Of a stretch of DNA of 64,000 nt, positions 1-64,000 are shown one piece after another. Both the position numbers and the translations under genes were made by a program. Numbering within the stretch: position 1 is the stretch's first letter; each line of letters opens with the position of its first letter. The notes under the pieces were generated by a model. That model was given only the letters and a program-made list of their open reading frames with translations, was not told where the DNA came from and did no database searches. The stretch covers positions 1 to 64,000 of the forward strand of contig JAGWON010000010.1 in assembly GCA_028871055.1 (NCBI GenBank), read 5' to 3'. Source of the DNA: Alphaproteobacteria bacterium (GTDB lineage Bacteria; Pseudomonadota; Alphaproteobacteria; ATCC43930; CGMCC-115725).

Positions 1-1
1 G

Positions 2-148
2 ATCGATCCGCTGACGCGCGAGATCGTCCAGAACATCTACATCCGGCGGGTGGAGAAGGTGGGCGGCAAGCTCGCCAACGTCGAGTTCGAGACCTTCCCG
101 ATGGTCAAGGATCCGTGGAAGGAGACGAATCCGCCGCCGAAGCCGTAA
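2..148 (+). CDS. ABC transporter substrate-binding protein, C-terminal end (partial)
   Basis: Only the last 48 codons are in the window, ending at TAA 146-148. The tail reads through NIYIRRVEKVGGKLANVEF and FPMVKDPWKE, which resembles the C-terminus of periplasmic branched-chain amino acid or amide binding proteins (Peripla_BP_6 type). It would capture the ligand in the periplasm and deliver it to the permease encoded just downstream (livH, livM). Position ahead of the four transporter genes in the same orientation supports this. The ligand cannot be told from the fragment. Confidence 0.75.
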   Translation: MDPLTREIVQNIYIRRVEKVGGKLANVEFETFPMVKDPWKETNPPPKP

Positions 149-167
149 GCGGAACCGGACGATGCAG

Positions 168-201
168 GCGATCGCCGGCGCCGATCTTCGCCGGCGATCG
201 C
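168..201 (+). terminator. GC-rich hairpin after the binding-protein gene
   Basis: Perfect 13-bp arms GCGATCGCCGGCG and CGCCGGCGATCGC flank an 8-base loop, starting 20 bases after the stop codon. There is no following T-run, so it is either a weak terminator or a 3' mRNA-stabilising stem that would let the binding protein be made in excess over the permease. The arms are read directly; the role is inferred. Confidence 0.5.
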
Positions 202-320
202 GCCTTGCGGCCGGTCGTGTCTCGGTTTGATGCTGCATGGCGATGCGGCGCGCTTCGGCTGGCACCCTGCGGGCGCCGCTCAGGGGGAGAGATCGTGATG
301 GCATTGAGAAAGCCGCCTTG

Positions 321-351
321 CTCCGAGCTTGTCGAAGGGCGTACCGCGCGC
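321..351 (+). repeat. Solo copy of the GAGCTTGTCGAAG dispersed repeat
   Basis: The stretch contains CCGAGCTTGTCGAAGGGCG. The same core (GAGC, a few variable bases, GTCGAAG, then GCGC) occurs at 4017-4045 and, inverted, at 4376-4406. Short elements of this kind are widespread between genes in alphaproteobacteria. Here it lies in the non-coding gap upstream of livH. Confidence 0.55.
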
Positions 352-459
352 AACCCGCAGTCGAAACTGAGACACATCTTCACGGTCCGTCGCGTTGCCT
401 CGCCGCCTCGATACGCCTTATAGTGAGCCCTCGAAACCACGTCTTAAATCCTTGACAGA

Positions 460-1332
460 ATGAGTGAAATTCTCTCGGCCGTCGTCAGTATCGCGTTCTT
501 CGGCGTGGCCTTCGCGATGGTCCTGTATCTGATCTCGGTCGGCCTGTCGGTGACGATGGGCTTGATGGGCTTTGTCAACCTGGCGCACGGCGTCTTCGCC
601 ATGTTCGGCGGCTATGCCGTGACCACGCTGATGAACGACTATGGCATGCCGTTCTGGGCGTCGCTGATCTGCGCCGTCGTGATCGTCGCGGCGGTCAGCG
701 TGGTGTTCGAACGCCTGCTTTATCGTCACCTCTACGGCGGCGCCGAGCTCGATCAAGTGCTGCTCACCATCGGCCTCGTCTTCATGTCGGTGGCGGCGGC
801 CAAGTATTTCTGGGGGCCGCTCGCGCAGCTCTTCCAGCCGCCGCCGGAACTGCGCGGCCAGATCAATCTCGGCTTCCGCGAGTTCCCGACCTATCGCAGC
901 TTCCTCATCGTCTGCGGCGCGGTTCTGGTCATCGGCCTGTGGCTTGCGCTCGACCGCACCCGCTTCGGCGCCAAGATCCGCGCCGCCGTCGATAATCTGC
1001 ACATGGCGCAGTCGGTCGGCATCAATACCTCGGGTCTGTTCACGCTCGCTTTCGCGCTCGGCAGCGGCCTCGCGGCACTGGGCGGCGGACTCGGCGCTGA
1101 GCTGCTGCCGATCTATCCGGGCTACGCCACCGATTATCTGGTCTATTTCCTCATCGTCGTCTCGGTCGGCGGCCTGGGCTCGATCCGCGGCCCGTTTTTC
1201 GCCGCGCTGCTGCTCGGTATCGCCGATACCGCGTTCAAGTATCTGCTGCCCGAGATCGGCTCGTTCTTCATCTATGCCCTGACGCTGATTCTGCTGATGT
1301 GGCGACCGCGCGGCCTGGTCGGATCGTCCTGA
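460..1332 (+). CDS. livH: Branched-chain amino acid ABC transporter permease LivH-type
   Basis: A 290-residue polytopic inner-membrane protein of the LivH/BPD_transp_2 family. It starts MSEILSAVV and contains the conserved stretch MGLMGFVNLAHGVFAMFGGY near residue 30, typical of LivH permeases. With LivM it should form the channel that moves the ligand delivered by the upstream binding protein. Its TGA overlaps the ATG of livM (TGATG), so the two permeases are translationally coupled. Length is normal for the family. The substrate may be a branched-chain amino acid, an amide or urea; sequence alone does not decide. Confidence 0.9.
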   Translation: MSEILSAVVSIAFFGVAFAMVLYLISVGLSVTMGLMGFVNLAHGVFAMFGGYAVTTLMNDYGMPFWASLICAVVIVAAVSVVFERLLYRHLYGGAELDQVLLTIGLVFMSVAAAKYFWGPLAQLFQPPPELRGQINLGFREFPTYRSFLIVCGAVLVIGLWLALDRTRFGAKIRAAVDNLHMAQSVGINTSGLFTLAFALGSGLAALGGGLGAELLPIYPGYATDYLVYFLIVVSVGGLGSIRGPFFAALLLGIADTAFKYLLPEIGSFFIYALTLILLMWRPRGLVGSS

Positions 1333-2330
1333 TGGCCGCCGTTGCCGAACGCGTCGTCGCCGGCGCCGCCGACACCTTCGCCCGCCGGCACCGCTTGCGC
1401 TGGTACGAGGCGCTGCCCTGGGCGGCGGCGATCGCGGGCTATTTCGCGTTTCCGGATTATCTCGCTCTCGGCGCGCAGATCCTTGCCACCATCGTGTTCG
1501 CCCTGTCGGTCGATCTGGTGTTGGGCTACGGCGGGATCGTCACGCTGGGCCAGGCCGCGTTCTTCGGCACCGGCGCCTACACCGCCGGGCTGCTCGCGGC
1601 GCATGGCTTCGGTGCGCCGGTCCTCGGCCTCGTCATCGCCGCCGCCGCCGCGGCGCTGGTCGGCCTGGTCTCCGGGGTCATCGTGCTGCGCACGCACGGC
1701 CTGACGCAACTGATGATGACGCTGATGGTTGCGGTCATGCTGTCCGCGGTGGCCAACAAGGCCAACACCATCACCGGCGGCGCCGACGGACTTCAAGGCA
1801 TGGTGGTGCAGCCGGTCTTCGGCCTCTTCCGCTTCGGCCTCTACGGCAACACCGCCTATTTCTATTGCCTGGCGGTGTTGTTCCTGTGCTGGCTGGCGAT
1901 GCGCCGCATCGTCCATTCGCCGTTCGGCCGCTCGCTCACCGGCATTCGCGAGAACGAGGCGCGCATGCACGCCATCGGTTCGCCGGTGTTCGTGCGCCGG
2001 CTCGTCGCCTACACGATCTCCGCGGCCATGGCCGGCATCTCGGGCGCGCTGGTGGCGCAGACGACCCAGTTCGTCGCCACCGACGCGCTCGGGTTCGAGC
2101 GTTCGGGCAATGTCCTGATCATGCTGCTGCTGGGCGGCATCGGCCAGCTCTATGGCGCGTTCATCGGCGTGCCGCTCTACATGATCGCGCAGGACCGCTT
2201 CGCGGCGATCGATCCGGTCTATTGGTACTTCTGGATCGGCCTGCTGCTGGTGCTGATGGTGATGTTCGCGCGCGGCGGCGTGCTGGGGATCGTCGACCGC
2301 ATCGGTGCGCTGATCAGGCGGCGGCAATGA
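1332..2330 (+). CDS. livM: Branched-chain amino acid ABC transporter permease LivM-type
   Basis: A 332-residue polytopic membrane protein. The start is placed at ATG 1332, which overlaps the livH stop; an in-frame codon 33 bases upstream is less likely because it lies inside livH. The family motif LGYGGIVTLGQAAFFGTGAY is present near residue 60, and GIRENEARMHAIG matches the cytoplasmic EAA-like loop that contacts the ATPases. It would pair with LivH. The stop overlaps the livG ATG by four bases (ATGA), continuing the coupled operon. Confidence 0.9.
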   Translation: MAAVAERVVAGAADTFARRHRLRWYEALPWAAAIAGYFAFPDYLALGAQILATIVFALSVDLVLGYGGIVTLGQAAFFGTGAYTAGLLAAHGFGAPVLGLVIAAAAAALVGLVSGVIVLRTHGLTQLMMTLMVAVMLSAVANKANTITGGADGLQGMVVQPVFGLFRFGLYGNTAYFYCLAVLFLCWLAMRRIVHSPFGRSLTGIRENEARMHAIGSPVFVRRLVAYTISAAMAGISGALVAQTTQFVATDALGFERSGNVLIMLLLGGIGQLYGAFIGVPLYMIAQDRFAAIDPVYWYFWIGLLLVLMVMFARGGVLGIVDRIGALIRRRQ

Positions 2331-3094
2331 CCGGCGCGGCCACGCCTCCGGCGCTCGAAACCCGGGGCCTGTGCAAGAGCTTCGGCGCCCTGACCGTCGC
2401 CAGCCGCATCGATTTCCGCCTGGCGCGCGGCGCGCGGCAGGCGTTGATCGGGCCCAACGGCGCCGGCAAGACCAGCTTCGTCAACCTGGTCACCGGCGTC
2501 CTCAAGCCGAGCGACGGCCGCATCCTGCTCGATGCCGCCGACATCACCCCGCTGTCGCAGGCGCAGCGCGTCAAGCGCGGCATCGTCCGCACCTTCCAGA
2601 TCACGACCTTGTTCCGCGGCCTCTCCGTGCTCGAGAACGTCACGCTGGCGGTGTCCGAGCGGCTCGGCAGCGGCGGCGACATCCATCGCGCAGCCGGCAG
2701 CCGCCGCCACATCATCGACGAGGCCTATGCGCTGCTCGAACGGCTCGCCCTCCACGACGAGGCGCTGCGGCCGGTGAAGGAGCTCGCCTACGGTCGCCAG
2801 CGCCTGGTCGAGATCGCGGTGGCGCTCGGCCTCGCGCCCAAGGTGCTGCTGTTGGACGAGCCGGCGGCCGGCGTGCCGTCGTCGGAATCCGGCACCATCG
2901 TCGAGACCATCGAGCGGCTGCCCGCCGACATCGCGCTCTTGATCATCGAGCACGACATGGACCTGGTGTTTCGCCTGGCGCGGCGCATCACCGTTCTGGT
3001 CGCGGGCCAGATCCTGGTCGAGGGCACGCCGCAGGAGATCGCCGCCGACGCGCGGGTGCGCCAGGTCTATCTCGGCGAGCGGGCGCACGCATGA
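2327..3094 (+). CDS. livG: Branched-chain amino acid ABC transporter ATP-binding protein LivG-type
   Basis: A 255-residue cytoplasmic ATPase. Walker A is GPNGAGKTS at residues 42-50, Walker B is VLLLDEP, followed by the H-loop in IIEHDMDLVF. The signature region reads ELAYGRQRLVEIA, a deviation from LSGGQ that is usual in LivG proteins. It powers transport together with LivF. The start at ATG 2327 overlaps the livM stop by four bases. A long in-frame extension upstream lies inside livM and is not real. Confidence 0.9.
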   Translation: MTGAATPPALETRGLCKSFGALTVASRIDFRLARGARQALIGPNGAGKTSFVNLVTGVLKPSDGRILLDAADITPLSQAQRVKRGIVRTFQITTLFRGLSVLENVTLAVSERLGSGGDIHRAAGSRRHIIDEAYALLERLALHDEALRPVKELAYGRQRLVEIAVALGLAPKVLLLDEPAAGVPSSESGTIVETIERLPADIALLIIEHDMDLVFRLARRITVLVAGQILVEGTPQEIAADARVRQVYLGERAHA

Positions 3095-3110
3095 GCCACG
3101 TCATGTGCCA

Positions 3111-3199
3111 CACCCCCCACCCGTGCCCGCCCCCTCAAGGGGGGAGGGACAAAAAGGAAATCCCCTCCCCCTCGAAGGGGGAGGGTTGGGGTGGGGGTG
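3111..3199. repeat. C/G-rich palindromic intergenic repeat between livG and livF
   Basis: An 89-base block built from runs of C then G: CACCCCCCACCCGTGCCCG on the left, GGGTTGGGGTGGGGGTG on the right, with two inner hairpins (CCCCCTCAAGGGGGG and CCCCCTCGAAGGGGG). It is the only large spacer in the transporter operon. It resembles the high-copy intergenic repeats common in alphaproteobacteria and could fold in the mRNA between livG and livF. Confidence 0.7.
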
Positions 3200-3269
3200 A
3201 TTGCGTCGCGAGCGGTGCGGGCACCCTTCAGTCACCGTCCCGTGCCCTCTTGCGCCGCGGAGGATCGCC

Positions 3270-3989
<720 letters not shown>

Positions 3990-4016
3990 CGACTTTTGCC
4001 GAAGCCGGCGTAAATG

Positions 4017-4045
4017 TTCCTCACGCTGAGCTTGTCGAAGCGCGC
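4017..4045 (+). repeat. Left inverted repeat bracketing the GIY-YIG gene
   Basis: TTCCTCACGCTGAGCTTGTC followed by GAAGCGCGC. The reverse complement of 4376-4406 reads TCCTCACCCTGAGCGAAGTC then GAAGGGCGCAC, so the two copies face each other on either side of the GIY-YIG gene. A third copy lies at 321-351. Confidence 0.65.
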
Positions 4046-4066
4046 ATGATCGCGACGCAGTCTGTC

Positions 4067-4351
4067 TTACCGTGGTCCGCGCGCGAGCATACGTAACGCC
4101 TCGACATCCCCGCGGATCAACGCTTCTTTCTTCGCCCGCGTCCATCCTTTCAACTGACGCTCGGCCGCAATCGCGTCGGTGATCCGATCGAACTCCTGAT
4201 GATAGACGAGGCTGACGGGCCGCCGCCGGAACGTGTAACCGCCGAAGCTGCCATCGTTATGTTGCGCGAGTCTTTGCTCGAGAGCGGCGCACGTGCTGCC
4301 GACATAGTACGAACCATCCGAGCAGCGCAGGATGTAGACAAACGCGCTCAA
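4067..4351 (-). CDS. GIY-YIG nuclease superfamily protein
   Basis: A 94-residue single-domain protein of the UPF0213/YhbQ-like GIY-YIG group. It starts MSAFVYILRCSDGSYYVGST, which carries the YIL and YVG versions of the GIY-YIG motif, followed by an Arg (LEQRLAQHN) and a Glu in the QEFDRITDAIAAERQLKGW helix. These match the catalytic layout of the family, which hydrolyses DNA in the cases studied. The stand-alone bacterial members have mostly unknown roles. The gene is bracketed by inverted copies of a short repeat (4017-4045 and 4376-4406), an arrangement reminiscent of a small mobile unit. It runs opposite to livF, with no obvious operon partner. Confidence 0.85.
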   Translation of the reverse strand: MSAFVYILRCSDGSYYVGSTCAALEQRLAQHNDGSFGGYTFRRRPVSLVYHQEFDRITDAIAAERQLKGWTRAKKEALIRGDVEALRMLARGPR

Positions 4352-4375
4352 CGATCTACCCGCTGCACAACGACC

Positions 4376-4406
4376 GTGCGCCCTTCGACTTCGCTCAGGG
4401 TGAGGA
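4376..4406 (-). repeat. Right inverted repeat bracketing the GIY-YIG gene
   Basis: Plus strand reads GTGCGCCCTTCGACTTCGCT then CAGGGTGAGGA. It is the inverted partner of 4017-4045, with differences at the centre (GAA instead of TT, and one extra base). Together they bound a 390-base unit holding only the GIY-YIG gene. Confidence 0.65.
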
Positions 4407-4449
4407 TATTTCTTGACGGCATCAAGCAGGCCGTCGGCTTTCGATTATG

Positions 4450-5412
4450 TTACCGCCAGTCGTCGATCGCGTAGATCTCGGGCCGGTTGTAGCCGGCGCC
4501 GTCGGGGCGATGCATGGCGACGCCGATCAGGTCGGCGCGGAAGCCGCGCTCGCGCATCGCGCGATAGGCGCCGTCGCGCGCGCGATTGACGCCGGCGACG
4601 AGACGACTGGCGCCGCGCACGGCGGCGAGCCGCTCGCACGCCTCGACCAAGCGCATGAAGCCGGCCGCGTCGCCGGGCCGGACACAGGCGAACTTGACGA
4701 AAAGCACGCCGCTGCCGGCCTCGCTGCCGGCACCGCCATGGCAAAGGGCGAAGCCGGATATTCCGCCGCCGTCGCGCAGCAGCACGGTGTCGCCCAGGCC
4801 CTGGGTGGCGATCGCTTCGATCTCGTGCGTCAGGTCGAGACCGGGAAAGACCGCGTCCGACACGGCGCGGCAGGCGGCGCGGGCGGCGGCGCGGGCGGCG
4901 GGTGGCAGGTCCGAGAGGAGGTTGGCGTGCTCTCCTATTCCGTCATTCCCGCGCAAGCGGGAATCCAGAGCGACCGACGACAGCACCGGCGTCAGGTGCT
5001 GCGGCACGAAGCCATAGCTCTCGTAAAGATGGACGTGCTTGGGGCTCGCCGGAAAGGTGAAGAGGCCGGCAAGGGCGAAGCCACGCGCGGCGATGAAATC
5101 CATCGCCGGCCGCATCAGCAACCGTCCGATGCCGCGGTCGGCATACGCGGGGTCGACCGTGAGCGGCCCGAGGACGAAGACGCTGCCCCAATCCATGCCG
5201 ACGATGCTGCCGACGATGCGGCGATCCCGCTCGGCGACGAAGCAGGGGCGCGGATCGGTCGTCCAGCGCCCGCGCAGCACCTGGGCGTCGCCGCGGAAGC
5301 GGCTCGGGTCGGGCAGGCCGAATTGCGTGCCGAAGGCGAGACGGTAGACGCGGTCGGCTGCGGCAAGGTCGTCGCTGCCCATCGGGCGAACGACGGCGGC
5401 GCTATCGGTCAT
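4450..5412 (-). CDS. GNAT-family N-acetyltransferase with two domains
   Basis: A 320-residue protein starting MTDSAAVVRPMGSDDLAAAD at ATG 5412. The first GNAT domain covers about residues 8-145, with the acetyl-CoA loop in DPAYADRGIGRLLM and the end motif LYESYGFVPQ. A second, weaker GNAT-like domain fills the C-terminal half (GFALCHG, ERGFRADLIGVAM). GNAT enzymes move an acetyl group from acetyl-CoA to an amine; the acceptor here is unknown. The linker contains DSRLRGNDG, which is the translation of an intergenic palindromic repeat (4941-4970) inserted in frame. The open frame extends upstream of the chosen start, but only into repeat and terminator sequence. Confidence 0.8.
   Translation of the reverse strand: MTDSAAVVRPMGSDDLAAADRVYRLAFGTQFGLPDPSRFRGDAQVLRGRWTTDPRPCFVAERDRRIVGSIVGMDWGSVFVLGPLTVDPAYADRGIGRLLMRPAMDFIAARGFALAGLFTFPASPKHVHLYESYGFVPQHLTPVLSSVALDSRLRGNDGIGEHANLLSDLPPAARAAARAACRAVSDAVFPGLDLTHEIEAIATQGLGDTVLLRDGGGISGFALCHGGAGSEAGSGVLFVKFACVRPGDAAGFMRLVEACERLAAVRGASRLVAGVNRARDGAYRAMRERGFRADLIGVAMHRPDGAGYNRPEIYAIDDWR
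4941..4970. repeat. Palindromic repeat inside the acetyltransferase gene
   Basis: CGTCATTCCCGCGCAAGCGG then GAATCCAGAG, with perfect arms ATTCCCGC and GCGGGAAT around GCAA. This is the common intergenic repeat whose translation gives SRLRGNDG. A related form occurs between genes at 14299-14398. Here it is read through in frame on the minus strand between the two GNAT domains. Confidence 0.8.
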
Positions 5413-5467
5413 GGGCCGAGAGGGTAACGGATTCCGTTCTGGCGAGGCAGAGCATGTAAAATACGGT

Positions 5468-5511
5468 CGTCCCCGCTCCCCGCCTGCGCGGGGACAAGCT
5501 TCGCGGGGACG
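5468..5511. repeat. Palindromic repeat (CGTCCCCGC family)
   Basis: Outer arms CGTCCCCGC and GCGGGGACG enclose CTGCGCGGGGACAAGCTTC. It lies in the gap upstream of the acetyltransferase, which is transcribed leftwards. It appears to be another member of the dispersed palindrome families seen in this window. Confidence 0.6.
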
Positions 5512-5540
5512 ACGACCTACGGAACGGACGAGAGATCGGC

Positions 5541-5580
5541 GCAAAGAAAAACCCGCCGGCCCCAGGGCCGGCGGGTTCCG
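5541..5580 (-). terminator. Rho-independent terminator after DUF5615 gene
   Basis: On the minus strand a 10-bp stem GGCCGGCGGG/CCCGCCGGCC with a 4-base loop is followed by TTTTTCTTTG. It ends the DUF433/DUF5615 transcript. It is almost identical to the terminator at 6320-6360, and both are flanked by similar sequence that matches the end of the porin gene. Confidence 0.85.
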
Positions 5581-5613
5581 ATAGACGCTCTTCAACTGCG
5601 CGTCGATGCGCGA

Positions 5614-5955
5614 TTATCGGCGGGCTTTCAACATGAGGCACGCCGCGTCCGGGTCGGCAAAGAAGGCATGCATTTGTCGCGTCTGTCGGCGAAAGACCTG
5701 AGTCAGGGTATCCGTGGTCGTATCGCGGCTTCGGACCCAAATGACTCGCGGTGGAAACCCGCGCAAGACGCTCAGATCGTAGAAATCGGAATCCAGCGTC
5801 ACGATGGCAAAGCCGTGCTCCCGCGCGTATTGCCAGATTTCGTCGTCGGACCCGTGCATCAACCCGACATGACGGACGTGGGTCGACTGCGGAAAATCGT
5901 CGAGAATCGTCGATACAAGGCGATGAGACAGATTCGCGTCGAAGAGGAGCCTCAC
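5614..5955 (-). CDS. DUF5615 PIN-like toxin candidate
   Basis: A 113-residue protein with a GTG start at 5955 (VRLLFDANLS). The FDANLS motif, the SDDEIWQYA helix and the TLDSDF motif supply the acidic residues typical of DUF5615 PIN-like proteins. Such proteins are proposed ribonuclease toxins paired with DUF433 antitoxins. The GTG overlaps the stop of the upstream DUF433 gene by four bases, so the pair is translationally coupled. A longer open frame upstream is the shadow of the DUF433 gene. The fold is clear from motifs; toxicity is inferred from the family. Confidence 0.82.
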   Translation of the reverse strand: MRLLFDANLSHRLVSTILDDFPQSTHVRHVGLMHGSDDEIWQYAREHGFAIVTLDSDFYDLSVLRGFPPRVIWVRSRDTTTDTLTQVFRRQTRQMHAFFADPDAACLMLKARR

Positions 5956-6197
5956 GCGTCGCCGGTTACCAGCCGGCGCTCGCGATCGGCGGCGAATTCC
6001 AGGCAGGCGCGGATATCTTCGCGCTCGAGGTCGGGATAATCGCGCAAGATGTCCGCTTCGCTCATGCCATTGGCGAGCCAGCCAAGCACGTCGTAAACCG
6101 TGATGCGCAAGGACCGGATGCACGGGCGGCCACCGCGCTTTCCGGGCTCGATCACAATGCGGGATTGGTAGCTCACCGGGCGAAAATACTCTTTCAC
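5952..6197 (-). CDS. DUF433 family antitoxin candidate
   Basis: An 81-residue protein. It shows the DUF433 pattern IVIEPGKRGGRPCIRSLRIT followed by VYDVLGWLANGMSEADIL and DYPDLEREDIRACLEFAA, a winged-helix-like small domain. DUF433 proteins usually precede a DUF5615 partner and are thought to act as the antitoxin and DNA-binding autorepressor. The stop overlaps the GTG start of the partner gene. The pair sits between two nearly identical terminators (5541-5580 and 6320-6360). Confidence 0.85.
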   Translation of the reverse strand: MKEYFRPVSYQSRIVIEPGKRGGRPCIRSLRITVYDVLGWLANGMSEADILRDYPDLEREDIRACLEFAADRERRLVTGDA

Positions 6198-6319
6198 GCC
6201 GCCGCCAACAAGTCGGACCGTGACAGCATATCGATAGCGTTTTAACCCGAGTCCAGGTTACTTCGCTCCCGCCGCCCATTCCATCTCGTCGGCTCGCGGC
6301 TCACGACGGCGCTTCGGAG

Positions 6320-6360
6320 GCAAAGAAAAACCCGCCGGCCTTGGGGGCCGGCGGGTTCCG
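6320..6360 (-). terminator. Rho-independent terminator after porin gene
   Basis: On the minus strand the stem CCCGCCGGCC/GGCCGGCGGG with a 5-base loop is followed by TTTTTCTTTG. It begins 17 bases beyond the porin stop codon. It is a near duplicate of 5541-5580. Confidence 0.88.
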
Positions 6361-6376
6361 AGATGGTCTTTTCAGA

Positions 6377-7777
6377 CTAGAAGTAGAACTTGAACTGCGC
6401 GTCGAGCTGATCGCCCGTGCCGTCGGCACCCGACTGCATCTTGCGATAGGCGCGCGCCCATTCGAGGATGAAGTCGGTCTGCGGTACCGGCGAGTAGATG
6501 ACGTTCAACTCGCTGGTCATGGCCCGTTTCACCATGCCCGCTTGCGGACAGGCAGTCCCGGCGCCGCACGCGACGCTGAACGGGTTGCCCGAGACGGTCA
6601 TCCAGCCCAGGGAGGCGTTGGCGCGCCACTGGCCGGTAAAGAAGTGCTCGTAGTTGGCATAGATCGACCACGCCTTCTGGAGCCTCACGACGCCGGTCGA
6701 GGTATCTTCGACCCAGCTGCCCTGGGTGATCCAGGAGTCGAAATCCGCGGCGCCGTAGTTGTACTCCACGCCGCCACGCAACGCATCCTTGCCCCAGGTA
6801 TTGAGGTGGCCGCTCAGGGAGAACGCACCGTCCCCGATCTGACGGTTGGGTGTGCTGGTGCTGCCTCCCGCGAGCACGTTGGCCTCACGAGTGTCATCCA
6901 CGCCGCCGGCGGCCGCGAACTTCAAGTGGCCCCAGGGCTGGTCCCACTCGGCCGCGGCGACGAAGCGCGGCCAGTTGTAGTAGACGCTGGTGCCGTTGAG
7001 GCTGACAGTCGTGAGAGCCGCGGCGGTGTCCGACCCGACCGAGGCCGAGACGCCGAGTGGGAAGCTCGGCTCTTCGACGCTGCCGGCGACCGAAAGGCCG
7101 TTGCCAGCGAGCCAGGTATACCGGACCTGCGGCCGGCGGACGTTGAAGGTGTCCATCATGCCGACGTCTTGCGCGCCGGCGGCGGTGTCGGCATAGGCGC
7201 CCGGATCCGCGTAGAGCGACAAGGTCTGGCCGATGAGCCACGGGCCCAAGGTACCGTAGGCCTGGCGCAGGCGGAGCACGTCGTTGTTGCCGGCGAGCTG
7301 CGTGCCGGCGGTCTGGTTGAAGTCGAACTCGATATAGGTCTTCAACTCGCCGTAGGCAGTCGGCGTCCGCGTCTCGATGTTGGGCCGCGTCGGCTTGACG
7401 CCCATGGTCGTGCCGCCGTTGAGCCCGTAGGTGCGCTGCGTCGCCGTGGTGATGCCCAGACCTTGGAGCGGCACACCATCCGCGCTGAAGCTCGTGTCGC
7501 CGAAATGCGGCCCCATGTCGTGGATGACGTCGACCTGGATGAAGCCATGCACGGCGAACGAGGTGTTGGTGCCCGGCACCAGGAACGAGCCGGGGAACGA
7601 GCCGCCGCCTGGCGCCTGCGCCGACGGCATCACGCAATTATTGTGGCCCGGAAAGATCTGCGTGGTCGTGCACGGTGTCGGTGCCGGCCCCATCTGGGCG
7701 TGCGCCGCGCCCGCCAGCAGCGCGACCGAGGCGGTCGTCGCCAGCGCGGCGGTAAAGGTGAGTTTCCGTTTCATCAT
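6377..7777 (-). CDS. DcaP-like outer-membrane porin
   Basis: A 466-residue protein with a clear signal peptide (MMKRKLTFTAALATTASVAL, cleavage near AAHAQ). The mature part has beta-barrel features: FAVHGFIQVDVIHDMG, LRLRQAYGTLGPWLIGQT, FNVRRPQVRYTW, and a last strand ending LDAQFKFYF with the terminal Phe expected for outer-membrane insertion. The order resembles trimeric DcaP-type porins, which pass small, often acidic, solutes. The start is ATG 7777 (or 7774) after a GGGGG ribosome site; the upstream open frame is spurious. A short remnant resembling the end of this gene lies beside the terminator at 5541-5612. Confidence 0.82.
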   Translation of the reverse strand: MMKRKLTFTAALATTASVALLAGAAHAQMGPAPTPCTTTQIFPGHNNCVMPSAQAPGGGSFPGSFLVPGTNTSFAVHGFIQVDVIHDMGPHFGDTSFSADGVPLQGLGITTATQRTYGLNGGTTMGVKPTRPNIETRTPTAYGELKTYIEFDFNQTAGTQLAGNNDVLRLRQAYGTLGPWLIGQTLSLYADPGAYADTAAGAQDVGMMDTFNVRRPQVRYTWLAGNGLSVAGSVEEPSFPLGVSASVGSDTAAALTTVSLNGTSVYYNWPRFVAAAEWDQPWGHLKFAAAGGVDDTREANVLAGGSTSTPNRQIGDGAFSLSGHLNTWGKDALRGGVEYNYGAADFDSWITQGSWVEDTSTGVVRLQKAWSIYANYEHFFTGQWRANASLGWMTVSGNPFSVACGAGTACPQAGMVKRAMTSELNVIYSPVPQTDFILEWARAYRKMQSGADGTGDQLDAQFKFYF

Positions 7778-8079
7778 ACCCCCACATGAAAGAAGTCCGC
7801 GGATGCAGGGGGAGCAACCCCCACGGCGGGAGGCGCTCACCCCTCGCTGGGCGCTAATGTCCGACGTTGGCCGGTAGTGCCGCAAGCGCGCGCGGCGGTC
7901 CGGCGGCCGATTGCGGCCGGCTGTGTCCGATCGGCAACAGGGCGGTGCCGAGGACGGCGCTGAAATCCATGCAATTCCGGCGATTTCTTGGTGTACCAAT
8001 GCCCGATTGCGTTCTCGCCCCGTTCGCGCGGGCGAGGGGCGGCAAGGCGGCGCATCAGCGAATGCGAATCGTATGCGCT
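7778..8079. other. Non-coding gap upstream of porin and FkbM remnant
   Basis: About 300 bases without a convincing gene. Open frames on both strands are Arg/Ala-rich and mirror each other, as expected for GC-rich non-coding DNA. It should hold the porin promoter (minus strand), but no clear -35/-10 pair was seen. Confidence 0.5.
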
Positions 8080-8506
8080 GTCATCCGGGTCAATTGCGCC
8101 GTGGCCGATAACACGGGGACCGGCGCGTTTTTCGAAGTCGATATGCCGTCGGGGTTCGAGAAGACGTCGAGCGGCCTCAAAGTGAATTTCGATGAGCGCC
8201 ACAAAAAGACGATTCAACGGTTGGGCAAAAACATAGATGATGTCGACGTCACTGTCCGACGGCTTGGCGACATTCTCGGTGAGCAGGGCGTGCATCGGGT
8301 TGATTACCATGTCGATCGGTACCGAAGGCTCGGAGCGGAAGATGTTGCGGGGCTTCGACTTTGGCAAACACGACGTTTGCGCCCGCTCGATCGAGAATAA
8401 TTATCAGGACGAAAAAATCCGCAAACACCTGACTGACAATGGGTGCCGGCCGGCGAATGTCTTTGCCGAGAGCGACGAGCTTTATGCCAAGCCGGTTTCG
8501 AGCTGA
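8080..8506 (+). pseudogene. FkbM-type methyltransferase remnant (5'-truncated, frameshifted)
   Basis: The first frame reads VIRVNCAVADNTGTGAFFEV and ends TVRRLGDILGEQGVHRVDY at 8307. After one extra C at 8308 the match continues in the next frame as MSIGTEGSERKMLRGFDFGK, then RSIENNYQDEKIRKHLTDNG, stopping at TGA 8504-8506. Joined, this is the C-terminal half of an FkbM SAM-dependent methyltransferase. The N-terminal half with the SAM-binding glycine motif is missing, and the usual Asp in SI-D-TEG is Gly. The stop overlaps the ATG of the next gene, suggesting they once formed an operon. A single-base sequencing error could explain the shift but not the truncation. Confidence 0.7.
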
Positions 8507-10812
8507 TGGCGAGCCCCGGACTCACGCTGCCGCAGGCGCTCAACCACGCTCTTTTGGCCTGCCAAACCGGAAAATTCGTCGAGGCCGAGAAAATATGCCG
8601 ACGGATATTGTTCGCCAAACCTGATTTTTTCGATGCACTTGATCTTCTGGCTGCCGTTCAAGCTTCGCTGGGCAAGAATGACCTGGCGCTGGCGAGTTAC
8701 GATCGCGCGCTCTCCGTGCGGCCGGATCATGCCGAGGCGCTCAACAATCGCGGCAATGTCCTGAAAGAGCTGAAGCGGTATGACGAGGCGCTGGCGAGCT
8801 ACGACCGCGCGCTCGCGGTGCGGCCGGACTATGCCAAGGCGCTCTACAATCGCGGCGTCACTTTAGACGAGTTGAAGCGGTTTGACGAGGCGGTGGCGAG
8901 CTATGACCAGGCGCTCTCCGTGCGGCCGGATTATGCCGAGGCGCTCAACAATCGTGGCGATGCGCTGAACAAACTGAAGCGGTTCGACGAGGCGCTGGCG
9001 AGCTACGACCGCGCACTCGCGGTGCGGCCGAACTATGCCGAAGCGCTCTACAATCGCGGCGTCACTTTGGGCGAACTGAAGCGGTATGACGAGGCGTTGG
9101 CGAGCTACGACCGCGCGCTCGCGGTGCGGCGGGACTATGCCGAGGCGTTCAACAATCGCGGCAATTCTTTGAAGGAATTGATGCGGTTCGACGAGGCGTT
9201 GGCGAGCTACGACCGCGCGCTCGCGGTGCGGCCGGACTATGCCGAGGTGCTCAACAATCGCGGCAATGTCCTGAAAGAGCTGAAGCGGCATGACGAGGCG
9301 CTGGCGAGCTACGACCGCGCGCTCGCGGTGCGGCCGGACTATGCCGATGCGCTCTACCATCGCGGTAATGCCCTGAACGAGCTAATGCGGTACGACGAAG
9401 CGCTAGCGAGCTTCGATCGTGCGTTGGCCGCAAAGGCGGATCACGCGTACGCGTTCAGCGGGGCGGCGGACTGCGTGACCAAACTATGCGATTGGGATAG
9501 GCGGAAACTATTCGCCGCGGAGTTGAACGCGCATATCTCCGACAAAAAATCGATCATTTCCCCCTTCGTATTGCTCGGTTACTGCGATGATCCTGCGCTG
9601 CAACTGCAATGCACCAAGGGATTCATTCAAGACAAGATTCCGGTTCTGCCGATGCCGCTATGGAAGGGTCCGGTTCTTCGCCATGACAAAATACGGATTG
9701 CCTATCTGTCGGGAGACTTTCGCAACCATCCCATAGCCTATTTGTGTGCCGAGTTGTTCGAGCTGCATGACCGCAAGCGTTTCGAGGTGATCGGCGTGTC
9801 ATTCGGGCCTGATGACAACAGCGAGATAAGAGCCCGTATCGTCAAAGCATTCGATGAGTTCCACGACATCCACTCGGCCAGCGATCGAGACGGGGCAAAA
9901 CTTCTCAACGATCTTCACGTCGATATCGCGCTGGATATGACCGGCTATACGCAAGTGGGCCGTCCGGGAATTCTCGCCCATCGCCCGGCGCCGATCCAGG
10001 TAAGCTATCTGGGGTATCCCGCCACGACGGGCGCGGATTTCATCGACTATATTATCGCCGACACGACGATTCTGCCTCCCGAGCAACACGCTTACTATAC
10101 GGAGAAGATCGTTTATCTGCCTGGCAGCTATTTGGTCAACGACAGGAAGCGCGCGATCACGGCGCGCGCGCCGACGCGACCGGCAGCAGGCCTGCCAGAG
10201 CAGGCGTTCGTGTTCTGCTGCTTTAACAACAACTGGAAGATCGCGCCCGAGATATTCGACGTATGGATGCGGCTCTTGCGTCAGGTCGAAGGCAGCGTGC
10301 TTTGGCTGTTACGGGACAACGAGAGTGCAGAGCGGAATCTGCGCAAAGCGGCGCAACGGCGCGGGATCGATCCGTCGCGGTTGGTGTTTGCCGGACGGCT
10401 TCCGATCGATGAGCACCTGGCGCGCAATCGCTTGATGGATCTGTCCCTCGATACGCTTCCTTACAACGCCCATATGACCGCGGTTGACGCGTTATGGGTT
10501 GGAGTGCCCGTGGTAACCTGCAAGGGAAAGACTTTCGCGGGGCGGGTGGCGGCAGGCTTGTTGCAGGCCGTCGGCGTTCCCGAGCTGATCACCTCCAACC
10601 TCGAGGAATACGAAACCCTGGCGCTGAAGCTTGCGCGCGATCCGGCTCTGTTGGCTGAAATCAAGGTCAAGCTCGTGCGCAATCGCGATGCTTGTACGTT
10701 GTTCGACACCGAGCGTTACGCCCGCCAAATCGAGGCCGCCTACACGACGATGTGGGAGATGTGGCAGCGCGGCGAGGCCCCGCAGATGTTCAGCGTCGTG
10801 CCGATTGAATAG
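8506..10812 (+). CDS. TPR-repeat O-GlcNAc transferase-like (GT41) protein
   Basis: A 768-residue cytoplasmic protein. Residues 65-302 are seven near-identical 34-residue TPR units (YDRALAVRPDYAEALNNRGN, then LKELKRYDEALAS), flanked by degenerate units. From about residue 400 it carries the SPINDLY/OGT catalytic region: DIALDMTGYTQVGRPGILAH, APIQVSYLGYPATTGADFID and LDTLPYNAHMTAVDALWVGV. Relatives transfer GlcNAc or another sugar from a nucleotide sugar to Ser/Thr of proteins; the target here is unknown. Start ATG 8506 overlaps the stop of the FkbM remnant. An intact FkbM gene follows after 45 bases, so it may take part in glycan or glycoprotein modification. Confidence 0.88.
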   Translation: MASPGLTLPQALNHALLACQTGKFVEAEKICRRILFAKPDFFDALDLLAAVQASLGKNDLALASYDRALSVRPDHAEALNNRGNVLKELKRYDEALASYDRALAVRPDYAKALYNRGVTLDELKRFDEAVASYDQALSVRPDYAEALNNRGDALNKLKRFDEALASYDRALAVRPNYAEALYNRGVTLGELKRYDEALASYDRALAVRRDYAEAFNNRGNSLKELMRFDEALASYDRALAVRPDYAEVLNNRGNVLKELKRHDEALASYDRALAVRPDYADALYHRGNALNELMRYDEALASFDRALAAKADHAYAFSGAADCVTKLCDWDRRKLFAAELNAHISDKKSIISPFVLLGYCDDPALQLQCTKGFIQDKIPVLPMPLWKGPVLRHDKIRIAYLSGDFRNHPIAYLCAELFELHDRKRFEVIGVSFGPDDNSEIRARIVKAFDEFHDIHSASDRDGAKLLNDLHVDIALDMTGYTQVGRPGILAHRPAPIQVSYLGYPATTGADFIDYIIADTTILPPEQHAYYTEKIVYLPGSYLVNDRKRAITARAPTRPAAGLPEQAFVFCCFNNNWKIAPEIFDVWMRLLRQVEGSVLWLLRDNESAERNLRKAAQRRGIDPSRLVFAGRLPIDEHLARNRLMDLSLDTLPYNAHMTAVDALWVGVPVVTCKGKTFAGRVAAGLLQAVGVPELITSNLEEYETLALKLARDPALLAEIKVKLVRNRDACTLFDTERYARQIEAAYTTMWEMWQRGEAPQMFSVVPIE
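8698..9411 (+). repeat. Tandem 102-bp repeat, seven copies, coding for TPRs
   Basis: Seven units of exactly 102 bases encode 34-residue TPR motifs. They are highly similar at the DNA level; for example GAGCTACGACCGCGCGCTCG recurs in several units. Such similarity points to recent expansion by unequal recombination or slippage. Confidence 0.85.
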
Positions 10813-10857
10813 GGCTCGCCGATATTCATTCAGGGTCAAACCGATACACGACAAACA

Positions 10858-11706
10858 ATGGCGACCAATATTCCCAGTCACCTCCACTCGCTGTTGAACG
10901 TTTCATGCAGCATTAAGGTGGTCGACGTTGGAGCAAATCCAATTGACGGTGTTGCGCCATACGCACCCTTGCTCGTGGCGGGACACACCAAAGTCATCGG
11001 GTTCGAACCGAATTCGGCAGCCTTGGAGAAACTGAACCGGGAAAAAGGCGCGAACGAAATCTATCTGCCGAATGCCGTGGGCGATGGGCACCGTCACACC
11101 CTCAGACACTGCCAGGCGCCTGGCATGACTTCGCTCTTGCAGCCCAATGCCGAAGTGCTGGCATTGTTTCACGGCTTTTCCGAATGGGGTCGGGTGATCC
11201 GAACCGAGGACGTTGATACCGTTCGCTTGGATGACGTGCCCGAAACTGCCTCGCTGGATTATTTGAAGATCGACATCCAGGGCGCAGAGCTAATGGTATT
11301 CGAGAACGCCGTCGAGAGGCTGAGCAATGCGCTACTCGTTCATACGGAAGTGGAATTTCTTCCGATGTATGTCGGACAGCCATTGTTCTCCGATGTGGAT
11401 CGGTTTCTGCGCCGGCACGGCTTTGTATTCCACCGCTTCCACCCGCTAACCAGCCGGACGATCAAGCCGCTGCTCGTGAATAACGACATTTACGCAGGAT
11501 TGAGTCAGGTTTTTTGGGCGGATGCCATCTTCGTGCGTGATTTCATTCACCTTGGAATATTGACCAATGCCCAGTTGCTCCGGCTCGCGATTATTCTCCA
11601 CGATTGCTATCGCTCGTACGATTTGGCGCTACATCTCCTGATCGAGCTCGACCGTCGGACCGGCGAAAATCATGGCAAGAAATATCTTGGCGCAATTACA
11701 GGTTAG
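10858..11706 (+). CDS. FkbM family SAM-dependent methyltransferase
   Basis: A 282-residue protein. It has the SAM-binding motif VVDVGANPIDGVAPYA near residue 21, the acidic residue of motif II in VIGFEPNS, and the FkbM hallmark SLDYLKIDIQGAELMVFENA. FkbM enzymes methylate hydroxyls, often on sugars or lipids. Its place 45 bases after the TPR-OGT gene suggests O-methylation of the same glycan or glycoprotein. The ~75 C-terminal residues after FVFHRFHPL are less conserved. It is intact, unlike the FkbM remnant upstream. Confidence 0.85.
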   Translation: MATNIPSHLHSLLNVSCSIKVVDVGANPIDGVAPYAPLLVAGHTKVIGFEPNSAALEKLNREKGANEIYLPNAVGDGHRHTLRHCQAPGMTSLLQPNAEVLALFHGFSEWGRVIRTEDVDTVRLDDVPETASLDYLKIDIQGAELMVFENAVERLSNALLVHTEVEFLPMYVGQPLFSDVDRFLRRHGFVFHRFHPLTSRTIKPLLVNNDIYAGLSQVFWADAIFVRDFIHLGILTNAQLLRLAIILHDCYRSYDLALHLLIELDRRTGENHGKKYLGAITG

Positions 11707-11776
11707 GTACGCTACCCGCCACCTACCAGCCTCGAGCAGTATCACTGAGTGATCGCCGCGACAGAGGAAGGGGTCG

Positions 11777-12097
11777 ATGATCGAATACAGAGTGCGCCAT
11801 CCTTTGAAGCGGTACTTGACGCATCCGGGCGTATTGATGTGGGAGATTTTGGCGGATCACGTCAGGCTGCCGATCGCGGCGGCGGCGCGGCGGATGCGGA
11901 TATCGCGGCAGTCGCTCTATGCGGTGCTCGACGGCAAGAGCGCGGTGACTGCTGCGATGGCGCTGAAGTTCGCGAAGCTGACCGGCGGCACGCCGGACCT
12001 CTTCTTGCACGTGCGGGACGCCTACGACCTGCGGCATGCGCAGGCGCGGCTCAGGTTGACGCTCGAACGGATCGCGCCCGCGAGTTCGGCGGCTTAG
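11777..12097 (+). CDS. higA: HigA family addiction-module antitoxin (orphan)
   Basis: A 106-residue helix-turn-helix protein. THPGVLMWEILADHVRLPIA matches the start of HigA antitoxins, and AAARRMRISRQSLYAVLDGK is the HTH itself, followed by ALKFAKLTGGTPDLFLHVRD. HigA proteins bind their own promoter and neutralise the HigB RNase. No HigB-like gene lies on either side: only 70 bases separate it from the FkbM gene, and a phd gene follows. It appears to be an orphan antitoxin, perhaps a leftover of a decayed pair. Confidence 0.85.
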   Translation: MIEYRVRHPLKRYLTHPGVLMWEILADHVRLPIAAAARRMRISRQSLYAVLDGKSAVTAAMALKFAKLTGGTPDLFLHVRDAYDLRHAQARLRLTLERIAPASSAA

Positions 12098-12168
12098 GAA
12101 GCGTCAGCGCCGACTCGATGCGAAATGCGGCCGCAAATAGACTGGTCAATAGACCAGATGGAATAAGC

Positions 12169-12408
12169 ATGCCGACGGTCGGCGCCTACGATGCCGAGAC
12201 GAGACTTCCAGATCTCTTGCGCCAAGTGAAACGCGGGAAACGATTCACGATCACGCATCGCGGGCAGCTCATTGCCGAGCTCGTGCCGGCCGAGCGTGCC
12301 GGTCGGCGCAACGCTCACGAGGCGGTCGAAGCGATGCGCAAGATCAAGCCAGTGCCCAATGTCCCTGCCGAGACGGTTGCGGCCTGGATCTCGAAAGGGC
12401 GGGAGTGA
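12169..12408 (+). CDS. Phd/YefM-type antitoxin
   Basis: A 79-residue protein starting at ATG 12169. The Phd signature is present: VGAYDAETRLPDLLRQVKRG, then FTITHRGQLIAELVPA. These antitoxins bind their operator as dimers and cap a PIN-type RNase. The stop overlaps the GTG of the downstream PIN gene by four bases (GTGA), the usual coupling. An upstream in-frame extension is not supported; the bases before the ATG lack a good alternative start. The partner toxin is truncated, so the antitoxin may now have no target. Confidence 0.85.
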   Translation: MPTVGAYDAETRLPDLLRQVKRGKRFTITHRGQLIAELVPAERAGRRNAHEAVEAMRKIKPVPNVPAETVAAWISKGRE

Positions 12409-12611
12409 CGCTGTTCCTCGATGTGTCGGTGGCGCTGGCGTGGAAATTCCGGCGTGACGATCCCGATGAAGCCCGTCATGCGAGCACAGTGCTCGATGCG
12501 TTGGAGAATGATACCGCGTTGGTTCCGGCCTTGTGGCATATCGAGGTGGCGAACGCCCTCGTGACCGCGCAGCGACGCGGCGCCCTTGCCGACGACGGCA
12601 AAGGATTTTAG
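12405..12611 (+). pseudogene. Truncated PIN-domain (VapC-type) toxin
   Basis: Only 68 residues, against about 130-140 in intact VapC toxins. The N-terminal part is well preserved: LFLDVSVALAWKF with the first catalytic Asp, and VPALWHIEVANALVTAQRRG with the conserved Glu. The frame then stops after ADDGKGF, so the C-terminal acidic residues are missing. The break falls at the left arm of a 27-base palindrome (12606-12632) preceding parDE. The GTG start overlaps the phd stop. A deletion joining phd-vapC to parDE is the simplest explanation. Confidence 0.8.
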
Positions 12612-12632
12612 TATGACATCGTCATACTAAAA
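12606..12632. promoter_or_regulatory. Palindromic operator candidate for parDE
   Basis: Perfect 12-bp arms TTTTAGTATGAC and GTCATACTAAAA around ATC, ending 14 bases before the parD ATG. TATGAC-N3-GTCATA is the kind of symmetric site bound by ribbon-helix-helix antitoxins, so autorepression by ParD is likely. The stop codon of the truncated PIN gene lies inside the left arm. Confidence 0.7.
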
Positions 12633-12646
12633 ACGGATTTAAAGCC

Positions 12647-12928
12647 ATGCCGCGCACGAGCCGTCCGATCACCGTCACGCTGGGCGACCTACAGGAGCGC
12701 GTGGCGGCGCGCGTGAAATCCGGCTCCTACGCGTCCGCGAGCGAAGTGATACGCGCTGCGGTGCGCGCCCTCGATCGCGAAGAGGCAGCGCTCAGCGATT
12801 GGCTGCGCCGGCGCGTCGACGAGGCGTTCGCGGATCCGCGGCCCACGATCCCTGCACGCGAGGTGTTCAAGCGTCTGCGCCGCCATCATGCGCGCCGCGC
12901 GAAGGCGGCGCGCGATGAAAAAGTTTAG
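12647..12928 (+). CDS. parD: ParD-like ribbon-helix-helix antitoxin
   Basis: A 93-residue protein. ITVTLGDLQERVAARVKSGS forms the beta-strand and first helix, followed by YASASEVIRAAVRALDREEA, the classic ParD/CC2985 pattern. The C-terminal region is basic and should wrap the toxin. It overlaps the parE start by 14 bases. The strong palindrome just upstream fits autorepression. Confidence 0.88.
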   Translation: MPRTSRPITVTLGDLQERVAARVKSGSYASASEVIRAAVRALDREEAALSDWLRRRVDEAFADPRPTIPAREVFKRLRRHHARRAKAARDEKV

Positions 12929-13223
12929 GGTTCGACTTCTAGCGGCAGCAGAGGCCGATCTCTTCGGGCTTTATCGAGCGATTGCTGACGAAGGCGGCAA
13001 CGAGCGCGCCGGCGCCTATATAGATCGGATCGAAGCGGCCTGCCTCGCGCTCGAAATCTTTCCGCTGCGCGGACGGGCTCGCGACGATATACGCCCGGGG
13101 CTTAGGACCGTCGGCTTCGAGCGCCGAGCGACGATCGTGTTCCGCGTGACGAGCGCTGAAGTGATCATTGCTCGCATTTTCTGTGGCGGACAGGATTACG
13201 AGCGTGCATTGAGAGACGGCTAG
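12915..13223 (+). CDS. parE: ParE/RelE-superfamily toxin
   Basis: A 102-residue protein starting MKKFRVRLLAAAEADLFGLY at ATG 12915. It has the ParE layout: the AEADLFGLYRAIADEGG helix, ALEIFPLRGRARDDIRPGLR, and the last strands with IVFRVTSAEVIIARIFCGGQ DYERAL. ParE toxins poison DNA gyrase, although RelE-fold relatives cleave mRNA; which applies here cannot be read from the sequence. Intact length and tight overlap with parD suggest a functional pair. Confidence 0.87.
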   Translation: MKKFRVRLLAAAEADLFGLYRAIADEGGNERAGAYIDRIEAACLALEIFPLRGRARDDIRPGLRTVGFERRATIVFRVTSAEVIIARIFCGGQDYERALRDG

Positions 13224-13289
13224 ATTATGCTGCGCCAATCCGCGTCACTAGCCGGAGTTTTGCCATGAAGCCGCGCGAGTGCCCCGTTC

Positions 13290-13381
13290 CGTCATTGCGA
13301 GCGGAGCGAAACAATCCAGAGTCGCCAGCGGCGCGATTCCTGGATTGCTTCCGCTGCGCGCCGCGCCGCGTCGCAATGACG
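13290..13381. repeat. Palindromic repeat (CGTCATTGCGAG family) before the deacetylase
   Basis: It begins CGTCATTGCGAGCGGAGCGA and ends GTCGCAATGACG, with internal CAATCCAGA and CCTGGATTG arms, giving a nested palindrome of about 92 bases. It is flanked by near-identical copies of CCATGAARCCGCGCGAG (13263-13282 and 13394-13413), the second of which holds the start codon of the following gene. Confidence 0.8.
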
Positions 13382-13395
13382 ATGCGAGAGTGTCC

Positions 13396-14268
13396 ATGAA
13401 ACCGCGCGAGCGCGCGCCCTATTCCGCCATCGTCGATCGTCCGCCGTTGAAGCTGCCGGCGGGCCTCAGGCTCGTCGTCTGGCCGGTGGTCAATCTCGAG
13501 GTCTGGGAGATCGAGAGCCCGATGGCGCGCCAGGTTCTGCCGGCGCCGGCCGCGACGACGCCGCTCGTTCCCGACGTGCCCAACTGGAGCTGGCACGAAT
13601 ACGGCATGCGCGTCGGCGTGTGGCGCTTCTTCGACGCCTTCGACCGCCACAAGGCCGAGGTGACGCTGGCGATCAACGCCAACGTGGTCGAGACCTATCC
13701 GCGCGTGGCGGCGGCGGCCCGCGACCGCGCTTGGGAGTTCATGGGCCATGCTTACGTCCAGGGGCCGATCCACAAGCTGCCCGATCAGCGCGCCACTATC
13801 CGACAATCACTCGACACCATCCGAACGTTCACCGGAACGCAGCCGGTCGGCTGGCTCGGCCCCGGCCTGACCCAGACCTACGAGACGCCCGACCTGCTGG
13901 CCGAGGCGGGCGTCCAATACATCGGCGACTGGGTGTGGGACGACGAGCCGGCCGAGATCGCGACGGCGCACGGGCCGCTCGTCACGCTGCCCTATACGGT
14001 CGAGCTCAACGACATCCCGATGATGGTCGTGCAGCACCACCACGCCGACGTGTTTTTGAAGCGCGCGATCGACCAGTTCGACCGGCTCTACGCCGAGGGC
14101 GGGAGCCGCGCCAAGATCCTGTGCTTTGCGATCCATCCCTATATCAGCGGCGTGCCGCACCGGATCAAATATCTCGAGGCGTTCCTCGACTACGCCGCGC
14201 GCCACGAAGGCGTCGCGTTCTGGCACGGCGCGCATATCCTCGACTGGTACCGCGGCGCCAAGCGGTAG
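13396..14268 (+). CDS. Polysaccharide deacetylase family protein (PuuE-like)
   Basis: A 290-residue protein of the CE4 superfamily, resembling the allantoinase/peptidoglycan-deacetylase-like branch. The pattern LRLVVWPVVNLEVWEIESPM, PNWSWHEYGMRVGVWRFFDA, VTLAINANVVETYP and HAYVQGPIHKLPDQRATI places a metal-binding His and Asp region. The start is ATG 13396 (MKPRERAPYSA). A duplicated MKPRE start lies 131 bases upstream, separated by a palindromic repeat, so the repeat seems to have landed on the gene's start. Substrate unknown. Confidence 0.82.
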   Translation: MKPRERAPYSAIVDRPPLKLPAGLRLVVWPVVNLEVWEIESPMARQVLPAPAATTPLVPDVPNWSWHEYGMRVGVWRFFDAFDRHKAEVTLAINANVVETYPRVAAAARDRAWEFMGHAYVQGPIHKLPDQRATIRQSLDTIRTFTGTQPVGWLGPGLTQTYETPDLLAEAGVQYIGDWVWDDEPAEIATAHGPLVTLPYTVELNDIPMMVVQHHHADVFLKRAIDQFDRLYAEGGSRAKILCFAIHPYISGVPHRIKYLEAFLDYAARHEGVAFWHGAHILDWYRGAKR

Positions 14269-14298
14269 AGAACGACCCGGTCAAGACGAATCCCCGGT

Positions 14299-14398
14299 CG
14301 TCACCCCGCGCAAGCGGGGGTCCAGGGCAACAGCCGAAATCTGTGCCGAGGAAGCTGGAGTCTCTTGCCCTGGATTGCCGCTTTCGCGGCAATGACGG
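14299..14398. repeat. Composite palindromic repeat between deacetylase and AsmA gene
   Basis: Left part CGTCACCCCGCGCAAGCGGG then GGTCCAG, right part CTGGATTGCCGCTTTCGCGG then CAATGACGG. The ends are mutually inverted, with two inner hairpins. It is the same broad family as 4941-4970 and 13290-13381. The two converging genes end on either side of it. Confidence 0.75.
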
Positions 14399-14456
14399 TA
14401 GGAGTGGTTCGGCCTAACCGGACCATGCTTTAGCGCCGCGCCGCGCCGACTTGCAT

Positions 14457-16376
14457 TCACTTGCCGAACAGGTTCTTGAACTGGCTCGGCAGCGCGTTCT
14501 GCAGGTTCTGCAGCGTCTTGCCCGGCTGCTTCAGCATGGCGCCGACATCCGGCCGGTAGGACAGGTGATCCCACGGTCCGGTGATCAGGACGGGCACCGC
14601 GACCGCGCCGGCGACCTTGGGCGTCAGACGATAATCGACCCGCCGCTGCGGCAGGTCGACGGTGCCGGCGCCGGTCATCGGCAGCTCGGACGAGACCAGC
14701 TGCAGGTCGGTGTTCTTCAGGATGCCGTTCGTGATCGTGTAGGTGCCCGACATGGTGCTGAAGTCGGTGTCGTTGCCGCTGCCGACCAAGCCCATGCTCA
14801 GCGCATTGGCCGCATTCTTCATCATGCCGATGATGTTGACGCCCTTGATCTTGCCCTTGTCGAGATGGAGCGAACCCTTGCCCGCGAGCGAGGAAATAAT
14901 GTCGCGCTGGCTGCGGCCGTGGCCGTCGGTCGTCATGTCGAGGTTGCCGTTGCCCGAGAGCAGATTGACGTCGGCGGCATCATGCAGCAGCGGCTGCATG
15001 TCGACACCCTTGAGCGCGAAGCTCTGCTGAATCGCCGGCACCGCGCCGCTGCCGTCGATCGTCACCTTGCCCTGGCCCGAGCCGCCGTAAAGGGCGAGTT
15101 GGGTCAGGTCGGCGGTCAACCGCGCGTCCTTGAGATGAAGAACGAGCGCGCTCTTGCCGACCTTGATCTTGTGATACTCGATGCTGTTCGCGCCGAGGAA
15201 GAAATCGGCATCGGCGACCTTGAGCGGGCTCACGTCGATCGGCGTCGTGCTCCAGCCCGATTGGGCGCCGGCGGTTGCGCCGCCGCCGGATGCGCCGGAC
15301 GGCGCCGGCGCCGCTGTGGTCGCGCGCGATGCGCCGCCCAGATACGGATTGAGATCGAGATCGCCGACCTGAAGGCTGCCCTTGACATAGGGCTTGGCGC
15401 CGCCGTCGTCGAACACGATGCCGCCGTTGCCCTTGATCGCATCGAAGGCGATCGCCGCGTCGCTGAAAGTATATTTGCTGCCGGCGATCGCGACTTTGCC
15501 CTTGATCGAGAGCGGACCGAAGCCGTTGCCGGGCGGCATCGGCCGTCCCGCCCACGCGGCAAGGTTGCGCAGCGACGGGATGCCGAGATCGACGGTGCCG
15601 TCGAGCTTCATCGTCGGCGCGCCGACGCCAGTGCCCGCGAAGGTGAAGTTGATCGGCGTCGAAGCGATCTTGACCTTGAGCGGCGTCGGCCGCCCGCCCT
15701 CGAACGCGCTGGGCCGGCTGACGGCCAGATCGACGTTTACGGTTTGCCCGTTCCACGCCGCCGAGCCCGATGCCGACAGCGGACTGTCGATTCCCGTCAT
15801 GGCGAAACTCATGTTGATCGCGCCGGTCTCCCAGCGCTTGCCGGTGCGCGCATCGAGATAGCTCACGGTGCCGTTCTCGATCTTGAGATGGGCGAGGCGC
15901 AGCCGCGCCAGCGTCGCCATCGCGCCGGCTCCGGCGCCGGCGGGAGAACGCGGAGCCGCAGCGGGAGCCGCCGGCGGTGCGGCCGGCGCGTGCGCGAATT
16001 GCCAGTTCGGACGCCCGTCCTTGCCGACTTCGAGTGCGATCACCGGGTCGACCAGAACGAAGCTGTCGACCGCGACGGTGCCGCTCAAGAGCGGCAGCAG
16101 CTGCAGCTGCACTTCGAGCGACTTGAGCTGCGCCATGTTTTTCGCGACACCGCCCGATGCATTGCTGAAGGACACCTGATCGGCGGACAGCTCGATCTGC
16201 GGCAGCAGATGGAAACTCACCGGTCCGTCGATGCGCAGATCGCGGCCGGTCGACTGCTTGACCGTGGCGATCAGCTTCGCCTTGTAGGTTCCGACCGGGA
16301 TGACGAACGGCGCGGCCACGGCCGCGACGATGACCAGCACGATGATGACGGCAACGGCGATCAGCAGCTTCTTCAT
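14457..16376 (-). CDS. AsmA family protein
   Basis: A 639-residue protein anchored by one N-terminal membrane segment (MKKLLIAVAVIIVLVIVAAV). Then comes the AsmA start GTYKAKLIATVKQSTGRDLR and long beta-rich repeats. The C-terminus has GAGTVDLPQRRVDYRLTPKV, the typical AsmA_2 end. AsmA proteins lie in the periplasm at the inner membrane and are thought to help lipid movement or outer-membrane assembly. The start at ATG 16376 has a GGAGG site six bases upstream; a longer upstream frame is not needed. A Gly/Ala-rich linker lies around residues 340-380. Confidence 0.88.
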   Translation of the reverse strand: MKKLLIAVAVIIVLVIVAAVAAPFVIPVGTYKAKLIATVKQSTGRDLRIDGPVSFHLLPQIELSADQVSFSNASGGVAKNMAQLKSLEVQLQLLPLLSGTVAVDSFVLVDPVIALEVGKDGRPNWQFAHAPAAPPAAPAAAPRSPAGAGAGAMATLARLRLAHLKIENGTVSYLDARTGKRWETGAINMSFAMTGIDSPLSASGSAAWNGQTVNVDLAVSRPSAFEGGRPTPLKVKIASTPINFTFAGTGVGAPTMKLDGTVDLGIPSLRNLAAWAGRPMPPGNGFGPLSIKGKVAIAGSKYTFSDAAIAFDAIKGNGGIVFDDGGAKPYVKGSLQVGDLDLNPYLGGASRATTAAPAPSGASGGGATAGAQSGWSTTPIDVSPLKVADADFFLGANSIEYHKIKVGKSALVLHLKDARLTADLTQLALYGGSGQGKVTIDGSGAVPAIQQSFALKGVDMQPLLHDAADVNLLSGNGNLDMTTDGHGRSQRDIISSLAGKGSLHLDKGKIKGVNIIGMMKNAANALSMGLVGSGNDTDFSTMSGTYTITNGILKNTDLQLVSSELPMTGAGTVDLPQRRVDYRLTPKVAGAVAVPVLITGPWDHLSYRPDVGAMLKQPGKTLQNLQNALPSQFKNLFGK

Positions 16377-16729
16377 GTGGCCTCCCATGACGCGCGCGGC
16401 TCGCCGGCGTTGAGTGCCCGCCGCGCACAAGCGCGTCGAGTGTATATTAGTTGAGCCGGGCAACGAACGATAGACGACAGCCGACGGCGAATTCTTCATC
16501 GCCACACTTATCTTTTAGCCGGCGCCAACGATATGACGCCACCTCCGGCGCCGCCGCGCGCGCGAAAACGGCGGACCGGAAAATGGCAGAAAAATTGCAC
16601 GGCGATCGTGCGCATCGCACCGAGAGGCCCGCACAGGGGTCGCGACGTGTCGGATGGCTAGGCAGCACGCCTAGAAAAAAGGCGCCGCATCCGCCGTGCC
16701 GGAGGGCTGATTTGAGAGGGGGTCTGAAA
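16377..16729. other. Divergent non-coding gap
   Basis: Some 350 bases between the AsmA gene (leftward) and the porin remnant (rightward). Both should have had promoters here, but no clear box was found. A small hairpin CTAGGC-N5-GCCTAG (16658-16674) is followed by AAAAAA. Open frames on both strands lack plausible protein character. Confidence 0.5.
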
Positions 16730-17357
16730 ATGTCTCTACGCACAGTCGCCGCACTGACCGCTACGGCCTGCGTCGTAAGCGCCTTGGCGTCTTCGGCGCA
16801 GGCGCAGCAAGCGCCCGCGCCCGCGCCGGCGGCACCCGCTGCGCCGGCCGCACCGGCGCATCCGGTCTGGGTCGATCCGATCTTCGGCGGCATCCAATTC
16901 TCCGACCAGGTCGAGGCCAGCGCCAACCTGTCGGCGGCAAACCCGACGAACAACATCAATTTCGGTCAGGGCTTCAACGACCGTGCGAACACCGTCCGCA
17001 TGAATCGGGCGATGATCAACGTCGAGCCGCGCGGAAATCTATCGGGACAATCAGGGCTTCTTCGTCACGACGCCGACGTCGTCATTGGACGTGATCAATG
17101 CGCAACGCGGCTTCCCGGTGACCGGCGCGAATTACAACTTCGGCAAGGCCACGTATGACGAGTTCACGATCAACGCCGTATGGAGCCCGCCGGTCACGCT
17201 CCCGGGCACGCTCGGCCTCGCCATCCGGCCGGAAGCCCAGCTCGATACCGCCTATGGCGGCAACGGCGGTACGAAAGTCTACAATGTCGGCCCGAGCGGC
17301 ACCGGCCGGGACAGTACGGTGGGCGCCTTCTCGGTCGATGCCATCTTGTCGTTCTAG
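16730..17357 (+). pseudogene. BBP2-type outer-membrane porin with large internal deletion
   Basis: ATG 16730 follows GAGAGGGGG and gives a signal peptide (MSLRTVAALTATACVVSALA, cleavage near SAQAQ) plus an Ala/Pro linker. Next is the N-terminal part, ANLSAANPTNNINFGQGF and NRAMINVEP. The frame then changes near 17030 and continues as AEIYRDNQGFFVTTPTSSLD, VINAQRGFPVTGANYNFGKA and a final strand ending SVDAILSF. In full-length members several hundred residues separate these parts, so most of the barrel has been deleted. It is very unlikely to form a porin. Confidence 0.75.
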
Positions 17358-17401
17358 CGCTTCGCGGCCCTCCGGGGGAGTGCGGTGCCGCTGCGCCCGA
17401 A

Positions 17402-17433
17402 AGAAAAAGGGGCGCGCTCGAGGCGCGCCCCTT
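17402..17433 (-). terminator. Rho-independent terminator after lactate permease gene
   Basis: On the minus strand GGGGCGCGCCTCGAGCGCGC CCC forms a strong stem and is followed by TTTTTCTT. It lies about 20 bases beyond the permease stop codon. It also sits just after the end of the converging porin remnant. Confidence 0.88.
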
Positions 17434-17454
17434 CCGCTTGCCGTTCCGGCGGGA

Positions 17455-19059
17455 TCAGAGATTGGTGATCCCGGGGAAGAACAGATAACAGGCGACACTG
17501 ATCACGATCAGATATCCGAGCACAACGAGGCACCAGAGGAAATTATGCCGTATGACCTCGCCTTCGTTGCGCACGAAACGCGAGGTCGAGACACCGACGC
17601 TGGCGGTCTGCGGCGCCACCGGCTTGCCGATCTCGGCGCCGACCGAGTTGACGGTCGGCAGGAGGAGCGGCGGGAAGCCCAGGGCCTGGCCGACCAGCGC
17701 CTGGAACTTGCCGAACATGGCGTTGGTCGAGGTATTGCTGCCCGACAGCGCCACGCCGATGAAGCCGAGGATCGGCGCCACGACGATGAACGCCGGGCCG
17801 ATCACGGAGAACCCCTTCGCCAGTGAGCCGGCCATGCCCGAGTAGTTGAAGACGAAGGCGAGGCCGAAGATGAACACGCCGACGAGACAGGCGCCCCACA
17901 TCTGCGACCAGGTCTTGTTCCAGATCTCGCCGAGCTGCTTGCCGTTCACGCGCAGCAGGATCGCCGAGACGATCCAGGAGGCGAGAATGGACGAGCCGCC
18001 GACGAACGGCGTCCAGTTGAAGATCGCCGCGATGGTGGCACCCGTTGCGATCGACGACGACGCCGTCACTTGCAGATGCAGACCGATGATGCCCGGCAGC
18101 TTCGACCACGGGCCCGTCCAGGCGACGACGACCACGATCAGCACGACGATCGGCAGCCAGCCCTGGAAGATTTCGCCGGCCGAAAGGCCATGCTCTTCCA
18201 TGCGGGCGTTGCCGGTGATCGGCTTGCCGCCGTATCCCAGCACCTGCGCCGGCTGCCAGACCTTGAGCAGGATCAAGAGGCAGATGAAGCAGACGATCGA
18301 GCCGGCGACGTCGGGCAGATACGGCCCGAGATACGTGCCGACCGGAAGCTGGCCCGCGATGTAACCGAGCGAACCGACGATGGCGAGGGGCCATGCACCC
18401 CACATGCCCTTCTTGCCCGAGACCAGGTAGAGTAGGATCCAGGGCGGCAGGATGGCCAGGATGGCCACGATCTTGCTGATCGAGCCCGACAGCGCGAGCA
18501 ATGGATATCCGGTCACCGCGGCCAGGGTGATGATTGGCGTGCCCAATGCGCCGTACGACACCGGCGCGTTGTTGGCGATCGCCGCGACGCGAATGGCATC
18601 GAGATCGGGAATGCCGAGCGCGATCAGAATGGGCGCGACGAAGGCCCAGGGATAGCCGAAGCCGACCAGGCCTTCGAGGAGCGCGCCGAACGCCCAGGCG
18701 AAAAGGAGGGTCTGCACGCGCACGTCCTGCGTGCCTTGCGCAATCAACCAGCGCCGCAGCTTGTCGAAAGCGCCAGTGATCACCATGGTGTTGAACAGCA
18801 TCACGCCCCAGAACGTGATCCAGTCGACGTACCAGACGCCGGTCAGCGAGCCGTAGATATAGGCCTGGATGCCTTGGGCGAGCGGCATCTGCCAGATCCA
18901 CAAACCGAGCGCGAGCGTGATCAACGAACCGACCAGCGTCGCGAGCCACGCCGACCAACGCAATACCGCGAGCATGAACAGCAACGCCGCAACCGGTATC
19001 AGCGCCACCAGCCAGGTGACGAACAGGTTTCCCGTCGGATTGAGAATTTGTGCGAACAT
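17455..19059 (-). CDS. lctP: L-lactate permease (LctP/LldP family)
   Basis: A 534-residue inner-membrane protein with about 12-14 hydrophobic segments. Family features include WGVMLFNTMVITGAFDKLRR, LLEGLVGFGYPWAFVAPILI and GNxNTSTNAMFG-type sequence (SGSNTSTNAMFGKFQALVGQ), with PPLLLPTVNSVGAEIGKPVA near the end. LctP permeases import lactate or glycolate with protons. It starts MFAQILNPTGNLF with no close partner gene, and ends at a strong terminator, so it is probably transcribed alone. Confidence 0.92.
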   Translation of the reverse strand: MFAQILNPTGNLFVTWLVALIPVAALLFMLAVLRWSAWLATLVGSLITLALGLWIWQMPLAQGIQAYIYGSLTGVWYVDWITFWGVMLFNTMVITGAFDKLRRWLIAQGTQDVRVQTLLFAWAFGALLEGLVGFGYPWAFVAPILIALGIPDLDAIRVAAIANNAPVSYGALGTPIITLAAVTGYPLLALSGSISKIVAILAILPPWILLYLVSGKKGMWGAWPLAIVGSLGYIAGQLPVGTYLGPYLPDVAGSIVCFICLLILLKVWQPAQVLGYGGKPITGNARMEEHGLSAGEIFQGWLPIVVLIVVVVAWTGPWSKLPGIIGLHLQVTASSSIATGATIAAIFNWTPFVGGSSILASWIVSAILLRVNGKQLGEIWNKTWSQMWGACLVGVFIFGLAFVFNYSGMAGSLAKGFSVIGPAFIVVAPILGFIGVALSGSNTSTNAMFGKFQALVGQALGFPPLLLPTVNSVGAEIGKPVAPQTASVGVSTSRFVRNEGEVIRHNFLWCLVVLGYLIVISVACYLFFPGITNL

Positions 19060-19252
19060 GTGGCGTTTCCCCCTGTGTCGTTTTCGGCGGGTCGCACCGG
19101 CTCAAGCCCGCATCGGTCGCAGCGGGTTATGTTCAGGCTTGTTTCTTGAGCGCATTGCCACCACGCCCGATTTCAAGCACCGAATCCTTATCATAAGACG
19201 GCGCGCAGCGTTAGATTTAACGCGGCGGCCGTGAAATCAATGGGAGGCGCGT

Positions 19253-20185
19253 GTGGGCGCCCTGGTCGAAGGCAAATGGCACAAGGGCTGGCACGATACC
19301 GCCCAAACCGGCGGCCGCTACGTTCGCGCGGCCGCCCGTTTTCGAAACTTCGTAACCGCCGACGGCAGCTCCGGCTTCCGGGCGGAGCCCGACCGGTATC
19401 ATCTCTATGTCGCGCGCGCCTGTCCCTGGTGTCACCGCGCAATGATTTTGCGCGCGCTCAAGAAGCTCGAAGGCATCGTGTCCATGAGCGCGGTCGAGCC
19501 GGTGATGGGCGACAACGGCTGGACCTTTGCCGCGCCCGATCCGCTGACCGGCGCCCAATACATCCACGAGGTCTATCGCGCGGCCGATCCACGATACAGC
19601 GGCCGCGCCAGCGTGCCGGTCCTGTGGGACAAGCGGACGCGGACGATCGTCAACAACGAATCGTCCGAGATCATCCGCATGTTCAATCGCGAATTCGCCG
19701 CCTTCACCGACGGTCGCGCGGATTTCTATCCTGCCAGCCTCGCGGATGAAATCGATCGCGTCAATGAGCGTGTCTTCGCGAATTTCAACAACGGCGTCTA
19801 TCGTGCGGGTTTTGCGACCACGCAGGCGGCCTACGATGAGGCGGTCAAGGCGGTGTTCGAGACGCTCGACTGGCTCGAGGCGCGCCTGACGCACGCCCGT
19901 TTTGTCGTCGGCGACGTTCTAACCGAGGCGGATTGGCGGCTGTTTCCGACGCTGGCGCGCTTTGATGGCGTCTATCACGGACATTTCAAATGCAATCTGC
20001 GGCGTCTCGTCGACTATAAGGCGGTCGCGGCCTATGCGCGCCGGCTTTACGAAATGCCCGGCATCGCCGCAACCTGCGCGTTCGACGAATACAAGCTCCA
20101 CTACTACGCCAGCCATCGAACCATCAATCCAACCGGCATTGTGCCGGCGGGGCCGCTCGTCGACTTCCGGACGGCTCAGGCGTAG
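19253..20185 (+). CDS. Glutathionyl-hydroquinone reductase (Xi-class GST)
   Basis: A 310-residue protein with a GTG start after TGGGAGGCGC. The motif ACPWCHR places the reactive cysteine (C57) and C60, and TGGRYVRAAARFRNF plus VPVLWDKRTRTIVNNESSEI are hallmarks of the YqjG/PcpF-like Xi class. These enzymes reduce glutathionyl-hydroquinones, releasing the hydroquinone. The C-terminal helical domain is complete. Its end overlaps by ten bases with the converging epimerase gene. Confidence 0.9.
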   Translation: MGALVEGKWHKGWHDTAQTGGRYVRAAARFRNFVTADGSSGFRAEPDRYHLYVARACPWCHRAMILRALKKLEGIVSMSAVEPVMGDNGWTFAAPDPLTGAQYIHEVYRAADPRYSGRASVPVLWDKRTRTIVNNESSEIIRMFNREFAAFTDGRADFYPASLADEIDRVNERVFANFNNGVYRAGFATTQAAYDEAVKAVFETLDWLEARLTHARFVVGDVLTEADWRLFPTLARFDGVYHGHFKCNLRRLVDYKAVAAYARRLYEMPGIAATCAFDEYKLHYYASHRTINPTGIVPAGPLVDFRTAQA

Positions 20186-21129
20186 CGCAGCCGGGCGGCG
20201 AGGCGGGTCTTCTGGCTGGCGAGCGTCATCATCAACCCGTCCTTGAGCGGCATCTCGGCGCGGATGCCGAACCGCTTCTCGGCCCGCTCGGGATCCCCGG
20301 TCGAAAGCCGAACGTCGCCGGGGCGCGGCGCGCGGAAGATCAGGTCGGGCGTTACGCCGCATAGCGCAGCGATAGTCTTGGCCAGATCGACGATGGTGGT
20401 GCCGGTGCCGGTGCAGACGTTGTACACGTCGCCTTCGGCGGGTACCACCATCGCCCGGTTGAGGAATCGGACGACATCGGCGACGTGGATGAAGTCGCGT
20501 ACCTGACGGCCGTCGCCATGAACGGTGACGGGATTGCCCGCCGCCAGCCGGTCGCAGAAGATCGAGATCACGCCCGAATAAGGCGAGTCCGGATTCTGCC
20601 GCGGCCCATAGACGTTGAAGAAGCGCAGGCCGGTCGTCGGCACGCCGTAGAGCGTGGTCGCGATGTAGCCGTGCAGCTCGCAACCGAGCTTGTCGGCGCC
20701 GTAGGCGGTCATCGGCTGCGCCTCGGCGCTCTCGGCCAGCGGCACCGCCTCGTTGAGACCGTAGACCGCCGCGGACGAGGCATAGACCACCGGGATCGGT
20801 CCGGCGTCGCGCGCGCGCCGTGCCGCGTCGAACACCGTGATGCAGCCGGTGAGGTTCGAAATATGCGTGCCCACCCAATCGTCGATGCTGCGTTCGATCG
20901 ACGCGATTGCGGCGAGGTGAAAGACGCCGTCCATGTCGGCGATCGCGTGGCGCACGGCGACGCGGTCGGCGACGTCGCCGATCACGAGCTCGGCGCCTTC
21001 CGGCGCATTGTCGCGATGCCCGGTCGAAAGATTGTCGAGGATGCGGACGTCGTGGCCGTCGGCGAGCAGGGCGTCGGCAAGGTGCGAACCGATGAAGCCG
21101 CAACCGCCGGTAACCAGATATTGCGCCAT
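20176..21129 (-). CDS. NAD-dependent sugar epimerase/dehydratase (GalE-like)
   Basis: A 317-residue extended SDR enzyme. The NAD-binding motif TGGCGFIGSH is at residues 7-16; the catalytic residues are S119 (VYASSAAVYG) and Y143/K147 (YGADK). RFFNVYGPRQNPDSPYSG, VRDFIHVADV and VYNVCTGTGTT are typical of UDP-glucose/UDP-GlcNAc 4-epimerases. It should make a nucleotide sugar for the neighbouring exopolysaccharide locus. Exact substrate not decidable. It is the leftmost gene of the leftward group that includes the YdcF-like and nucleotidyltransferase genes. Confidence 0.87.
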   Translation of the reverse strand: MAQYLVTGGCGFIGSHLADALLADGHDVRILDNLSTGHRDNAPEGAELVIGDVADRVAVRHAIADMDGVFHLAAIASIERSIDDWVGTHISNLTGCITVFDAARRARDAGPIPVVYASSAAVYGLNEAVPLAESAEAQPMTAYGADKLGCELHGYIATTLYGVPTTGLRFFNVYGPRQNPDSPYSGVISIFCDRLAAGNPVTVHGDGRQVRDFIHVADVVRFLNRAMVVPAEGDVYNVCTGTGTTIVDLAKTIAALCGVTPDLIFRAPRPGDVRLSTGDPERAEKRFGIRAEMPLKDGLMMTLASQKTRLAARLRYA

Positions 21130-21227
21130 GAATGACCCGTGGGTGACTTACGCGCGGCGACGTAAGGCGCCGCTTGCCGCCACTCTAGGCAGCCAGGGCT
21201 TAGGGAATTCTTAAAGTCCGACCCCGG

Positions 21228-21950
21228 TTAACCAAACCGCAATCGGTAGTAGATCAGGCCCAGGATTTCGTGCAGAGCGTAGAAGCTGTCGCTCAGGGCG
21301 GTCGATTGCGGCAGCACCATAGCGATGTCGATCGGCGTCTTGATATAGGTGCGCGCGGTCGGCGCCGGGATCGCGTCGACGCCCTCATGCGCGAGAGCCC
21401 AAAGGGCGCGCGGCATGTGCCACGGCTGCGTCACCAACAACACGGTATGGATATGCTGCTGGCGCAGGATCGCCGCCGAATATTCCGCATTCTCGAACGT
21501 GGTCTGCGAGCGTTCCTCGCGCCAGGCAACCGGCACGCCAAAATCTTCGCTCAGTACGCGCGCCATCAGTGCCGCCAGGCTTTCGCGACTATCGCCGACC
21601 GGACCGCCCGACACCAGGATCGGTAGCGGGCGGCGGCGATAGAGCGCCGACACCCGATCGAGGCGCTCGAGCGTCAGCCTGCCGACGGTGTCGGGAACTC
21701 CCACGCCGTCGCCGTGATGGATGTCGCCCGAGAACACGACGATGGCCGCGGCTGTCGCCGGATCGCGTGGGCTCGGCGGTACTTCGTTCTCGACCGCGCG
21801 CAGCAGCGCCGACGCGGTCAGCGGCATCGCAAAACCATAGAGCGCGACGATGCTGACCAGTGCGATCGCCAGGCCCCAACGACGCGTCGGCGTGAAGCCG
21901 GCAAGAACGATTCCTGCCAAAACGGTGACGATAAACACCGTCGGCGGCAT
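21228..21950 (-). CDS. YdcF/ElyC-like DUF218 protein
   Basis: A 240-residue protein with two N-terminal membrane segments (VFIVTVLAGIVLAGF; GLAIALVSIVALYGFAM). The DUF218 domain follows: AAAIVVFSGDIHHG, PILVSGGPVGDSRESLAALM, EERSQTTFENAEYSAAIL and VLLVTQPWHMPRALWAL. ElyC/SanA relatives influence envelope polysaccharide metabolism. The start is placed at ATG 21950, although hydrophobic sequence extends upstream (SFLAYSFL) and a non-ATG start is possible. It lies in the exopolysaccharide region, 49 bases after the nucleotidyltransferase gene. Confidence 0.82.
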   Translation of the reverse strand: MPPTVFIVTVLAGIVLAGFTPTRRWGLAIALVSIVALYGFAMPLTASALLRAVENEVPPSPRDPATAAAIVVFSGDIHHGDGVGVPDTVGRLTLERLDRVSALYRRRPLPILVSGGPVGDSRESLAALMARVLSEDFGVPVAWREERSQTTFENAEYSAAILRQQHIHTVLLVTQPWHMPRALWALAHEGVDAIPAPTARTYIKTPIDIAMVLPQSTALSDSFYALHEILGLIYYRLRFG

Positions 21951-21999
21951 CAGAAACGAATAGGCGAGAAAGGAGATTATGGACGGCTCCGCGGACCGG

Positions 22000-23100
22000 T
22001 CACGCCTCGGCTGGCTTGAAGCGCTTGACCACAGCCTTGCGCAGCAAGTGCGGCAAGAGCAATCGAAGCGGCATGCGCAAGCAATGGGCGCGGACGTAAA
22101 GGAAGGACAATGCCAATCGGGTGAAGGGCAGGGCGCAGTCCGCGTGGGCGGGCCGCAGGGCGCGGGCGAAGACGAAGTCCATCCAGCGCAACACGGGCCG
22201 CGCGGGCGGGCGCAGGTCCGGCGCCGAGAGGAGCCGTTGCGGTACCGGAGCGTCGAGCAGCGCCGCGGCGTTACGCAACGCGTAATAGAGCGGACGTTCG
22301 AGCCCCAATTGAGCCGCGCGTGTCGCCAGCACCTGCCAGAATTCGGACAGCGCCGCGAAATGCCGGAGCAGCCGGTTGATGTCGTCGAGGTCGCGCAGGC
22401 CATTCGTCCATTCGCCGTCGTCGAACAGGTGCACCGCCGCGTGCAGGATCATGTCGGGCGGCGATAACACCAGGAACCCCGGCGCGGCTTGCGCCGGAAC
22501 CGCCCAATCGATCATGCGCCGCGCATCGACCGCATGGCGTCCGGTGGGCGGAACGATGGTGTGATGGACGTCGACGGTGGTGCGCCGGGTGCGGTGCTGC
22601 AGCGGCGGGATTTCATGCATCCAGCGGCGGTAGTAGCGCTGATCGTATTCGTCCTGCTTGACGCCGCCCCAGCCGCTCGCGACCAGCGCGGCCTCGGCCG
22701 CGGCGAGCGCCGGACGCGGCACCAGGATGTCGATGTCGCCGAAAAGCCTGCCAGCTGACGCCGGCAGGCCGGCGGCGGCATAGGATGCGCCCTTCAGCAG
22801 AATCACCGGGGCCTGCACGGCGGCGAGCGTCTCGGCGATATAGCGCAGCTCGCGGGCTACGTCTTCGCCGTGCTTGCGAGCGAGCACGCATGCCGCTTCG
22901 AGATGGCCGCGCGCGCGTTGCGGCACGGATGCGTCAAGCCCGCGCTCCGCAATCAGCAGCGCGAGGCGCGCCAGCAGCCCGGCGCGCCGTGCGTGGCGGA
23001 TCGCGCGGTCCCAATCGCGTTCGGACCACGCCACGACGGCGCTTGGATCGCGTAGCGCAGAAGTCACGCGATCCGTGCACGGAGACTTATTTTTGGTCAT
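22000..23100 (-). CDS. Nucleotidyltransferase family protein (NTP_transf_5-like)
   Basis: A 366-residue protein. It carries VILLKGASYAAAGLPASAGR followed by LFGDIDILVPRPALAAAEAA, in which the DIDIL aspartates form the metal site of a polymerase-beta-type nucleotidyltransferase fold. TTVDVHHTIVPPTGRH supplies the third acidic residue. Genes of this family are common in exosortase/EPS loci, but their reaction is unknown. It is the first gene of the leftward group and is divergent from the export-protein gene at 23331. Confidence 0.83.
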   Translation of the reverse strand: MTKNKSPCTDRVTSALRDPSAVVAWSERDWDRAIRHARRAGLLARLALLIAERGLDASVPQRARGHLEAACVLARKHGEDVARELRYIAETLAAVQAPVILLKGASYAAAGLPASAGRLFGDIDILVPRPALAAAEAALVASGWGGVKQDEYDQRYYRRWMHEIPPLQHRTRRTTVDVHHTIVPPTGRHAVDARRMIDWAVPAQAAPGFLVLSPPDMILHAAVHLFDDGEWTNGLRDLDDINRLLRHFAALSEFWQVLATRAAQLGLERPLYYALRNAAALLDAPVPQRLLSAPDLRPPARPVLRWMDFVFARALRPAHADCALPFTRLALSFLYVRAHCLRMPLRLLLPHLLRKAVVKRFKPAEA

Positions 23101-23330
23101 GACATGAGCGTCGCAGGGTTGTCTTTAGATTTTATTTACGCAAACTGCGGAATGGCCAAAAGTAATACTTAAATCAGGTCAACCTTTCAGTAAGCTTTTC
23201 CCGCTACCGTCTCCTCACGTGCGAGTGGCTCGCGCTGGGCCCAATAGGCCGACGAGCCGCGCACGCCAGCGGTCCGTGCCCGGTGTTCCTGCGCCAGGCG
23301 GGCCTGTCTCACTTGTGGGGAGTGATCACT

Positions 23331-24215
23331 GTGCTGCGCCAAGTTTCCCGGTCCGTCTTCGTGCTCGCGCTCGTGCTGGTCACGGGGTGCAGCTCATTCA
23401 CCGACATGACGGATCGCTTGGTTGGCAATTCCGATCCGGATTCGCAGACTTCATCGGGTGCCGTTCAGCAAGCGCTGAGCGTGCCGCCGAACGTCAATGA
23501 CCGGCCGCTCCCGGCGCCGAGTCAGGCTGCAGTAGCGACGGCCGCCGCCGCACCGGCGCGGCCGATGACGGCGCAGATGGCGGCGGCGCAATCGCCGGCC
23601 GTCGCGCCGGCCCAGCCGCCCGCCGCGGCCATGCCCTTGGCGCCGTCCCTCAGCCTGCAGACCGCGGCGGTCAATCCGGCCGCGCCGAGCGGCACGGTCG
23701 ATCCGAATTCGGATACCTACCTGATCGGGCCGGGCGACAATCTCGACATCTTCGTCTGGCAGAATCCGCAGCTGTCGGTGAAGGTGCCGGTCCGTCCCGA
23801 CGGCAAGATCTCGATTCCGCTGGTTCAGGACGTCGCCGCGGTCGGCCGCACGCCTTCGGCTCTGGCGCACGAGGTCACCGAAAAGCTCAAAGCCTACGTC
23901 AAGGATCCGAACGTCACGGTCATCGTGGCGAGCTTCGTCGGTCCGTTCTCGCAGCAGATTCGCGTGATCGGCGAGGCCGCGAAACCGCAGGCGCTTCCAT
24001 ACCGCTCGAACATGACCATCCTCGACGTGATGATCGAGGTCGGCGGATTGACCCGCTTCGCCGCCGGAGATCGCTCGGTCGTGGTGCGCCGGATCAACGG
24101 TCGGCAGCAGACCATCAAGGCGCGTCTCGACAGCCTGATCAACGACGGCGACGTCAAGAACAACATCGCGATGCGTCCGGGCGACATCGTGATCATTCCG
24201 CAGCGGTACTTCTAG
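23331..24215 (+). CDS. XrtA-system polysaccharide export lipoprotein (Wza/ExoF-like)
   Basis: A 294-residue lipoprotein. The chosen start is GTG 23331, eight bases after GGGGAG, giving MLRQVSRSVFVLALVLVTGC with a lipobox (VTGC). A 100-residue Ala/Pro/Gln-rich linker follows, then the Poly_export domain (YLIGPGDNLDIFVWQNPQLS) and an SLBB domain (RVIGEAAKPQALPYRSNMTI). The C-terminal PGDIVIIPQRYF is typical. It should act in the periplasm/outer membrane as the exit channel for the polysaccharide. First gene of the plus-strand EPS operon. Confidence 0.9.
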   Translation: MLRQVSRSVFVLALVLVTGCSSFTDMTDRLVGNSDPDSQTSSGAVQQALSVPPNVNDRPLPAPSQAAVATAAAAPARPMTAQMAAAQSPAVAPAQPPAAAMPLAPSLSLQTAAVNPAAPSGTVDPNSDTYLIGPGDNLDIFVWQNPQLSVKVPVRPDGKISIPLVQDVAAVGRTPSALAHEVTEKLKAYVKDPNVTVIVASFVGPFSQQIRVIGEAAKPQALPYRSNMTILDVMIEVGGLTRFAAGDRSVVVRRINGRQQTIKARLDSLINDGDVKNNIAMRPGDIVIIPQRYF

Positions 24216-24253
24216 AAAACGAACGGCACAGAAGGCGCAAAAAGGCCATCATC

Positions 24254-25801
24254 ATGGAATCCCTGTCCGGCCTGATTTTCCAGTATCTGCACGCGATCTG
24301 GCGGCGCAAATGGATCACCGCGCTCACCGCGTGGGCGGTTTGCGTCGTCGGCTGGTCGGTCATCGCCATGCTGCCGAACCGCTACGAGTCCTATACGCGC
24401 ATCTACGTCGACGCCGACCAGCTGCTGACGCCGCTGCTGCGCGGCATCGCCGTCGACGTCGATCCCGCCCAACAGCTCGACGTGTTGCAGCGCACGCTGC
24501 TGTCGCGCCCGAACGTCGAAGAGCTGATCCACATGGCGGATCTCGATAAACACGTCCGGACCCAGGCGGACAAGGACGCGATGATCCAGCAGCTGATGCA
24601 GCGGATCGTTATCCAGCCCCAGACGCGCAACCTGTTCACGATCACGTACCAGGACTCCAATCCGACGACTGCGCGCAACGTGGTGCAGAGTTTGCTGACC
24701 ATTTTCGCCGAAAGCACCACCGGCACGCAGCGTACCGAGCTCGACAACGCCCAGCGGTTCCTCAGCGACCAGCTCGCCCTCTATGAAAAGCAGCTTCGCA
24801 CCGCCGAGCAGCGCCGCGCGGCGTTCCGCGCGCAGCATCTCGACGTGCTGAACGGCGCGGCTTCGGCGAGCTCGATCGACACGCTGCGCAACCAGCTCCA
24901 GCAGATGCACGACGACCTGCAGGATTCGACGGCGCGACGCGACGAGCTCCAGCGCGAGCTCGAAAGCCTGACGCCGAGCACGAGTGCCGAGGCAACCGCC
25001 GTCGCCGCACCGGGTGCCGCCGAGCAGCAGCTCGGCCAGCTCGAGCGTCAGCTTGCCGCGCTCCGCACCCGCTATACCGACGAGTACCCCGACGTGATCG
25101 CCGTGAAGCAGCAGATCGCGGCCCTCGTCAGCCAGATCGCACACAGTTCGACGACCGTCGGCAGCAAGCACGCGCCGGGTACGCACACCAAGGTATCGCC
25201 CGTGGTCTACGACCAGGTGCGCATCCGCCTGCTCGACGCACAGGCCAAGCTGGCGTCCCTTCAGCGTCGCCTCGACCAGGCGCAGGCCGATCTCAAGCAT
25301 GCCGAAGACGTCGCCAAGGCGTCGCCGGGCGTCGAGGCGCAATACCAGGACATGGATCGCGACTACACGATCCTGAAACACAATTATGACGAACTGCTGG
25401 CGCGGCGCGAGGCGACCAACCTCTCGCAAGCGGCCGACACCCAGGCCGACAAGATCCAGTTCCGCGTCATCGATGCGCCGCAGGTTCCGGCTGCGCCGAT
25501 TGCGCCGAACCGTCCGGTGCTGTTCTCGGCGGTACTGTTGGCCGGCATTCTCAGCGGGCTCGGCATTCCCATCCTGCTGACCCAGATCGATCGTTCGTTC
25601 GCGACGCTGAATCGCCTTCGCGGGCTTGGCCTGCCGGTGCTGGGCGGCGTGTCCTATGTCGCGCTGTTCAAGTCGCGCAGCCAGTCGGTCATGGAAACCG
25701 CCGGCTTCGGTGCCTCCGCCGTCGCACTGATGATGCTTTACGGCGTCCTCATCCTGATGACATTCAACGCGCACCAAGTCTTGCCCGGAGGATTGGGCTG
25801 A
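24254..25801 (+). CDS. XrtA-system polysaccharide chain-length determinant (Wzz-like)
   Basis: A 515-residue protein with an N-terminal membrane segment (ALTAWAVCVVGWSVIAML) and a C-terminal one (PVLFSAVLLAGILSGLG). Between them are the Wzz domain (ESYTRIYVDADQLLTPLLRG) and long coiled-coil helices (about residues 165-400, rich in Gln, Leu and Arg). Such proteins set polymer length and work with a tyrosine kinase. The TGA overlaps the ATG of the kinase gene (TGATG). Length and order match the TIGR03007-type proteins of exosortase loci. Confidence 0.9.
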   Translation: MESLSGLIFQYLHAIWRRKWITALTAWAVCVVGWSVIAMLPNRYESYTRIYVDADQLLTPLLRGIAVDVDPAQQLDVLQRTLLSRPNVEELIHMADLDKHVRTQADKDAMIQQLMQRIVIQPQTRNLFTITYQDSNPTTARNVVQSLLTIFAESTTGTQRTELDNAQRFLSDQLALYEKQLRTAEQRRAAFRAQHLDVLNGAASASSIDTLRNQLQQMHDDLQDSTARRDELQRELESLTPSTSAEATAVAAPGAAEQQLGQLERQLAALRTRYTDEYPDVIAVKQQIAALVSQIAHSSTTVGSKHAPGTHTKVSPVVYDQVRIRLLDAQAKLASLQRRLDQAQADLKHAEDVAKASPGVEAQYQDMDRDYTILKHNYDELLARREATNLSQAADTQADKIQFRVIDAPQVPAAPIAPNRPVLFSAVLLAGILSGLGIPILLTQIDRSFATLNRLRGLGLPVLGGVSYVALFKSRSQSVMETAGFGASAVALMMLYGVLILMTFNAHQVLPGGLG

Positions 25802-27015
25802 TGATCGACGAAACCTCGCGCAAGCTGATCGAGCGCGCCGCGGCGCACTTGAAATCGCGCGCGCCAGCGGCCACGGCGGCGCAGATCGCAGCGGCCGTGC
25901 CGCAGCCGGCGCCGCAGACCGTTTATCCGCAGGCTGGCTATCCCGAGACCGCCTACCAACAGCCGGCGTACGAACCGGCCGTGCCACAGCAGCCGGTTTA
26001 TCGGCAACCCGCGCCGCCGCAGCCGGCCGATCAACAGCCCGCCTATGCGCCGTCGCCGCGCACCTATCAGGCGCCCTATCCGCCGCATCAGGCGCCCTAT
26101 CCACAAGCGGCCTACGAGCAGGCGCCGCATGCCGCCGTCGTCAACGGGGCAGCCGCCGCTTATCACGCACCGAACTATCAGGCCGGCCACATCGTCCAGG
26201 GCTACGCCCGCGCCGCACCCCAGCCGACGATGAACGGCTATGCGCGCGACGTCGAAGGCCCGTCGATGGCGCCACCGTCGCAGGGCTACAGCCGCCAAGT
26301 CTCGATCGATCGCGGCAGCCTCGCGCGCTGCGGCATCGCCGTGCCGTCGGCTCAGCGCTCGCGCGTGGTCGAGGAATTCCGCATCGTCAAGCGCCAGATC
26401 GTCGCCAAGTACGTGGACGAACCGGACGACGAGGCGGCGAACCGCAACCGCGTCATCATGGTCACCTCGACCCGCCCGCGCGAGGGCAAGACTTTCACCG
26501 CTATCAATTTGGCGCTGGCGATCGCCACCGAGCAGGACCTCAAAGTCCTGCTCATCGACCTCGACACCAAACATCATGCGATGCAGGAAATGATGGGCAT
26601 TCCCGCGAGCTACGGCCTCACCGACCTGCTCGCGAATCCCGACACCGACTTTTCCGAGGTGGTGCTGCGCACCAATCTGCCGAACCTGACGGTGATACCG
26701 GCCGGTTCGCCCAATATCCGCTCGCCGGAGCTGCTGTCGAGCCGGCGGACCCGCGCCATCTTCAGCGAAATGACGCAGCGCTACAACGACCGGTTCATCG
26801 TTTTCGATGCGCCGGCAGTGCTGGCGTCGAGCGATCCGGCGATCCTCGCCGGTCTCGTCGGCCAAATCGTCCTGGTGGTCGAAGCCGACCACACCCAGCA
26901 GGAGGAGCTGGAAACGGCGATCGGCCTGTTGAGCGCCTGCCCGAACATCAGCCTGTTGCTCAACAAGGTCCGGACGTCCGCGGCCGACCAGTTCGGCGCC
27001 TATTCCGATTATTGA
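25801..27015 (+). CDS. XrtA-system tyrosine autokinase (BY-kinase) with Tyr/Pro/Gln-rich extension
   Basis: A 404-residue cytoplasmic kinase. The catalytic part starts near residue 185 (RSRVVEEFRIVKRQI), with Walker A in STRPREGKTFTAINLALAIA (about residues 223-231), Walker A' in VLLIDLDTKHHAM and Walker B in FIVFDAPAVLAS. BY-kinases regulate Wzz-type partners by phosphorylating their own tyrosines. Residues about 40-165 form an unusual low-complexity region with some 15 tyrosines among Pro, Gln and Ala. The usual C-terminal Tyr cluster is reduced to GAYSDY. Translationally coupled to the Wzz gene. Confidence 0.88.
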   Translation: MIDETSRKLIERAAAHLKSRAPAATAAQIAAAVPQPAPQTVYPQAGYPETAYQQPAYEPAVPQQPVYRQPAPPQPADQQPAYAPSPRTYQAPYPPHQAPYPQAAYEQAPHAAVVNGAAAAYHAPNYQAGHIVQGYARAAPQPTMNGYARDVEGPSMAPPSQGYSRQVSIDRGSLARCGIAVPSAQRSRVVEEFRIVKRQIVAKYVDEPDDEAANRNRVIMVTSTRPREGKTFTAINLALAIATEQDLKVLLIDLDTKHHAMQEMMGIPASYGLTDLLANPDTDFSEVVLRTNLPNLTVIPAGSPNIRSPELLSSRRTRAIFSEMTQRYNDRFIVFDAPAVLASSDPAILAGLVGQIVLVVEADHTQQEELETAIGLLSACPNISLLLNKVRTSAADQFGAYSDY

Positions 27016-27049
27016 TCCGTCCCATGCCGTTCCTCCCGTCGAGAGCAGA

Positions 27050-28678
27050 ATGCGCATCACTCGGTTGCCGGTCGTCGTTGCGGGACTCGTCGCAGTTGCG
27101 GCGATGGCTTCCCCGGCGGCGGCCCAGCTCTCGCTAGGCCCTCTCGACGATCAGGGCCAGGGTCCGGTCCCGCCGATCTACGGCCAAGGTCTGCGACAGA
27201 ATCTCGGCCGTCCCACCGCGCCCAACGAGAACGAGCAGCCCTATACCCTGCCGCCGAAAGGTCCGCCGCTCTGGCAGGTCACGCCGCGCGTCGACCTGCG
27301 CGAAGAGGCAACCGACAACGTCCGCGATGCCCAGACCGGCCGTCAGGCCGATCTGATCACGACGCTCACGCCGGGCATCTACGTCGCCGCCGACGCGCCG
27401 CGGCTCGTCGGCAACCTCGATTACTCGGCGAGCTTCCAGAAATACGCCGTCGCCAGCGACCAGGACAATATCGACCAGAACCTGTTCGGCACCGCCATTG
27501 CGACGGTGGTACCCGATGCCGCGGCGCTCGAGCTGCGCGGCACGATCTTCGACACCGCTCACACCGGCGCGTTCGGCGCGATTCCGTCCTCGCAGTTGAC
27601 CTCGTCGAACCGCACCAGCACCTACGCGATCGAAGCGAGCCCGGTGCTGCGCCATTCGTTCCGGGACGTGGGCAACGGCGAGTTGCGCTACATCTTCGGC
27701 CAGACCTGGTTCAGCGGCCAGACTGCGGCCACCGGTCAGACCGGCACCGGCTTGGCCGGCGTCGGCACGCTCGCGCCGATCACCGCCGCCACCCAAAACG
27801 AGCTGCGCGGCACGCTCGATAGCGCCGATATCGGCAAGTACCTCAGCAACACCGTCACGCTCGACGGCCAGCGCACCGACGTCAACGGCGGCACCGGTTC
27901 GAACAAGGAAGGGCTGGCGACCGACGAGGTGCAGGTCCACGTCACCAAATCGATCGCGCTGGTCGGCTCCGGCGGCTGGCAGACGCTCCAATTCGCCCAG
28001 GTGCCGTCGCAGAACCTGTCTGAGCCGACCTGGTACGGCGGATTCATTTACGAGCCGAATTCCGACGCGCGGGTCTCGCTCAATTACGGGCACCGCGACG
28101 GCGCCGATTCGTTCCTGGGCGATCTGCGCTACGCGCTGACGCCGGTGACGACGGCCTATGCCAACTATTCCGAGATCACCACGACGCCGCAGCAGGCGAT
28201 CCTCCAGAATCTGAGCGGCGCCGTGCTCGGTCCGAACGGCACGGTGCTCAATGCGACGACCGGCCTGCCGATCTCGCTCAACAACAGCGAGTTCAGCCTG
28301 CAAAACGACGTCGAGCGCCTGCGCACCTTCCAAGCGAGTCTGGTCACCGATCTCGACCCGAACCGCTTCACCGTCACCGGAATTCACCAGGAGATGAATT
28401 CGCTCACGGGGCTGGTGCCCAACGACGCGATGAACGGTGTGACCGCGACCTGGAACCGCCGGATGACACCGCTTACCAACATGAGCCTGAGCGGCGGCTA
28501 TTTCCTGCAGAACTCCCAGCACACGCACACCTTCGACACCACGCTGGAGTTCAGCCACGCATTCACGCCGTCTCTGTTCGGCGCGATCGATTACAACTTC
28601 GCCTATGTCGACTCGGTGTCGGGCGGGCCGAATTTCTATCGCAACTCGCTGATCCTGACCCTGCGCAAGGTCTTCTAG
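27050..28678 (+). CDS. XrtA-system outer-membrane beta-barrel protein (TIGR03016-like)
   Basis: A 542-residue exported protein with signal peptide MRITRLPVVVAGLVAVAAMA and cleavage near AAAQL. The mature region has alternating strands, for example TPRVDLREEATDNVRDAQTG near the start, YSASFQKYAVASDQDN, and a last strand YRNSLILTLRKVF with terminal Phe. Length and context match the uncharacterised outer-membrane barrels of PEP-CTERM/XrtA loci, which may help polysaccharide export or anchoring. It lies 34 bases after the kinase gene in the same operon. Confidence 0.83.
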   Translation: MRITRLPVVVAGLVAVAAMASPAAAQLSLGPLDDQGQGPVPPIYGQGLRQNLGRPTAPNENEQPYTLPPKGPPLWQVTPRVDLREEATDNVRDAQTGRQADLITTLTPGIYVAADAPRLVGNLDYSASFQKYAVASDQDNIDQNLFGTAIATVVPDAAALELRGTIFDTAHTGAFGAIPSSQLTSSNRTSTYAIEASPVLRHSFRDVGNGELRYIFGQTWFSGQTAATGQTGTGLAGVGTLAPITAATQNELRGTLDSADIGKYLSNTVTLDGQRTDVNGGTGSNKEGLATDEVQVHVTKSIALVGSGGWQTLQFAQVPSQNLSEPTWYGGFIYEPNSDARVSLNYGHRDGADSFLGDLRYALTPVTTAYANYSEITTTPQQAILQNLSGAVLGPNGTVLNATTGLPISLNNSEFSLQNDVERLRTFQASLVTDLDPNRFTVTGIHQEMNSLTGLVPNDAMNGVTATWNRRMTPLTNMSLSGGYFLQNSQHTHTFDTTLEFSHAFTPSLFGAIDYNFAYVDSVSGGPNFYRNSLILTLRKVF

Positions 28679-28688
28679 GAGCGCGGCG

Positions 28689-29579
28689 ATGGACGGGATG
28701 ATCACCCTCGACCGCGAGACGCCTGTGTTGCGGCGCGACGGCCGCATCGTCAATGCGCTGACGGTGGACGTCGAGGATTATTTCCAGGTCGAGGCGCTCG
28801 CGCGCGCGGTGCCGCGCAGCGAATGGGACTCGATCCCCTCGCGGGTCGAGGCCAGCGTCGACCGCCTGCTGGCGCTGTTCGAGGCGCGCGGCGCCAAGGC
28901 GACGTTCTTCACGCTCGGCTGGATCGCCGAGCGCCACCAGGCGATGGTGCAGCGTATCGTCGGGTTCGGGCATGAGCTGGCGAGCCATGGTCTCAGCCAT
29001 CTCCGCGCCGACCGCCAAAGCCGCGACGAATTCCGTGCCGATATCCGGCGCAGCAAGGTGCTGCTCGAAGACATCGGCCAGACGCCGGTCAGGGGCTATC
29101 GCGCCGCCACATTCTCGATCGGCGCCGGCAATCTATGGGCGCACGACGAACTCGCCGAAGCGGGCTTCGCCTACAGCTCGAGCATCTACCCGATTGCGCA
29201 CGACCTCTATGGCATGCCCGAGGCGCCGCGCGCGCCGTTCCGAACCGGCAGCGGCGCCGTTCTCGAGATTCCGCTGAGTACGGTGCGCCTTGGCGGTCGC
29301 AACCTGCCGGCGTCGGGCGGCGGTTATTTCCGCCTGCTGCCCTATGTCGTGTCGCGCGCCGCATTCCGACGCGTCAACCACGCCGAAAGCCGGCCGGCGG
29401 TCTTCTACATGCATCCGTGGGAGATCGATGCGGCGCAGCCGCGCGTCGCCGGGCTCTTGGCCAAGTCGCGCTTCCGCCACTACCTCAACCTCGGCCGCAT
29501 GTACGGACGGCTGGGACGGCTCCTCGGCGACTTTGCCTGGGACCGCATGGATGCCGTCTTCCTCGGTCCGGGGCGATGA
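28689..29579 (+). CDS. XrtA-system polysaccharide deacetylase
   Basis: A 296-residue CE4 enzyme. The metal-binding start is NALTVDVEDYFQVEALARAV (D27, D30), then GAKATFFTLGWIAERH and the His motif GHELASHGLSH. RGYRAATFSIGAGNLWAHDE and YMHPWEIDAAQPRV complete the family pattern. It removes N-acetyl groups from the polymer or its intermediate. TIGR03006-type members are standard components of exosortase A loci. It begins ten bases after the beta-barrel stop. The DUF3473-like C-terminal region is present. Confidence 0.9.
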   Translation: MDGMITLDRETPVLRRDGRIVNALTVDVEDYFQVEALARAVPRSEWDSIPSRVEASVDRLLALFEARGAKATFFTLGWIAERHQAMVQRIVGFGHELASHGLSHLRADRQSRDEFRADIRRSKVLLEDIGQTPVRGYRAATFSIGAGNLWAHDELAEAGFAYSSSIYPIAHDLYGMPEAPRAPFRTGSGAVLEIPLSTVRLGGRNLPASGGGYFRLLPYVVSRAAFRRVNHAESRPAVFYMHPWEIDAAQPRVAGLLAKSRFRHYLNLGRMYGRLGRLLGDFAWDRMDAVFLGPGR

Positions 29580-29666
29580 AATTCCACCAGATTTACCAAA
29601 GCCTTGGCTCGAATCTTAGCGGAGCCTTGAGACTTTTCTGCGATCCAGGGCGCCGGGAGTAGCGCC

Positions 29667-30893
29667 GTGTCCGACCTGTTGTTCCTGGCCCACCGGCTGC
29701 CCTATCCGCCCGACAAGGGCGACAAGATCCGCTCGTGGCCGATCCTGCGCCATCTGGCGGCGCGGCACCGCGTGCACCTCGGCGCGTTTTACGACGATCC
29801 TGCCGACGCCGCGCATATCCCCGCGCTGGAACAGATCTGTGCCAGCGTTTGCGCCTTGCCGCTTCAGCCGTTGCGCGCCCGCGCCCGCAGCCTGCTCGCG
29901 CTCGCCACCGGCGAGGCGATGAGCGCGCGTTATTTCCGCGATCCCCGGCTGATGGCTTGGATCGACGAAACCGTCGCCAGGTTCCGGCCGCGCGCCGCCT
30001 TCGTCTATTGCTCGGCGATGGCGCCCTACGTGACCGGCCTCGCGTTCGAGCGCCGCGTCATCGACATGGTCGATCTCGATTCCGAGAAGTGGCGTCGTTA
30101 CGCGGACGAGGGCGGCGTGTACGCGCCGCTCTATCGCCGCGAGGCGCGCCGGCTTCTGGCGCTCGAGCGCCGTGCCGCCGACGCGTTCGACGCCACGCTG
30201 TTCGTATCGGACGCCGAAGCCGCGCTGTTCGAGAGCCGCGCACCCGAATGCGCGGTGCGCGTGCGCGTCATGTCGAACGGCGTCGATCTCGATCGCTTCG
30301 ATCCGAACCGCGCCTATCCGAATCCGTTTCCGCGCAACCGCCGCGCGCTGGTTTTCACCGGCGCGATGGATTACCGACCGAATGTCGACGCCGCGTGCTG
30401 GTTCGGCGCCGAGGTGGTGCCGCGGCTGCGCCGGCGCTGGTCGAACATCGATTTCTGGATCGTCGGCGCGAATCCGGCGCGCGCGGTCAGGCGCCTGTGC
30501 GGCGATGCCAATATCCGGGTCACCGGACGGGTGGCGGACGTGCGGCCCTATCTCGCGCATGCCGACGCGGCGGTGGCGCCGCTGCGCATCGCGCGCGGCA
30601 TCCAGAACAAGGTGCTCGAGGCGATGGCGATGGCGCAACCCGTCATCGCGTCGCCGGCGGCGCTGGCGGCCTTCGCCTTCACGCCGGGCGAAGACGTGCT
30701 TGCCGCCGCGACGCCGGCCGATTTCGTCGCCATGATCGCGGTTGCGCTGTCGGCCAAGGGCCGCGCGATCGGTACCCGCGGCCGCGCCCGGATTGCGGCG
30801 GATTACCGCTGGGAGACGCAGCTGCCGCTGCTCGATTCATTGCTGGCGATGGCGCCGATCGCGCCGTCGCTCGCCTTGGCGACCGCGTCATGA
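29667..30893 (+). CDS. XrtA-system glycosyltransferase (TIGR03087-like, GT4 fold)
   Basis: A 408-residue protein with a GTG start (VSDLLFLAHRLPYPPDKGDK). That start, plus KIRSWPILRHLAARHRVHLG, is the signature of the PEP-CTERM/EpsH1 sugar transferase family. The C-terminal GT4 Rossmann domain has LVFTGAMDYRPNVDAACWFG, VGANPARAVRRL and RGIQNKVLEAMAMAQPVIAS. It should add a sugar to the lipid-linked repeat unit on the cytoplasmic side. Its stop overlaps the xrtA start by four bases (ATGA). Confidence 0.9.
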   Translation: MSDLLFLAHRLPYPPDKGDKIRSWPILRHLAARHRVHLGAFYDDPADAAHIPALEQICASVCALPLQPLRARARSLLALATGEAMSARYFRDPRLMAWIDETVARFRPRAAFVYCSAMAPYVTGLAFERRVIDMVDLDSEKWRRYADEGGVYAPLYRREARRLLALERRAADAFDATLFVSDAEAALFESRAPECAVRVRVMSNGVDLDRFDPNRAYPNPFPRNRRALVFTGAMDYRPNVDAACWFGAEVVPRLRRRWSNIDFWIVGANPARAVRRLCGDANIRVTGRVADVRPYLAHADAAVAPLRIARGIQNKVLEAMAMAQPVIASPAALAAFAFTPGEDVLAAATPADFVAMIAVALSAKGRAIGTRGRARIAADYRWETQLPLLDSLLAMAPIAPSLALATAS

Positions 30894-32431
30894 GCGTTTC
30901 GACCGCCGAAAGCCGTGCCGGCACGACGCCGTGGCGCATCCTCGGCGCGGCGCTCGCGCTTGCGGCGCTGGCGCTGGGCGGCTTGTTCTGGCGCGAGGTC
31001 GTCGGCGCCTGGCGCGTCTGGCTCGCCTCGCCGACCTACAACCATGGCTTCCTCGTATTGCCAGTCGCGCTCTATCTGATCTGGGACCGGCGCGCCGAGC
31101 TCGACGTGCCGCCGCGCGCGGATCTCCGCGTCCTGGCGCTGCTGCCGCTGCTGTCGCTGGCCTGGCTCGGCGCGGCGGTGCTCGGCGTGCTCGAGCTACA
31201 GCAGTTGGTCGTCATCACCATCGTCCAGGCGATGCTGCTCGCCGCGTTCGGTTGGCCGCTCTATCGGCGGATGCTCGGACCGCTGCTCTATCTCTATCTG
31301 CTGGTGCCGAGCGGCGAGGTCCTGGTGCCGACGCTGCAGGATTTCACCGCGCGCTTCGCTGTCTGGCTGCTGCAGCTCGCACACGTGCCGGTATTTTCCG
31401 ACGGGATCATCATCTCGATTCCCGAAGGCGACTTCATCGTCGCCGAGGCCTGCGCCGGGCTGCGCTTCCTCATCGCCTCGATCGCCTTCGGCGCGTTCTT
31501 CGCGCTCCTCGTCTACCGCTCGTGGTGGAAGCGCGCCGCCTTCATGGCGACGTCGCTGATCGTGCCGGTCTTCGCCAACGGCGTGCGTGCCTTCGGCATC
31601 ATCTATCTGGCGCATCTGACCAGCGACGTCACCGCGGTCGAGGCCGACCACATCGTCTACGGCTGGGGCTTTTTCACCCTCATTCTGCTGCTGCTGATCG
31701 TCATCGGCATGCGCTTCGCCGATCGCGGCCGGCCCGCGTCGCGCACCGCCGCGGCCCCGGCGTTCGCGCTGCGCGCGCCGCTCGTCGCGGTTGCGGCTGC
31801 GGTCGCGCTGGCGGCAATCGGTCCGGCCTATCTGTCGTTTCTCGACAATGCACAGCCGCTCGACTTGTCGCGCGCCGCGCCGCCGCCGGTGGCGGCACCG
31901 TGGACCCTGCGCGCCGACGACAACGACAGTTGGAACCCGGTGATCGTCGCGCCCGATCGCGCGTTCCGCGACGGCTTCGAATCCGCCGGCCACGACGTGG
32001 AGCGCTACGTCGCGCTCTACGCCGCCTATGGCCGGCACAACACGCTGGTGCGCAGCCAGAACCGCATCGCCGACGAGGACGTCTGGGCGCGCTCGACGCG
32101 CGGCTCGACGCGCATCGATCTGCATGGGCGTCCGGTCACCGTTTCGGTGGCCGAACTCCACAGCGGCGCCAAGACGCGCCTCGCGTGGTATTTCTACGTC
32201 GTCGACGGCGTGGTCACGGCCAACCCGGCCGAGGCCAAGCTTGTTCAGGCGCGCGCCATCGTCGAGGGCCGCGACTCGGTGTCGGCTTTCGTCGCCATCG
32301 CCACGCCGATCGACAATGGCGCCGCCGCCGCGCGCCAAGTGCTGGCGAGCTTCGTCGACGCCATGGGCCCCCTCCCGGCCTATCTCGATCGCGTTCGCGC
32401 CGAGGTCCACCGCGCCGCCGCGCGCTCGTGA
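30890..32431 (+). CDS. xrtA: Exosortase A fused to an EpsI domain
   Basis: A 513-residue polytopic inner-membrane protein. The start SPTYNHGFLVLPVALYLIW is the exosortase N-motif. Catalytic residues are C188 (AEACAGLRFLIAS), R233 (ANGVRAFGIIYLAH) and H254 (EADHIVYGWGFF), as in XrtA/EpsH. After about residue 310 follows a soluble EpsI-like domain (VARYVALYAAYGRHNTLV-type region; NRIADEDVWARS). Exosortase A processes proteins bearing a C-terminal PEP-CTERM signal; EpsI is linked to EPS production. Fusion of the two is common. Start ATG 30890 overlaps the glycosyltransferase stop. Confidence 0.92.
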   Translation: MSVSTAESRAGTTPWRILGAALALAALALGGLFWREVVGAWRVWLASPTYNHGFLVLPVALYLIWDRRAELDVPPRADLRVLALLPLLSLAWLGAAVLGVLELQQLVVITIVQAMLLAAFGWPLYRRMLGPLLYLYLLVPSGEVLVPTLQDFTARFAVWLLQLAHVPVFSDGIIISIPEGDFIVAEACAGLRFLIASIAFGAFFALLVYRSWWKRAAFMATSLIVPVFANGVRAFGIIYLAHLTSDVTAVEADHIVYGWGFFTLILLLLIVIGMRFADRGRPASRTAAAPAFALRAPLVAVAAAVALAAIGPAYLSFLDNAQPLDLSRAAPPPVAAPWTLRADDNDSWNPVIVAPDRAFRDGFESAGHDVERYVALYAAYGRHNTLVRSQNRIADEDVWARSTRGSTRIDLHGRPVTVSVAELHSGAKTRLAWYFYVVDGVVTANPAEAKLVQARAIVEGRDSVSAFVAIATPIDNGAAAARQVLASFVDAMGPLPAYLDRVRAEVHRAAARS

Positions 32432-32438
32432 GGCGAAG

Positions 32439-33962
32439 GTGAGCGATTCGCTCGCCCGCCGCATCGCCAAGGGCGCGTTGTGGCTGGTGGCCGCGCGCTG
32501 GGGCGTGCGCCTCATCGGCATCGTCAGCACCATCGCGCTCGCGCGCCTGCTTCAGCCGGCGGATTACGGCCTCGTCGGCATGGCGACGCTGCTCTATGCC
32601 CTCGTCCAGGCGGCGGGCGATTTCAGCCTCGACATCGACCTGATCCGCTCGGGCTCGCGCGAGCGCGAGCGCTACGACACGGTGTGGACGCTCGAGGTTG
32701 CGCGCGGCGTCGTCACCGCGGTCCTGGTGCTGCTGCTGGCGATCGCGGCCGGCGCGATCCTGCACGAGCCGCGGCTGCTCGGCGTTGCGATTTTTATTGC
32801 CGCCATCGCCGCGGTGTCGGGCTTCGCCAATGTCGGCGTGATCGAATTCCGCAGCGAGTTCGCTTTCGCGCGCGAGTGCGTCTATACGCTCGCGGTCAAG
32901 CTTGCCGCGTTCTTGGTGGCGGTGCCGCTGGCCTTCGCCTGGCGCGACTATCGCGCGTTGATTGCGGGTCTGGTCACGTCCGCCGCCGCGCGCGTCGCCT
33001 TGAGCTTCGCGCTGCACCCCTATCGGCCGCGGCCGTCGCTGACGCGCTTCCGCGAGGTCTTCGGCTTCTCCAAGTGGCTCTGGTTCTCGAGCCAGCTTTT
33101 CTTCGTGCGCACGCGGAGCGACGAGCTCTTCGTCGGCAAGTTCGCCGGCATCGCGGCGCTGGGCTTCTACCGCATCGCCCGCACGGTGGCGGAACTGCCG
33201 ATGACCGAACTGATCACGCCGGTGCTGGCGGCGATCTTTCCGGGGTTCTCGAAGCTGTCGGGCGAGGGCAAGAGCCTCGCCGAGGGCTATCTCGCGGTAT
33301 TGGCGGGCGGCCTCTGCCTGATGGCGCCGATGGCTTTCGGTCTGCTAGTCACGGCGGATCTCGTGCTCGACCTGGGTTTCGGCAGGCAGTGGGCCGCCGC
33401 CGCGCCGCTGCTGCGGCTCCTCGCCTTCGCCGGCCCGCTCGAGATGTTCGTCGGCAACGCCTATGCCGTGTTCGTCGCCATGGGGCGGCCGCGGCTTTTC
33501 ACCTATACGAGCTTGATCAATGCGGCGGCGTTCCTGGCGCTGCTGGCGGTCCTGGTGCCGGCGCACGGCGGCATGGGCGCGGCGACGGCGCTGGTCGGCG
33601 CCAGCCTCGTCGGCGGCGGCGCCAATCTTGTCCTGGCACAGCGGCTCGTCCGCCTGCCGGCGCGCGATCTGGCCGAAGCGCTGTGGCGGCCGTTCACCGC
33701 CGGCGCTTCGATGGCGGCGTTCCTCGGCGCCTTTCGCCAGGTGGTCGCATTTCCGCCGGGCGCCGGCGGCGAAGCGCTCGCGCTCGCTTCGTGCGTCGTC
33801 CTTGGCGCCGCGATCTATACGACCGTGCTGTTCACGCTGTGGGCGACCGGCGGCTATCCCAAAGGCGCCGAGGCGACGATCGCGGATTTCATCGCCGCGC
33901 GTGTGCTGCCGCGACTGCCGGCGCTCGCGAAATTGTCCGCTGTATTGCGCGCCGAAAAATAG
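32439..33962 (+). CDS. Polysaccharide flippase (Wzx/PST family)
   Basis: A 507-residue membrane protein with about 12-14 hydrophobic segments. The GTG start at 32439 follows GAGGCGAAG and gives VSDSLARRIAKGALWLVAAR. LARLLQPADYGLVGMATLLY, GFSKWLWFSSQLFFVRTRSD and LPMTELITPVLAAIFPGFSK fit polysaccharide_synt family flippases that move lipid-linked sugar units across the inner membrane. It starts seven bases after xrtA and ends the plus-strand operon. A second flippase is encoded at 38433-40016. Confidence 0.88.
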   Translation: MSDSLARRIAKGALWLVAARWGVRLIGIVSTIALARLLQPADYGLVGMATLLYALVQAAGDFSLDIDLIRSGSRERERYDTVWTLEVARGVVTAVLVLLLAIAAGAILHEPRLLGVAIFIAAIAAVSGFANVGVIEFRSEFAFARECVYTLAVKLAAFLVAVPLAFAWRDYRALIAGLVTSAAARVALSFALHPYRPRPSLTRFREVFGFSKWLWFSSQLFFVRTRSDELFVGKFAGIAALGFYRIARTVAELPMTELITPVLAAIFPGFSKLSGEGKSLAEGYLAVLAGGLCLMAPMAFGLLVTADLVLDLGFGRQWAAAAPLLRLLAFAGPLEMFVGNAYAVFVAMGRPRLFTYTSLINAAAFLALLAVLVPAHGGMGAATALVGASLVGGGANLVLAQRLVRLPARDLAEALWRPFTAGASMAAFLGAFRQVVAFPPGAGGEALALASCVVLGAAIYTTVLFTLWATGGYPKGAEATIADFIAARVLPRLPALAKLSAVLRAEK

Positions 33963-33973
33963 ACCGACGCAGC

Positions 33974-34531
33974 TCAGGGCTTCGGCGCGACGCCGCGCTC
34001 GCGCTCGATCTCGGCGAGCAGATGGTGCTTGGTGCCTTCGAAATGACCGAGGAAGCCCGGAAAATCGAAATCGTCCGGCACCAGGGTACAATCCGCGATC
34101 GCGGCGTCGTAGTTGCCGAGCCGCCGCTGGCAATCCGCGCGATAGAGATAGTTTCCCGGCCCGACGACTTGATCCGTGTCGAGTTCGGCGCAGCGAGTGA
34201 AGTCGGGAATCGCGGCGGCGTAGTTGCCCATCTTGTAATGCAGCATCGCGCGCGAGAAATGGAGACCGGGATTTTGCGGTGCCAGCTCGATGGCTTTGTT
34301 CTTATATTTGAGCTGTTCGGCACGATTGCCCATCCATCCCAGCACGAACGCTTTGTCGGCGAAGCCCCGAAAATTCAGTGGGTTGTTTGCAATCGTTTGA
34401 TTGCTGAGTGTCAGAGCTTCCTGGAATTGTCTCGCCTTGCAGAGACTCACAAGCTGTTCGTGCCGCGATTCGATCTCCGCTAACGGATGGCGACTGCCAT
34501 CTGGGTCGACGATGCAATCGTCTTCGCGCAT
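33974..34531 (-). CDS. TPR-containing protein of unknown function
   Basis: A 185-residue protein without signal peptide. It has about three TPR-like units: ARQFQEALTLSNQTIANNPL, KNKAIELAPQNPGLHFSRAM and YAAAIPDFTRCAELDTDQV, then NYDAAIADCTLVPDDF. The role is unknown. It directly follows an orphan gene on the same strand (17 bases away), so the two may be expressed together. Both lie in a lower-GC insert between the two halves of the exopolysaccharide locus, next to an IS element. Confidence 0.7.
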   Translation of the reverse strand: MREDDCIVDPDGSRHPLAEIESRHEQLVSLCKARQFQEALTLSNQTIANNPLNFRGFADKAFVLGWMGNRAEQLKYKNKAIELAPQNPGLHFSRAMLHYKMGNYAAAIPDFTRCAELDTDQVVGPGNYLYRADCQRRLGNYDAAIADCTLVPDDFDFPGFLGHFEGTKHHLLAEIERERGVAPKP

Positions 34532-34548
34532 ATGCTCTCCGATCAGCG

Positions 34549-35160
34549 CTAATAACCGCAGTCATCTGGAACAAGCGAACGGACGCATCTGCGGAATGCG
34601 AAGAAGGAGACGGTTCCGTGCCCCAGCGGGATAATGTCTGCTTCATATCGTTTGCCACAAATTTCCATCGCCTCGTTGATTGCTTGAAGACACTCTGGTG
34701 AGTATGGCTCAATAATGGGAATTATATTCCTGCCCGCTGCGCCTGAATCCGTCCAACGGCCGCGCTCGTCGCGCGCTTCGCTCGGCCAATCGAGGTTGTA
34801 CTTCAAAAGTTCGGCGGCGGCGTCGAGCAGGGCAAGCACTTGCTTCGGAAATTCCGGCAGTCCCATTTGAACTGCCATGATCCGCGCCGGCGCATGTTGT
34901 CCTTCCGCTAGCGCCTTTGCGATCGAACGAAGGGCGCGCGTTATCCTGACTCGGCGCGAAGCAGTGATGTCGCCATAAGCGAGCGTCAGCGCTTTCTGAA
35001 CCTCGTCATTCGGCGTCACGCGAGCGAGCCGGCCGCAACATCCATCGGCCACCATGCTCACCAACGGGAACGAGCCAATCGCGAGGCCATCGTCGTCGCA
35101 AGCAACTCCGGCGCTGCCGCGGGGAGTATCCGGAATTCGGTGACGGGAAAAGCCACGCAA
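34549..35160 (-). CDS. Hypothetical protein with RDxxGRWT motif
   Basis: A 203-residue protein with a likely TTG start at 35160 preceded by AGAGGGAAA; a later ATG (MVADG) would shorten it. The middle has RRVRITRALRSIAKALAEGQ and LPEFPKQVLALLDAAAELLK, followed by ARDERGRWTDSG. That short D-x-x-G-R-W-T linker recurs in many alphaproteobacterial proteins whose C-termini vary, sometimes toxin-like. The last ~70 residues (GRNIIPIIEPYSPECL, then FAFRRCVRSLVPDDCGY) contain four cysteines and match nothing I recognise. It may be an effector or toxin, but this is a guess. Two palindromes lie just upstream. Confidence 0.6.
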   Translation of the reverse strand: MRGFSRHRIPDTPRGSAGVACDDDGLAIGSFPLVSMVADGCCGRLARVTPNDEVQKALTLAYGDITASRRVRITRALRSIAKALAEGQHAPARIMAVQMGLPEFPKQVLALLDAAAELLKYNLDWPSEARDERGRWTDSGAAGRNIIPIIEPYSPECLQAINEAMEICGKRYEADIIPLGHGTVSFFAFRRCVRSLVPDDCGY

Positions 35161-35169
35161 TTTCCCTCT

Positions 35170-35212
35170 AAAACGTAATTTGCGTTTTCATACACTAATT
35201 ACGTTCGTTAGT
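35170..35212. promoter_or_regulatory. Paired palindromes upstream of the RDxxGRWT gene
   Basis: AAAACGTAATTTGCGTTTT (35170-35188) is palindromic apart from one pair, and ACTAA-N9-TTAGT lies at 35194-35212. The region is markedly AT-rich for this genome. Both are directly upstream of the leftward hypothetical gene and look like operator and promoter elements; the binding protein is not known. Confidence 0.45.
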
Positions 35213-35430
35213 CAAGAACAAAACACAAACAGTTGACGCAGCGCAGGCGCTAACGGGATGATCACGAACTTCATTGCCGCACCCGTGCTACGGCGAATGC
35301 CAATTGTCCGCTTCGCTACGCGCGGGGAAGTAGGCGGTAGCTTTCAGTCTTGTGTGATGCCTGTTGGCGCGCTCGACGCTGAGCGCCATTTTTTAATGCG
35401 CGCGATAACGGTTGACCTGAGCCCCTTTTC

Positions 35431-36354
35431 TCATCCAGGGGCGAGTAGACTCTGTTCCGCATTTGAGCCCGGTGGGCTCGGTGGTGCAACGGCGTTCGGT
35501 GATGGCTCGGGCGCTCCGTGCCGTTGCAGGGCGGAGGCGCTGAGCGTGGCGTAGGCCGCGGGCGACAAGTTGCCGAGCGCGCCGTGCGGCCGGATGGTGT
35601 TGTAGTCGTCCTTCCAGGCGGCGAGCACCGCGCGAGCATGGGCGAGCGAGACGAAGAGCGTCTCGTTCAAGAGTTCATCGCGCAGGCGGCCGTTGAAGCT
35701 CTCGATGAAGGCGTTCTGCTGCGGCTTGCCGGGCGCGATGTAGTGCCAAGCGATGGCGCGCTCCTGGCTCCAGCGCAGGATGGCCATGCTGGTGAGCTCG
35801 GTGCCGTTGTCAGAGACGATGCTCAAGGGCCGGCCGCGGCGGACGATGATGCCGTCGAGCTCACGTGCCACGCGCACGCCCGAGATGGAGGTGTCGGCCA
35901 CCAGGCAGAGGCACTCACGAGTGAAGTCGTCGACGACGGCCAAGATGCGGAACCGTCGGCTGTCGGTGAAGGTGTCGCTGACGAAGTCCAAGGACCAGCG
36001 CTGGTTCGGTCCCTGCGGCAATGCGATCGGCGCCCGTGTGCCCAAGGCCCGCTTGCGCCCGCCGCGGCGGCGGACCTGGAGCCGTTCCTCGCGGTAGAGC
36101 CGCCGCAGCTTCTTGTGGTTCATCAGCACGCCCTCGCGCCGAAGCAGGATGTGGAGCCGCCGATAGCCGAAGCGTCGCCGCACCGCGGCCAACTCGCGCA
36201 ATCGCGCACGGATTGCACCATCGTCCGGCCGTCGCGAGCGGTAGCGAACCGAACCCCGGTCCGTGCCGATCGCTCTGCACGCCCGCCGCTGGCTCACCGC
36301 ATAGACCTGCCGCAGGTGAGCCGCGGCCTCGCGTCTGGCGACGGGCGTCACCAT
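35431..36354 (-). CDS. IS3-family transposase OrfB (DDE integrase domain)
   Basis: A 307-residue frame counted from ATG 36354; in practice it is made as an OrfAB fusion after -1 frameshifting. It carries the HTH_21 part ([20 protein letters not shown]) and the rve catalytic core: [10 protein letters not shown] (first Asp), [10 protein letters not shown] (second Asp) and [16 protein letters not shown] (Glu). These are the DDE residues that cut and join the IS ends. The C-terminal tail [18 protein letters not shown] reaches almost to the left inverted repeat. Confidence 0.92.
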
Positions 36355-36620
36355 TTTTTTGCAGCAATGTCCTTCAGCATTGCGTTGTCGAGCATCGCCT
36401 CGGCCAACAGCTTCTTCAGCCGCGCGTTCTCGGCCTCGAGAACCCGCAGCCGGCGGGCATCCGACACGTCCAGCCCGCCGTACTTCGCCTTCCACTTGTA
36501 GAAGGTCGCGCCGCTGATCCCGTGCTTGCGGCAAACCTCCGCCGTCTTCGATCCCGCCTCCTGCTCCCGCAGGATCGCAATGATCTGCTCCTCGCTGAAC
36601 CGGCTCCCCCGCATGTCCAT
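36348..36620 (-). CDS. IS3-family transposase OrfA
   Basis: A 90-residue protein ([20 protein letters not shown]). It has an HTH that binds the IS ends ([20 protein letters not shown]) and a leucine-zipper-like coiled coil ([20 protein letters not shown]). It ends KDIAAKKW with a stop just after the slippery A7, so OrfB can be read by a -1 shift. OrfA alone usually acts as a regulator of transposition. Confidence 0.92.
36354..36360 (-). other. Programmed -1 frameshift site of the IS
   Basis: Seven consecutive A on the minus strand (GCAAAAAAATGG) near the end of orfA. Slippage by one base joins OrfA (ending AAKKW) to OrfB (AAKKMVTP). The ATG of orfB overlaps the run, so independent initiation is also possible. 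Confidence 0.8.
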
Positions 36621-36802
36621 CTCCTCCCCGGAAACGGACTCTACTCAAAACTGGCGGAGATTCAGGGGCTCAGGTCACGGTGCCGAACACGCCAATACTC
36701 GCGAAAGCCACGATGATGCCGAGAGAAGCCAGATAACGCCTGGGCTCGGACGTCCACTCTAAAACCGCAATTATTTATAAAGCCGCTGACAATTAATGCT
36801 GC

Positions 36803-37069
36803 TTACGAAATTCGCTTTCGCTGATTGCCCAACGCCATCTCCGGCCTCTTGTCGCTACCCCGCCGCTGGCGCACCGCGGGCTGCGCCACGATGCCGCCAC
36901 GCTGCTTGGCGAGCACGCCCGGCTTGGGTTTGGCGACCGGCTCCTCGGGCTCGCGCATGGCGAAGAAGCCGGTGGTGACACCGTTATTGCCGGCGCGATC
37001 GTTGACCACCGACCAGTGGATCACCATGACGATGCCCACCAATGCAAAGACGAAGAAGAGTGCTTCCAT
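36803..37069 (-). CDS. Small single-helix membrane protein
   Basis: An 88-residue protein. One N-terminal membrane segment (MEALFFVFALVGIVMVIHWS) is followed by NNGVTTGFFAMREPEEPVAK and a basic tail. It starts 21 bases after the ligase gene on the same strand, so it is probably the last gene of that operon. I do not recognise a function; its position suggests an accessory part of the exopolysaccharide machinery. The IS element lies about 125 bases beyond its end. Confidence 0.65.
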   Translation of the reverse strand: MEALFFVFALVGIVMVIHWSVVNDRAGNNGVTTGFFAMREPEEPVAKPKPGVLAKQRGGIVAQPAVRQRRGSDKRPEMALGNQRKRIS

Positions 37070-37090
37070 GGCTCACCTATTCAGTTTGCC

Positions 37091-38422
37091 TCAATCGCCG
37101 GCACCCAGCGCCGGCCGCGCCGCGCTGAGCCGGACCTTCGCGGCGGCGCGCGCCGCACCGGGCGAGAACAGCAATCGCTTGGGTTCCGGCGCGAGTTCGG
37201 CCACCACGATCCGCCGCGTCGCCGCCAGCATGACCAGCAGCGTGAAGTAGAAGTCCCAATACGACAGCGACAGGAACGAGCCGCCGACATAGAAGCCGAC
37301 CAGTCCGACCATCGACATGTGCGCCAGATCGTTCGCCCATTTGAGCTGCGGCACGGCCTTGGTGCGGCGGATGATGTAGCGGCAGTTCCGGATCGCGACG
37401 ACGGCCAGCGCGATCCAGAAGAACAGCGCGGGGAAGCCGTTCTCGCCGAGCACCTCGAACCAGATGCTGTGCACGGCGCGCGCCGTCGTGCCGGGGGAAT
37501 ACTGGTCCATCACCGTCTGGATATAAGGGCCCTTGAAGCCGACGCCGACCAGCGGCCGAGCCAGTCCCATCTTGGTCGCCGCCCGCCACATCTCGATGCG
37601 GCCTTCGGCCGAGGAATCCTGTTGGTAGGTCTGAATGGTCTGAATGCGTTCGACCCATTGCGCCGGCATGAAGCTGATCGAAAAGGCCAACGCGACGACG
37701 ATGACGACGCCCGAAATCAGTTTCCGCTTCGAGTGCTGCAGCAGGAAGGGCAGCATGGCGACGAGCGCCAGGAACGAGCCGCGCGAGTAGGACGCTAGCA
37801 CCGACAGCAGGCACAGGCCCATCGCCACGCGCGAGCCCGTGCGCAACAGTTCGTTCTTCGATTGCCGGCCGAGATAGTTGATCAGCGGCAGCAGCACCAC
37901 GAGCGCGGCGGCGATCTGGTTGTTGTCGCCGATCACGGTCTGGGCCGGGCCCCAGATGCGGTAGTTGCCGCCGGTGACCAGCGCGAAGATGCCGCCCTTG
38001 ATGCCGTAGAACGCCACCGCGATCACCATCACCCACATCAGCGCGTGGATGCGCACGCGATTGGTGAGCAGCGCGGCGGTGACGAAGACGTAGATCATCG
38101 CCTTGGTGGTCAGCCACCACTTCGGCCAGGCCTCGTCGGGCACGATCGCGAAATAGGTCGAGATCGTGTAGGCGAGGATGAAGCCGCCGAGGAGCCACGT
38201 CGTCGGGTCATTCGGAATCTTGCGGCGCTCGACGACCAGCCAGCCGAGGATGCCGGTCAAGCCGACGACGAGCGCGAAGGGAATCGCGTCGCTGATGCCC
38301 CAGGTCAAGCGCTGCGGACTGCCGAACGAGATGTAGGACCACAGCAGCACGGCGACGAACGGCGAGAAGAACGCCGCCGGCAGCATGGCGAAGATCGCGG
38401 TGGTGAAGATCAGCGAGCGCAT
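37091..38422 (-). CDS. XrtA-associated O-antigen ligase-like protein (Wzy/WaaL fold)
   Basis: A 443-residue membrane protein with about 11 hydrophobic segments. It starts MRSLIFTTAIFAMLPAAFFS at ATG 38422 with GAGGA upstream. The family traits are YGIKGGIFALVTGGNYRIWG and GDNNQIAAALVVLLPLINYL, a periplasmic loop with RIEMWRAATKMG and LVGVGFKGPYIQTVMDQYSP, and HSIWFEVLGENG with the conserved His. This matches the putative O-glycosylation ligase of exosortase A systems (TIGR03097). It would polymerise sugar units or attach them to an acceptor. Begins ten bases after the flippase stop. Confidence 0.9.
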   Translation of the reverse strand: MRSLIFTTAIFAMLPAAFFSPFVAVLLWSYISFGSPQRLTWGISDAIPFALVVGLTGILGWLVVERRKIPNDPTTWLLGGFILAYTISTYFAIVPDEAWPKWWLTTKAMIYVFVTAALLTNRVRIHALMWVMVIAVAFYGIKGGIFALVTGGNYRIWGPAQTVIGDNNQIAAALVVLLPLINYLGRQSKNELLRTGSRVAMGLCLLSVLASYSRGSFLALVAMLPFLLQHSKRKLISGVVIVVALAFSISFMPAQWVERIQTIQTYQQDSSAEGRIEMWRAATKMGLARPLVGVGFKGPYIQTVMDQYSPGTTARAVHSIWFEVLGENGFPALFFWIALAVVAIRNCRYIIRRTKAVPQLKWANDLAHMSMVGLVGFYVGGSFLSLSYWDFYFTLLVMLAATRRIVVAELAPEPKRLLFSPGAARAAAKVRLSAARPALGAGD

Positions 38423-38432
38423 GGGCGGGTCC

Positions 38433-40016
38433 TCAGCTCCTTGCGTGCAGCCAGCCAAGCGGCAGGAAACGAGCCCCGGCTTCGGCCGCGGTCTTGATCA
38501 GGTGGCGTTCGGCGCCGGCTGGCTCGCCGGAAAGGCGCCAGGCGGTGAATTGCGTCGCGATATGGGTCAGGCCGCCGGCAAGGCAAAGCACCGCGAAGCG
38601 CGCCAGCCCGGCGGCGAATTCGCGCGGCTCGGGCCATAGCTCGCCCAGCCACAGGACGATCGCCGTCATCACCAGCGCCGCGAAAGCGGTGCGCCAGACG
38701 CCGGAAAGCGCGGCACCGAACGGGATACCGGCCAGCGGAAAGATGTTGGCCGACCACAGCACCATGTTGAACACCGCCGTCGCCATCATCGCGAAGACCG
38801 CGCCGTTGATGCCGTCGAGCCAGGCGCCGAGGATGATCGCCGGAATGCGCACGGCGAGCGCCACCGCGAATACGCCGACGAAGCGGCGCTGGCGGTGCAT
38901 GACCAGGTAGAGATTGTGCGTGTAATGACCGATCGCGTCGAACAGCGCGGCGAGCGCGCATAGCCGCACCAGCGGAATGGCGGCAACCCACTTCCAGCCG
39001 AAAAACAGATCGACGATCGGTTGGGCGAGGAGCGCGATGCCGATCGCCATCGGCGCCACGATCGCGACGCTGAGGAACAGGCCGTCGAGTGTCTGGCGGC
39101 GGAGCCGCGGCATGTCGTGTACCGTGCGCGACATGCCCGCATACATCGGACCACGGATCGGCGCGGCGACTTCGCTTGCGGGCAGCGACGCGACTCGATT
39201 GGCGACCTGATAGAGGCCGATCGCGGCCGGTCCGGCGACGCGGCCGGTCAGGAAGGTCATGGCATAGGAGTCGATGACCCATTCCAGGTTGGCGACCAGC
39301 AGCCATTTGGAGAAATCGAACAGGTCGCGCCAGCCGGCGAGACTCAGGCGCGGCCGGTAGGAGCTCATGGCATAGCTCAGCGCCGTCATCGCCAGGCGCG
39401 TGGCGGCGATGCCGGCCATCAGCGCCCAATAGTTGCGCAGGGCGAAGGCGAGCGGCAGGGCGACGCAGACGCCTGCGAGCTTGCCGAAGATCTGGAAGCG
39501 GAAGAACCGATCGAATTCGAGGCAGCGCTGGAAATCCACGACGCCGACGTTTTCCAAACCCTGGAGCAGCGTGACCGCGGCGAGCGCGTAGGCGAGCGGC
39601 ACGACGCGCGGATCGGCGACGAAACCGGCGAGCAAGGGGCCCGAGATTGCGATGCCCAACGCCATGACGGCGTTGCGCATCAGACCGAGCGTCCACGCCG
39701 TGTCGTAGTGGATGCGCTGGGGCGCGGCCATGCGGACGAGACCGGCCTCGAACGACAGCTCGCCGAGAATCTCGAGGATGGCGAGCGCTGCAGTGACCAG
39801 GCCGACGACGCCGAAATCCGACGGCGCCAGCAGGCGTAACAGGATCAGCGAGCTCACCAGGCCGATCAGCCGGAACACGCCGCGCAGCGCGACCATGAAC
39901 ACGGCGCTGCGCGCGATCTTGCGGCCGAGCGACGTCTCGGTCGCCGCGTGGACGGCGATGATTACAGGCGCGTCGGTCACCGTCCGCGCGGTTCCCATCG
40001 CCCTCGTTGAACGCAT
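38433..40016 (-). CDS. Oligosaccharide flippase family protein (second Wzx)
   Basis: A 527-residue membrane protein with about 14 hydrophobic segments. The start ATG 40016 follows CAGGGGAA at good spacing; another in-frame ATG lies 18 bases downstream. Motifs GRKIARSAVFMVALRGVFRL, LRLLAPSDFGVVGLVTAALA and FDFSKWLLVANLEWVIDSYA resemble the MATE/PST exporters of sugar-lipids. It resembles the flippase at 32439-33962 in general plan, so the locus has two. It heads the leftward group with the ligase and small membrane protein. Confidence 0.88.
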   Translation of the reverse strand: MRSTRAMGTARTVTDAPVIIAVHAATETSLGRKIARSAVFMVALRGVFRLIGLVSSLILLRLLAPSDFGVVGLVTAALAILEILGELSFEAGLVRMAAPQRIHYDTAWTLGLMRNAVMALGIAISGPLLAGFVADPRVVPLAYALAAVTLLQGLENVGVVDFQRCLEFDRFFRFQIFGKLAGVCVALPLAFALRNYWALMAGIAATRLAMTALSYAMSSYRPRLSLAGWRDLFDFSKWLLVANLEWVIDSYAMTFLTGRVAGPAAIGLYQVANRVASLPASEVAAPIRGPMYAGMSRTVHDMPRLRRQTLDGLFLSVAIVAPMAIGIALLAQPIVDLFFGWKWVAAIPLVRLCALAALFDAIGHYTHNLYLVMHRQRRFVGVFAVALAVRIPAIILGAWLDGINGAVFAMMATAVFNMVLWSANIFPLAGIPFGAALSGVWRTAFAALVMTAIVLWLGELWPEPREFAAGLARFAVLCLAGGLTHIATQFTAWRLSGEPAGAERHLIKTAAEAGARFLPLGWLHARS

Positions 40017-40060
40017 CGATTCCCCTGGCAAAACCGGTCTTTTTTACGCCCGAAGGCCTA

Positions 40061-40123
40061 AATTTCCGGTTACTGCCAGAAGATTAACGGGCGACCGAGT
40101 CAACGCTCGGTTAACCGGAAATT
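40061..40123. promoter_or_regulatory. Long inverted repeat in a divergent promoter region
   Basis: AATTTCCGGTTA (40061-40072) and TAACCGGAAATT (40112-40123) are perfect 12-bp arms, 39 bases apart. Inside, ACCGAG-N6-CTCGGT forms a second stem. The site lies between the leftward flippase and the rightward glycosyltransferase operon, where it could be an operator serving both. Confidence 0.55.
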
Positions 40124-40205
40124 CGTCGCTGGGGTGGACAATCGGGATGGCGCGGTAACCGCTTCCGCGCCGATTTTCGCCTGCGCACCGAGAGACCGCC
40201 AACCG

Positions 40206-41171
40206 ATGCCGCCGTCCCGCTCCGCGCTTACCACCGAGCGCCGCACCGTCGCCGCCGCGGTGGTGCCGTCGCGGCCGCTAGTCTCGGTCGTGATGCCGAT
40301 GTTTAACGCCAGCTTAACCATACGGCGCGCGCTCGAATCGGTGCAGGCGCAGGGCTATACGCACTGGGAGACGATCTGCGTCGACGACGCGAGCACCGAC
40401 GACACCGTCGCGCGCGTCGCGGCGCTCGACGATCCGCGCATCCGCGTCATTCAACTCGATCACAACAGCGGCCCGGCACGGGCGCGCAATCTCGGCATCG
40501 CTGCCGCCAAGGGCGCGTTCGTGGCGTTCCTCGACGCCGACGACGAATGGCTACCTGACAAGCTCGCACGCCAGGTCGCGCTCTTCGAGGCCGATGCCGG
40601 GCTGGCGCTCGTCGTGACCGACATGCGGGTCAAGGCGGTCGACGGCAGCGACGGCAGCTCGATCTACGCCCGCCAGGCGCCGGCGCCGGGCGCAGAGGCG
40701 TGGAGGACGCTGCTTGCCTCGTCGTTCATCGCCACGTCGGCGCTGATGACGCGGCGCGCGCTGCTGGATGAGGTCGGCGGCTTCGATCCTGATCTCGTCA
40801 CCGGCGAGGATCAGGATCTGTTCATCCGCCTAGCCATGGCCGGGCGGCTTCACGCCATTCCCGAGCAACTCGCGATCTATCACTGGATGCCGCGCAGCTA
40901 CTCGACCGGTCATGCCGCACGCCAGGCCGCCGATGTCGTCGCCATGGTGCGCCGGCACTTGCAGCGGCTGGGCGAGCGGCTCTCGCCCGCCGAGCGGCGG
41001 TCCATCCTGGGTCGCCGCTACGAACGCCTCGGCGCTAATCTGATGGATTCGGGCGCGTACCTGCGCGGCGCATGGCTGATGCTGCGCGCCGCCGGCCTGG
41101 GCCGCGCGCCGCTAGGCAACCTGGTCGCGATTCCGCGCCGGATCCTGGCGCGCGCGGGGAAATCGCGATGA
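40206..41171 (+). CDS. Glycosyltransferase family 2
   Basis: A 321-residue GT-A enzyme. VSVVMPMFNASLTIRRALES opens the nucleotide-sugar domain, and AFLDADDEW is the DXD-type metal motif; GEDQDLFIRLAMAGRLHAIP is the conserved acidic (ED) motif near the catalytic base. Start placed at ATG 40206; a GTG at 40134 is an alternative. Its stop overlaps the next ATG by four bases. It begins a five-gene chain of overlapping genes, probably building or decorating the exopolysaccharide unit. Confidence 0.87.
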   Translation: MPPSRSALTTERRTVAAAVVPSRPLVSVVMPMFNASLTIRRALESVQAQGYTHWETICVDDASTDDTVARVAALDDPRIRVIQLDHNSGPARARNLGIAAAKGAFVAFLDADDEWLPDKLARQVALFEADAGLALVVTDMRVKAVDGSDGSSIYARQAPAPGAEAWRTLLASSFIATSALMTRRALLDEVGGFDPDLVTGEDQDLFIRLAMAGRLHAIPEQLAIYHWMPRSYSTGHAARQAADVVAMVRRHLQRLGERLSPAERRSILGRRYERLGANLMDSGAYLRGAWLMLRAAGLGRAPLGNLVAIPRRILARAGKSR

Positions 41172-42178
41172 TCGGTGACCCCATCGCCGAGCTGCTGCCG
41201 GAGGATGTCCTCCGCCTGGTCACCGGCCGGCGGATCGGCAACTCGGCGCCGCTTGCCGGCTGCCGCGTCGTCGGACCGGTCGGCATGAGACCCGCGTCGC
41301 GCCTGTTCCGATGCACCGCGCCGGAGATCGTCGGCGCGATCGCGCTCAAGTTCTGCCTGACGCCGGACGGCCGCCGCGACTTCGAGACGGCGCGGTGGCA
41401 ATTCGCGGCGCTGGAGCGCATCGCCGGCCTCGCCGCGCGCAGTGCCGCGCCCGTCCGGGTGGTGCGCGCGCACGACCTCATCGAAGAGCACGCATGCCTG
41501 GTGATGGAGTGGATCGAAGGCCGCTCCGTCGCATCGCTGTTGGCCGGCCCGATGACCGCCGATGCTGAGGTGCGCTCGTGGTCGAATGCCGCCGGGCGTT
41601 GGCTGCACGACTTCCACGCCATGCATCGCCTCGCCGAGCGTCCGATGAGCTGCGCTGTCATGATGGCCAATCTCGACCTGCACACGCCCGGCGCCCAGGC
41701 GCTAATGGCGAATCGCAGTTTCGTCCGCGGCCGGGCAGCGCTCGAGCAGACCGCGCCGCTGGTCGCCTCGATCGCCGTACCGATCGCGCATCATCACGGC
41801 GACTTCAAGGCCGAGAACCTGATGATGACGGAAGACGGGTTGGTCGGGCTCGACATCGTGGCGCATTGGGACGACGCGGTGACGCTCGATCTGGCGAAGT
41901 TCATCCGCGACCTGACGTTCCGCTCGTGGCGACCGACCGGCTGGATGCTCGGGCGCCGCTACAACGCCATTGTCGCCGCGTTCCTCGACGGATACGGCGC
42001 CACGCACCGGCCGGCATGGCAGGGCCCGCTGTTGTGGGCGCGGCTGCACGGGTTGCTGCGTTTCTGGATCGAGCAGGCATCGGCGCCGCCCGAGCCGATC
42101 CGCGATTCCTACGAACGCTACCGCTTCGAGCATTGCGTCGCCGAAGCGGCCGACGCCCTTGTCGCCGTCAGCGGATGA
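41168..42178 (+). CDS. APH-like phosphotransferase/kinase family protein
   Basis: A 336-residue protein with a kinase-like fold. IALKFCLTPDGRRDFETARW carries the ATP-lysine and Glu region, CLVMEWIEGRSVASLL is the hinge, and AHHHGDFKAENLMM gives the catalytic H-x-D and Asn. GLDIVAHWDDAVTLDLAKFI supplies the metal Asp. Aminoglycoside/choline-kinase relatives phosphorylate small hydroxyl compounds. In this operon it may phosphorylate a sugar or lipid carrier, but this is inferred only from neighbours. ATGA overlaps at both ends. Confidence 0.78.
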   Translation: MIGDPIAELLPEDVLRLVTGRRIGNSAPLAGCRVVGPVGMRPASRLFRCTAPEIVGAIALKFCLTPDGRRDFETARWQFAALERIAGLAARSAAPVRVVRAHDLIEEHACLVMEWIEGRSVASLLAGPMTADAEVRSWSNAAGRWLHDFHAMHRLAERPMSCAVMMANLDLHTPGAQALMANRSFVRGRAALEQTAPLVASIAVPIAHHHGDFKAENLMMTEDGLVGLDIVAHWDDAVTLDLAKFIRDLTFRSWRPTGWMLGRRYNAIVAAFLDGYGATHRPAWQGPLLWARLHGLLRFWIEQASAPPEPIRDSYERYRFEHCVAEAADALVAVSG

Positions 42179-42867
42179 AGGCGATGGACGAACTGCACTA
42201 CGGCAAAGCGTGGGACCCGACGCGGCATTATCAGGATGCGGCGGTCGCGGCGAATTACGACCGGGCGCGGTTTTCGAGCCTCTCCGGCCGGTTGTTCAAC
42301 TTTCTCGATCGCCGCGCCGTCCGCCGCGCCTTGGTCGACCTGTCAGCCGGCTCGACCGTTGCCGACATGCCGTGCGGTACCGGGCGGCTCGCCGAGGTCG
42401 CGCTCGCTCTCGGCTTCGCCGTCCACGGCGTCGATATCGCGCCGGCGATGCTGGCGGTCGCGCGCCAGCGTTTGGCGCCGTTCGGCGACCGCTTCACCGT
42501 CGAGACCGCCGACATCCGCGATCGCGACCAAACGCACCGTTTCGACGCGGTGCTGTCGGCGCGTTTCCTCATGCATTTTCCGCCTGACGAGCAGCGCACC
42601 CTGGTCGGCGCCATGGCGCGCGTCGCACACCGCAGGCTGGTGCTGACCCACGGCATCGACACGCCGCTCCATCGCCTGCGCCGCGCGCTGAAGCGCGCCA
42701 CCGGCCTCTTCGAGAATCCGGCCGTTTTCCCGCTGAGCGAGACGCAGCTCGCGGACATCCTGGCGTCGGCCGGGTTCAGGGAAGTTCGCCGCCATCGCAT
42801 CGTGCCGTTGGTGAGCGAGGCGGTCGTGATCGTCGCCGAGCCGATCGTACCAATGGTGACGCCATGA
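42175..42867 (+). CDS. Class I SAM-dependent methyltransferase
   Basis: A 230-residue enzyme. VADMPCGTGRLAEVALALGF is motif I (SAM glycines), VHGVDIAPAMLAVAR is motif II, and ETADIRD plus FDAVLSARFLMHFPP are motifs III and IV. The first ~50 residues include the YDRARFSSLSGRLFNFLDR helix. It probably methylates a sugar or lipid intermediate of the pathway. ATG 42175 overlaps the kinase stop, and its own stop overlaps the GT4 start. An upstream extension of the open frame lies inside the kinase gene. Confidence 0.85.
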   Translation: MKAMDELHYGKAWDPTRHYQDAAVAANYDRARFSSLSGRLFNFLDRRAVRRALVDLSAGSTVADMPCGTGRLAEVALALGFAVHGVDIAPAMLAVARQRLAPFGDRFTVETADIRDRDQTHRFDAVLSARFLMHFPPDEQRTLVGAMARVAHRRLVLTHGIDTPLHRLRRALKRATGLFENPAVFPLSETQLADILASAGFREVRRHRIVPLVSEAVVIVAEPIVPMVTP

Positions 42868-44093
42868 ATCGCCCGTGCTTCGCCCCCGATGCCGGCGGCG
42901 CCGGTGCGCCGCCGAAAATCCGCATCCTGACCTTCACCACGCTCTATCCCAACGCGGCGCAGCCGAGCCACGGCATCTTCGTCGAGAATCGCCTGCGCCA
43001 CCTGGTGGCGAGCGGTCGCGTCGTCGCCAGCGTGCTGGCGCCGGTGCCGTGGTTCCCGTTCGCCCATCCGGCGTTCGGCCAGTACGCTCGTTACGCGCAG
43101 GTGTCGGCGGAAGAAACCCGTCACGGTCTCGCGGTCGTCCATCCGCGCTATCCGGTGCTGCCCAAGCTCGGCATGAGCCTGGCGCCCGCGCTGCTCTTCG
43201 CTGCCGCGCTGCTGGCCGCGCGGCGTCTGGCCGCGGCGCGGGACTTCGACCTGATCGACGCCCACTATGCCTATCCCGATGGCGTCGCGGCGGTGATGCT
43301 CGGCCGCGCGCTCGGCAAGCCGGTCGCGATCACCGCGCGCGGCACAGACGTCAACCTGATTCCGCGTCACGTCCTGCCGCGCCGCATGATCCGCTGGGCG
43401 GCCGCGCGCGCCGCGGCGCTCATCACGGTGGCCGATGCGCTCAAGGCGCCGCTCGCCGCGCTCGGTGTGCCGGCGGAACGCATCACGACGCTGCGCAACG
43501 GCGTCGATCTCTCGCTGTTCCGGCCGCGCGATCGGATGGCGGCGCGCCGCGCCCACGGCTTCGACGGCAGGACCTTGCTTTCGGTCGGACACCTGATCGA
43601 GCGCAAGGGCCATCACCACGTCATCGCCGCCTTGCAACGCCTGCCGGCGTTCACGCTCGCGATCGCGGGCGAGGGGCCGCAGCGCGGCGCGCTCGAGGCC
43701 CTGGCGCGCCGCCTCGCCGTCGCGTCGCGGGTCCGCTTTCTCGGCGCTCTTCCGCATGATGCGCTGCCCGCCCTCTATGCCGCCGCCGACGCGCTGGTGC
43801 TGGCCTCGTCGCGCGAGGGCTGGCCCAATGTCCTGCTCGAGGCCATGGCTTGCGGCACGCCCGTCGTCGCGTCCGACGCCTGGGGCAATCCTGAAATCGT
43901 CGCCGAGCCGGCTGCCGGCGTGCTGATGCACGAAACCAGCGCCGACGGCGTCGCCGAGGCGGTTGACCGCTTGTTCGACGCGCTGCCGGCGCGGACCGCG
44001 ACACGACGCTACGCCGAGCGCTTTTCCTGGGATGCGACGACCGAAGGCCAGTTGCGCCGGTTCGGCGAAATCCTTGCGGGTGTGGAACGGTGA
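42864..44093 (+). CDS. Glycosyltransferase family 4
   Basis: A 409-residue GT-B enzyme. The N-terminal domain has PSHGIFVENRLRHLVASGRV and FDLIDAHYAYPDGVAAVMLG; the C-terminal domain has LLSVGHLIERKGHHHVIAAL and SREGWPNVLLEAMACGTPVV (the EX7E-type nucleotide-sugar motif). Close to the EPS-type GT4 proteins seen in exosortase loci. It acts in the cytoplasm, likely adding one sugar to the lipid-linked unit. Four-base overlaps with both neighbours. Confidence 0.9.
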   Translation: MNRPCFAPDAGGAGAPPKIRILTFTTLYPNAAQPSHGIFVENRLRHLVASGRVVASVLAPVPWFPFAHPAFGQYARYAQVSAEETRHGLAVVHPRYPVLPKLGMSLAPALLFAAALLAARRLAAARDFDLIDAHYAYPDGVAAVMLGRALGKPVAITARGTDVNLIPRHVLPRRMIRWAAARAAALITVADALKAPLAALGVPAERITTLRNGVDLSLFRPRDRMAARRAHGFDGRTLLSVGHLIERKGHHHVIAALQRLPAFTLAIAGEGPQRGALEALARRLAVASRVRFLGALPHDALPALYAAADALVLASSREGWPNVLLEAMACGTPVVASDAWGNPEIVAEPAAGVLMHETSADGVAEAVDRLFDALPARTATRRYAERFSWDATTEGQLRRFGEILAGVER

Positions 44094-45181
44094 GCCTCGC
44101 CGCGCCGATCACGACGCATGACTGCGCGACGGCGCGCGTGCCGCAGGACGGCCCGCGCCCCTTCTCGTTCTTCGGCGAGACCATCGCGCCGGTCGCGATG
44201 CCGCCCAGCGACCCGCCGCTGCTCCAAGTCATCGTCGATACCGAGGAGGAATTCGATTGGTCGCGGCCGTTCAGCCGCAAGACCACGGGCGTGCGCAATA
44301 TCGCGCACCAGCTCAAGGCCCAGCCCGTCTTCGAGCGCTACGGCCTCAAGCCGACCTACGTCGTCGACCACCCGGTGGCGAGCCAGAGCATCGGCTACGG
44401 GCCACTGCGCGAGATCCTGGCCGACGGGCGCTGCGATATCGGCGCGCACCTTCAGCCGTGGGTCAATCCTCCATTCGTCGAGGACGTCAGCTACGTCTCG
44501 TCCTATCCGGGCAACCTGCCGCCCGAGATCGAGCGCGAAAAGCTTGCCGTCCTCACCGCGACGATCGAGCGTAATCTCGGCGTGCGACCGCTGGTCTACC
44601 GCGCGGGCCGCTACGGCCTGGGACCGCGCAGCCTGGCTATCCTCGACCGTTTCGGCTACGAGATCGACGCCAGCGTGCTGCCTGGCGTCGATCTCAGTTG
44701 GCGCTACGGACCCGATTTCTCGCGCTTCGGCCCGCAGCCGTTCCGCTTCGGTTCGACCGGCCGTCGGCTCGGCATTCCGCTGACGATCGGCCATGTCGGC
44801 CGGTTGGCGCGATATGCCGCGACGCTCTATCCCTGGCTCGATACCCGGCCGGCCGACCGCTTCAAGCTCAAGGCTGCCGCTTCGCGGCTGCGCCTCGTCG
44901 AACGCATCCAGCTCACGCCGGAGGGTTTCACCTTGGCCGAGCAGAAACGGCTGGTGCGGGCGCTGCTAGCACGCGGCCAGCGCATCTTCAATTTGAGCTA
45001 TCACAGTCCGTCGCTGATGCCGGGCGGCGCGCCCTACGTGCGCGACGTGAACGATCTGGCGCGTTTCCTCGACACGCTTGAGGGTTTTCTCGACTTCTTC
45101 GTCAACGAGACGAAGGGGCGGTTCACCACGCCGCTCGCGTTGAAGCGGCGCTTCGACCGAGCCGCGGCCCAACCCGCCTAG
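44090..45181 (+). CDS. Polysaccharide deacetylase family protein (WalW-like)
   Basis: A 363-residue protein with a GTG start overlapping the GT4 stop (GTGA). LLQVIVDTEEEFDWSRPFSR carries the first acidic motif; KPTYVVDHPVASQS and DIGAHLQPWVNPPF supply the metal-binding His; YRAGRYGLGPRSLAILDRFG and NLSYHSPSLMPGGAPYVRD complete the CE4-like barrel. It may remove acetyl groups from a sugar in the polymer. It is the last gene of the coupled operon and converges with prsT (four-base overlap). Confidence 0.85.
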   Translation: MSLAAPITTHDCATARVPQDGPRPFSFFGETIAPVAMPPSDPPLLQVIVDTEEEFDWSRPFSRKTTGVRNIAHQLKAQPVFERYGLKPTYVVDHPVASQSIGYGPLREILADGRCDIGAHLQPWVNPPFVEDVSYVSSYPGNLPPEIEREKLAVLTATIERNLGVRPLVYRAGRYGLGPRSLAILDRFGYEIDASVLPGVDLSWRYGPDFSRFGPQPFRFGSTGRRLGIPLTIGHVGRLARYAATLYPWLDTRPADRFKLKAAASRLRLVERIQLTPEGFTLAEQKRLVRALLARGQRIFNLSYHSPSLMPGGAPYVRDVNDLARFLDTLEGFLDFFVNETKGRFTTPLALKRRFDRAAAQPA

Positions 45182-47970
45182 TTGGCGTTCGTGCCGAGAC
45201 TCCGCAGGAGATCGCCAGCCTGCTGCTTGCCGTCGAACTGGCCGCGATAGGCGACGACCTTCTGCAGCAGCGCGCGCGCCTCGGCCGTCTTGCCGGCGCG
45301 CGTCAACGCCACGGCAAAGTGGTACTGCACGGCCGGATCATCCGGCATGCCGTAACTCGCCATTCGCAGGTAGTGCACCGCATGGGCGACATCGCCCTGA
45401 GATAGCAGGATCCAGCCGTAGGTATCGGCGACCGCGGGCGACAGCGGCGACAATGCATAGGCGCGCGCCGCGGTCTGACGCGCCCGCGGATCGCCGCGAT
45501 TGGCGTAGATCCATGCCAGGTTGTTGAGGACGACGACGTCGTCGGCGTTGCGCGCGACGATGCCCTCGAGCACGGTCTGCGCGGCGGGATAATTGGCCGT
45601 CGACATGTAGAGATCGGCCAGGGCGTGCGTCGCGGTGAGATCGCCGGGATGACCGCCGATCCAGGCGCGCAGCAGCGCGGCGCCCTTGGCCGGCTCGCCG
45701 GCCTTGGCCAACACGGCGGCGTGCTGCACGACGAGGCCTTCGGAGGGGGCGGTGCGCTCGGCCTCGGTCAATAGCGCGATCCCGTCCTTCGTCTTGCCGT
45801 CCTTGATCATGACGGCCGCCATCCATTGCGTCGCGAGGCCCGCATCCGTTTGCGGCACGAGCGTCTTGGCGAGGGCAAAGGCCGCGGCGCGTCCCGCGAC
45901 CTTGTACTCGGCATAGACCAGCTCCTCGCGATAGAGCGCCGTCCCCGGCTCGATCTGCACCGCCTTGCGGAGCTGCTGCCGCGCGCCGGTCCAGTCGCCG
46001 GCGGCGGCCAGCGCATTGGCGTAGCGATCGAAAGCGACGGCGGAGCCGGCATTCGCCTCGGTCGCGCGGCGGTACGTGGCGATCGCGCCCTTGGTGTTGT
46101 TCATGGCGGTCTGGATGTGACCCATCATGTCGAGCACGTCGAAGTTGTTGGGGAATTGCTGGACCATCGGCCGCATCGTGTCGAGCGCCTGAGTCCATTT
46201 CTCCTGCGCCGCGTAGATGTCGGCGATCTTGAGGTTGGGCGCCGGATTGGACGGCTCGAGCGCGTTGGCGCGCTGCAGCTCGGCGACGGCACCCGAATAG
46301 TCCTTTATCGCGGCCAGCACGTCGGCCAATGCGAGGTGGGACGCGAGATCGGCGTCGTTGCGCGCGATCATGGCGCGATAGACGCGGATCGCGTCGTCGG
46401 GCCGGCCTTCGCCCATATAAACCTGGGCGAGATTGCGGCCGGCGACGGTGAACTCCGGATGCTTCCGATAGAGCACCGTAAAGATCTGCTCGGCGTTGGT
46501 CAGGTTGCCCTGGGCGATGCGCACCAAGCCGAGCAGATTGGCGGCAACCAGATCGTCCGGCCGCGCCTTGGCCAACGCTTCGGCATGGCGCTCGGCCTCG
46601 GCGAGATGGCGCGCGCGCAAGTCGGAGAGGATGAGGGCCGGACCGGCGACGCCGGCGCCGCCCTTGCGGTTGAAGATCGTCTCGAGCTGCTCGACGCCGA
46701 GATTGGTCTGGCCGGCCGCAATGCGGCCGACGGCGACCTGGGCCGCGAGGCGCGGATTGTTCGCCGTGCTCGCCGAGGCGCGATCGAGCGCCTGCGAGGC
46801 CTTGGCGTTGTCGCCGATCGCCAGATAGGCGTCAGCGAGCACCGCCCACGCCGCGCCATCGCCGGGATTGGCGCGCGTGATCGGCTCGAGCAACGACACC
46901 GCCTTGTGCGGCTCGCCTTGGCGCAACGCGATATCGGCCAGCAGCCGGTTGGCGAGCGGATTGTTGGGAACGCGCGCGATGAAGCGCTCCAGGCTGACTT
47001 CGGCCTGCGCGTACTGCGCGAGCGAATATTGCACCGCGCCGCTCAACAGTTGCGCGACCGGCAAGCCGGAGAGCTGCAGGCTCGCCTTCTGGAGCACATC
47101 GTTCGCCTTGGCCAGGTTGCCGCGCCCGACATCGATCAGCGCCTGGAGATAGATGCCCTCCGGGCTGTCGGGAAATACGGCCTGAACGCGCTGCACGTCC
47201 TTTTCGGCGGCGTCGAGCTGGTTCAGCACGACCTCGAGGTTGGCGCGGCCGAGCAGCGCGATGGCGTTCTGCGGCTCGCGGTCGACGACCTCGTTGTAGC
47301 GGGAAAACGCGCCGGCGTAGTCGCCGCGCATGCGCAGCAAGTCGCCTTTCAGCATCAGCGCGCGGCTGTTCTGCGGATCGATCGCCAATGCCGCATCGAT
47401 CTTATGCTCGGCATCGGTCGCTCGGTTCTCGAACACCAGTAGGCGGGCGAGGCCGAGCTTGGGCTCGACCGCATGGGGATCAAGCCGTTCGGCCTGCGCC
47501 AACAGCGGCGCCGCGTCTTTCGGCTGGTGCAGGCCGAGATAGGCGAGGCCGCGGGCGAGCCGGACCATGCTCTCGGCTTGGGCCGGACGGTTGCCGACGG
47601 GAATCTCCCGCAGCAGATTGGCGAACTTGCCGCCGCGCAACAGGCTTTCGGCAAGCAGCGGCGCGACCTTGGCGTCGTCCGCGCCGCGCGCCCGCGCAAC
47701 GCGCGCCTCGGCCTCGGCGGCGGGAATGTTGCCGATCTGGAGATAGATCTGCGCCAGGCGGAGGTGGATATCGGCGTTCTGCGGCTGGTTGCGCGCCGCA
47801 TTGCGCAGTTCGATCGCCGCGCCGCGGAGGTCGCCCCGATCGATCAGCCGCTGCGCCGAATCGACGTAGCCGCTGGTCGAGGCGAACGTAACCGGCGGCG
47901 CCGCCGCGAACATGCCAAGCGCCAGTAGCAGGGGCAGCGCGCGGCCGATGAGACTTGAACGGCTGATCAT
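45178..47970 (-). CDS. prsT: XrtA/PEP-CTERM system TPR-repeat protein PrsT
   Basis: A 930-residue exported protein. The signal peptide is MISRSSLIGRALPLLLALGM, ending near TFAST. Then come about 20 TPR units over the whole length, for example GDLRGAAIELRNAARNQPQN and KAVQIEPGTALYREELVYAE. Start ATG 47970 follows GGAGAG. Length and place next to prsR and prsK match TIGR02917 proteins, which are periplasmic scaffolds of exosortase EPS loci. The last gene of the regulatory operon; converges on the WalW gene. Confidence 0.9.
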   Translation of the reverse strand: MISRSSLIGRALPLLLALGMFAAAPPVTFASTSGYVDSAQRLIDRGDLRGAAIELRNAARNQPQNADIHLRLAQIYLQIGNIPAAEAEARVARARGADDAKVAPLLAESLLRGGKFANLLREIPVGNRPAQAESMVRLARGLAYLGLHQPKDAAPLLAQAERLDPHAVEPKLGLARLLVFENRATDAEHKIDAALAIDPQNSRALMLKGDLLRMRGDYAGAFSRYNEVVDREPQNAIALLGRANLEVVLNQLDAAEKDVQRVQAVFPDSPEGIYLQALIDVGRGNLAKANDVLQKASLQLSGLPVAQLLSGAVQYSLAQYAQAEVSLERFIARVPNNPLANRLLADIALRQGEPHKAVSLLEPITRANPGDGAAWAVLADAYLAIGDNAKASQALDRASASTANNPRLAAQVAVGRIAAGQTNLGVEQLETIFNRKGGAGVAGPALILSDLRARHLAEAERHAEALAKARPDDLVAANLLGLVRIAQGNLTNAEQIFTVLYRKHPEFTVAGRNLAQVYMGEGRPDDAIRVYRAMIARNDADLASHLALADVLAAIKDYSGAVAELQRANALEPSNPAPNLKIADIYAAQEKWTQALDTMRPMVQQFPNNFDVLDMMGHIQTAMNNTKGAIATYRRATEANAGSAVAFDRYANALAAAGDWTGARQQLRKAVQIEPGTALYREELVYAEYKVAGRAAAFALAKTLVPQTDAGLATQWMAAVMIKDGKTKDGIALLTEAERTAPSEGLVVQHAAVLAKAGEPAKGAALLRAWIGGHPGDLTATHALADLYMSTANYPAAQTVLEGIVARNADDVVVLNNLAWIYANRGDPRARQTAARAYALSPLSPAVADTYGWILLSQGDVAHAVHYLRMASYGMPDDPAVQYHFAVALTRAGKTAEARALLQKVVAYRGQFDGKQQAGDLLRSLGTNAN

Positions 47971-47998
47971 ATCACTCTCCGCGCAATTCGACGCGCAC

Positions 47999-49360
47999 TC
48001 AGGAATGGACTTCGAGGCCGAGGTCTTCGAGCAGGCCGTAGAGCGTCGGCCGGCTGATGCCGAGCAGCTTGGAAGCGCGCGACAGGTTGCCGCTGCTTTG
48101 CGCCAGCGCCATTTGGATGACGCCGCGTTCGGCGCGAGCGCGCGCCTCGCGCAGATCGAGCGAACCGTAAGGCAGCTCGGCCGGCGCCAGCTCGAGGTCG
48201 GAGGCACTGACCGTCGCGCCTTCGGCCATCACGACCGCGCGCTTCACGCGGTTTTCGAGCTCGCGCACGTTGCCGCGCCACGGATGGACGGCGATGGCGG
48301 TGAGCGCATCCGAGCCGAAGCCCTTGACCTTGCGCGCGAACTGCTCGTTGAAGCGCTTGAGGAAATGGTTGGCGAGCAGAACGGGATCGCCCTCGCGTTC
48401 GCGCAGCGGCGGCACCGTGACCCGGATCTCGTTGAGCCGGTAGTAGAGGTCCTCGCGGAACCGGCCGGTGCCGATCATGTGGTCGAGGTCCTGGTTGGTG
48501 GCGCAGACGATGCGCACGTCGACCTGGATCGGGCGATGGCCGCCGATTCGCTCGACCACCTGATCCTGCAGGAAGCGCAGCAGCTTCACCTGCATGGCCA
48601 GCGGCACGTCGCCGATTTCGTCGAGGAAGAGGGTGCCGCCGTTGGCGCTTTCGATCTTGCCGATGGTCTGCTTGACCGCGCCGGTGAAGGCGCCCTTTTC
48701 ATGGCCGAAGAGTTCGCTTTCGAGCAGGGTTTCCGGAATCGCCGCGCAATTGATGGCGACGAACGGTTTCTTCGCGCGCGGGCTCAGGCGATGGACGGCC
48801 TGGGCTAGAATCTCCTTGCCGGTGCCGCTCTCGCCGAGCAGCAGCACGGCGACGTCGGTCGGCGCGATCTTTTCGACAGTGCGCAGGACGCGCGTCATCT
48901 GCGGGCTCGCAGCGACAATGCCGTCGATCGGCGAGCGCGGCGTGAGCTCCTGGAGGCGGCGGTTCTCGGCCTCGAGCTCGTGCAGCTTCGCGGCGCGCGC
49001 GATCATCAGCCGCAACACGTCGAGATCGATCGGCTTCAGATGGAAATCATAGGCGCCGAGCTGGACCGCGCGCAGCGCCACGTCGCGGCTTTCGTTGCCG
49101 GAGGCGACGATGATCTTCGTGTCCGGCGCCATGACGAGCATCGCTTCGAGCGCGGCCATGCCTTCTCCGGCGCCGTCCGGCGCGGGCGGCAGGCCGAGAT
49201 CGAGCACGACCACCTGCGGCCGCACCCGGCGGAACTCGGCGATCGCGTCGTCGCGATTGGCGGCAAAGGCCAAGTCGCAGTCGGACAGCGCCCACTTGTA
49301 CTGGCGGGCAAGGCCATCGTCGTCCTCGACGATCAGGAGGGTGATCTTGGTGTCTTTCAT
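47999..49360 (-). CDS. prsR: PEP-CTERM-box response regulator PrsR (sigma-54 activator)
   Basis: A 453-residue regulator. The receiver domain has phospho-acceptor D54 (VVVLDLGLPP). The AAA+ domain carries GESGTGKE (Walker A), the sigma-54 contact loop GAFTGA and DEIGD (Walker B). A Fis-type HTH ends the protein (NLSRASKLLGISRPTLYGLL). It should activate sigma-54 promoters when phosphorylated by PrsK. Matches the TIGR02915 family, the partner of XrtA systems. It starts four bases beyond the prsK stop. No clear sigma-54 promoter could be assigned in the window. Confidence 0.93.
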   Translation of the reverse strand: MKDTKITLLIVEDDDGLARQYKWALSDCDLAFAANRDDAIAEFRRVRPQVVVLDLGLPPAPDGAGEGMAALEAMLVMAPDTKIIVASGNESRDVALRAVQLGAYDFHLKPIDLDVLRLMIARAAKLHELEAENRRLQELTPRSPIDGIVAASPQMTRVLRTVEKIAPTDVAVLLLGESGTGKEILAQAVHRLSPRAKKPFVAINCAAIPETLLESELFGHEKGAFTGAVKQTIGKIESANGGTLFLDEIGDVPLAMQVKLLRFLQDQVVERIGGHRPIQVDVRIVCATNQDLDHMIGTGRFREDLYYRLNEIRVTVPPLREREGDPVLLANHFLKRFNEQFARKVKGFGSDALTAIAVHPWRGNVRELENRVKRAVVMAEGATVSASDLELAPAELPYGSLDLREARARAERGVIQMALAQSSGNLSRASKLLGISRPTLYGLLEDLGLEVHS

Positions 49361-49364
49361 GACG

Positions 49365-51386
49365 TTATGCCGCCGAGGGGACGGCTCCTTCTCGGGCTAG
49401 GGGAAGAACGATGCGCATGGTGGTGCCGGCGCCGGGCCGGCTGATGACGTCGAGCTCGCCGCCGGCGGCGCGCACGAGCTCGCGCGTCTGGTAGGCGCCG
49501 ATGCCGGTGCCGCCCGCCTTGGTGGTGCGGAACGGCCGGAACAACTCGTCGTGGATGAATCCGTGATCCATGCCGGGTCCGCGATCGGTGACCTCGATCG
49601 CAAGCCTGCCATCGGCGAGCGAGCCGGTGACGTTCACGGCCGCATCGGCGGGCGAGGCCTCGATGGCATTGCTGACGATGTGGGTCAGCGCCGAGCGCAA
49701 ATCTTCGGACGACATCGCGACAGGCGCCGCGCTCGCCGGCATGCGCGTCTCGATCGGCGCGCCGGCGCCGGCAAGTGCGTTCGCGACTTCGGCCACGATG
49801 CGTGCGGCATCGGCCGGGACGACTCGGCTCGGCTTGGCGGCGGCGGTGCGCGCGTTCAACTGCAGCAGCAGCGCGTTCATGCGCGCCGCCGACTGCTCGA
49901 CCGTGCGGAAGGCGTCCGCGCGAAAGGCTGGATCGTCGCCGTGGCGCCGGACGTTGACGGCGATCAGCCGCAATTGGCTGGCGATACTCTTCAGATCATG
50001 GCCGAGGAAGGCGAAGCGCTTGCCGTAATCCTCGAGCCGGCGTGCATCGGCGAGCTGCTGCGCCGCGCTCTCCTCGCAGACGTAGCTTGCCGCCTGGCGG
50101 CCGATGGCCCGCAGCAGGTCGAAGCTCTCCCAGTTGAGGTCGAGCGGCGCGCGCGGATGGGCGAGCACGATGAATCCGATCATGCGGCTGCTGTGGACGA
50201 GCGGCACCGCCAGCCACAATTCGCGATGGGCGCGCCATGGCGCCGGGTTCGTCTCGCCGTCGAGTACCTGGATCCAATGGCCGCCGCGAAATCCAGCGAT
50301 GAAGGCGCTGGAAAGCGGCTCGACCAGTTCAGGCGGAAGATGCAGATCGAAGAACGCGGCGGGCCGGAAACCGACGCCCTCGTCGACGAGCCATAGCGCG
50401 CCGCGCGGGCTGTCGACGATGTTGGCGACGGCGTGGACGACGCGCTGGCGGAGTTCGACGCCATCGCCGGGCGCCGACAGAATGTCGATGAAGTTCATCC
50501 ATTCGATCCGGTAGTCGTAGCGGAGCGAGAAGAAATTGCGCGATACCAGGTAATTGATCCGTGCCTTGATGCCGCCCGACGACAGCACCAGCGCGAGCAC
50601 CAGGATGCTGCCGAAGAGCGCGACGATCTGAGCCGCCGGGCCCCAGGCGCCGCCGGCCTGTTGCAGCACCAGGCCGAGACTCGCCACGACGAGCAGAAAC
50701 ACGCCGCTCACCACCAGCGTGAAGGTGTGGAAGACGAGGCTGCGCGAGAGGTGGTGGTCGATGCGCCAGTCGCGATTGCGCGCCAGGGTCAGCGCGAGGA
50801 ACGGCGCCGAGAGGCACGTCGCCGCCGGCCGGGCCTCGGCGAAGAGCGGATTGACGTGTCCGGTCAACAGGGCGGTCGAGTAGAGGAACAAGCCATAGGC
50901 GAAGAAGCCGCCGATGCCGATGCACAGCGGCACCACGTTCCAAAGCCGCTTGGGCTCGATATTGCGATAGAGATTCTCGACCAGCAGCAGTCCGGCGATC
51001 GCCATTCCCGCGCGTGCCACGATCTGCGACCAAACGAGCGTCTCGCCGCCGACGTGCATCAGGTCGTTGGCGAGGGCGACGATGCCCGCCAGCGCGCCGG
51101 TGACGACGGCCAGGCTGCGCGCGCTCCGACTCCAGCCGGTCTCGGCCTGCGGCCGCAACAGCCGTTCGAGCAGCGCCAGCCAGATCAGCGACTGGATGGT
51201 CTCAAGCGGCTGGGCCACGCCCGGTGCCGCGCCGAGCGCGGTCAGCGCGGCCCAAGAGGCGGTCGCCGCCGACGCGGCGAGGACGAACCGGCCCTCGCGC
51301 GACGGCTTGCCGCGCGCCAGCGTAAACAGGAACAGCGCGGCGAAACCGAGCGCACAGATCGCGGAGGTAACGACGGCGAACGACAT
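49365..51386 (-). CDS. prsK: XrtA/PEP-CTERM system histidine kinase PrsK
   Basis: A 673-residue membrane kinase. About eight hydrophobic segments cover residues 1-270, a GAF-like domain follows (about 296-440), then the phospho-acceptor H463 in FLGHDLKSIASQL. The ATPase domain has the N-box VSNAIEASPADAAV, G1 motif DRGPGMDHG and GGTGIGAYQTRELVRAAGG. It matches TIGR02916, the cognate sensor of PrsR. The signal it senses is unknown. It follows the sugar-phosphate transferase gene by three bases. Confidence 0.93.
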   Translation of the reverse strand: MSFAVVTSAICALGFAALFLFTLARGKPSREGRFVLAASAATASWAALTALGAAPGVAQPLETIQSLIWLALLERLLRPQAETGWSRSARSLAVVTGALAGIVALANDLMHVGGETLVWSQIVARAGMAIAGLLLVENLYRNIEPKRLWNVVPLCIGIGGFFAYGLFLYSTALLTGHVNPLFAEARPAATCLSAPFLALTLARNRDWRIDHHLSRSLVFHTFTLVVSGVFLLVVASLGLVLQQAGGAWGPAAQIVALFGSILVLALVLSSGGIKARINYLVSRNFFSLRYDYRIEWMNFIDILSAPGDGVELRQRVVHAVANIVDSPRGALWLVDEGVGFRPAAFFDLHLPPELVEPLSSAFIAGFRGGHWIQVLDGETNPAPWRAHRELWLAVPLVHSSRMIGFIVLAHPRAPLDLNWESFDLLRAIGRQAASYVCEESAAQQLADARRLEDYGKRFAFLGHDLKSIASQLRLIAVNVRRHGDDPAFRADAFRTVEQSAARMNALLLQLNARTAAAKPSRVVPADAARIVAEVANALAGAGAPIETRMPASAAPVAMSSEDLRSALTHIVSNAIEASPADAAVNVTGSLADGRLAIEVTDRGPGMDHGFIHDELFRPFRTTKAGGTGIGAYQTRELVRAAGGELDVISRPGAGTTMRIVLPLAREGAVPSAA

Positions 51387-51389
51387 GGC

Positions 51390-52805
51390 TTAGCGCGCGC
51401 CCTCGCGGAAAAGGATGACGCGCACGGTCTGGATGAGAATCACGATGTCGAGAAACAGCGTGCGGTTCTTCACGTAGTAGAGATCGTAGGCGAGCTTTTG
51501 CCGCGCATCCTCGAGCGAGGCGCCGTAGGAATAATTGACCTGGGCCCAGCCGGTGATCCCGGGTTTCACCGAGTGCCGCTCGTCGTAGAACGCGATCTGC
51601 TCGGCCAGCTGTTCGACGAAGAACGGGCGCTCCGGACGCGGGCCGACGAAGCTCATGTTGCCCTTGAAGACGTTCCAGAGCTGCGGCAGCTCGTCGATGC
51701 GAAAGCGGCGGATGATCGCGCCGACGCGGGTAATCCGTGGATCGCCATTGGTGGCCCAGCGCGGCGCGCCGTCGCGCTCGGCGTCGGTGCGCATCGACCG
51801 GAATTTGTAGAGCATGAACGTGCGGTTGTGATAACCGACGCGTTCCTGGCGATAGAGAACCGAACCCGGGCTTTCGAGCCGAATCGCCAGCGCCGTCAGC
51901 GCGATCACCGGCAAGGCCGCGGCCAGCAGCATGAAGCTGACGGTCAGATCGAAAGCGCGTTTCGCCAAGTTGACGATGCGGCCCTGGCGGAAGCCGTCGG
52001 AGTAGATGAGCCAGCTCGGCTGCAGCGCGTCGATGTCAATGCGGCCGTTCTCGCGCTCCCAGAACGTCAGATAGTCGACGACGTTGACGCCCTCGATCTT
52101 GCAATGCAGCAGCTGCTCGATTGGCATGCCCCGGCGTTCGTCGGTCGCGACCACGACCTCGCGGACGCCCAGCGTGCGGGCGAACTTGGCGAGAGCGCGG
52201 CTGTCCTTGATCGCGTCGAGATCGAGACTCTCGCTGGCCACGAGATGCGGATCGGCGCCGATATGGACATAGGCGCGCGGCACGAAATAGTGATTGGCGC
52301 GGCGCCGGGCGAGGTCGGCGATGCGCGCCGCGCGCACGCCGGTGCCCAGCACGACGACGCCGCGGCGGAACATCTCGACGTCGGAAAAGCGCAGCAAGGC
52401 CATGCGGGTGACGACGACGCAGCCCATCCACGCCGCCGCGCTCTTGAAGGCGAGCGCATGCCAGGAATCGGCGATCCCGCCGAGCATGTTGCTGGTGAAG
52501 AACAGGCCGCCGATCGCAGCCGCCGGCACGACCATGGCGAGCGCGAGCAGCGCCTTGGTCATCATCAACCGCGAGTCGAGAAAGACGTCGTAGTTATAGA
52601 GGCCGACGGCGCCCATGACGCCGGTCGCGACGGCCGACATGCCGAGGGAGAACCGAATCGACGACGCGGTGAAGTGGAACTCGCCCGCCAGGGCCGGGTT
52701 GTCCGGCGCGGTCGCGAGGTAGATCGCCGCCGAGATCAGCAGGATTTCGCACAAGCCGATGACGATGGCCGGAATCGGCACGAAGTGGCCGAAGATGCGC
52801 AACAT
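51390..52805 (-). CDS. XrtA-system sugar-phosphate transferase (TIGR03013-like, EpsB/WcaJ type)
   Basis: A 471-residue membrane protein starting EPS assembly on undecaprenyl phosphate. The N-terminal half has about four to five hydrophobic segments and a CoA-binding-like domain ([20 protein letters not shown]). The C-terminal Bac_transf domain has [55 protein letters not shown] and [15 protein letters not shown]. It would transfer a hexose-1-phosphate to the carrier. First gene of the leftward operon with prsK, prsR and prsT. Confidence 0.93.
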
Positions 52806-53292
52806 GTTCCGAACCCGCTCCCGATGCCCGAACCGAGCGGGACGCGCCGTTCTCGTTGCGCCCGAGCTGTCAAAGCCGCCGACTTCTGCCCGGCGTTGCT
52901 GTCAAGCTTGTAGCGTAATAGCAAAGAGTTTTCAATATATAAATGAGTATTCGCGATAAAAATCCCGATATTTAATAAGAGAACCGAAATAAATTGTGAA
53001 TGAAGGCGAAATATCGGCGCATCACGATGTAATCAATGGTTGATGATTGCTTATCGTCGAGATCATCGTGGTTAACCGCGACGTGCCGCGATGGACGTTA
53101 ACCGATCTCGTCCGACCTCGACCGTGGCGCGCGTCGTCGAGGGCGGCCGGCGACTTGCCGTCGTCTTCGACGGACCGCCGCGCGACGCGCGTCCGACGCT
53201 CCGGCCGGCCCCGATCGCGGCGGTTGCGATCCCGCGACAGACAGAGCGCGCCGGCCCCGCGGCCACCGATGTAAGGATTCGCGACTGGCCGG
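52806..53292. other. AT-rich non-coding gap upstream of the EPS regulatory operon
   Basis: Nearly 490 bases without a convincing gene. The part 52910-53060 is strikingly AT-rich for this genome (TTTTCAATATATAAATGAGT, then GATATTTAATAAGAG). It should hold the promoter of the leftward sugar-transferase/prsKRT operon. On the minus strand TTGACAGC occurs twice near 52870-52900. A short symmetric site ATCAATGGTTGAT lies near 53032. Open frames between 53047 and 53290 are Arg-rich and not credible. Confidence 0.6.
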
Positions 53293-53742
53293 TCAGCCTT
53301 GCGGCAGAGCCAGGTTGCGGTACATGAGCCGCAACGCGCGCTTCAGGTCCGCGAGCTCGGCGCGTGAAATGCCGGCGGCGGCAACGGCCTCGAAGCGGCG
53401 GGCGGTCGGGACCAGTCGGCGCAGGGCGGCGCGGCCTTTGGCGGTCAAGGCGACTTCGACTTCGCGGTTGTCGGTTGCCGACCGCCGGCGCCCGACCAAG
53501 CCGAGGCGGCTCAGTCGCGTCACCATGCGCGACAGGGTCGAGGCATCGATGCTGGTCAGGCCGCCGAGATCGACCTGGCGCTGCCCGCCGTTGTTCGACA
53601 GCACCACGAGCACGCGCCACATCTCGATGCTGAGGCCGTACCGGGCGAGCGCGTCCTTGCCGAAGCGCAGCGCGAGCGCCACGCCGACGCGGTTGACGAG
53701 ATAGGGCAGGTATTCGTCGAGATTCAACGTGGGCGGTCGCAC
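53293..53742 (-). CDS. MarR-family transcriptional regulator
   Basis: A 149-residue winged-helix protein. LNLDEYLPYLVNRVGVALAL opens helix 1, LSIEMWRVLVVLSNNGGQRQ leads into the recognition region IDASTLSRMVTRLSRLGLVG, and the wing is RRRSATDNREVEVALTAKGR. MarR proteins repress nearby genes and release DNA on binding small aromatic or other ligands. It is divergent from the LLM oxidoreductase gene, so that gene and itself are the likely targets; a palindrome lies between them. Confidence 0.9.
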   Translation of the reverse strand: MRPPTLNLDEYLPYLVNRVGVALALRFGKDALARYGLSIEMWRVLVVLSNNGGQRQVDLGGLTSIDASTLSRMVTRLSRLGLVGRRRSATDNREVEVALTAKGRAALRRLVPTARRFEAVAAAGISRAELADLKRALRLMYRNLALPQG

Positions 53743-53790
53743 GGCGTCGTCACCCGAAATCTGCTGCCGGAAATCCGGCCAAAAATTGCG

Positions 53791-53818
53791 TTTACAATAG
53801 TTGCACGTGCATTAAACT
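53791..53818 (+). promoter_or_regulatory. Promoter with MarR operator candidate
   Basis: TTTACA (53791-53796), then 16 bases, then TTAAAC (53813-53818) fit a sigma-70 promoter for the oxidoreductase gene. The perfect palindrome TGCACGTGCA (53802-53811) lies between the two boxes, a good place for a repressor. Its symmetry is seen directly; MarR binding is inferred from the divergent layout. Confidence 0.55.
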
Positions 53819-53878
53819 CGGGTCAACCGATCAGACAACGGCCGCCGGCGGACGCGGCCGGAAGGGAAGGAGGGCGTC

Positions 53879-54943
53879 ATGGAATTCGGCTATTTCACGC
53901 TGAGCGACAACCACTACGAAAACAACGCGCGCTCGGCCAATCAATTCGTCTCGGACATTCTCGACGAGGCGATCCATGCCGAGCATCTCGGCTTCCATTC
54001 GGCCTGGATCGGCGAGCACCACTTCAATTCGCTCGGCGTGCTGTCGTGTCCCGATCTCGTCCTCGCCAATCTGGCGGCGCGATCGAAGCGCATCCGGTTG
54101 GCGCCGGCGGTGACGGTGCTGCCGCTGCATCACCCGATCCGCGTCGCCGAGCAATGGGCGACGCTCGACCTCCTTTCGGGCGGCCGCGTCGAGTGGGCGG
54201 CGGGCCGTGGCTACGACCGGCGCGAGTATCAGCCGTTCCACGTCGATTTCGACGACAATCAGGCGATCTTCGAGGAAGGCATGGAGGTCGTGCGCCGACT
54301 GTGGAGCGCCGACGGCCAGCGTATCTCGCATCACGGCAAGCACTATCATTTCGACGACGTGCGCATCACGCCGCAACCGGTGCAGAAGCCGATCCCGTCC
54401 TATGTCGCCTCATTCTCCAAGCCGTCGGTCGAGCTCGCCGCGCGGCTCGGCTGCGGCGTGGTGGTGGCGCCGTTCGCCGCGGCGATGACTTTCGGCGGGT
54501 TGAAGCAGGTCGCCGAGCTCTATCACACGCTGTGCGCGAAACATGGCACCAAGCCCGGCCGGCTGATGTGCAGTTATTTCACGCATTTCGCCGACAGCAA
54601 GGGGCAGGAGGCGGCGCAGCGCGCGCGCCAGGTCCGCTACTACAAGGAATGCGTGATTCCGGCGTTTCCGAGCGATCCCGCGAATGTGCCGCCAAGCTAT
54701 CGCTATTTCATCGAGATGGTCGATCGCCTGCACAAGGTGCGGCCCGAGGACTTGACCGAGAACTCGGTGCTGCTGGGCTCGGCGCAGCAGATCACCGACG
54801 TCCTGAAAAAGGTCGAGGCCGCCGGTTTCAGCGAAGTGATTCTCTACTTCAACGTCGGGCTCAAGCCGCATCAGCAGGTGAAGGACGAGATGGTGCGCTT
54901 CAGCGAGCAGGTCGCGCCGGCGTTTCGCCGGAAGGCGGCCTAG
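53879..54943 (+). CDS. LLM-class flavin-dependent oxidoreductase
   Basis: A 354-residue luciferase-like monooxygenase. It begins [20 protein letters not shown], and [18 protein letters not shown] is the typical second strand-helix; [20 protein letters not shown] and [20 protein letters not shown] are family motifs. It likely oxidises an organic substrate with reduced FMN or F420-type flavin; the substrate is unknown. Start ATG 53879 follows GGAGG. The end overlaps leuB by four bases, converging. Confidence 0.9.
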
Positions 54944-56049
54944 GCCAGCTTCTGCAGCTCGCCGAGCACGCGGTCGCCCATCGCGGTCGTCGAGATGCGG
55001 CTCATGCCGGCCTGCGCGATGTCGCCGGTGCGCGCGCCGCCGGCGAGCGCCTTGGCCACCGCCTGCTCGACCAGCTTCGCCTCGTCCTCCATGTCGAACG
55101 AATAGCGCAGCATCATCGCCAGCGACAGGATCGACGCGAGCGGATTGGCCAGATTCTTGCCGGCGATGTCCGGCGCGCTGCCGTGCACCGGCTCGTAAAG
55201 CGCCTTGCGCCGGCCGCCCTTGTCGGCCGCGCCGAGCGACGCCGACGGCAGCATGCCGAGCGAGCCGGTCAGCATCGCCGCGCAATCCGACAGGATGTCG
55301 CCGAACAGATTGTCGGTGACGATGACGTCGAACTGCTTCGGATTGCGCACGAGCTGCATCGCGCAGTTGTCGGCGTACATGTGCGTAAGCTGGACATCGG
55401 CGTATTCGGCGGCATGCAACTTGGTCACTTCCTCGCGCCAGAGCACGCCGGATTCCATCACGTTGGCCTTCTCGACCGAGCAGATCCGCTTGCCGCGCTT
55501 GCGCGCGAGCTCGAAGGCGACGCGCGCCACGCGCACGATCTCGTCGGTGGTGTAGACCTGGGTGTTGATGCCCCGCCGTCCGCCGCCGGGAAGGGTACTG
55601 ATGCCGCGCGGCTCGCCGAAATAGATGCCGCCCGTGAGCTCGCGGACGATGATCATATCGAGGCCAGCAACGACCTCGCGCTTCAAGGTCGAGGCGTCCG
55701 CCAGGGCGTCGAAGACGAAGGCGGGGCGCAGATTGGCGAAGAGCTCCATGTCCTTGCGCAGGCGCAGCAAACCGCGCTCGGGCTTCTGCGCGAACGGGAG
55801 GTTGTCCCATTTCGGTCCGCCGACCGCGCCCAGCAGGACCGCATCGGCGTCGAGCGCGGCTTTCATCGCCGCCTCGGTCAGCGGCGTGCCATGCCTGTCG
55901 AACGCGACACCACCGACCAGGTCCTCCTTGACCTCGAAGCTGGCGATGCGCCGCTTGTCGAAATATTCGATGACGCGCGCCGCCTGGCGCGTCACCTCGG
56001 GGCCGATGCCGTCGCCCGGCAGCAGCAGAATCTTCCGGTTGGATGCCAT
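54940..56049 (-). CDS. leuB: 3-isopropylmalate dehydrogenase
   Basis: A 369-residue enzyme of leucine synthesis, oxidatively decarboxylating 3-isopropylmalate with [23 protein letters not shown] is the family start, [15 protein letters not shown] holds the substrate loop, [20 protein letters not shown] supplies the metal Asp residues, and [20 protein letters not shown] is the NAD-binding loop. ATG 56049 chosen; an upstream in-frame Met (MPPIRGIM) is less likely. It follows leuD by 25 bases. Confidence 0.95.
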
Positions 56050-56074
56050 GATGCCTCTTATGGGCGGCCGACAG

Positions 56075-56680
56075 TCAGAGCCAGGGCTGCGTCGCTTTGC
56101 GCCGGTCCTCGAACTTGGCGATCGCCGGCTCCTTCTTGAGGGTGAGGCCGATATCGTCGAGCCCCTCGAGCAGGCAGTGCTTGCGGAACTGGTCGATCTC
56201 GAAATGCACGGTTTGGCCGTCGGGGCGCGTGATAGTCTGGCTCGCCAGGTCGATGGAGAGCCGAGCATTCGATCCCTTGCGCGCGTCATCCATCAGCTGC
56301 GCCACGATGTCGGCCGGAAGCGCGATCGGCAGGATGCCGTTCTTGAGGCAGTTGCTGTAGAAGATGTCGGCGAAGCTCGACGCGATCACGGCGCGGATGC
56401 CGAAATCCAGGAGCGCCCAGGGCGCGTGCTCGCGCGACGAGCCGCAACCGAAATTCTCGCCCGCCACCAGGATTTCGGTCTTGCGATAGGCCGGCTGATT
56501 GAGCACGAAGTCGGGCCTCTCGGACCCGTCCGGATTGTAGCGCAACTCGTCGAAGAGCGCCTTGCCGAGGCCGGTCCGCTCGATGGTCTTGAGGTACTGC
56601 TTCGGAATGATCTTGTCGGTATCGACGTTGATCATCGGCAACGGCGCGGCAATGCCGGTCAGCGTGGTGAATCTCTGCAT
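56075..56680 (-). CDS. leuD: 3-isopropylmalate dehydratase small subunit
   Basis: A 201-residue swivel-domain subunit. [40 protein letters not shown] and [20 protein letters not shown] are diagnostic. With LeuC it isomerises 2- to 3-isopropylmalate. Start ATG 56680. Unusually, leuC is not adjacent: pstS lies between them. Directly upstream of leuB. Confidence 0.95.
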
Positions 56681-56794
56681 GGTCCGTCCGATCGGGAACG
56701 CGCGCCCGGGTTTAGCGGAGCGCAGCGGCCAAGGCAAGGCCGCAGTGCGGGCCGGTCGTGCGGAGGCGCCACGCGGCCGGGTTCTCGACGGCGC

Positions 56795-56830
56795 AAAAAA
56801 ACGAGGCTGGGATGGTGGTCCCGGCCTCGT
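56795..56830 (-). terminator. Rho-independent terminator after pstS
   Basis: On the minus strand ACGAGGCCGGGACC pairs with GGTGGTCCC-like sequence through to GCCTCGT, then a run of seven T. Outer arms ACGAGGC and GCCTCGT are perfect. It starts about 24 bases after the pstS stop codon and separates pstS from leuD. Confidence 0.85.
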
Positions 56831-56853
56831 CGTCTCGGCAGCGAAGAGCGAGT

Positions 56854-57909
56854 CTATCGCTGGTTGGATGCCGTCCAGATCGGCTTGCCGTCGGCGCCCT
56901 TGAAATCGCGCGTCCACGACGTCTCGATCTGCTGCACCACCGAGTTCGGTAGCGGGACGTAGTCGAGCGCACGGGCCTGGTCCTGGCCTTTCTTCAAGCA
57001 CCAATCGAGGAACTTGAGCACCGGCTGATTCTGCGCCGCCGGGTAGTCCTTCCGCATCAGCATGTAGGTCGCGGCGGTGATCGGCCAGCTCTTGTCGCCG
57101 GGCTGATCGGTCAGGATGAGGTAGAAATCCTTGACCTTGGTGAAATCGGCATTGGCCGCCGCAGTCTGGAACGCGCCCATCGTCGGGTCGAGCGTTTTGC
57201 CCGCCTTGTTGACCATCTTGGTGTAGGTCAGATGGTTCTCCATGACGTACGCGTATTCGACGTAGCCGATCGCGCCCTTGACCTGCTGGACGTTGGACGC
57301 GACGCCGGCATTGCCCTTACCGCCGACGCCGACCGGCCAGTCAACCGAAACGTCGGAGCCGACCTTCTGCTCCCATTCCGGGCTGACCTTGCCGAGATAG
57401 TTGGTGAAGTTGAAGGTGGTGCCCGAGCCATCCGAACGGTGGACGACCGAGATGCCCATATGCGGCAGCTTCACGTGCGGATTGAGCTTCTTGATCGCCG
57501 GGCTGTCCCATTCGGTGATCTTGCCGAGATAGATGTCCGCCAGCACCGGGCCGTTCAGCACTAGCTCGCCGGGCTTGATCCCCGGCAGATTGACGACCGG
57601 CGTAATGGAGATGATCACCGCCGGAAACTGCGCGACGTCGATCTTCGCGAGCTCTTCCGGCTTGAGCGGCTTGTCGCTGTTGGCGAAGTCGACGGTCTTG
57701 GCGGTGATCTGCTTGATGCCGCCGCCGGACCCGATCGCCTGATAGTTCACGGCGATGCCGGTCTCCTTGTGATAGGCATCCGCCCATTTCGCGAGAACGG
57801 GATAGATCGCGGTACCGCCGGCGCCGTTCAAGTCCTTGGCTTGCGCCGACACGGCAACCAACGCCGCGGCCAGCAGGCCGGCGAGCCCCCAAAGAATTCT
57901 GTGTTTCAT
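56854..57909 (-). CDS. pstS: Phosphate ABC transporter substrate-binding protein
   Basis: A 351-residue periplasmic protein with signal peptide [20 protein letters not shown] and cleavage near [45 protein letters not shown] and [18 protein letters not shown] carry the phosphate-binding loops. Start ATG 57909. Usually pstS is followed by pstC, pstA and pstB; none is near, so the permease genes must be elsewhere. It stands between leuC and leuD with its own terminator, so is likely regulated alone. Confidence 0.95.
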
Positions 57910-58035
57910 CGGACGAAGCCCCTCAGTTGTGAGTGATCGGTCGCGCCACGCACGCGACGCCCGCACTCTATGAGCGGCACAAGACGGACTTGTTACACTT
58001 CGGTTGCGGTTCTGTGACGATCCACCGCCGAGCGC

Positions 58036-59454
58036 TTAACCACGTGCCGGGCCGAGCGCACGCACATCGGCCAGCTTGCCGGTCACGGCGGCGGCGGCGG
58101 CCATCGCCGGACTCATCAGATGGGTGCGCCCGCCGCGGCCCTGGCGGCCTTCGAAGTTGCGATTCGAGGTCGAGGCGCAGCGTTCGCCGGGCTCGAGCCG
58201 GTCGGCGTTCATGGCGAGGCACATCGAGCAGCCGGCTTCGCGCCATTCGAATCCGGCTTCGATGAACACGCGGTCGAGTCCCTCTTCCTCGGCTTGATGC
58301 TTCACCAGGCCGGAGCCCGGCACGACCAGCGCGTTGACGCCCGCCGCCACCTTGCGGCCCTTGGCAACCTGCGCCGCCGCACGCAAATCTTCGATGCGCG
58401 CGTTGGTGCACGAGCCGATGAACACCTTCTGCACCGGCACGTCCATCAGCCGCGTGCCCGGCGTCAAGCCCATGTATAGGAGCGAGCGCGCCATCGCTGC
58501 GCGCTTGTCGTGATCGGCGACGTCGGCCGGATTGGGAACGGTGCCGGTGATCGGCAACACGTCCTCGGGGCTGGTGCCCCAGGTGACCTGCGGCACGATC
58601 TGCCGGGCATCGAGCCGCACCGTGGTGTCGTAGCGCGCGCCGGGATCCGACGGCAGCGTCTTCCAGAACGCCAGCGCCTGTTCCCAGGCGCCGCCCTTGG
58701 GCGCGTGCGGCCGGCCCTTCAAATATTCGAAGGTCGTCTGGTCGGGCGCGATCAGACCGGCGCGTGCCCCCGCCTCGATCGACATGTTGCACACCGTCAT
58801 CCGGCCTTCCATCGACAGGCCGCGGATCGCGCTGCCGGCGTACTCGACGACGTGGCCGGTGCCGCCGGCGGTGCCGATCTTGCCGATCACCGCCAGGATC
58901 AGGTCTTTCGCCGTCACGCCCAAGGGCAGGTCGCCGTCAATCTCGATCAGCATGTTCTTGGCGCGGCGCTGGATCAGCGTTTGCGTCGCCAGCACGTGCT
59001 CGACCTCGGAGGTGCCGATACCGAAGGCGAGCGCGCCGAACGCGCCGTGCGTCGCGGTGTGGCTGTCGCCGCAGACGATGGTCATGCCCGGCTGCGTCAT
59101 GCCCTGCTCGGGGCCGATGATGTGGACGATGCCCTGGCGGATGTCGGTGATGCCGTAATACTCGATGCCGAATTCCTTGACGTTGCGCTCCAGGGTCTCG
59201 ATCTGCTTGCGCGATTCCGGTTCCTCGATGCCGCGCGAGCGGTCGGTCGTCGGCACGTTGTGGTCGGCGACCGCGATCGTCGCCTCGGGCCGGCGCACGC
59301 CGCGGCCCGACGCGCGCAAGCCTGCGAAGGCCTGCGGGCTGGTGACCTCATGCACCAGGTGGCGGTCGATATAGAGCAGGCACGTCCCGTCGGGCTGGGT
59401 GTCGACGAGATGGCTCGCCCAGATCTTGTCGAAAAGCGTGCGCGGCGCGGCCAT
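58036..59454 (-). CDS. leuC: 3-isopropylmalate dehydratase large subunit
   Basis: A 472-residue aconitase-family enzyme. The [4Fe-4S] cysteines lie in [20 protein letters not shown] and [37 protein letters not shown] and [20 protein letters not shown] are further family motifs. Works with LeuD in leucine synthesis. ATG 59454 gives [17 protein letters not shown], the usual start; the frame upstream is not needed. It lies just downstream of rplS on the same strand. Confidence 0.95.
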
Positions 59455-59470
59455 GACGACGTTCTGTTGC

Positions 59471-59980
59471 CTATTTCTTGGATGACATTTCGCGCATCGC
59501 TTTGGCACTGCGCTTTGCCGGTTTCTCGCTCTTGGTCGGCGCAGCTTCCGACGCCGCGGCTTCCGGCGTTTCGCCCGCCGATGCTTCGGGCGCGGCCTCG
59601 GGCGTCGTCGCTTCGATCATCGCTCGCTCGGCCTCGTTGATGCGCGCCGCCTTGCCGGCCAAGCCGCGCAGGTAATAGAGCTTTGCGCGCCGCACCGCGC
59701 CGCGGCGCACCACCTCGATCTCGGCGATGCGCGGCGAATAGAGCGGGAAGACGCGCTCCACGCCCTCGCCGTAGGAGATCTTGCGCAGCGTAAAATTGGA
59801 ATTCACGCCGGCATTCTTGCGCGCGATGCACACGCCTTCGAAAGCCTGGATGCGCTCGCGCTCGCCCTCGATCACCTTGATGCTGACCTTGAGCGTGTCG
59901 CCCGGCCGGAAGTCGGGAACGGCGCGCGCCTTCGCCAGCGCCTTCACCCCTTCTTTGTCGAGCATTTGCATGACGTCCAT
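59471..59980 (-). CDS. rplS: 50S ribosomal protein L19
   Basis: A 169-residue protein; the first ~115 residues are the conserved L19 core ([60 protein letters not shown]). It sits at the 30S-50S interface. A tail of about 50 residues rich in Ala, Glu, Ser and Lys follows ([20 protein letters not shown]). Start ATG 59980. Follows trmD by 14 bases, the usual bacterial order. Confidence 0.95.
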
Positions 59981-59994
59981 GGGTTTTCTCCGAC

Positions 59995-60705
59995 TTAGAG
60001 GCCGTCTCGCCGGCGGGCGAGATAGCGTTGCCACAAATCCGGGCGCCGCGTCTGCGTCGCCGCTTCCGCCTGGGCCTGGCGCCACCGGCGGACCTTGTCG
60101 TGATGACCGGAGACCAGAACCTCCGGCACCGCCCGGCCATGCCATTCCTGCGGCCGGGTGTAGTGGGGATATTCGAGCAGGTTCCCCGCGAAACTCTCCT
60201 CCGCCACCGCCGCCGCGTCGCCGATCACGCCCGGCAACAGCCTGACGCAGGCGTCGATCAGCGCGATCGCCGCCGGCTCGCCGCCCGAGAGCACGAAATC
60301 GCCGAGGCTCAGTTCCTCGATCGCATGCGCCTCGATCACCCGCTCGTCGAGGCCCTCGAAGCGGCCGCACAACAGACGGACGCCCGCACCCGCGCTCAAC
60401 CGCCTGACCCGCTCCTGGTCGAGCCGATGGCCGCGCGGCGAAAGATAGAGCAGCGGTCCGGGACGATCGGCGGTGCCGGCGATCGCGGCATCGACGACGT
60501 CGGGCCGGAGCACCATGCCGGGGCCGCCGCCGAACGGCGCGTCGTCGACGGTGCGGTGTTTATCGCCCGCGAAATCGCGGATGTCCACCGTTTCGAGCCG
60601 CCAGATGCCGCGCTCGAGAGCCTTGCCGGCGAGCGAATGGCCGAGCGGTCCGGGGAACATCTCCGGGAAGAGCGTCAGCACGGTGGCGGTCCACGGCGCG
60701 GTCAT
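59995..60705 (-). CDS. trmD: tRNA (guanine-N1)-methyltransferase
   Basis: A 236-residue SPOUT enzyme that methylates G37 of certain tRNAs and so prevents frameshifting. [20 protein letters not shown] opens the protein; [38 protein letters not shown] and [20 protein letters not shown] are the knot and SAM-binding motifs. Its start overlaps the rimM stop by four bases. C-terminal HTH-like domain present. Confidence 0.96.
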
Positions 60706-61250
60706 CGCGACCTGCCTTTCCGACGCGGTTCCGGCGTTTCAAGCAACCCGATCGGCGGCACCACGACGACGCGTCTGCCGGCAACGTCGACCATCGGCAC
60801 CACGGCGACGGTGAACGGCACCATCACGCTGTCGCCGCTCTCGGGCTGGATCTCGAGGTTCGGACCGCCGCCGAAATCATGGACGGCGACGATGCGGCCG
60901 AGCGGCGTGCCGTCCTCGCGCTCCACGGCAAGACCGATCAGGTCGGCGTGGTAGAATTCGCCGGCCTCGGTCGCTGGCAGACGATCGCGCGCCACATAGA
61001 GCTTCTCGCCCTTGAGCCGTTCGGCGGCGTTGCGGTCCTCGATGCCCTTGATCCGCGCGATCAGCGCGCCGCGCGACGATCCCACCAGCGCGAGCTCGAA
61101 CCGGCGTGCACCCTTTGCGTCCTGCAGCGGGCCGTAGGCGGCGATGTCCTGCGCGCGCGCGGTGAAGCTCTTGAGCCGCACCAGGCCCTTGACGCCGTGC
61201 ACGCCGGCGATCGCGCCGAGACAGACCAGCGATGTGGCGGATGACGCCAC
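60702..61250 (-). CDS. rimM: Ribosome maturation factor RimM
   Basis: A 182-residue protein with an N-terminal RimM domain ([20 protein letters not shown]) and a C-terminal PRC-barrel ([20 protein letters not shown], then [18 protein letters not shown]). It helps assemble the 30S head near S19. It starts ten bases after rpsP and overlaps trmD by four bases. Confidence 0.95.
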
Positions 61251-61260
61251 GCGGCTCTCC

Positions 61261-61692
61261 TCAGGCGCCCGCCGCCGGGCCGGCTTCCGGCTTCTTCTCG
61301 GCCTTGGCTTCGGCCTTGGCCTCGGCCGGCTTGGCTGCCGGCGCCGCGCCGGCCGGTGCAGCCTCGCCCTTCGCCGCTTCGACTTTCTTGCGCTCGGCGC
61401 GCGGCAAGGACCGCTGCGGCGTCTCGCGGATCTCGGGCCGCGCCATCATGCCGGCATCGGCGAGAAACAGCGTCACCCGATCCGACGGCAGCGCGCCCAT
61501 CTTGATCCAGTGCTGGATGCGCTCGCTCTTCAGCGTGACGCGATCCTTGTGCCCCTTGTCGAGCATCGGATTGTAGGTGCCGAGCTTCTCGATGAAGCGG
61601 CCGTCGCGCGGGCTGCGCGATTCCGCCACCACGATCGAATAGAACGGGTGTTTCTTGGCGCCGCCGCGCGCGAGACGAATCTTGAGTGCCAT
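61261..61692 (-). CDS. rpsP: 30S ribosomal protein S16
   Basis: A 143-residue protein. The first ~80 residues are the S16 core ([50 protein letters not shown]). A low-complexity tail rich in Ala, Lys and Glu follows ([20 protein letters not shown]). The start is ATG 61692 with GGAGA upstream; longer frames run into the ffh shadow. It follows ffh by 23 bases. Confidence 0.95.
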
Positions 61693-61715
61693 GGATCTCC
61701 TTTCGGGTTTCGGTT

Positions 61716-63107
61716 TCAGTGTCGCGTGGGATTGCCGGGCATGAGCGCCGAGATGCCGTGCCGGGCGAGGCCCTTCTGGCCGAGCTTGCCCATCCGCTTC
61801 ATCATCAGCGCCATGTCCTGGTATTGCTTGATCAGGCGGTTGATCTCCGGAACCGTCGTGCCCGAGCCGGCAGCGATGCGCTGGCGGCGCGAGGCGTTCA
61901 GCAGCTTCGGATTCTTGCGCTCGGCCTTGGTCATCGACGACAGGATCGCCGCCTGCCGCTTGAGCATGGTCTCGTCGATGTTCGCCTGGTCGAGCTGCTT
62001 CTTGACCTTGGCGACGCCGGGCAGGTGGCCGAGGATGCCGCCCATGCCGCCCATCTTGCGGAGCTGCGCGAGCTGCGCGGCGAGATCGTCGAGGTCGAAG
62101 CCGCCTTTCTCGATCTTGCGCGCGAGCTTCTCGGCTTCGGCGCGGTCCGAGGTCTCGGCGGCTTTCTCGACCAGGCTGACGATATCGCCCATGCCGAGGA
62201 TGCGCGAGGCGATGCGCTCGGCGTGGAAGGGCTCGAGCGCGTCGAGCTTCTCGCCGGTGCCCAAAAGCTTGATCGGCTTGCCGGTGACCGCGCGCATCGA
62301 CAGCGCCGCACCGCCGCGGGCGTCGCCGTCGATCCGCGTCAGCACGATGCCGGTGAGATCGATGCGCTCGGCGAAGGCCTTGCCGAGATTGACCGCGTCC
62401 TGGCCGGTCAGCGAATCGACCACTAATAACGTCTCGGCCGGCCGCGCCGCGTCGTGGACGGCGGCGATCTCGTGCATCAGCGGCTCGTCGACGTGGAGCC
62501 GGCCGGCGGTGTCGAGAATGACGACGTCGTAGCCTTCGCGTCGTCCGGTGTCCATCGCCCGCTTGGCGATCGCGACGGGCCTTTCGCCGGCGACGATGGG
62601 CAGCGAGGCGCCACCGATCTGCCTGGCGAGCGTCGCGAGCTGCTCCTGCGCCGCCGGCCGAGCCACGTCGAGCGAGGCGAGCAGCACCTTCTTCTTCTCC
62701 CGCGCCTGCAACAGCCGCGCGATCTTGGCCGCGGTCGTGGTCTTGCCCGAGCCCTGCAAGCCCACCATCAGCACCGCGGCCGGCGGCACGACGTTGAGAT
62801 TGAGCGCCCCAGAATCGCCCGGGCCGCCGCCGAGCGTCGCGACCAGATGATCGTGGACGAGCTTCACCACCATCTGGCCCGGCGTCACCGAGCGCAGCAC
62901 GTCCTGGCCGACCGCCTGCTCGCGCACCGCGTTGACGAAATCCTTCACCACCGGCAACGCCACGTCGGCCTCGATCAGGGCGATGCGGATCTCGCGCAGT
63001 GCCGCATTGACGTCGTCCTCCGACAGCGCGCCTTTGCGCTTCAGCCGGTCGAAGATGTCGGCCAGATGGCCGCTCAGGCTCTCGAACAAACGGTTCTCCA
63101 AACGCAT
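61716..63107 (-). CDS. ffh: Signal recognition particle protein Ffh
   Basis: A 463-residue GTPase. The N domain starts [20 protein letters not shown]; the G domain has [18 protein letters not shown] (P-loop), [24 protein letters not shown] and [14 protein letters not shown]; the Met-rich M domain binds 4.5S RNA and signal peptides ([20 protein letters not shown]). It targets nascent membrane proteins to FtsY. First gene of the ffh-rpsP-rimM-trmD-rplS run. Confidence 0.96.
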
Positions 63108-63345
63108 TTATGGCCAGTGCGCGCAACGCGCGGACTGGCCTCCCCCCGCAGGGGGCAACAGGGCTAGGGCTCCCTGGAAGCGGGCCGGACCGTAGGCGCG
63201 CGGGCCCATCCTGTCAACCGTGTAACCTCGGTCGCAATTCGGCCATCACAATATCATCGATTCGCCGCGGAGGTTGAGCCGGCGCCGTCCCGTTGTCAGC
63301 GCGGATCCCAATTCCGGGATCGCCAACAGCTAGGAACTCCCCACC

Positions 63346-63696
63346 ATGATCCGTACCACCCTCGTGTCGCGCACGGCACTGTTCGCCGGCGCTCTCGTTC
63401 TCGCGGCGTTGCCGGCGTTCGCCCAGTCGAGCCCGCCGGCCGCATCGACGCCAACCGCCGGCACCCAGGCCGGCGCGACGGTCTCGACGCCGGCGGCGAA
63501 GGCCAATGTGAAGGCAAAGGCCGCCGTGAAGGCGAAGACCACCGCCAAGACCGTGAAGACGAAGACGGCCGTCAAGAAGGCGGTCAAGACGGCAAAGACG
63601 ACGGCGCACAAGCCGGCGACGAAAGCCATGCCCGCCACGCCGGCGGTGCCGTCGGCGACGGTTAACGGCAATGCCGGCGCTTCGGTCGGCCACTGA
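63346..63696 (+). CDS. Secreted Lys/Ala/Thr-rich (histone H1-like) protein
   Basis: A 116-residue protein. The signal peptide is MIRTTLVSRTALFAGALVLA with cleavage near PAFAQ. The mature chain is low complexity and strongly basic: KANVKAKAAVKAKTTAKTVK, then KTKTAVKKAVKTAKTTAHKP. Such KA-rich chains resemble histone H1 tails, yet the signal peptide would send it to the periplasm. The function is unknown. A small repetitive, GC-rich gene could be doubted, but the signal peptide, AGGAACT-like ribosome site and following hairpin favour a real gene. Confidence 0.65.
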   Translation: MIRTTLVSRTALFAGALVLAALPAFAQSSPPAASTPTAGTQAGATVSTPAAKANVKAKAAVKAKTTAKTVKTKTAVKKAVKTAKTTAHKPATKAMPATPAVPSATVNGNAGASVGH

Positions 63697-63721
63697 CGCC
63701 TGACTGATCGATTGCAAGGCG

Positions 63722-63757
63722 GGGCGGGCGCCACAGGGCTCCCGCCCTCGCTTTATT
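63722..63757 (+). terminator. Terminator after the Lys/Ala-rich gene
   Basis: GGGCGGG (63722-63728) and CCCGCCC (63741-63747) form a stem around CGCCACAGGGCT, followed by TCGCTTTATTT. It lies 25 bases after the stop codon and before dapF. The T-tract is imperfect. Confidence 0.6.
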
Positions 63758-63787
63758 TACCGGGCCGATTCGCCTATATCCCTGGCC

Positions 63788-64000
63788 ATGCGCGGCACGC
63801 CGTTCGTGAAGATGCATGGCCTGGGGAACGACTTCGTCGTGCTCGATGCGCGCGCGACGCCCATCGCCCTCGACGACAAAGCGGCCGAGGCCATCGCGGC
63901 GCGCCACACCGGCGTCGGCTGCGACCAGCTCATCGTGATCGAAAAGCCGCGCCGGCAAGGCACTGCCGCCTTCATGCGCATCCGCAACGCCGACGGCGGC
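63788..64000 (+). CDS. dapF: Diaminopimelate epimerase, N-terminal part (partial)
   Basis: The first 71 codons are in the window. [20 protein letters not shown] is the characteristic DapF start (HGxGNDF), and [13 protein letters not shown] holds the first catalytic Cys. DapF converts LL- to meso-diaminopimelate for lysine and peptidoglycan. Its divergence from ffh is usual in alphaproteobacteria. The gene continues beyond the window edge. Confidence 0.95.

Follow-up and report, generated by a model that had tools for sequence, protein, structure and literature searches.

A gene for a small GIY-YIG nuclease lies between two inverted hairpin repeats in the window, the 64,000-nucleotide stretch of DNA analysed here, and across 240 genomes of the class such genes tend to be paired with repeats of their own. 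This pairing of gene and repeat is well supported. The best reading of it, which we hold at a probability of about 0.7, is a REP system like RAYT/REP in which a GIY-YIG (Slx1-like) nuclease replaces the HUH transposase; the nuclease probably also moves the repeats.

The nuclease gene and its flanking repeats

The sequence-only reading had described a single GIY-YIG gene enclosed by inverted copies of a short repeat, and both copies are found on either side of the ORF at 4067-4351: CCTCACGCTGAGCTTGTCGAAGCGCGC at 4019-4045 on the left and CCCTTCGACTTCGCTCAGGGTGAGG at 4381-4405 on the right. The unit size of 390 nt given there must be revised, as the extra stretch relative to the same site in a same-genus genome runs from 3990 to 4449 and measures 460 nt. 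The features of the window that bear on the argument are the following.

4067-4351, minus strand: GIY-YIG nuclease gene of subfamily A, an ORF with a TTG start encoding 94 aa, assigned by Pfam and alignment.
4019-4045, plus strand: left REP-like hairpin repeat of type A, CCTCACGC-TGAG-CTTG-TCGAA-GCGCGC, from the sequence and a motif search.
4378-4405, minus strand: right REP-like hairpin repeat of type A, CCTCACCC-TGAG-CGAAG-TCGAA-GGGCGC (minus-strand reading), from the sequence and the pattern match G000:C3:4382-4399.
4406-4432, no strand assigned: probable REPIN linker remnant ATATTTCTTGACGGCATCAAGC, recognised by eye and resembling the joiner of head-to-head repeats (L018-L020).
252-345, no strand assigned: degenerate head-to-head repeat pair (REPIN), its right core at 323-337 found by motif and its partner and linker by eye.
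3990-4449, no strand assigned: 460 nt that separate the livF-like gene from the GNAT gene, missing at the same place in the same-genus genome G242 (a gain here or a loss there).
4942-4967, plus strand: type B (CGTC) REP GTCATTCCCGCGCAAGCGGGAATCCA, inside the GNAT gene, from a pattern search.
14300-14324, plus strand: type B (CGTC) REP pattern match, from a pattern search.

The two repeats that flank the gene belong to one family and are not identical: the middle part is 1 base longer in the right copy, and a compensating pair distinguishes their arms (GC..GC versus CC..GG). The family motif CTGAGCNTGTCGAAG occurs in 15 copies in the 3.07-Mb genome of the window (G000) versus 0 for a reversed-pattern control, and several of the copies form head-to-head pairs with a linker like TTTCTTTATGGCATTAAGAAA. 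The right flank of the gene probably keeps an apparent half of a REPIN linker. A further copy at 321-351 had been taken for a solo repeat; the copy is real, with a core at 323-337 that carries one mismatch, but it has a degenerate partner at ~252-281 and a linker containing ATGGCATTGAGAAA, and by our reading it looks like one half of a worn head-to-head pair of the kind seen elsewhere in the genome.

The type B pattern matches the window's genome 67 times versus 0 for the reversed pattern. Its copy at 4942-4967 lies in frame within the GNAT acetyltransferase gene (4450-5412, minus strand), where it is translated as DSRLRGNDG, a stretch that the same-genus GNAT homologue (L112) lacks. Elsewhere in the window, an inverted-repeat motif of the CCCTCCCCCTTGAGGGGGAGGG type occupies 3127-3190, in the gap between two ABC-transporter ATPase genes, and a hairpin sequence (CCCCGCCTGCGCGGGGAC...) is located at 5477-5512, upstream of the GNAT gene. 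Two neighbouring small ORFs at 5614-6197 (minus strand) presumably resemble a DUF433-type antitoxin and a DUF5615-type toxin.

The sole Pfam match of the window protein is GIY-YIG (64.8 bits, E = 9e-18); NCBIfam returned no match. The protein keeps the conserved residues Y6, Y16, G18, R27, H31, and E64, which are identical across 16 aligned rows (two of which are one protein), and in an alignment of 33 subfamily A rows Y6, G18, and R27 are invariant while Y16 and E64 are conserved in at least 90%. It contains a GIY-YIG domain with the set of Tyr, Tyr, Arg, and Glu, which we take to be the catalytic residues of this domain. In an AlphaFold2 model (mean pLDDT 91.3), the best fold matches in the PDB are At-HIGLE and Slx1 (Z 7.5-6.4 over 86-93 residues, rmsd 3.2-4.5), followed by UPF0213 (Z 6.3) and then I-TevI (Z 5.6); values of Z below 8 are not strong alone, yet they agree with the sequence match. 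Weak rows (ribosomal proteins and others, Z ≤4.4) were set aside as unrelated. The closest solved sequences are the UPF0213 proteins BH0048 (E = 1e-18) and EF2693 (E = 5e-16). Identity as an HUH/Y1 tyrosine transposase was rejected, with Pfam giving GIY-YIG alone and the model fitting the GIY-YIG fold, and a role in anti-phage defence was likewise set aside, as neither the window protein nor one protein of subfamily B matched anything in PADLOC-DB at E values up to 0.01.

Another GIY-YIG gene of the same genome, at C13:20872, is a relic with one TGA whose start lies ~35 nt from a copy of the window's repeat; by score it belongs to subfamily B, despite adjoining a repeat of the window's family. 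A stop-free subfamily B gene (G000:C6:39061-39279, L002) is situated beside a different hairpin repeat, GTGGATGCCCGGC...GCCGGGCATGACG.

Pairing of nuclease subfamilies with repeat types

The 240 genomes surveyed contain two clear groups of small GIY-YIG genes. Subfamily A, the window's kind, is defined by matches at E ≤1.3e-22 (the next value is 4.2e-15) and is present in 25 genomes; subfamily B is defined by a score of at least 97 bits with the B profile (the next value is 68.8) and is present in 68. When 10-mers were counted without bias in the flanks of 24 A loci, CTCAGGATGA was present close to the gene at 18 loci and at a distance from it at 0. Alignment of the left flank to the right flank gave a score of at least 15 at 19 of 25 testable A loci (L029, L045, and L051 were skipped for too little flank) and at 41 of 56 B loci (taken from the 96), versus 0 of 152 control windows, which are probably mostly coding. 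When flanks were measured from the ORF ends, a choice that often excludes the repeat of A genes, 13 of 26 A loci and 65 of 96 B loci passed, against 0 of 190 control windows. A comparison of intergenic regions mends the coding bias of the controls only partly: a type A element is present in 91 of 140 intergenic regions adjoining the gene versus 5 of 93 other intergenic regions of the same loci, and in both gene-adjoining regions at 32 of 70 loci.

The same arrangement was observed at named loci, for which the best 80 of 574 relatives were taken and all 80 kept. Matching flanks (score at least 15) were found at 68 of the 80 versus 0 of 198 control windows. The named loci include members of Reyranella, Bradyrhizobium, Rhizobium, Methylobacterium, and Sphingomonas, as well as single records labelled Janibacter, Zixiibacteriota, Cloacimonadota, and Binatia, for which mislabelling of the contig is possible. 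Among the 12 loci that score below 15 are all four from Brucella/Ochrobactrum (L177, L183, L184, and L185). These four carry a subfamily A gene at one common site with unmatched flanks and have at least one tagged element near each; in this group, the gene may have been co-opted for a different purpose. Five small GIY-YIG genes that we labelled YhbQ-like (L048, L057, L066, L085, and L095) have no matching flanks (0/5), a soft control given that they were separated by sequence after their low scores had been seen. At four other loci (L022, L025, L026, and L027), the reading frame of the A gene runs into the downstream repeat, which encodes the C-terminus of the protein (HPSTSSG, PELVEG, etc.).

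The type A repeat is composed of the tags TGAG and TCGAA, an inner part of mostly 4 or 15-34 nt, and variable outer arms (ATCC/GGAT, ATGC/GCAT, ATGG/CCAT, or ACCC/GGGT). Selection by the tags only yielded 319 type A elements near the gene, at 99 of 109 loci and on both sides in 73, with a density of 4.07 per kb near the gene versus 0.25 per kb farther away. The arms of these elements pair at positions 1-5 with frequencies of 0.83, 0.79, 0.72, 0.56, and 0.62, compared with shuffled means of 0.62, 0.51, 0.43, 0.39, and 0.54. The type B repeat has the tags GTCA and TCCA or CCCA and occurs with 33 different paired stems. Near B genes, 95 tagged elements have at least 7 unbroken pairs inside GTCA/TCCA, and the A-T pair of the tags themselves raises 7 to 8. 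The density of type B elements is 1.98 per kb near the gene versus 0.10 per kb farther away; a strict-tag element is found within 250 nt at only 46 of 96 B loci, and on both sides in 25. Fixed tags combined with arms that change by compensating pairs are expected of a site that is recognised in part through its sequence and in part through its shape.

Dispersed copies are often arranged in pairs. In G267, 72 of 92 listed type A elements stand in close pairs, and 35 of 37 such pairs are head-to-head, most gaps measuring 23-27 or 35-43 nt; the 92 elements derive from about 100 listed places, after seven overlapping double matches and one chance-like match were dropped, in a genome that has 270.

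Thirty-three genomes hold at least two small GIY-YIG genes in the set, and the left and right flanks of the same gene score at least 18 for 55 of 90 genes, versus 14 of 252 comparisons between genes within a genome (Wilcoxon p = 2e-11). One of these genomes is G123, with ten B genes and one A gene: own flanks match in 6 of 11, and 0 of 110 cross comparisons reach 18.

The association extends to repeats away from the gene. With genome size in the model, the log net type A count across 240 genomes gives t = 11.3 for gene A and 0.5 for gene B, and the log net type B count gives t = 9.4 for gene B and −0.5 for gene A; each repeat type tracks its own gene and not the other. Type A repeats are by no means equally common without their gene: the median count is 29 in the 25 genomes with gene A and 1 in the 215 without it. 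For type B, the medians are 15.5 with gene B and 2 without. The genomes are related and hence non-independent, which makes genome-level p-values too small; in the milder tests within families holding both states, the expected direction was seen in 11 of 14 families for A (p = 0.029) and in 16 of 19, with 4 ties, for B (p = 0.002). In the window's genus, 34 repeats accompany gene A in G000, and G240, G241, and G242, without the gene, have 7, 2, and 2; in a second genus, G087, G200, and G267 have gene A and 97, 84, and 270 repeats, and G266, without it, has 4, these gene-less congeners including incomplete genomes (G266, 78%; G241, 85%). Repeat subtype also clusters on the nuclease tree (32 changes versus a shuffled mean of 51.9), in a test that covers 99 of 109 loci (the remaining 10 have no element and hence no label) and that is confounded with host descent.

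Exceptions occur in both directions. At least 10 net type A matches are held by 15 of the 215 genomes without gene A; a profile search for A genes in those 15 returned nothing above 70 bits (A genes score ~114-159) and no match at all in 8. Similarly, 12 of 172 genomes without gene B hold at least 10 net type B matches. The clearest exception is G105, with 87 type A and 105 type B pattern matches at 99% completeness, in which neither an A nor a B nuclease gene was found; recent gene loss is perhaps the explanation there. Repeats can therefore exist without the gene, after gene loss or through another enzyme. Fewer than 10 net fixed-pattern matches are present in 5 of 25 genomes with gene A and in 26 of 68 with gene B, partly because the arms vary.

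The unit at its genomic sites and alternative explanations

Sites with and without the unit occur among related genomes and would reflect either its gain or its loss. At the site in G242 (L112) that corresponds to the window's, livF (87% identical) and the GNAT gene (63% identical) abut, with 0 bases between the stop codons. In the second genus, the pccB-pccA gap is 10 nt in G266 and 2 nt in G200, whose A gene lies elsewhere, and in G087 and G267 this gap holds the entire repeat-gene-repeat unit. A unit is found in the pccB-pccA gap of G056 as well, a genome from another family. The sequence-only reading had proposed to look for joint absence of gene and repeats at syntenic sites, and this is what G242, G266, and G200 display, with no fixed locus across relatives. 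Between two Rhizobium-like genomes (L205 and L209), a unit of ~590 nt is inverted while its collinear flanks are 90-92% identical. The unit ends within the repeats or next to them, and ordinary homologous recombination between the inverted repeats could account for the inversion. Gene A is single-copy in 21 of 25 genomes, with two A matches each in G208, G028, G012, and G163 (the second of G163 has a stop). The site of the unit is common to sets of congeners in Bradyrhizobium, Rhizobium, and Brucella/Ochrobactrum, and the unit is found at more than one place within several genera. Both of the 2 genomes in the genus of G123 carry the gene, and that genus contributes no empty site.

A minimal mobile unit had been suggested for the arrangement in the window, and part of that suggestion stands, as the unit is present, absent, or inverted at one site. 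Extended to a minimal transposon, in which repeat, gene, and repeat travel together and the dispersed repeats are leftovers that have lost the gene, it would also account for the four genomes with two A matches and for a distribution scattered over families, with single cases in records from other phyla. We nevertheless regard it as quite improbable: a single gene copy in most genomes is set against up to 270 repeats, the site is often common to congeners, and what is dispersed is a closely spaced head-to-head pair, not a deleted unit. GIY-YIG homing endonucleases are known, and homing, with the gene cutting an uninserted site and being copied in by repair, would be in keeping with the existence of sites that lack the unit and with its presence in the same pccB-pccA gap in two families. 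This explanation is very improbable in our view; no intron or intein was seen, the repeats are intact on both sides such that insertion would leave the site undestroyed, several genera have the unit at several places, and the tens to hundreds of paired repeats dispersed in the genome are left unaccounted for by a homing site.

The main rival, which we consider unlikely, is that the nuclease recognises the hairpins to resolve, trim, or police them and that something else spreads the repeats. A fold closest to the Slx1 branched-DNA nucleases would suit such an enzyme, and excerpts of a study of Caulobacter discuss its small COG2827 endonucleases as repair enzymes and give CC3518 an SOS box (PMC1839093). 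Control of repeats is compatible with the pairing in cis and in trans, and also with gene-less genomes that hold repeats; it is at odds with the far larger number of repeats in gene-bearing genomes and with the near lack of them in the gene-less congeners examined, and it offers no reason for the gene's own place between matching, gene-specific repeat pairs. To coincidence we give almost no credence. REPs are mainly intergenic according to excerpts of a survey (PMC3733652), and small mobile genes could land in the same gaps in which REPs gather. This explanation is disfavoured and was set aside on the evidence of the control windows, of the flanks compared between genes, which are gene-specific inside one genome, of the other intergenic regions, in which type A elements are rare compared with those adjoining the gene, and of the YhbQ-like genes; the association in trans, specific to gene type, also speaks against it.

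The REP system with a GIY-YIG nuclease remains our preferred explanation, and the unit looks more like a REPtron, with one resident enzyme gene and many dispersed repeats, than like a small transposon. In it, a resident nuclease gene is bracketed by its cognate hairpin repeats, with further copies dispersed, many as REPINs. A repeat or repeat pair would extrude to form a hairpin or cruciform, the lagging strand being one possible place, and the Slx1-like nuclease may then nick the hairpin at its tagged base. Replication or host repair could join the repeat pair, once freed or copied, at another place, and the resident gene, flanked by the same sites, would occasionally be acquired, deleted, or flipped together with them. 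Branched DNA is the substrate of Slx1-like folds, which is consistent with nicking of a hairpin or cruciform but does not prove it. The sequence-only reading had raised a nuclease acting on its own flanking repeat; of this, the pairing is strongly supported by association in cis and in trans, and binding, cleavage, and mobilisation of the repeats by the nuclease, as well as the joining step, are inferred.

Relation to known repeat systems and nucleases

REPs reach high copy number in many bacterial chromosomes, and those of the GTAG kind have a known partner enzyme. Like the REPtron (RAYT/TnpA-REP), the system described here places its resident enzyme gene between short hairpin repeats of its own at most but not all loci, together with many dispersed repeats, many of them head-to-head (REPINs); enzyme subtype is matched to repeat subtype, and several systems can share one genome. 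It differs in the enzyme, a GIY-YIG nuclease in place of the HUH/Y1 transposase, and in the tags, TGAG...TCGAA or GTCA...TCCA in place of GTAG. Cleavage and rejoining of REPs have been reported for TnpA-REP in the excerpted text of PMC6006769, whereas the GIY-YIG system is known from sequence alone.

The type B repeats have a described counterpart. In the excerpts of Di Nocera, De Gregorio and Rocco 2013, CGTC repeats are found mainly in Alphaproteobacteria, mostly as head-to-head dimers, and are said to have no dedicated transposase, only fortuitous associations with transposase genes (PMC3733652). Type B repeats fit these CGTC REPs as described in that text, with a CGTC/TGTC head, a variable stem of ~8 bp or more (8-9 bp), a short loop, and a CCA-like tail; unlike the CGTC REPs described there, they are found here flanking a GIY-YIG gene. 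Type A repeats fall outside the stem and loop sizes that the same excerpts give for CGTC REPs (4-5 nt loop, 8-9 bp stem), having a longer inner part and the tags TGAG and TCGAA.

Among nucleases, the closest solved folds are the structure-specific GIY-YIG enzymes Slx1 and At-HIGLE, which are eukaryotic, unlike the bacterial nuclease studied here; we know of no link of either to repeats. Slx1 relies on Slx4 in fungi and animals, according to excerpts of PMC9071465. The closest solved sequences, the UPF0213/YhbQ-like bacterial GIY-YIG proteins (BH0048, EF2693), are of the same size as the window's nuclease; the five YhbQ-like genes differ from it in lacking matching flanks. Caulobacter crescentus has three small COG2827 endonucleases, the role of which is described as unknown in the excerpts of PMC1839093; CGTC repeats are also present in this species (PMC3733652).

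Among the papers listed, judged by titles and the starts of abstracts, none linked GIY-YIG nucleases to REPs, and ‘GIY-YIG’ and ‘extragenic palindromic’ occurred together in no paper of the searched literature; preprints and most subscription papers lie outside both searches. The repeat strings themselves were matched only in unrelated papers, among the matches listed.

By these searches, the combination of REP and enzyme is new, with an enzyme that is unrelated to RAYT and lies outside the RAYT family. We think it reasonably likely that the mobilising enzymes so far missing for the CGTC REP superfamily are stand-alone GIY-YIG nucleases, and that such nucleases also mobilise a second family (TGAG...TCGAA), one absent from the sources consulted. 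They would thereby constitute an independently evolved, non-HUH means of spreading hairpin repeats in bacterial chromosomes, made up of many distinct nuclease-repeat pairs, several of which can occur together in a single genome. The long-missing partner behind the spread of these repeats may be the GIY-YIG enzyme. With a candidate cognate nuclease for the CGTC REPs, the question of their partner enzyme can be put to a direct test that needs just a small protein and a hairpin oligonucleotide, and a possible role is offered for a common group of small GIY-YIG proteins. If true, a non-HUH enzyme would be paired with REPs, and many natural nuclease-hairpin pairs would be available for comparison.
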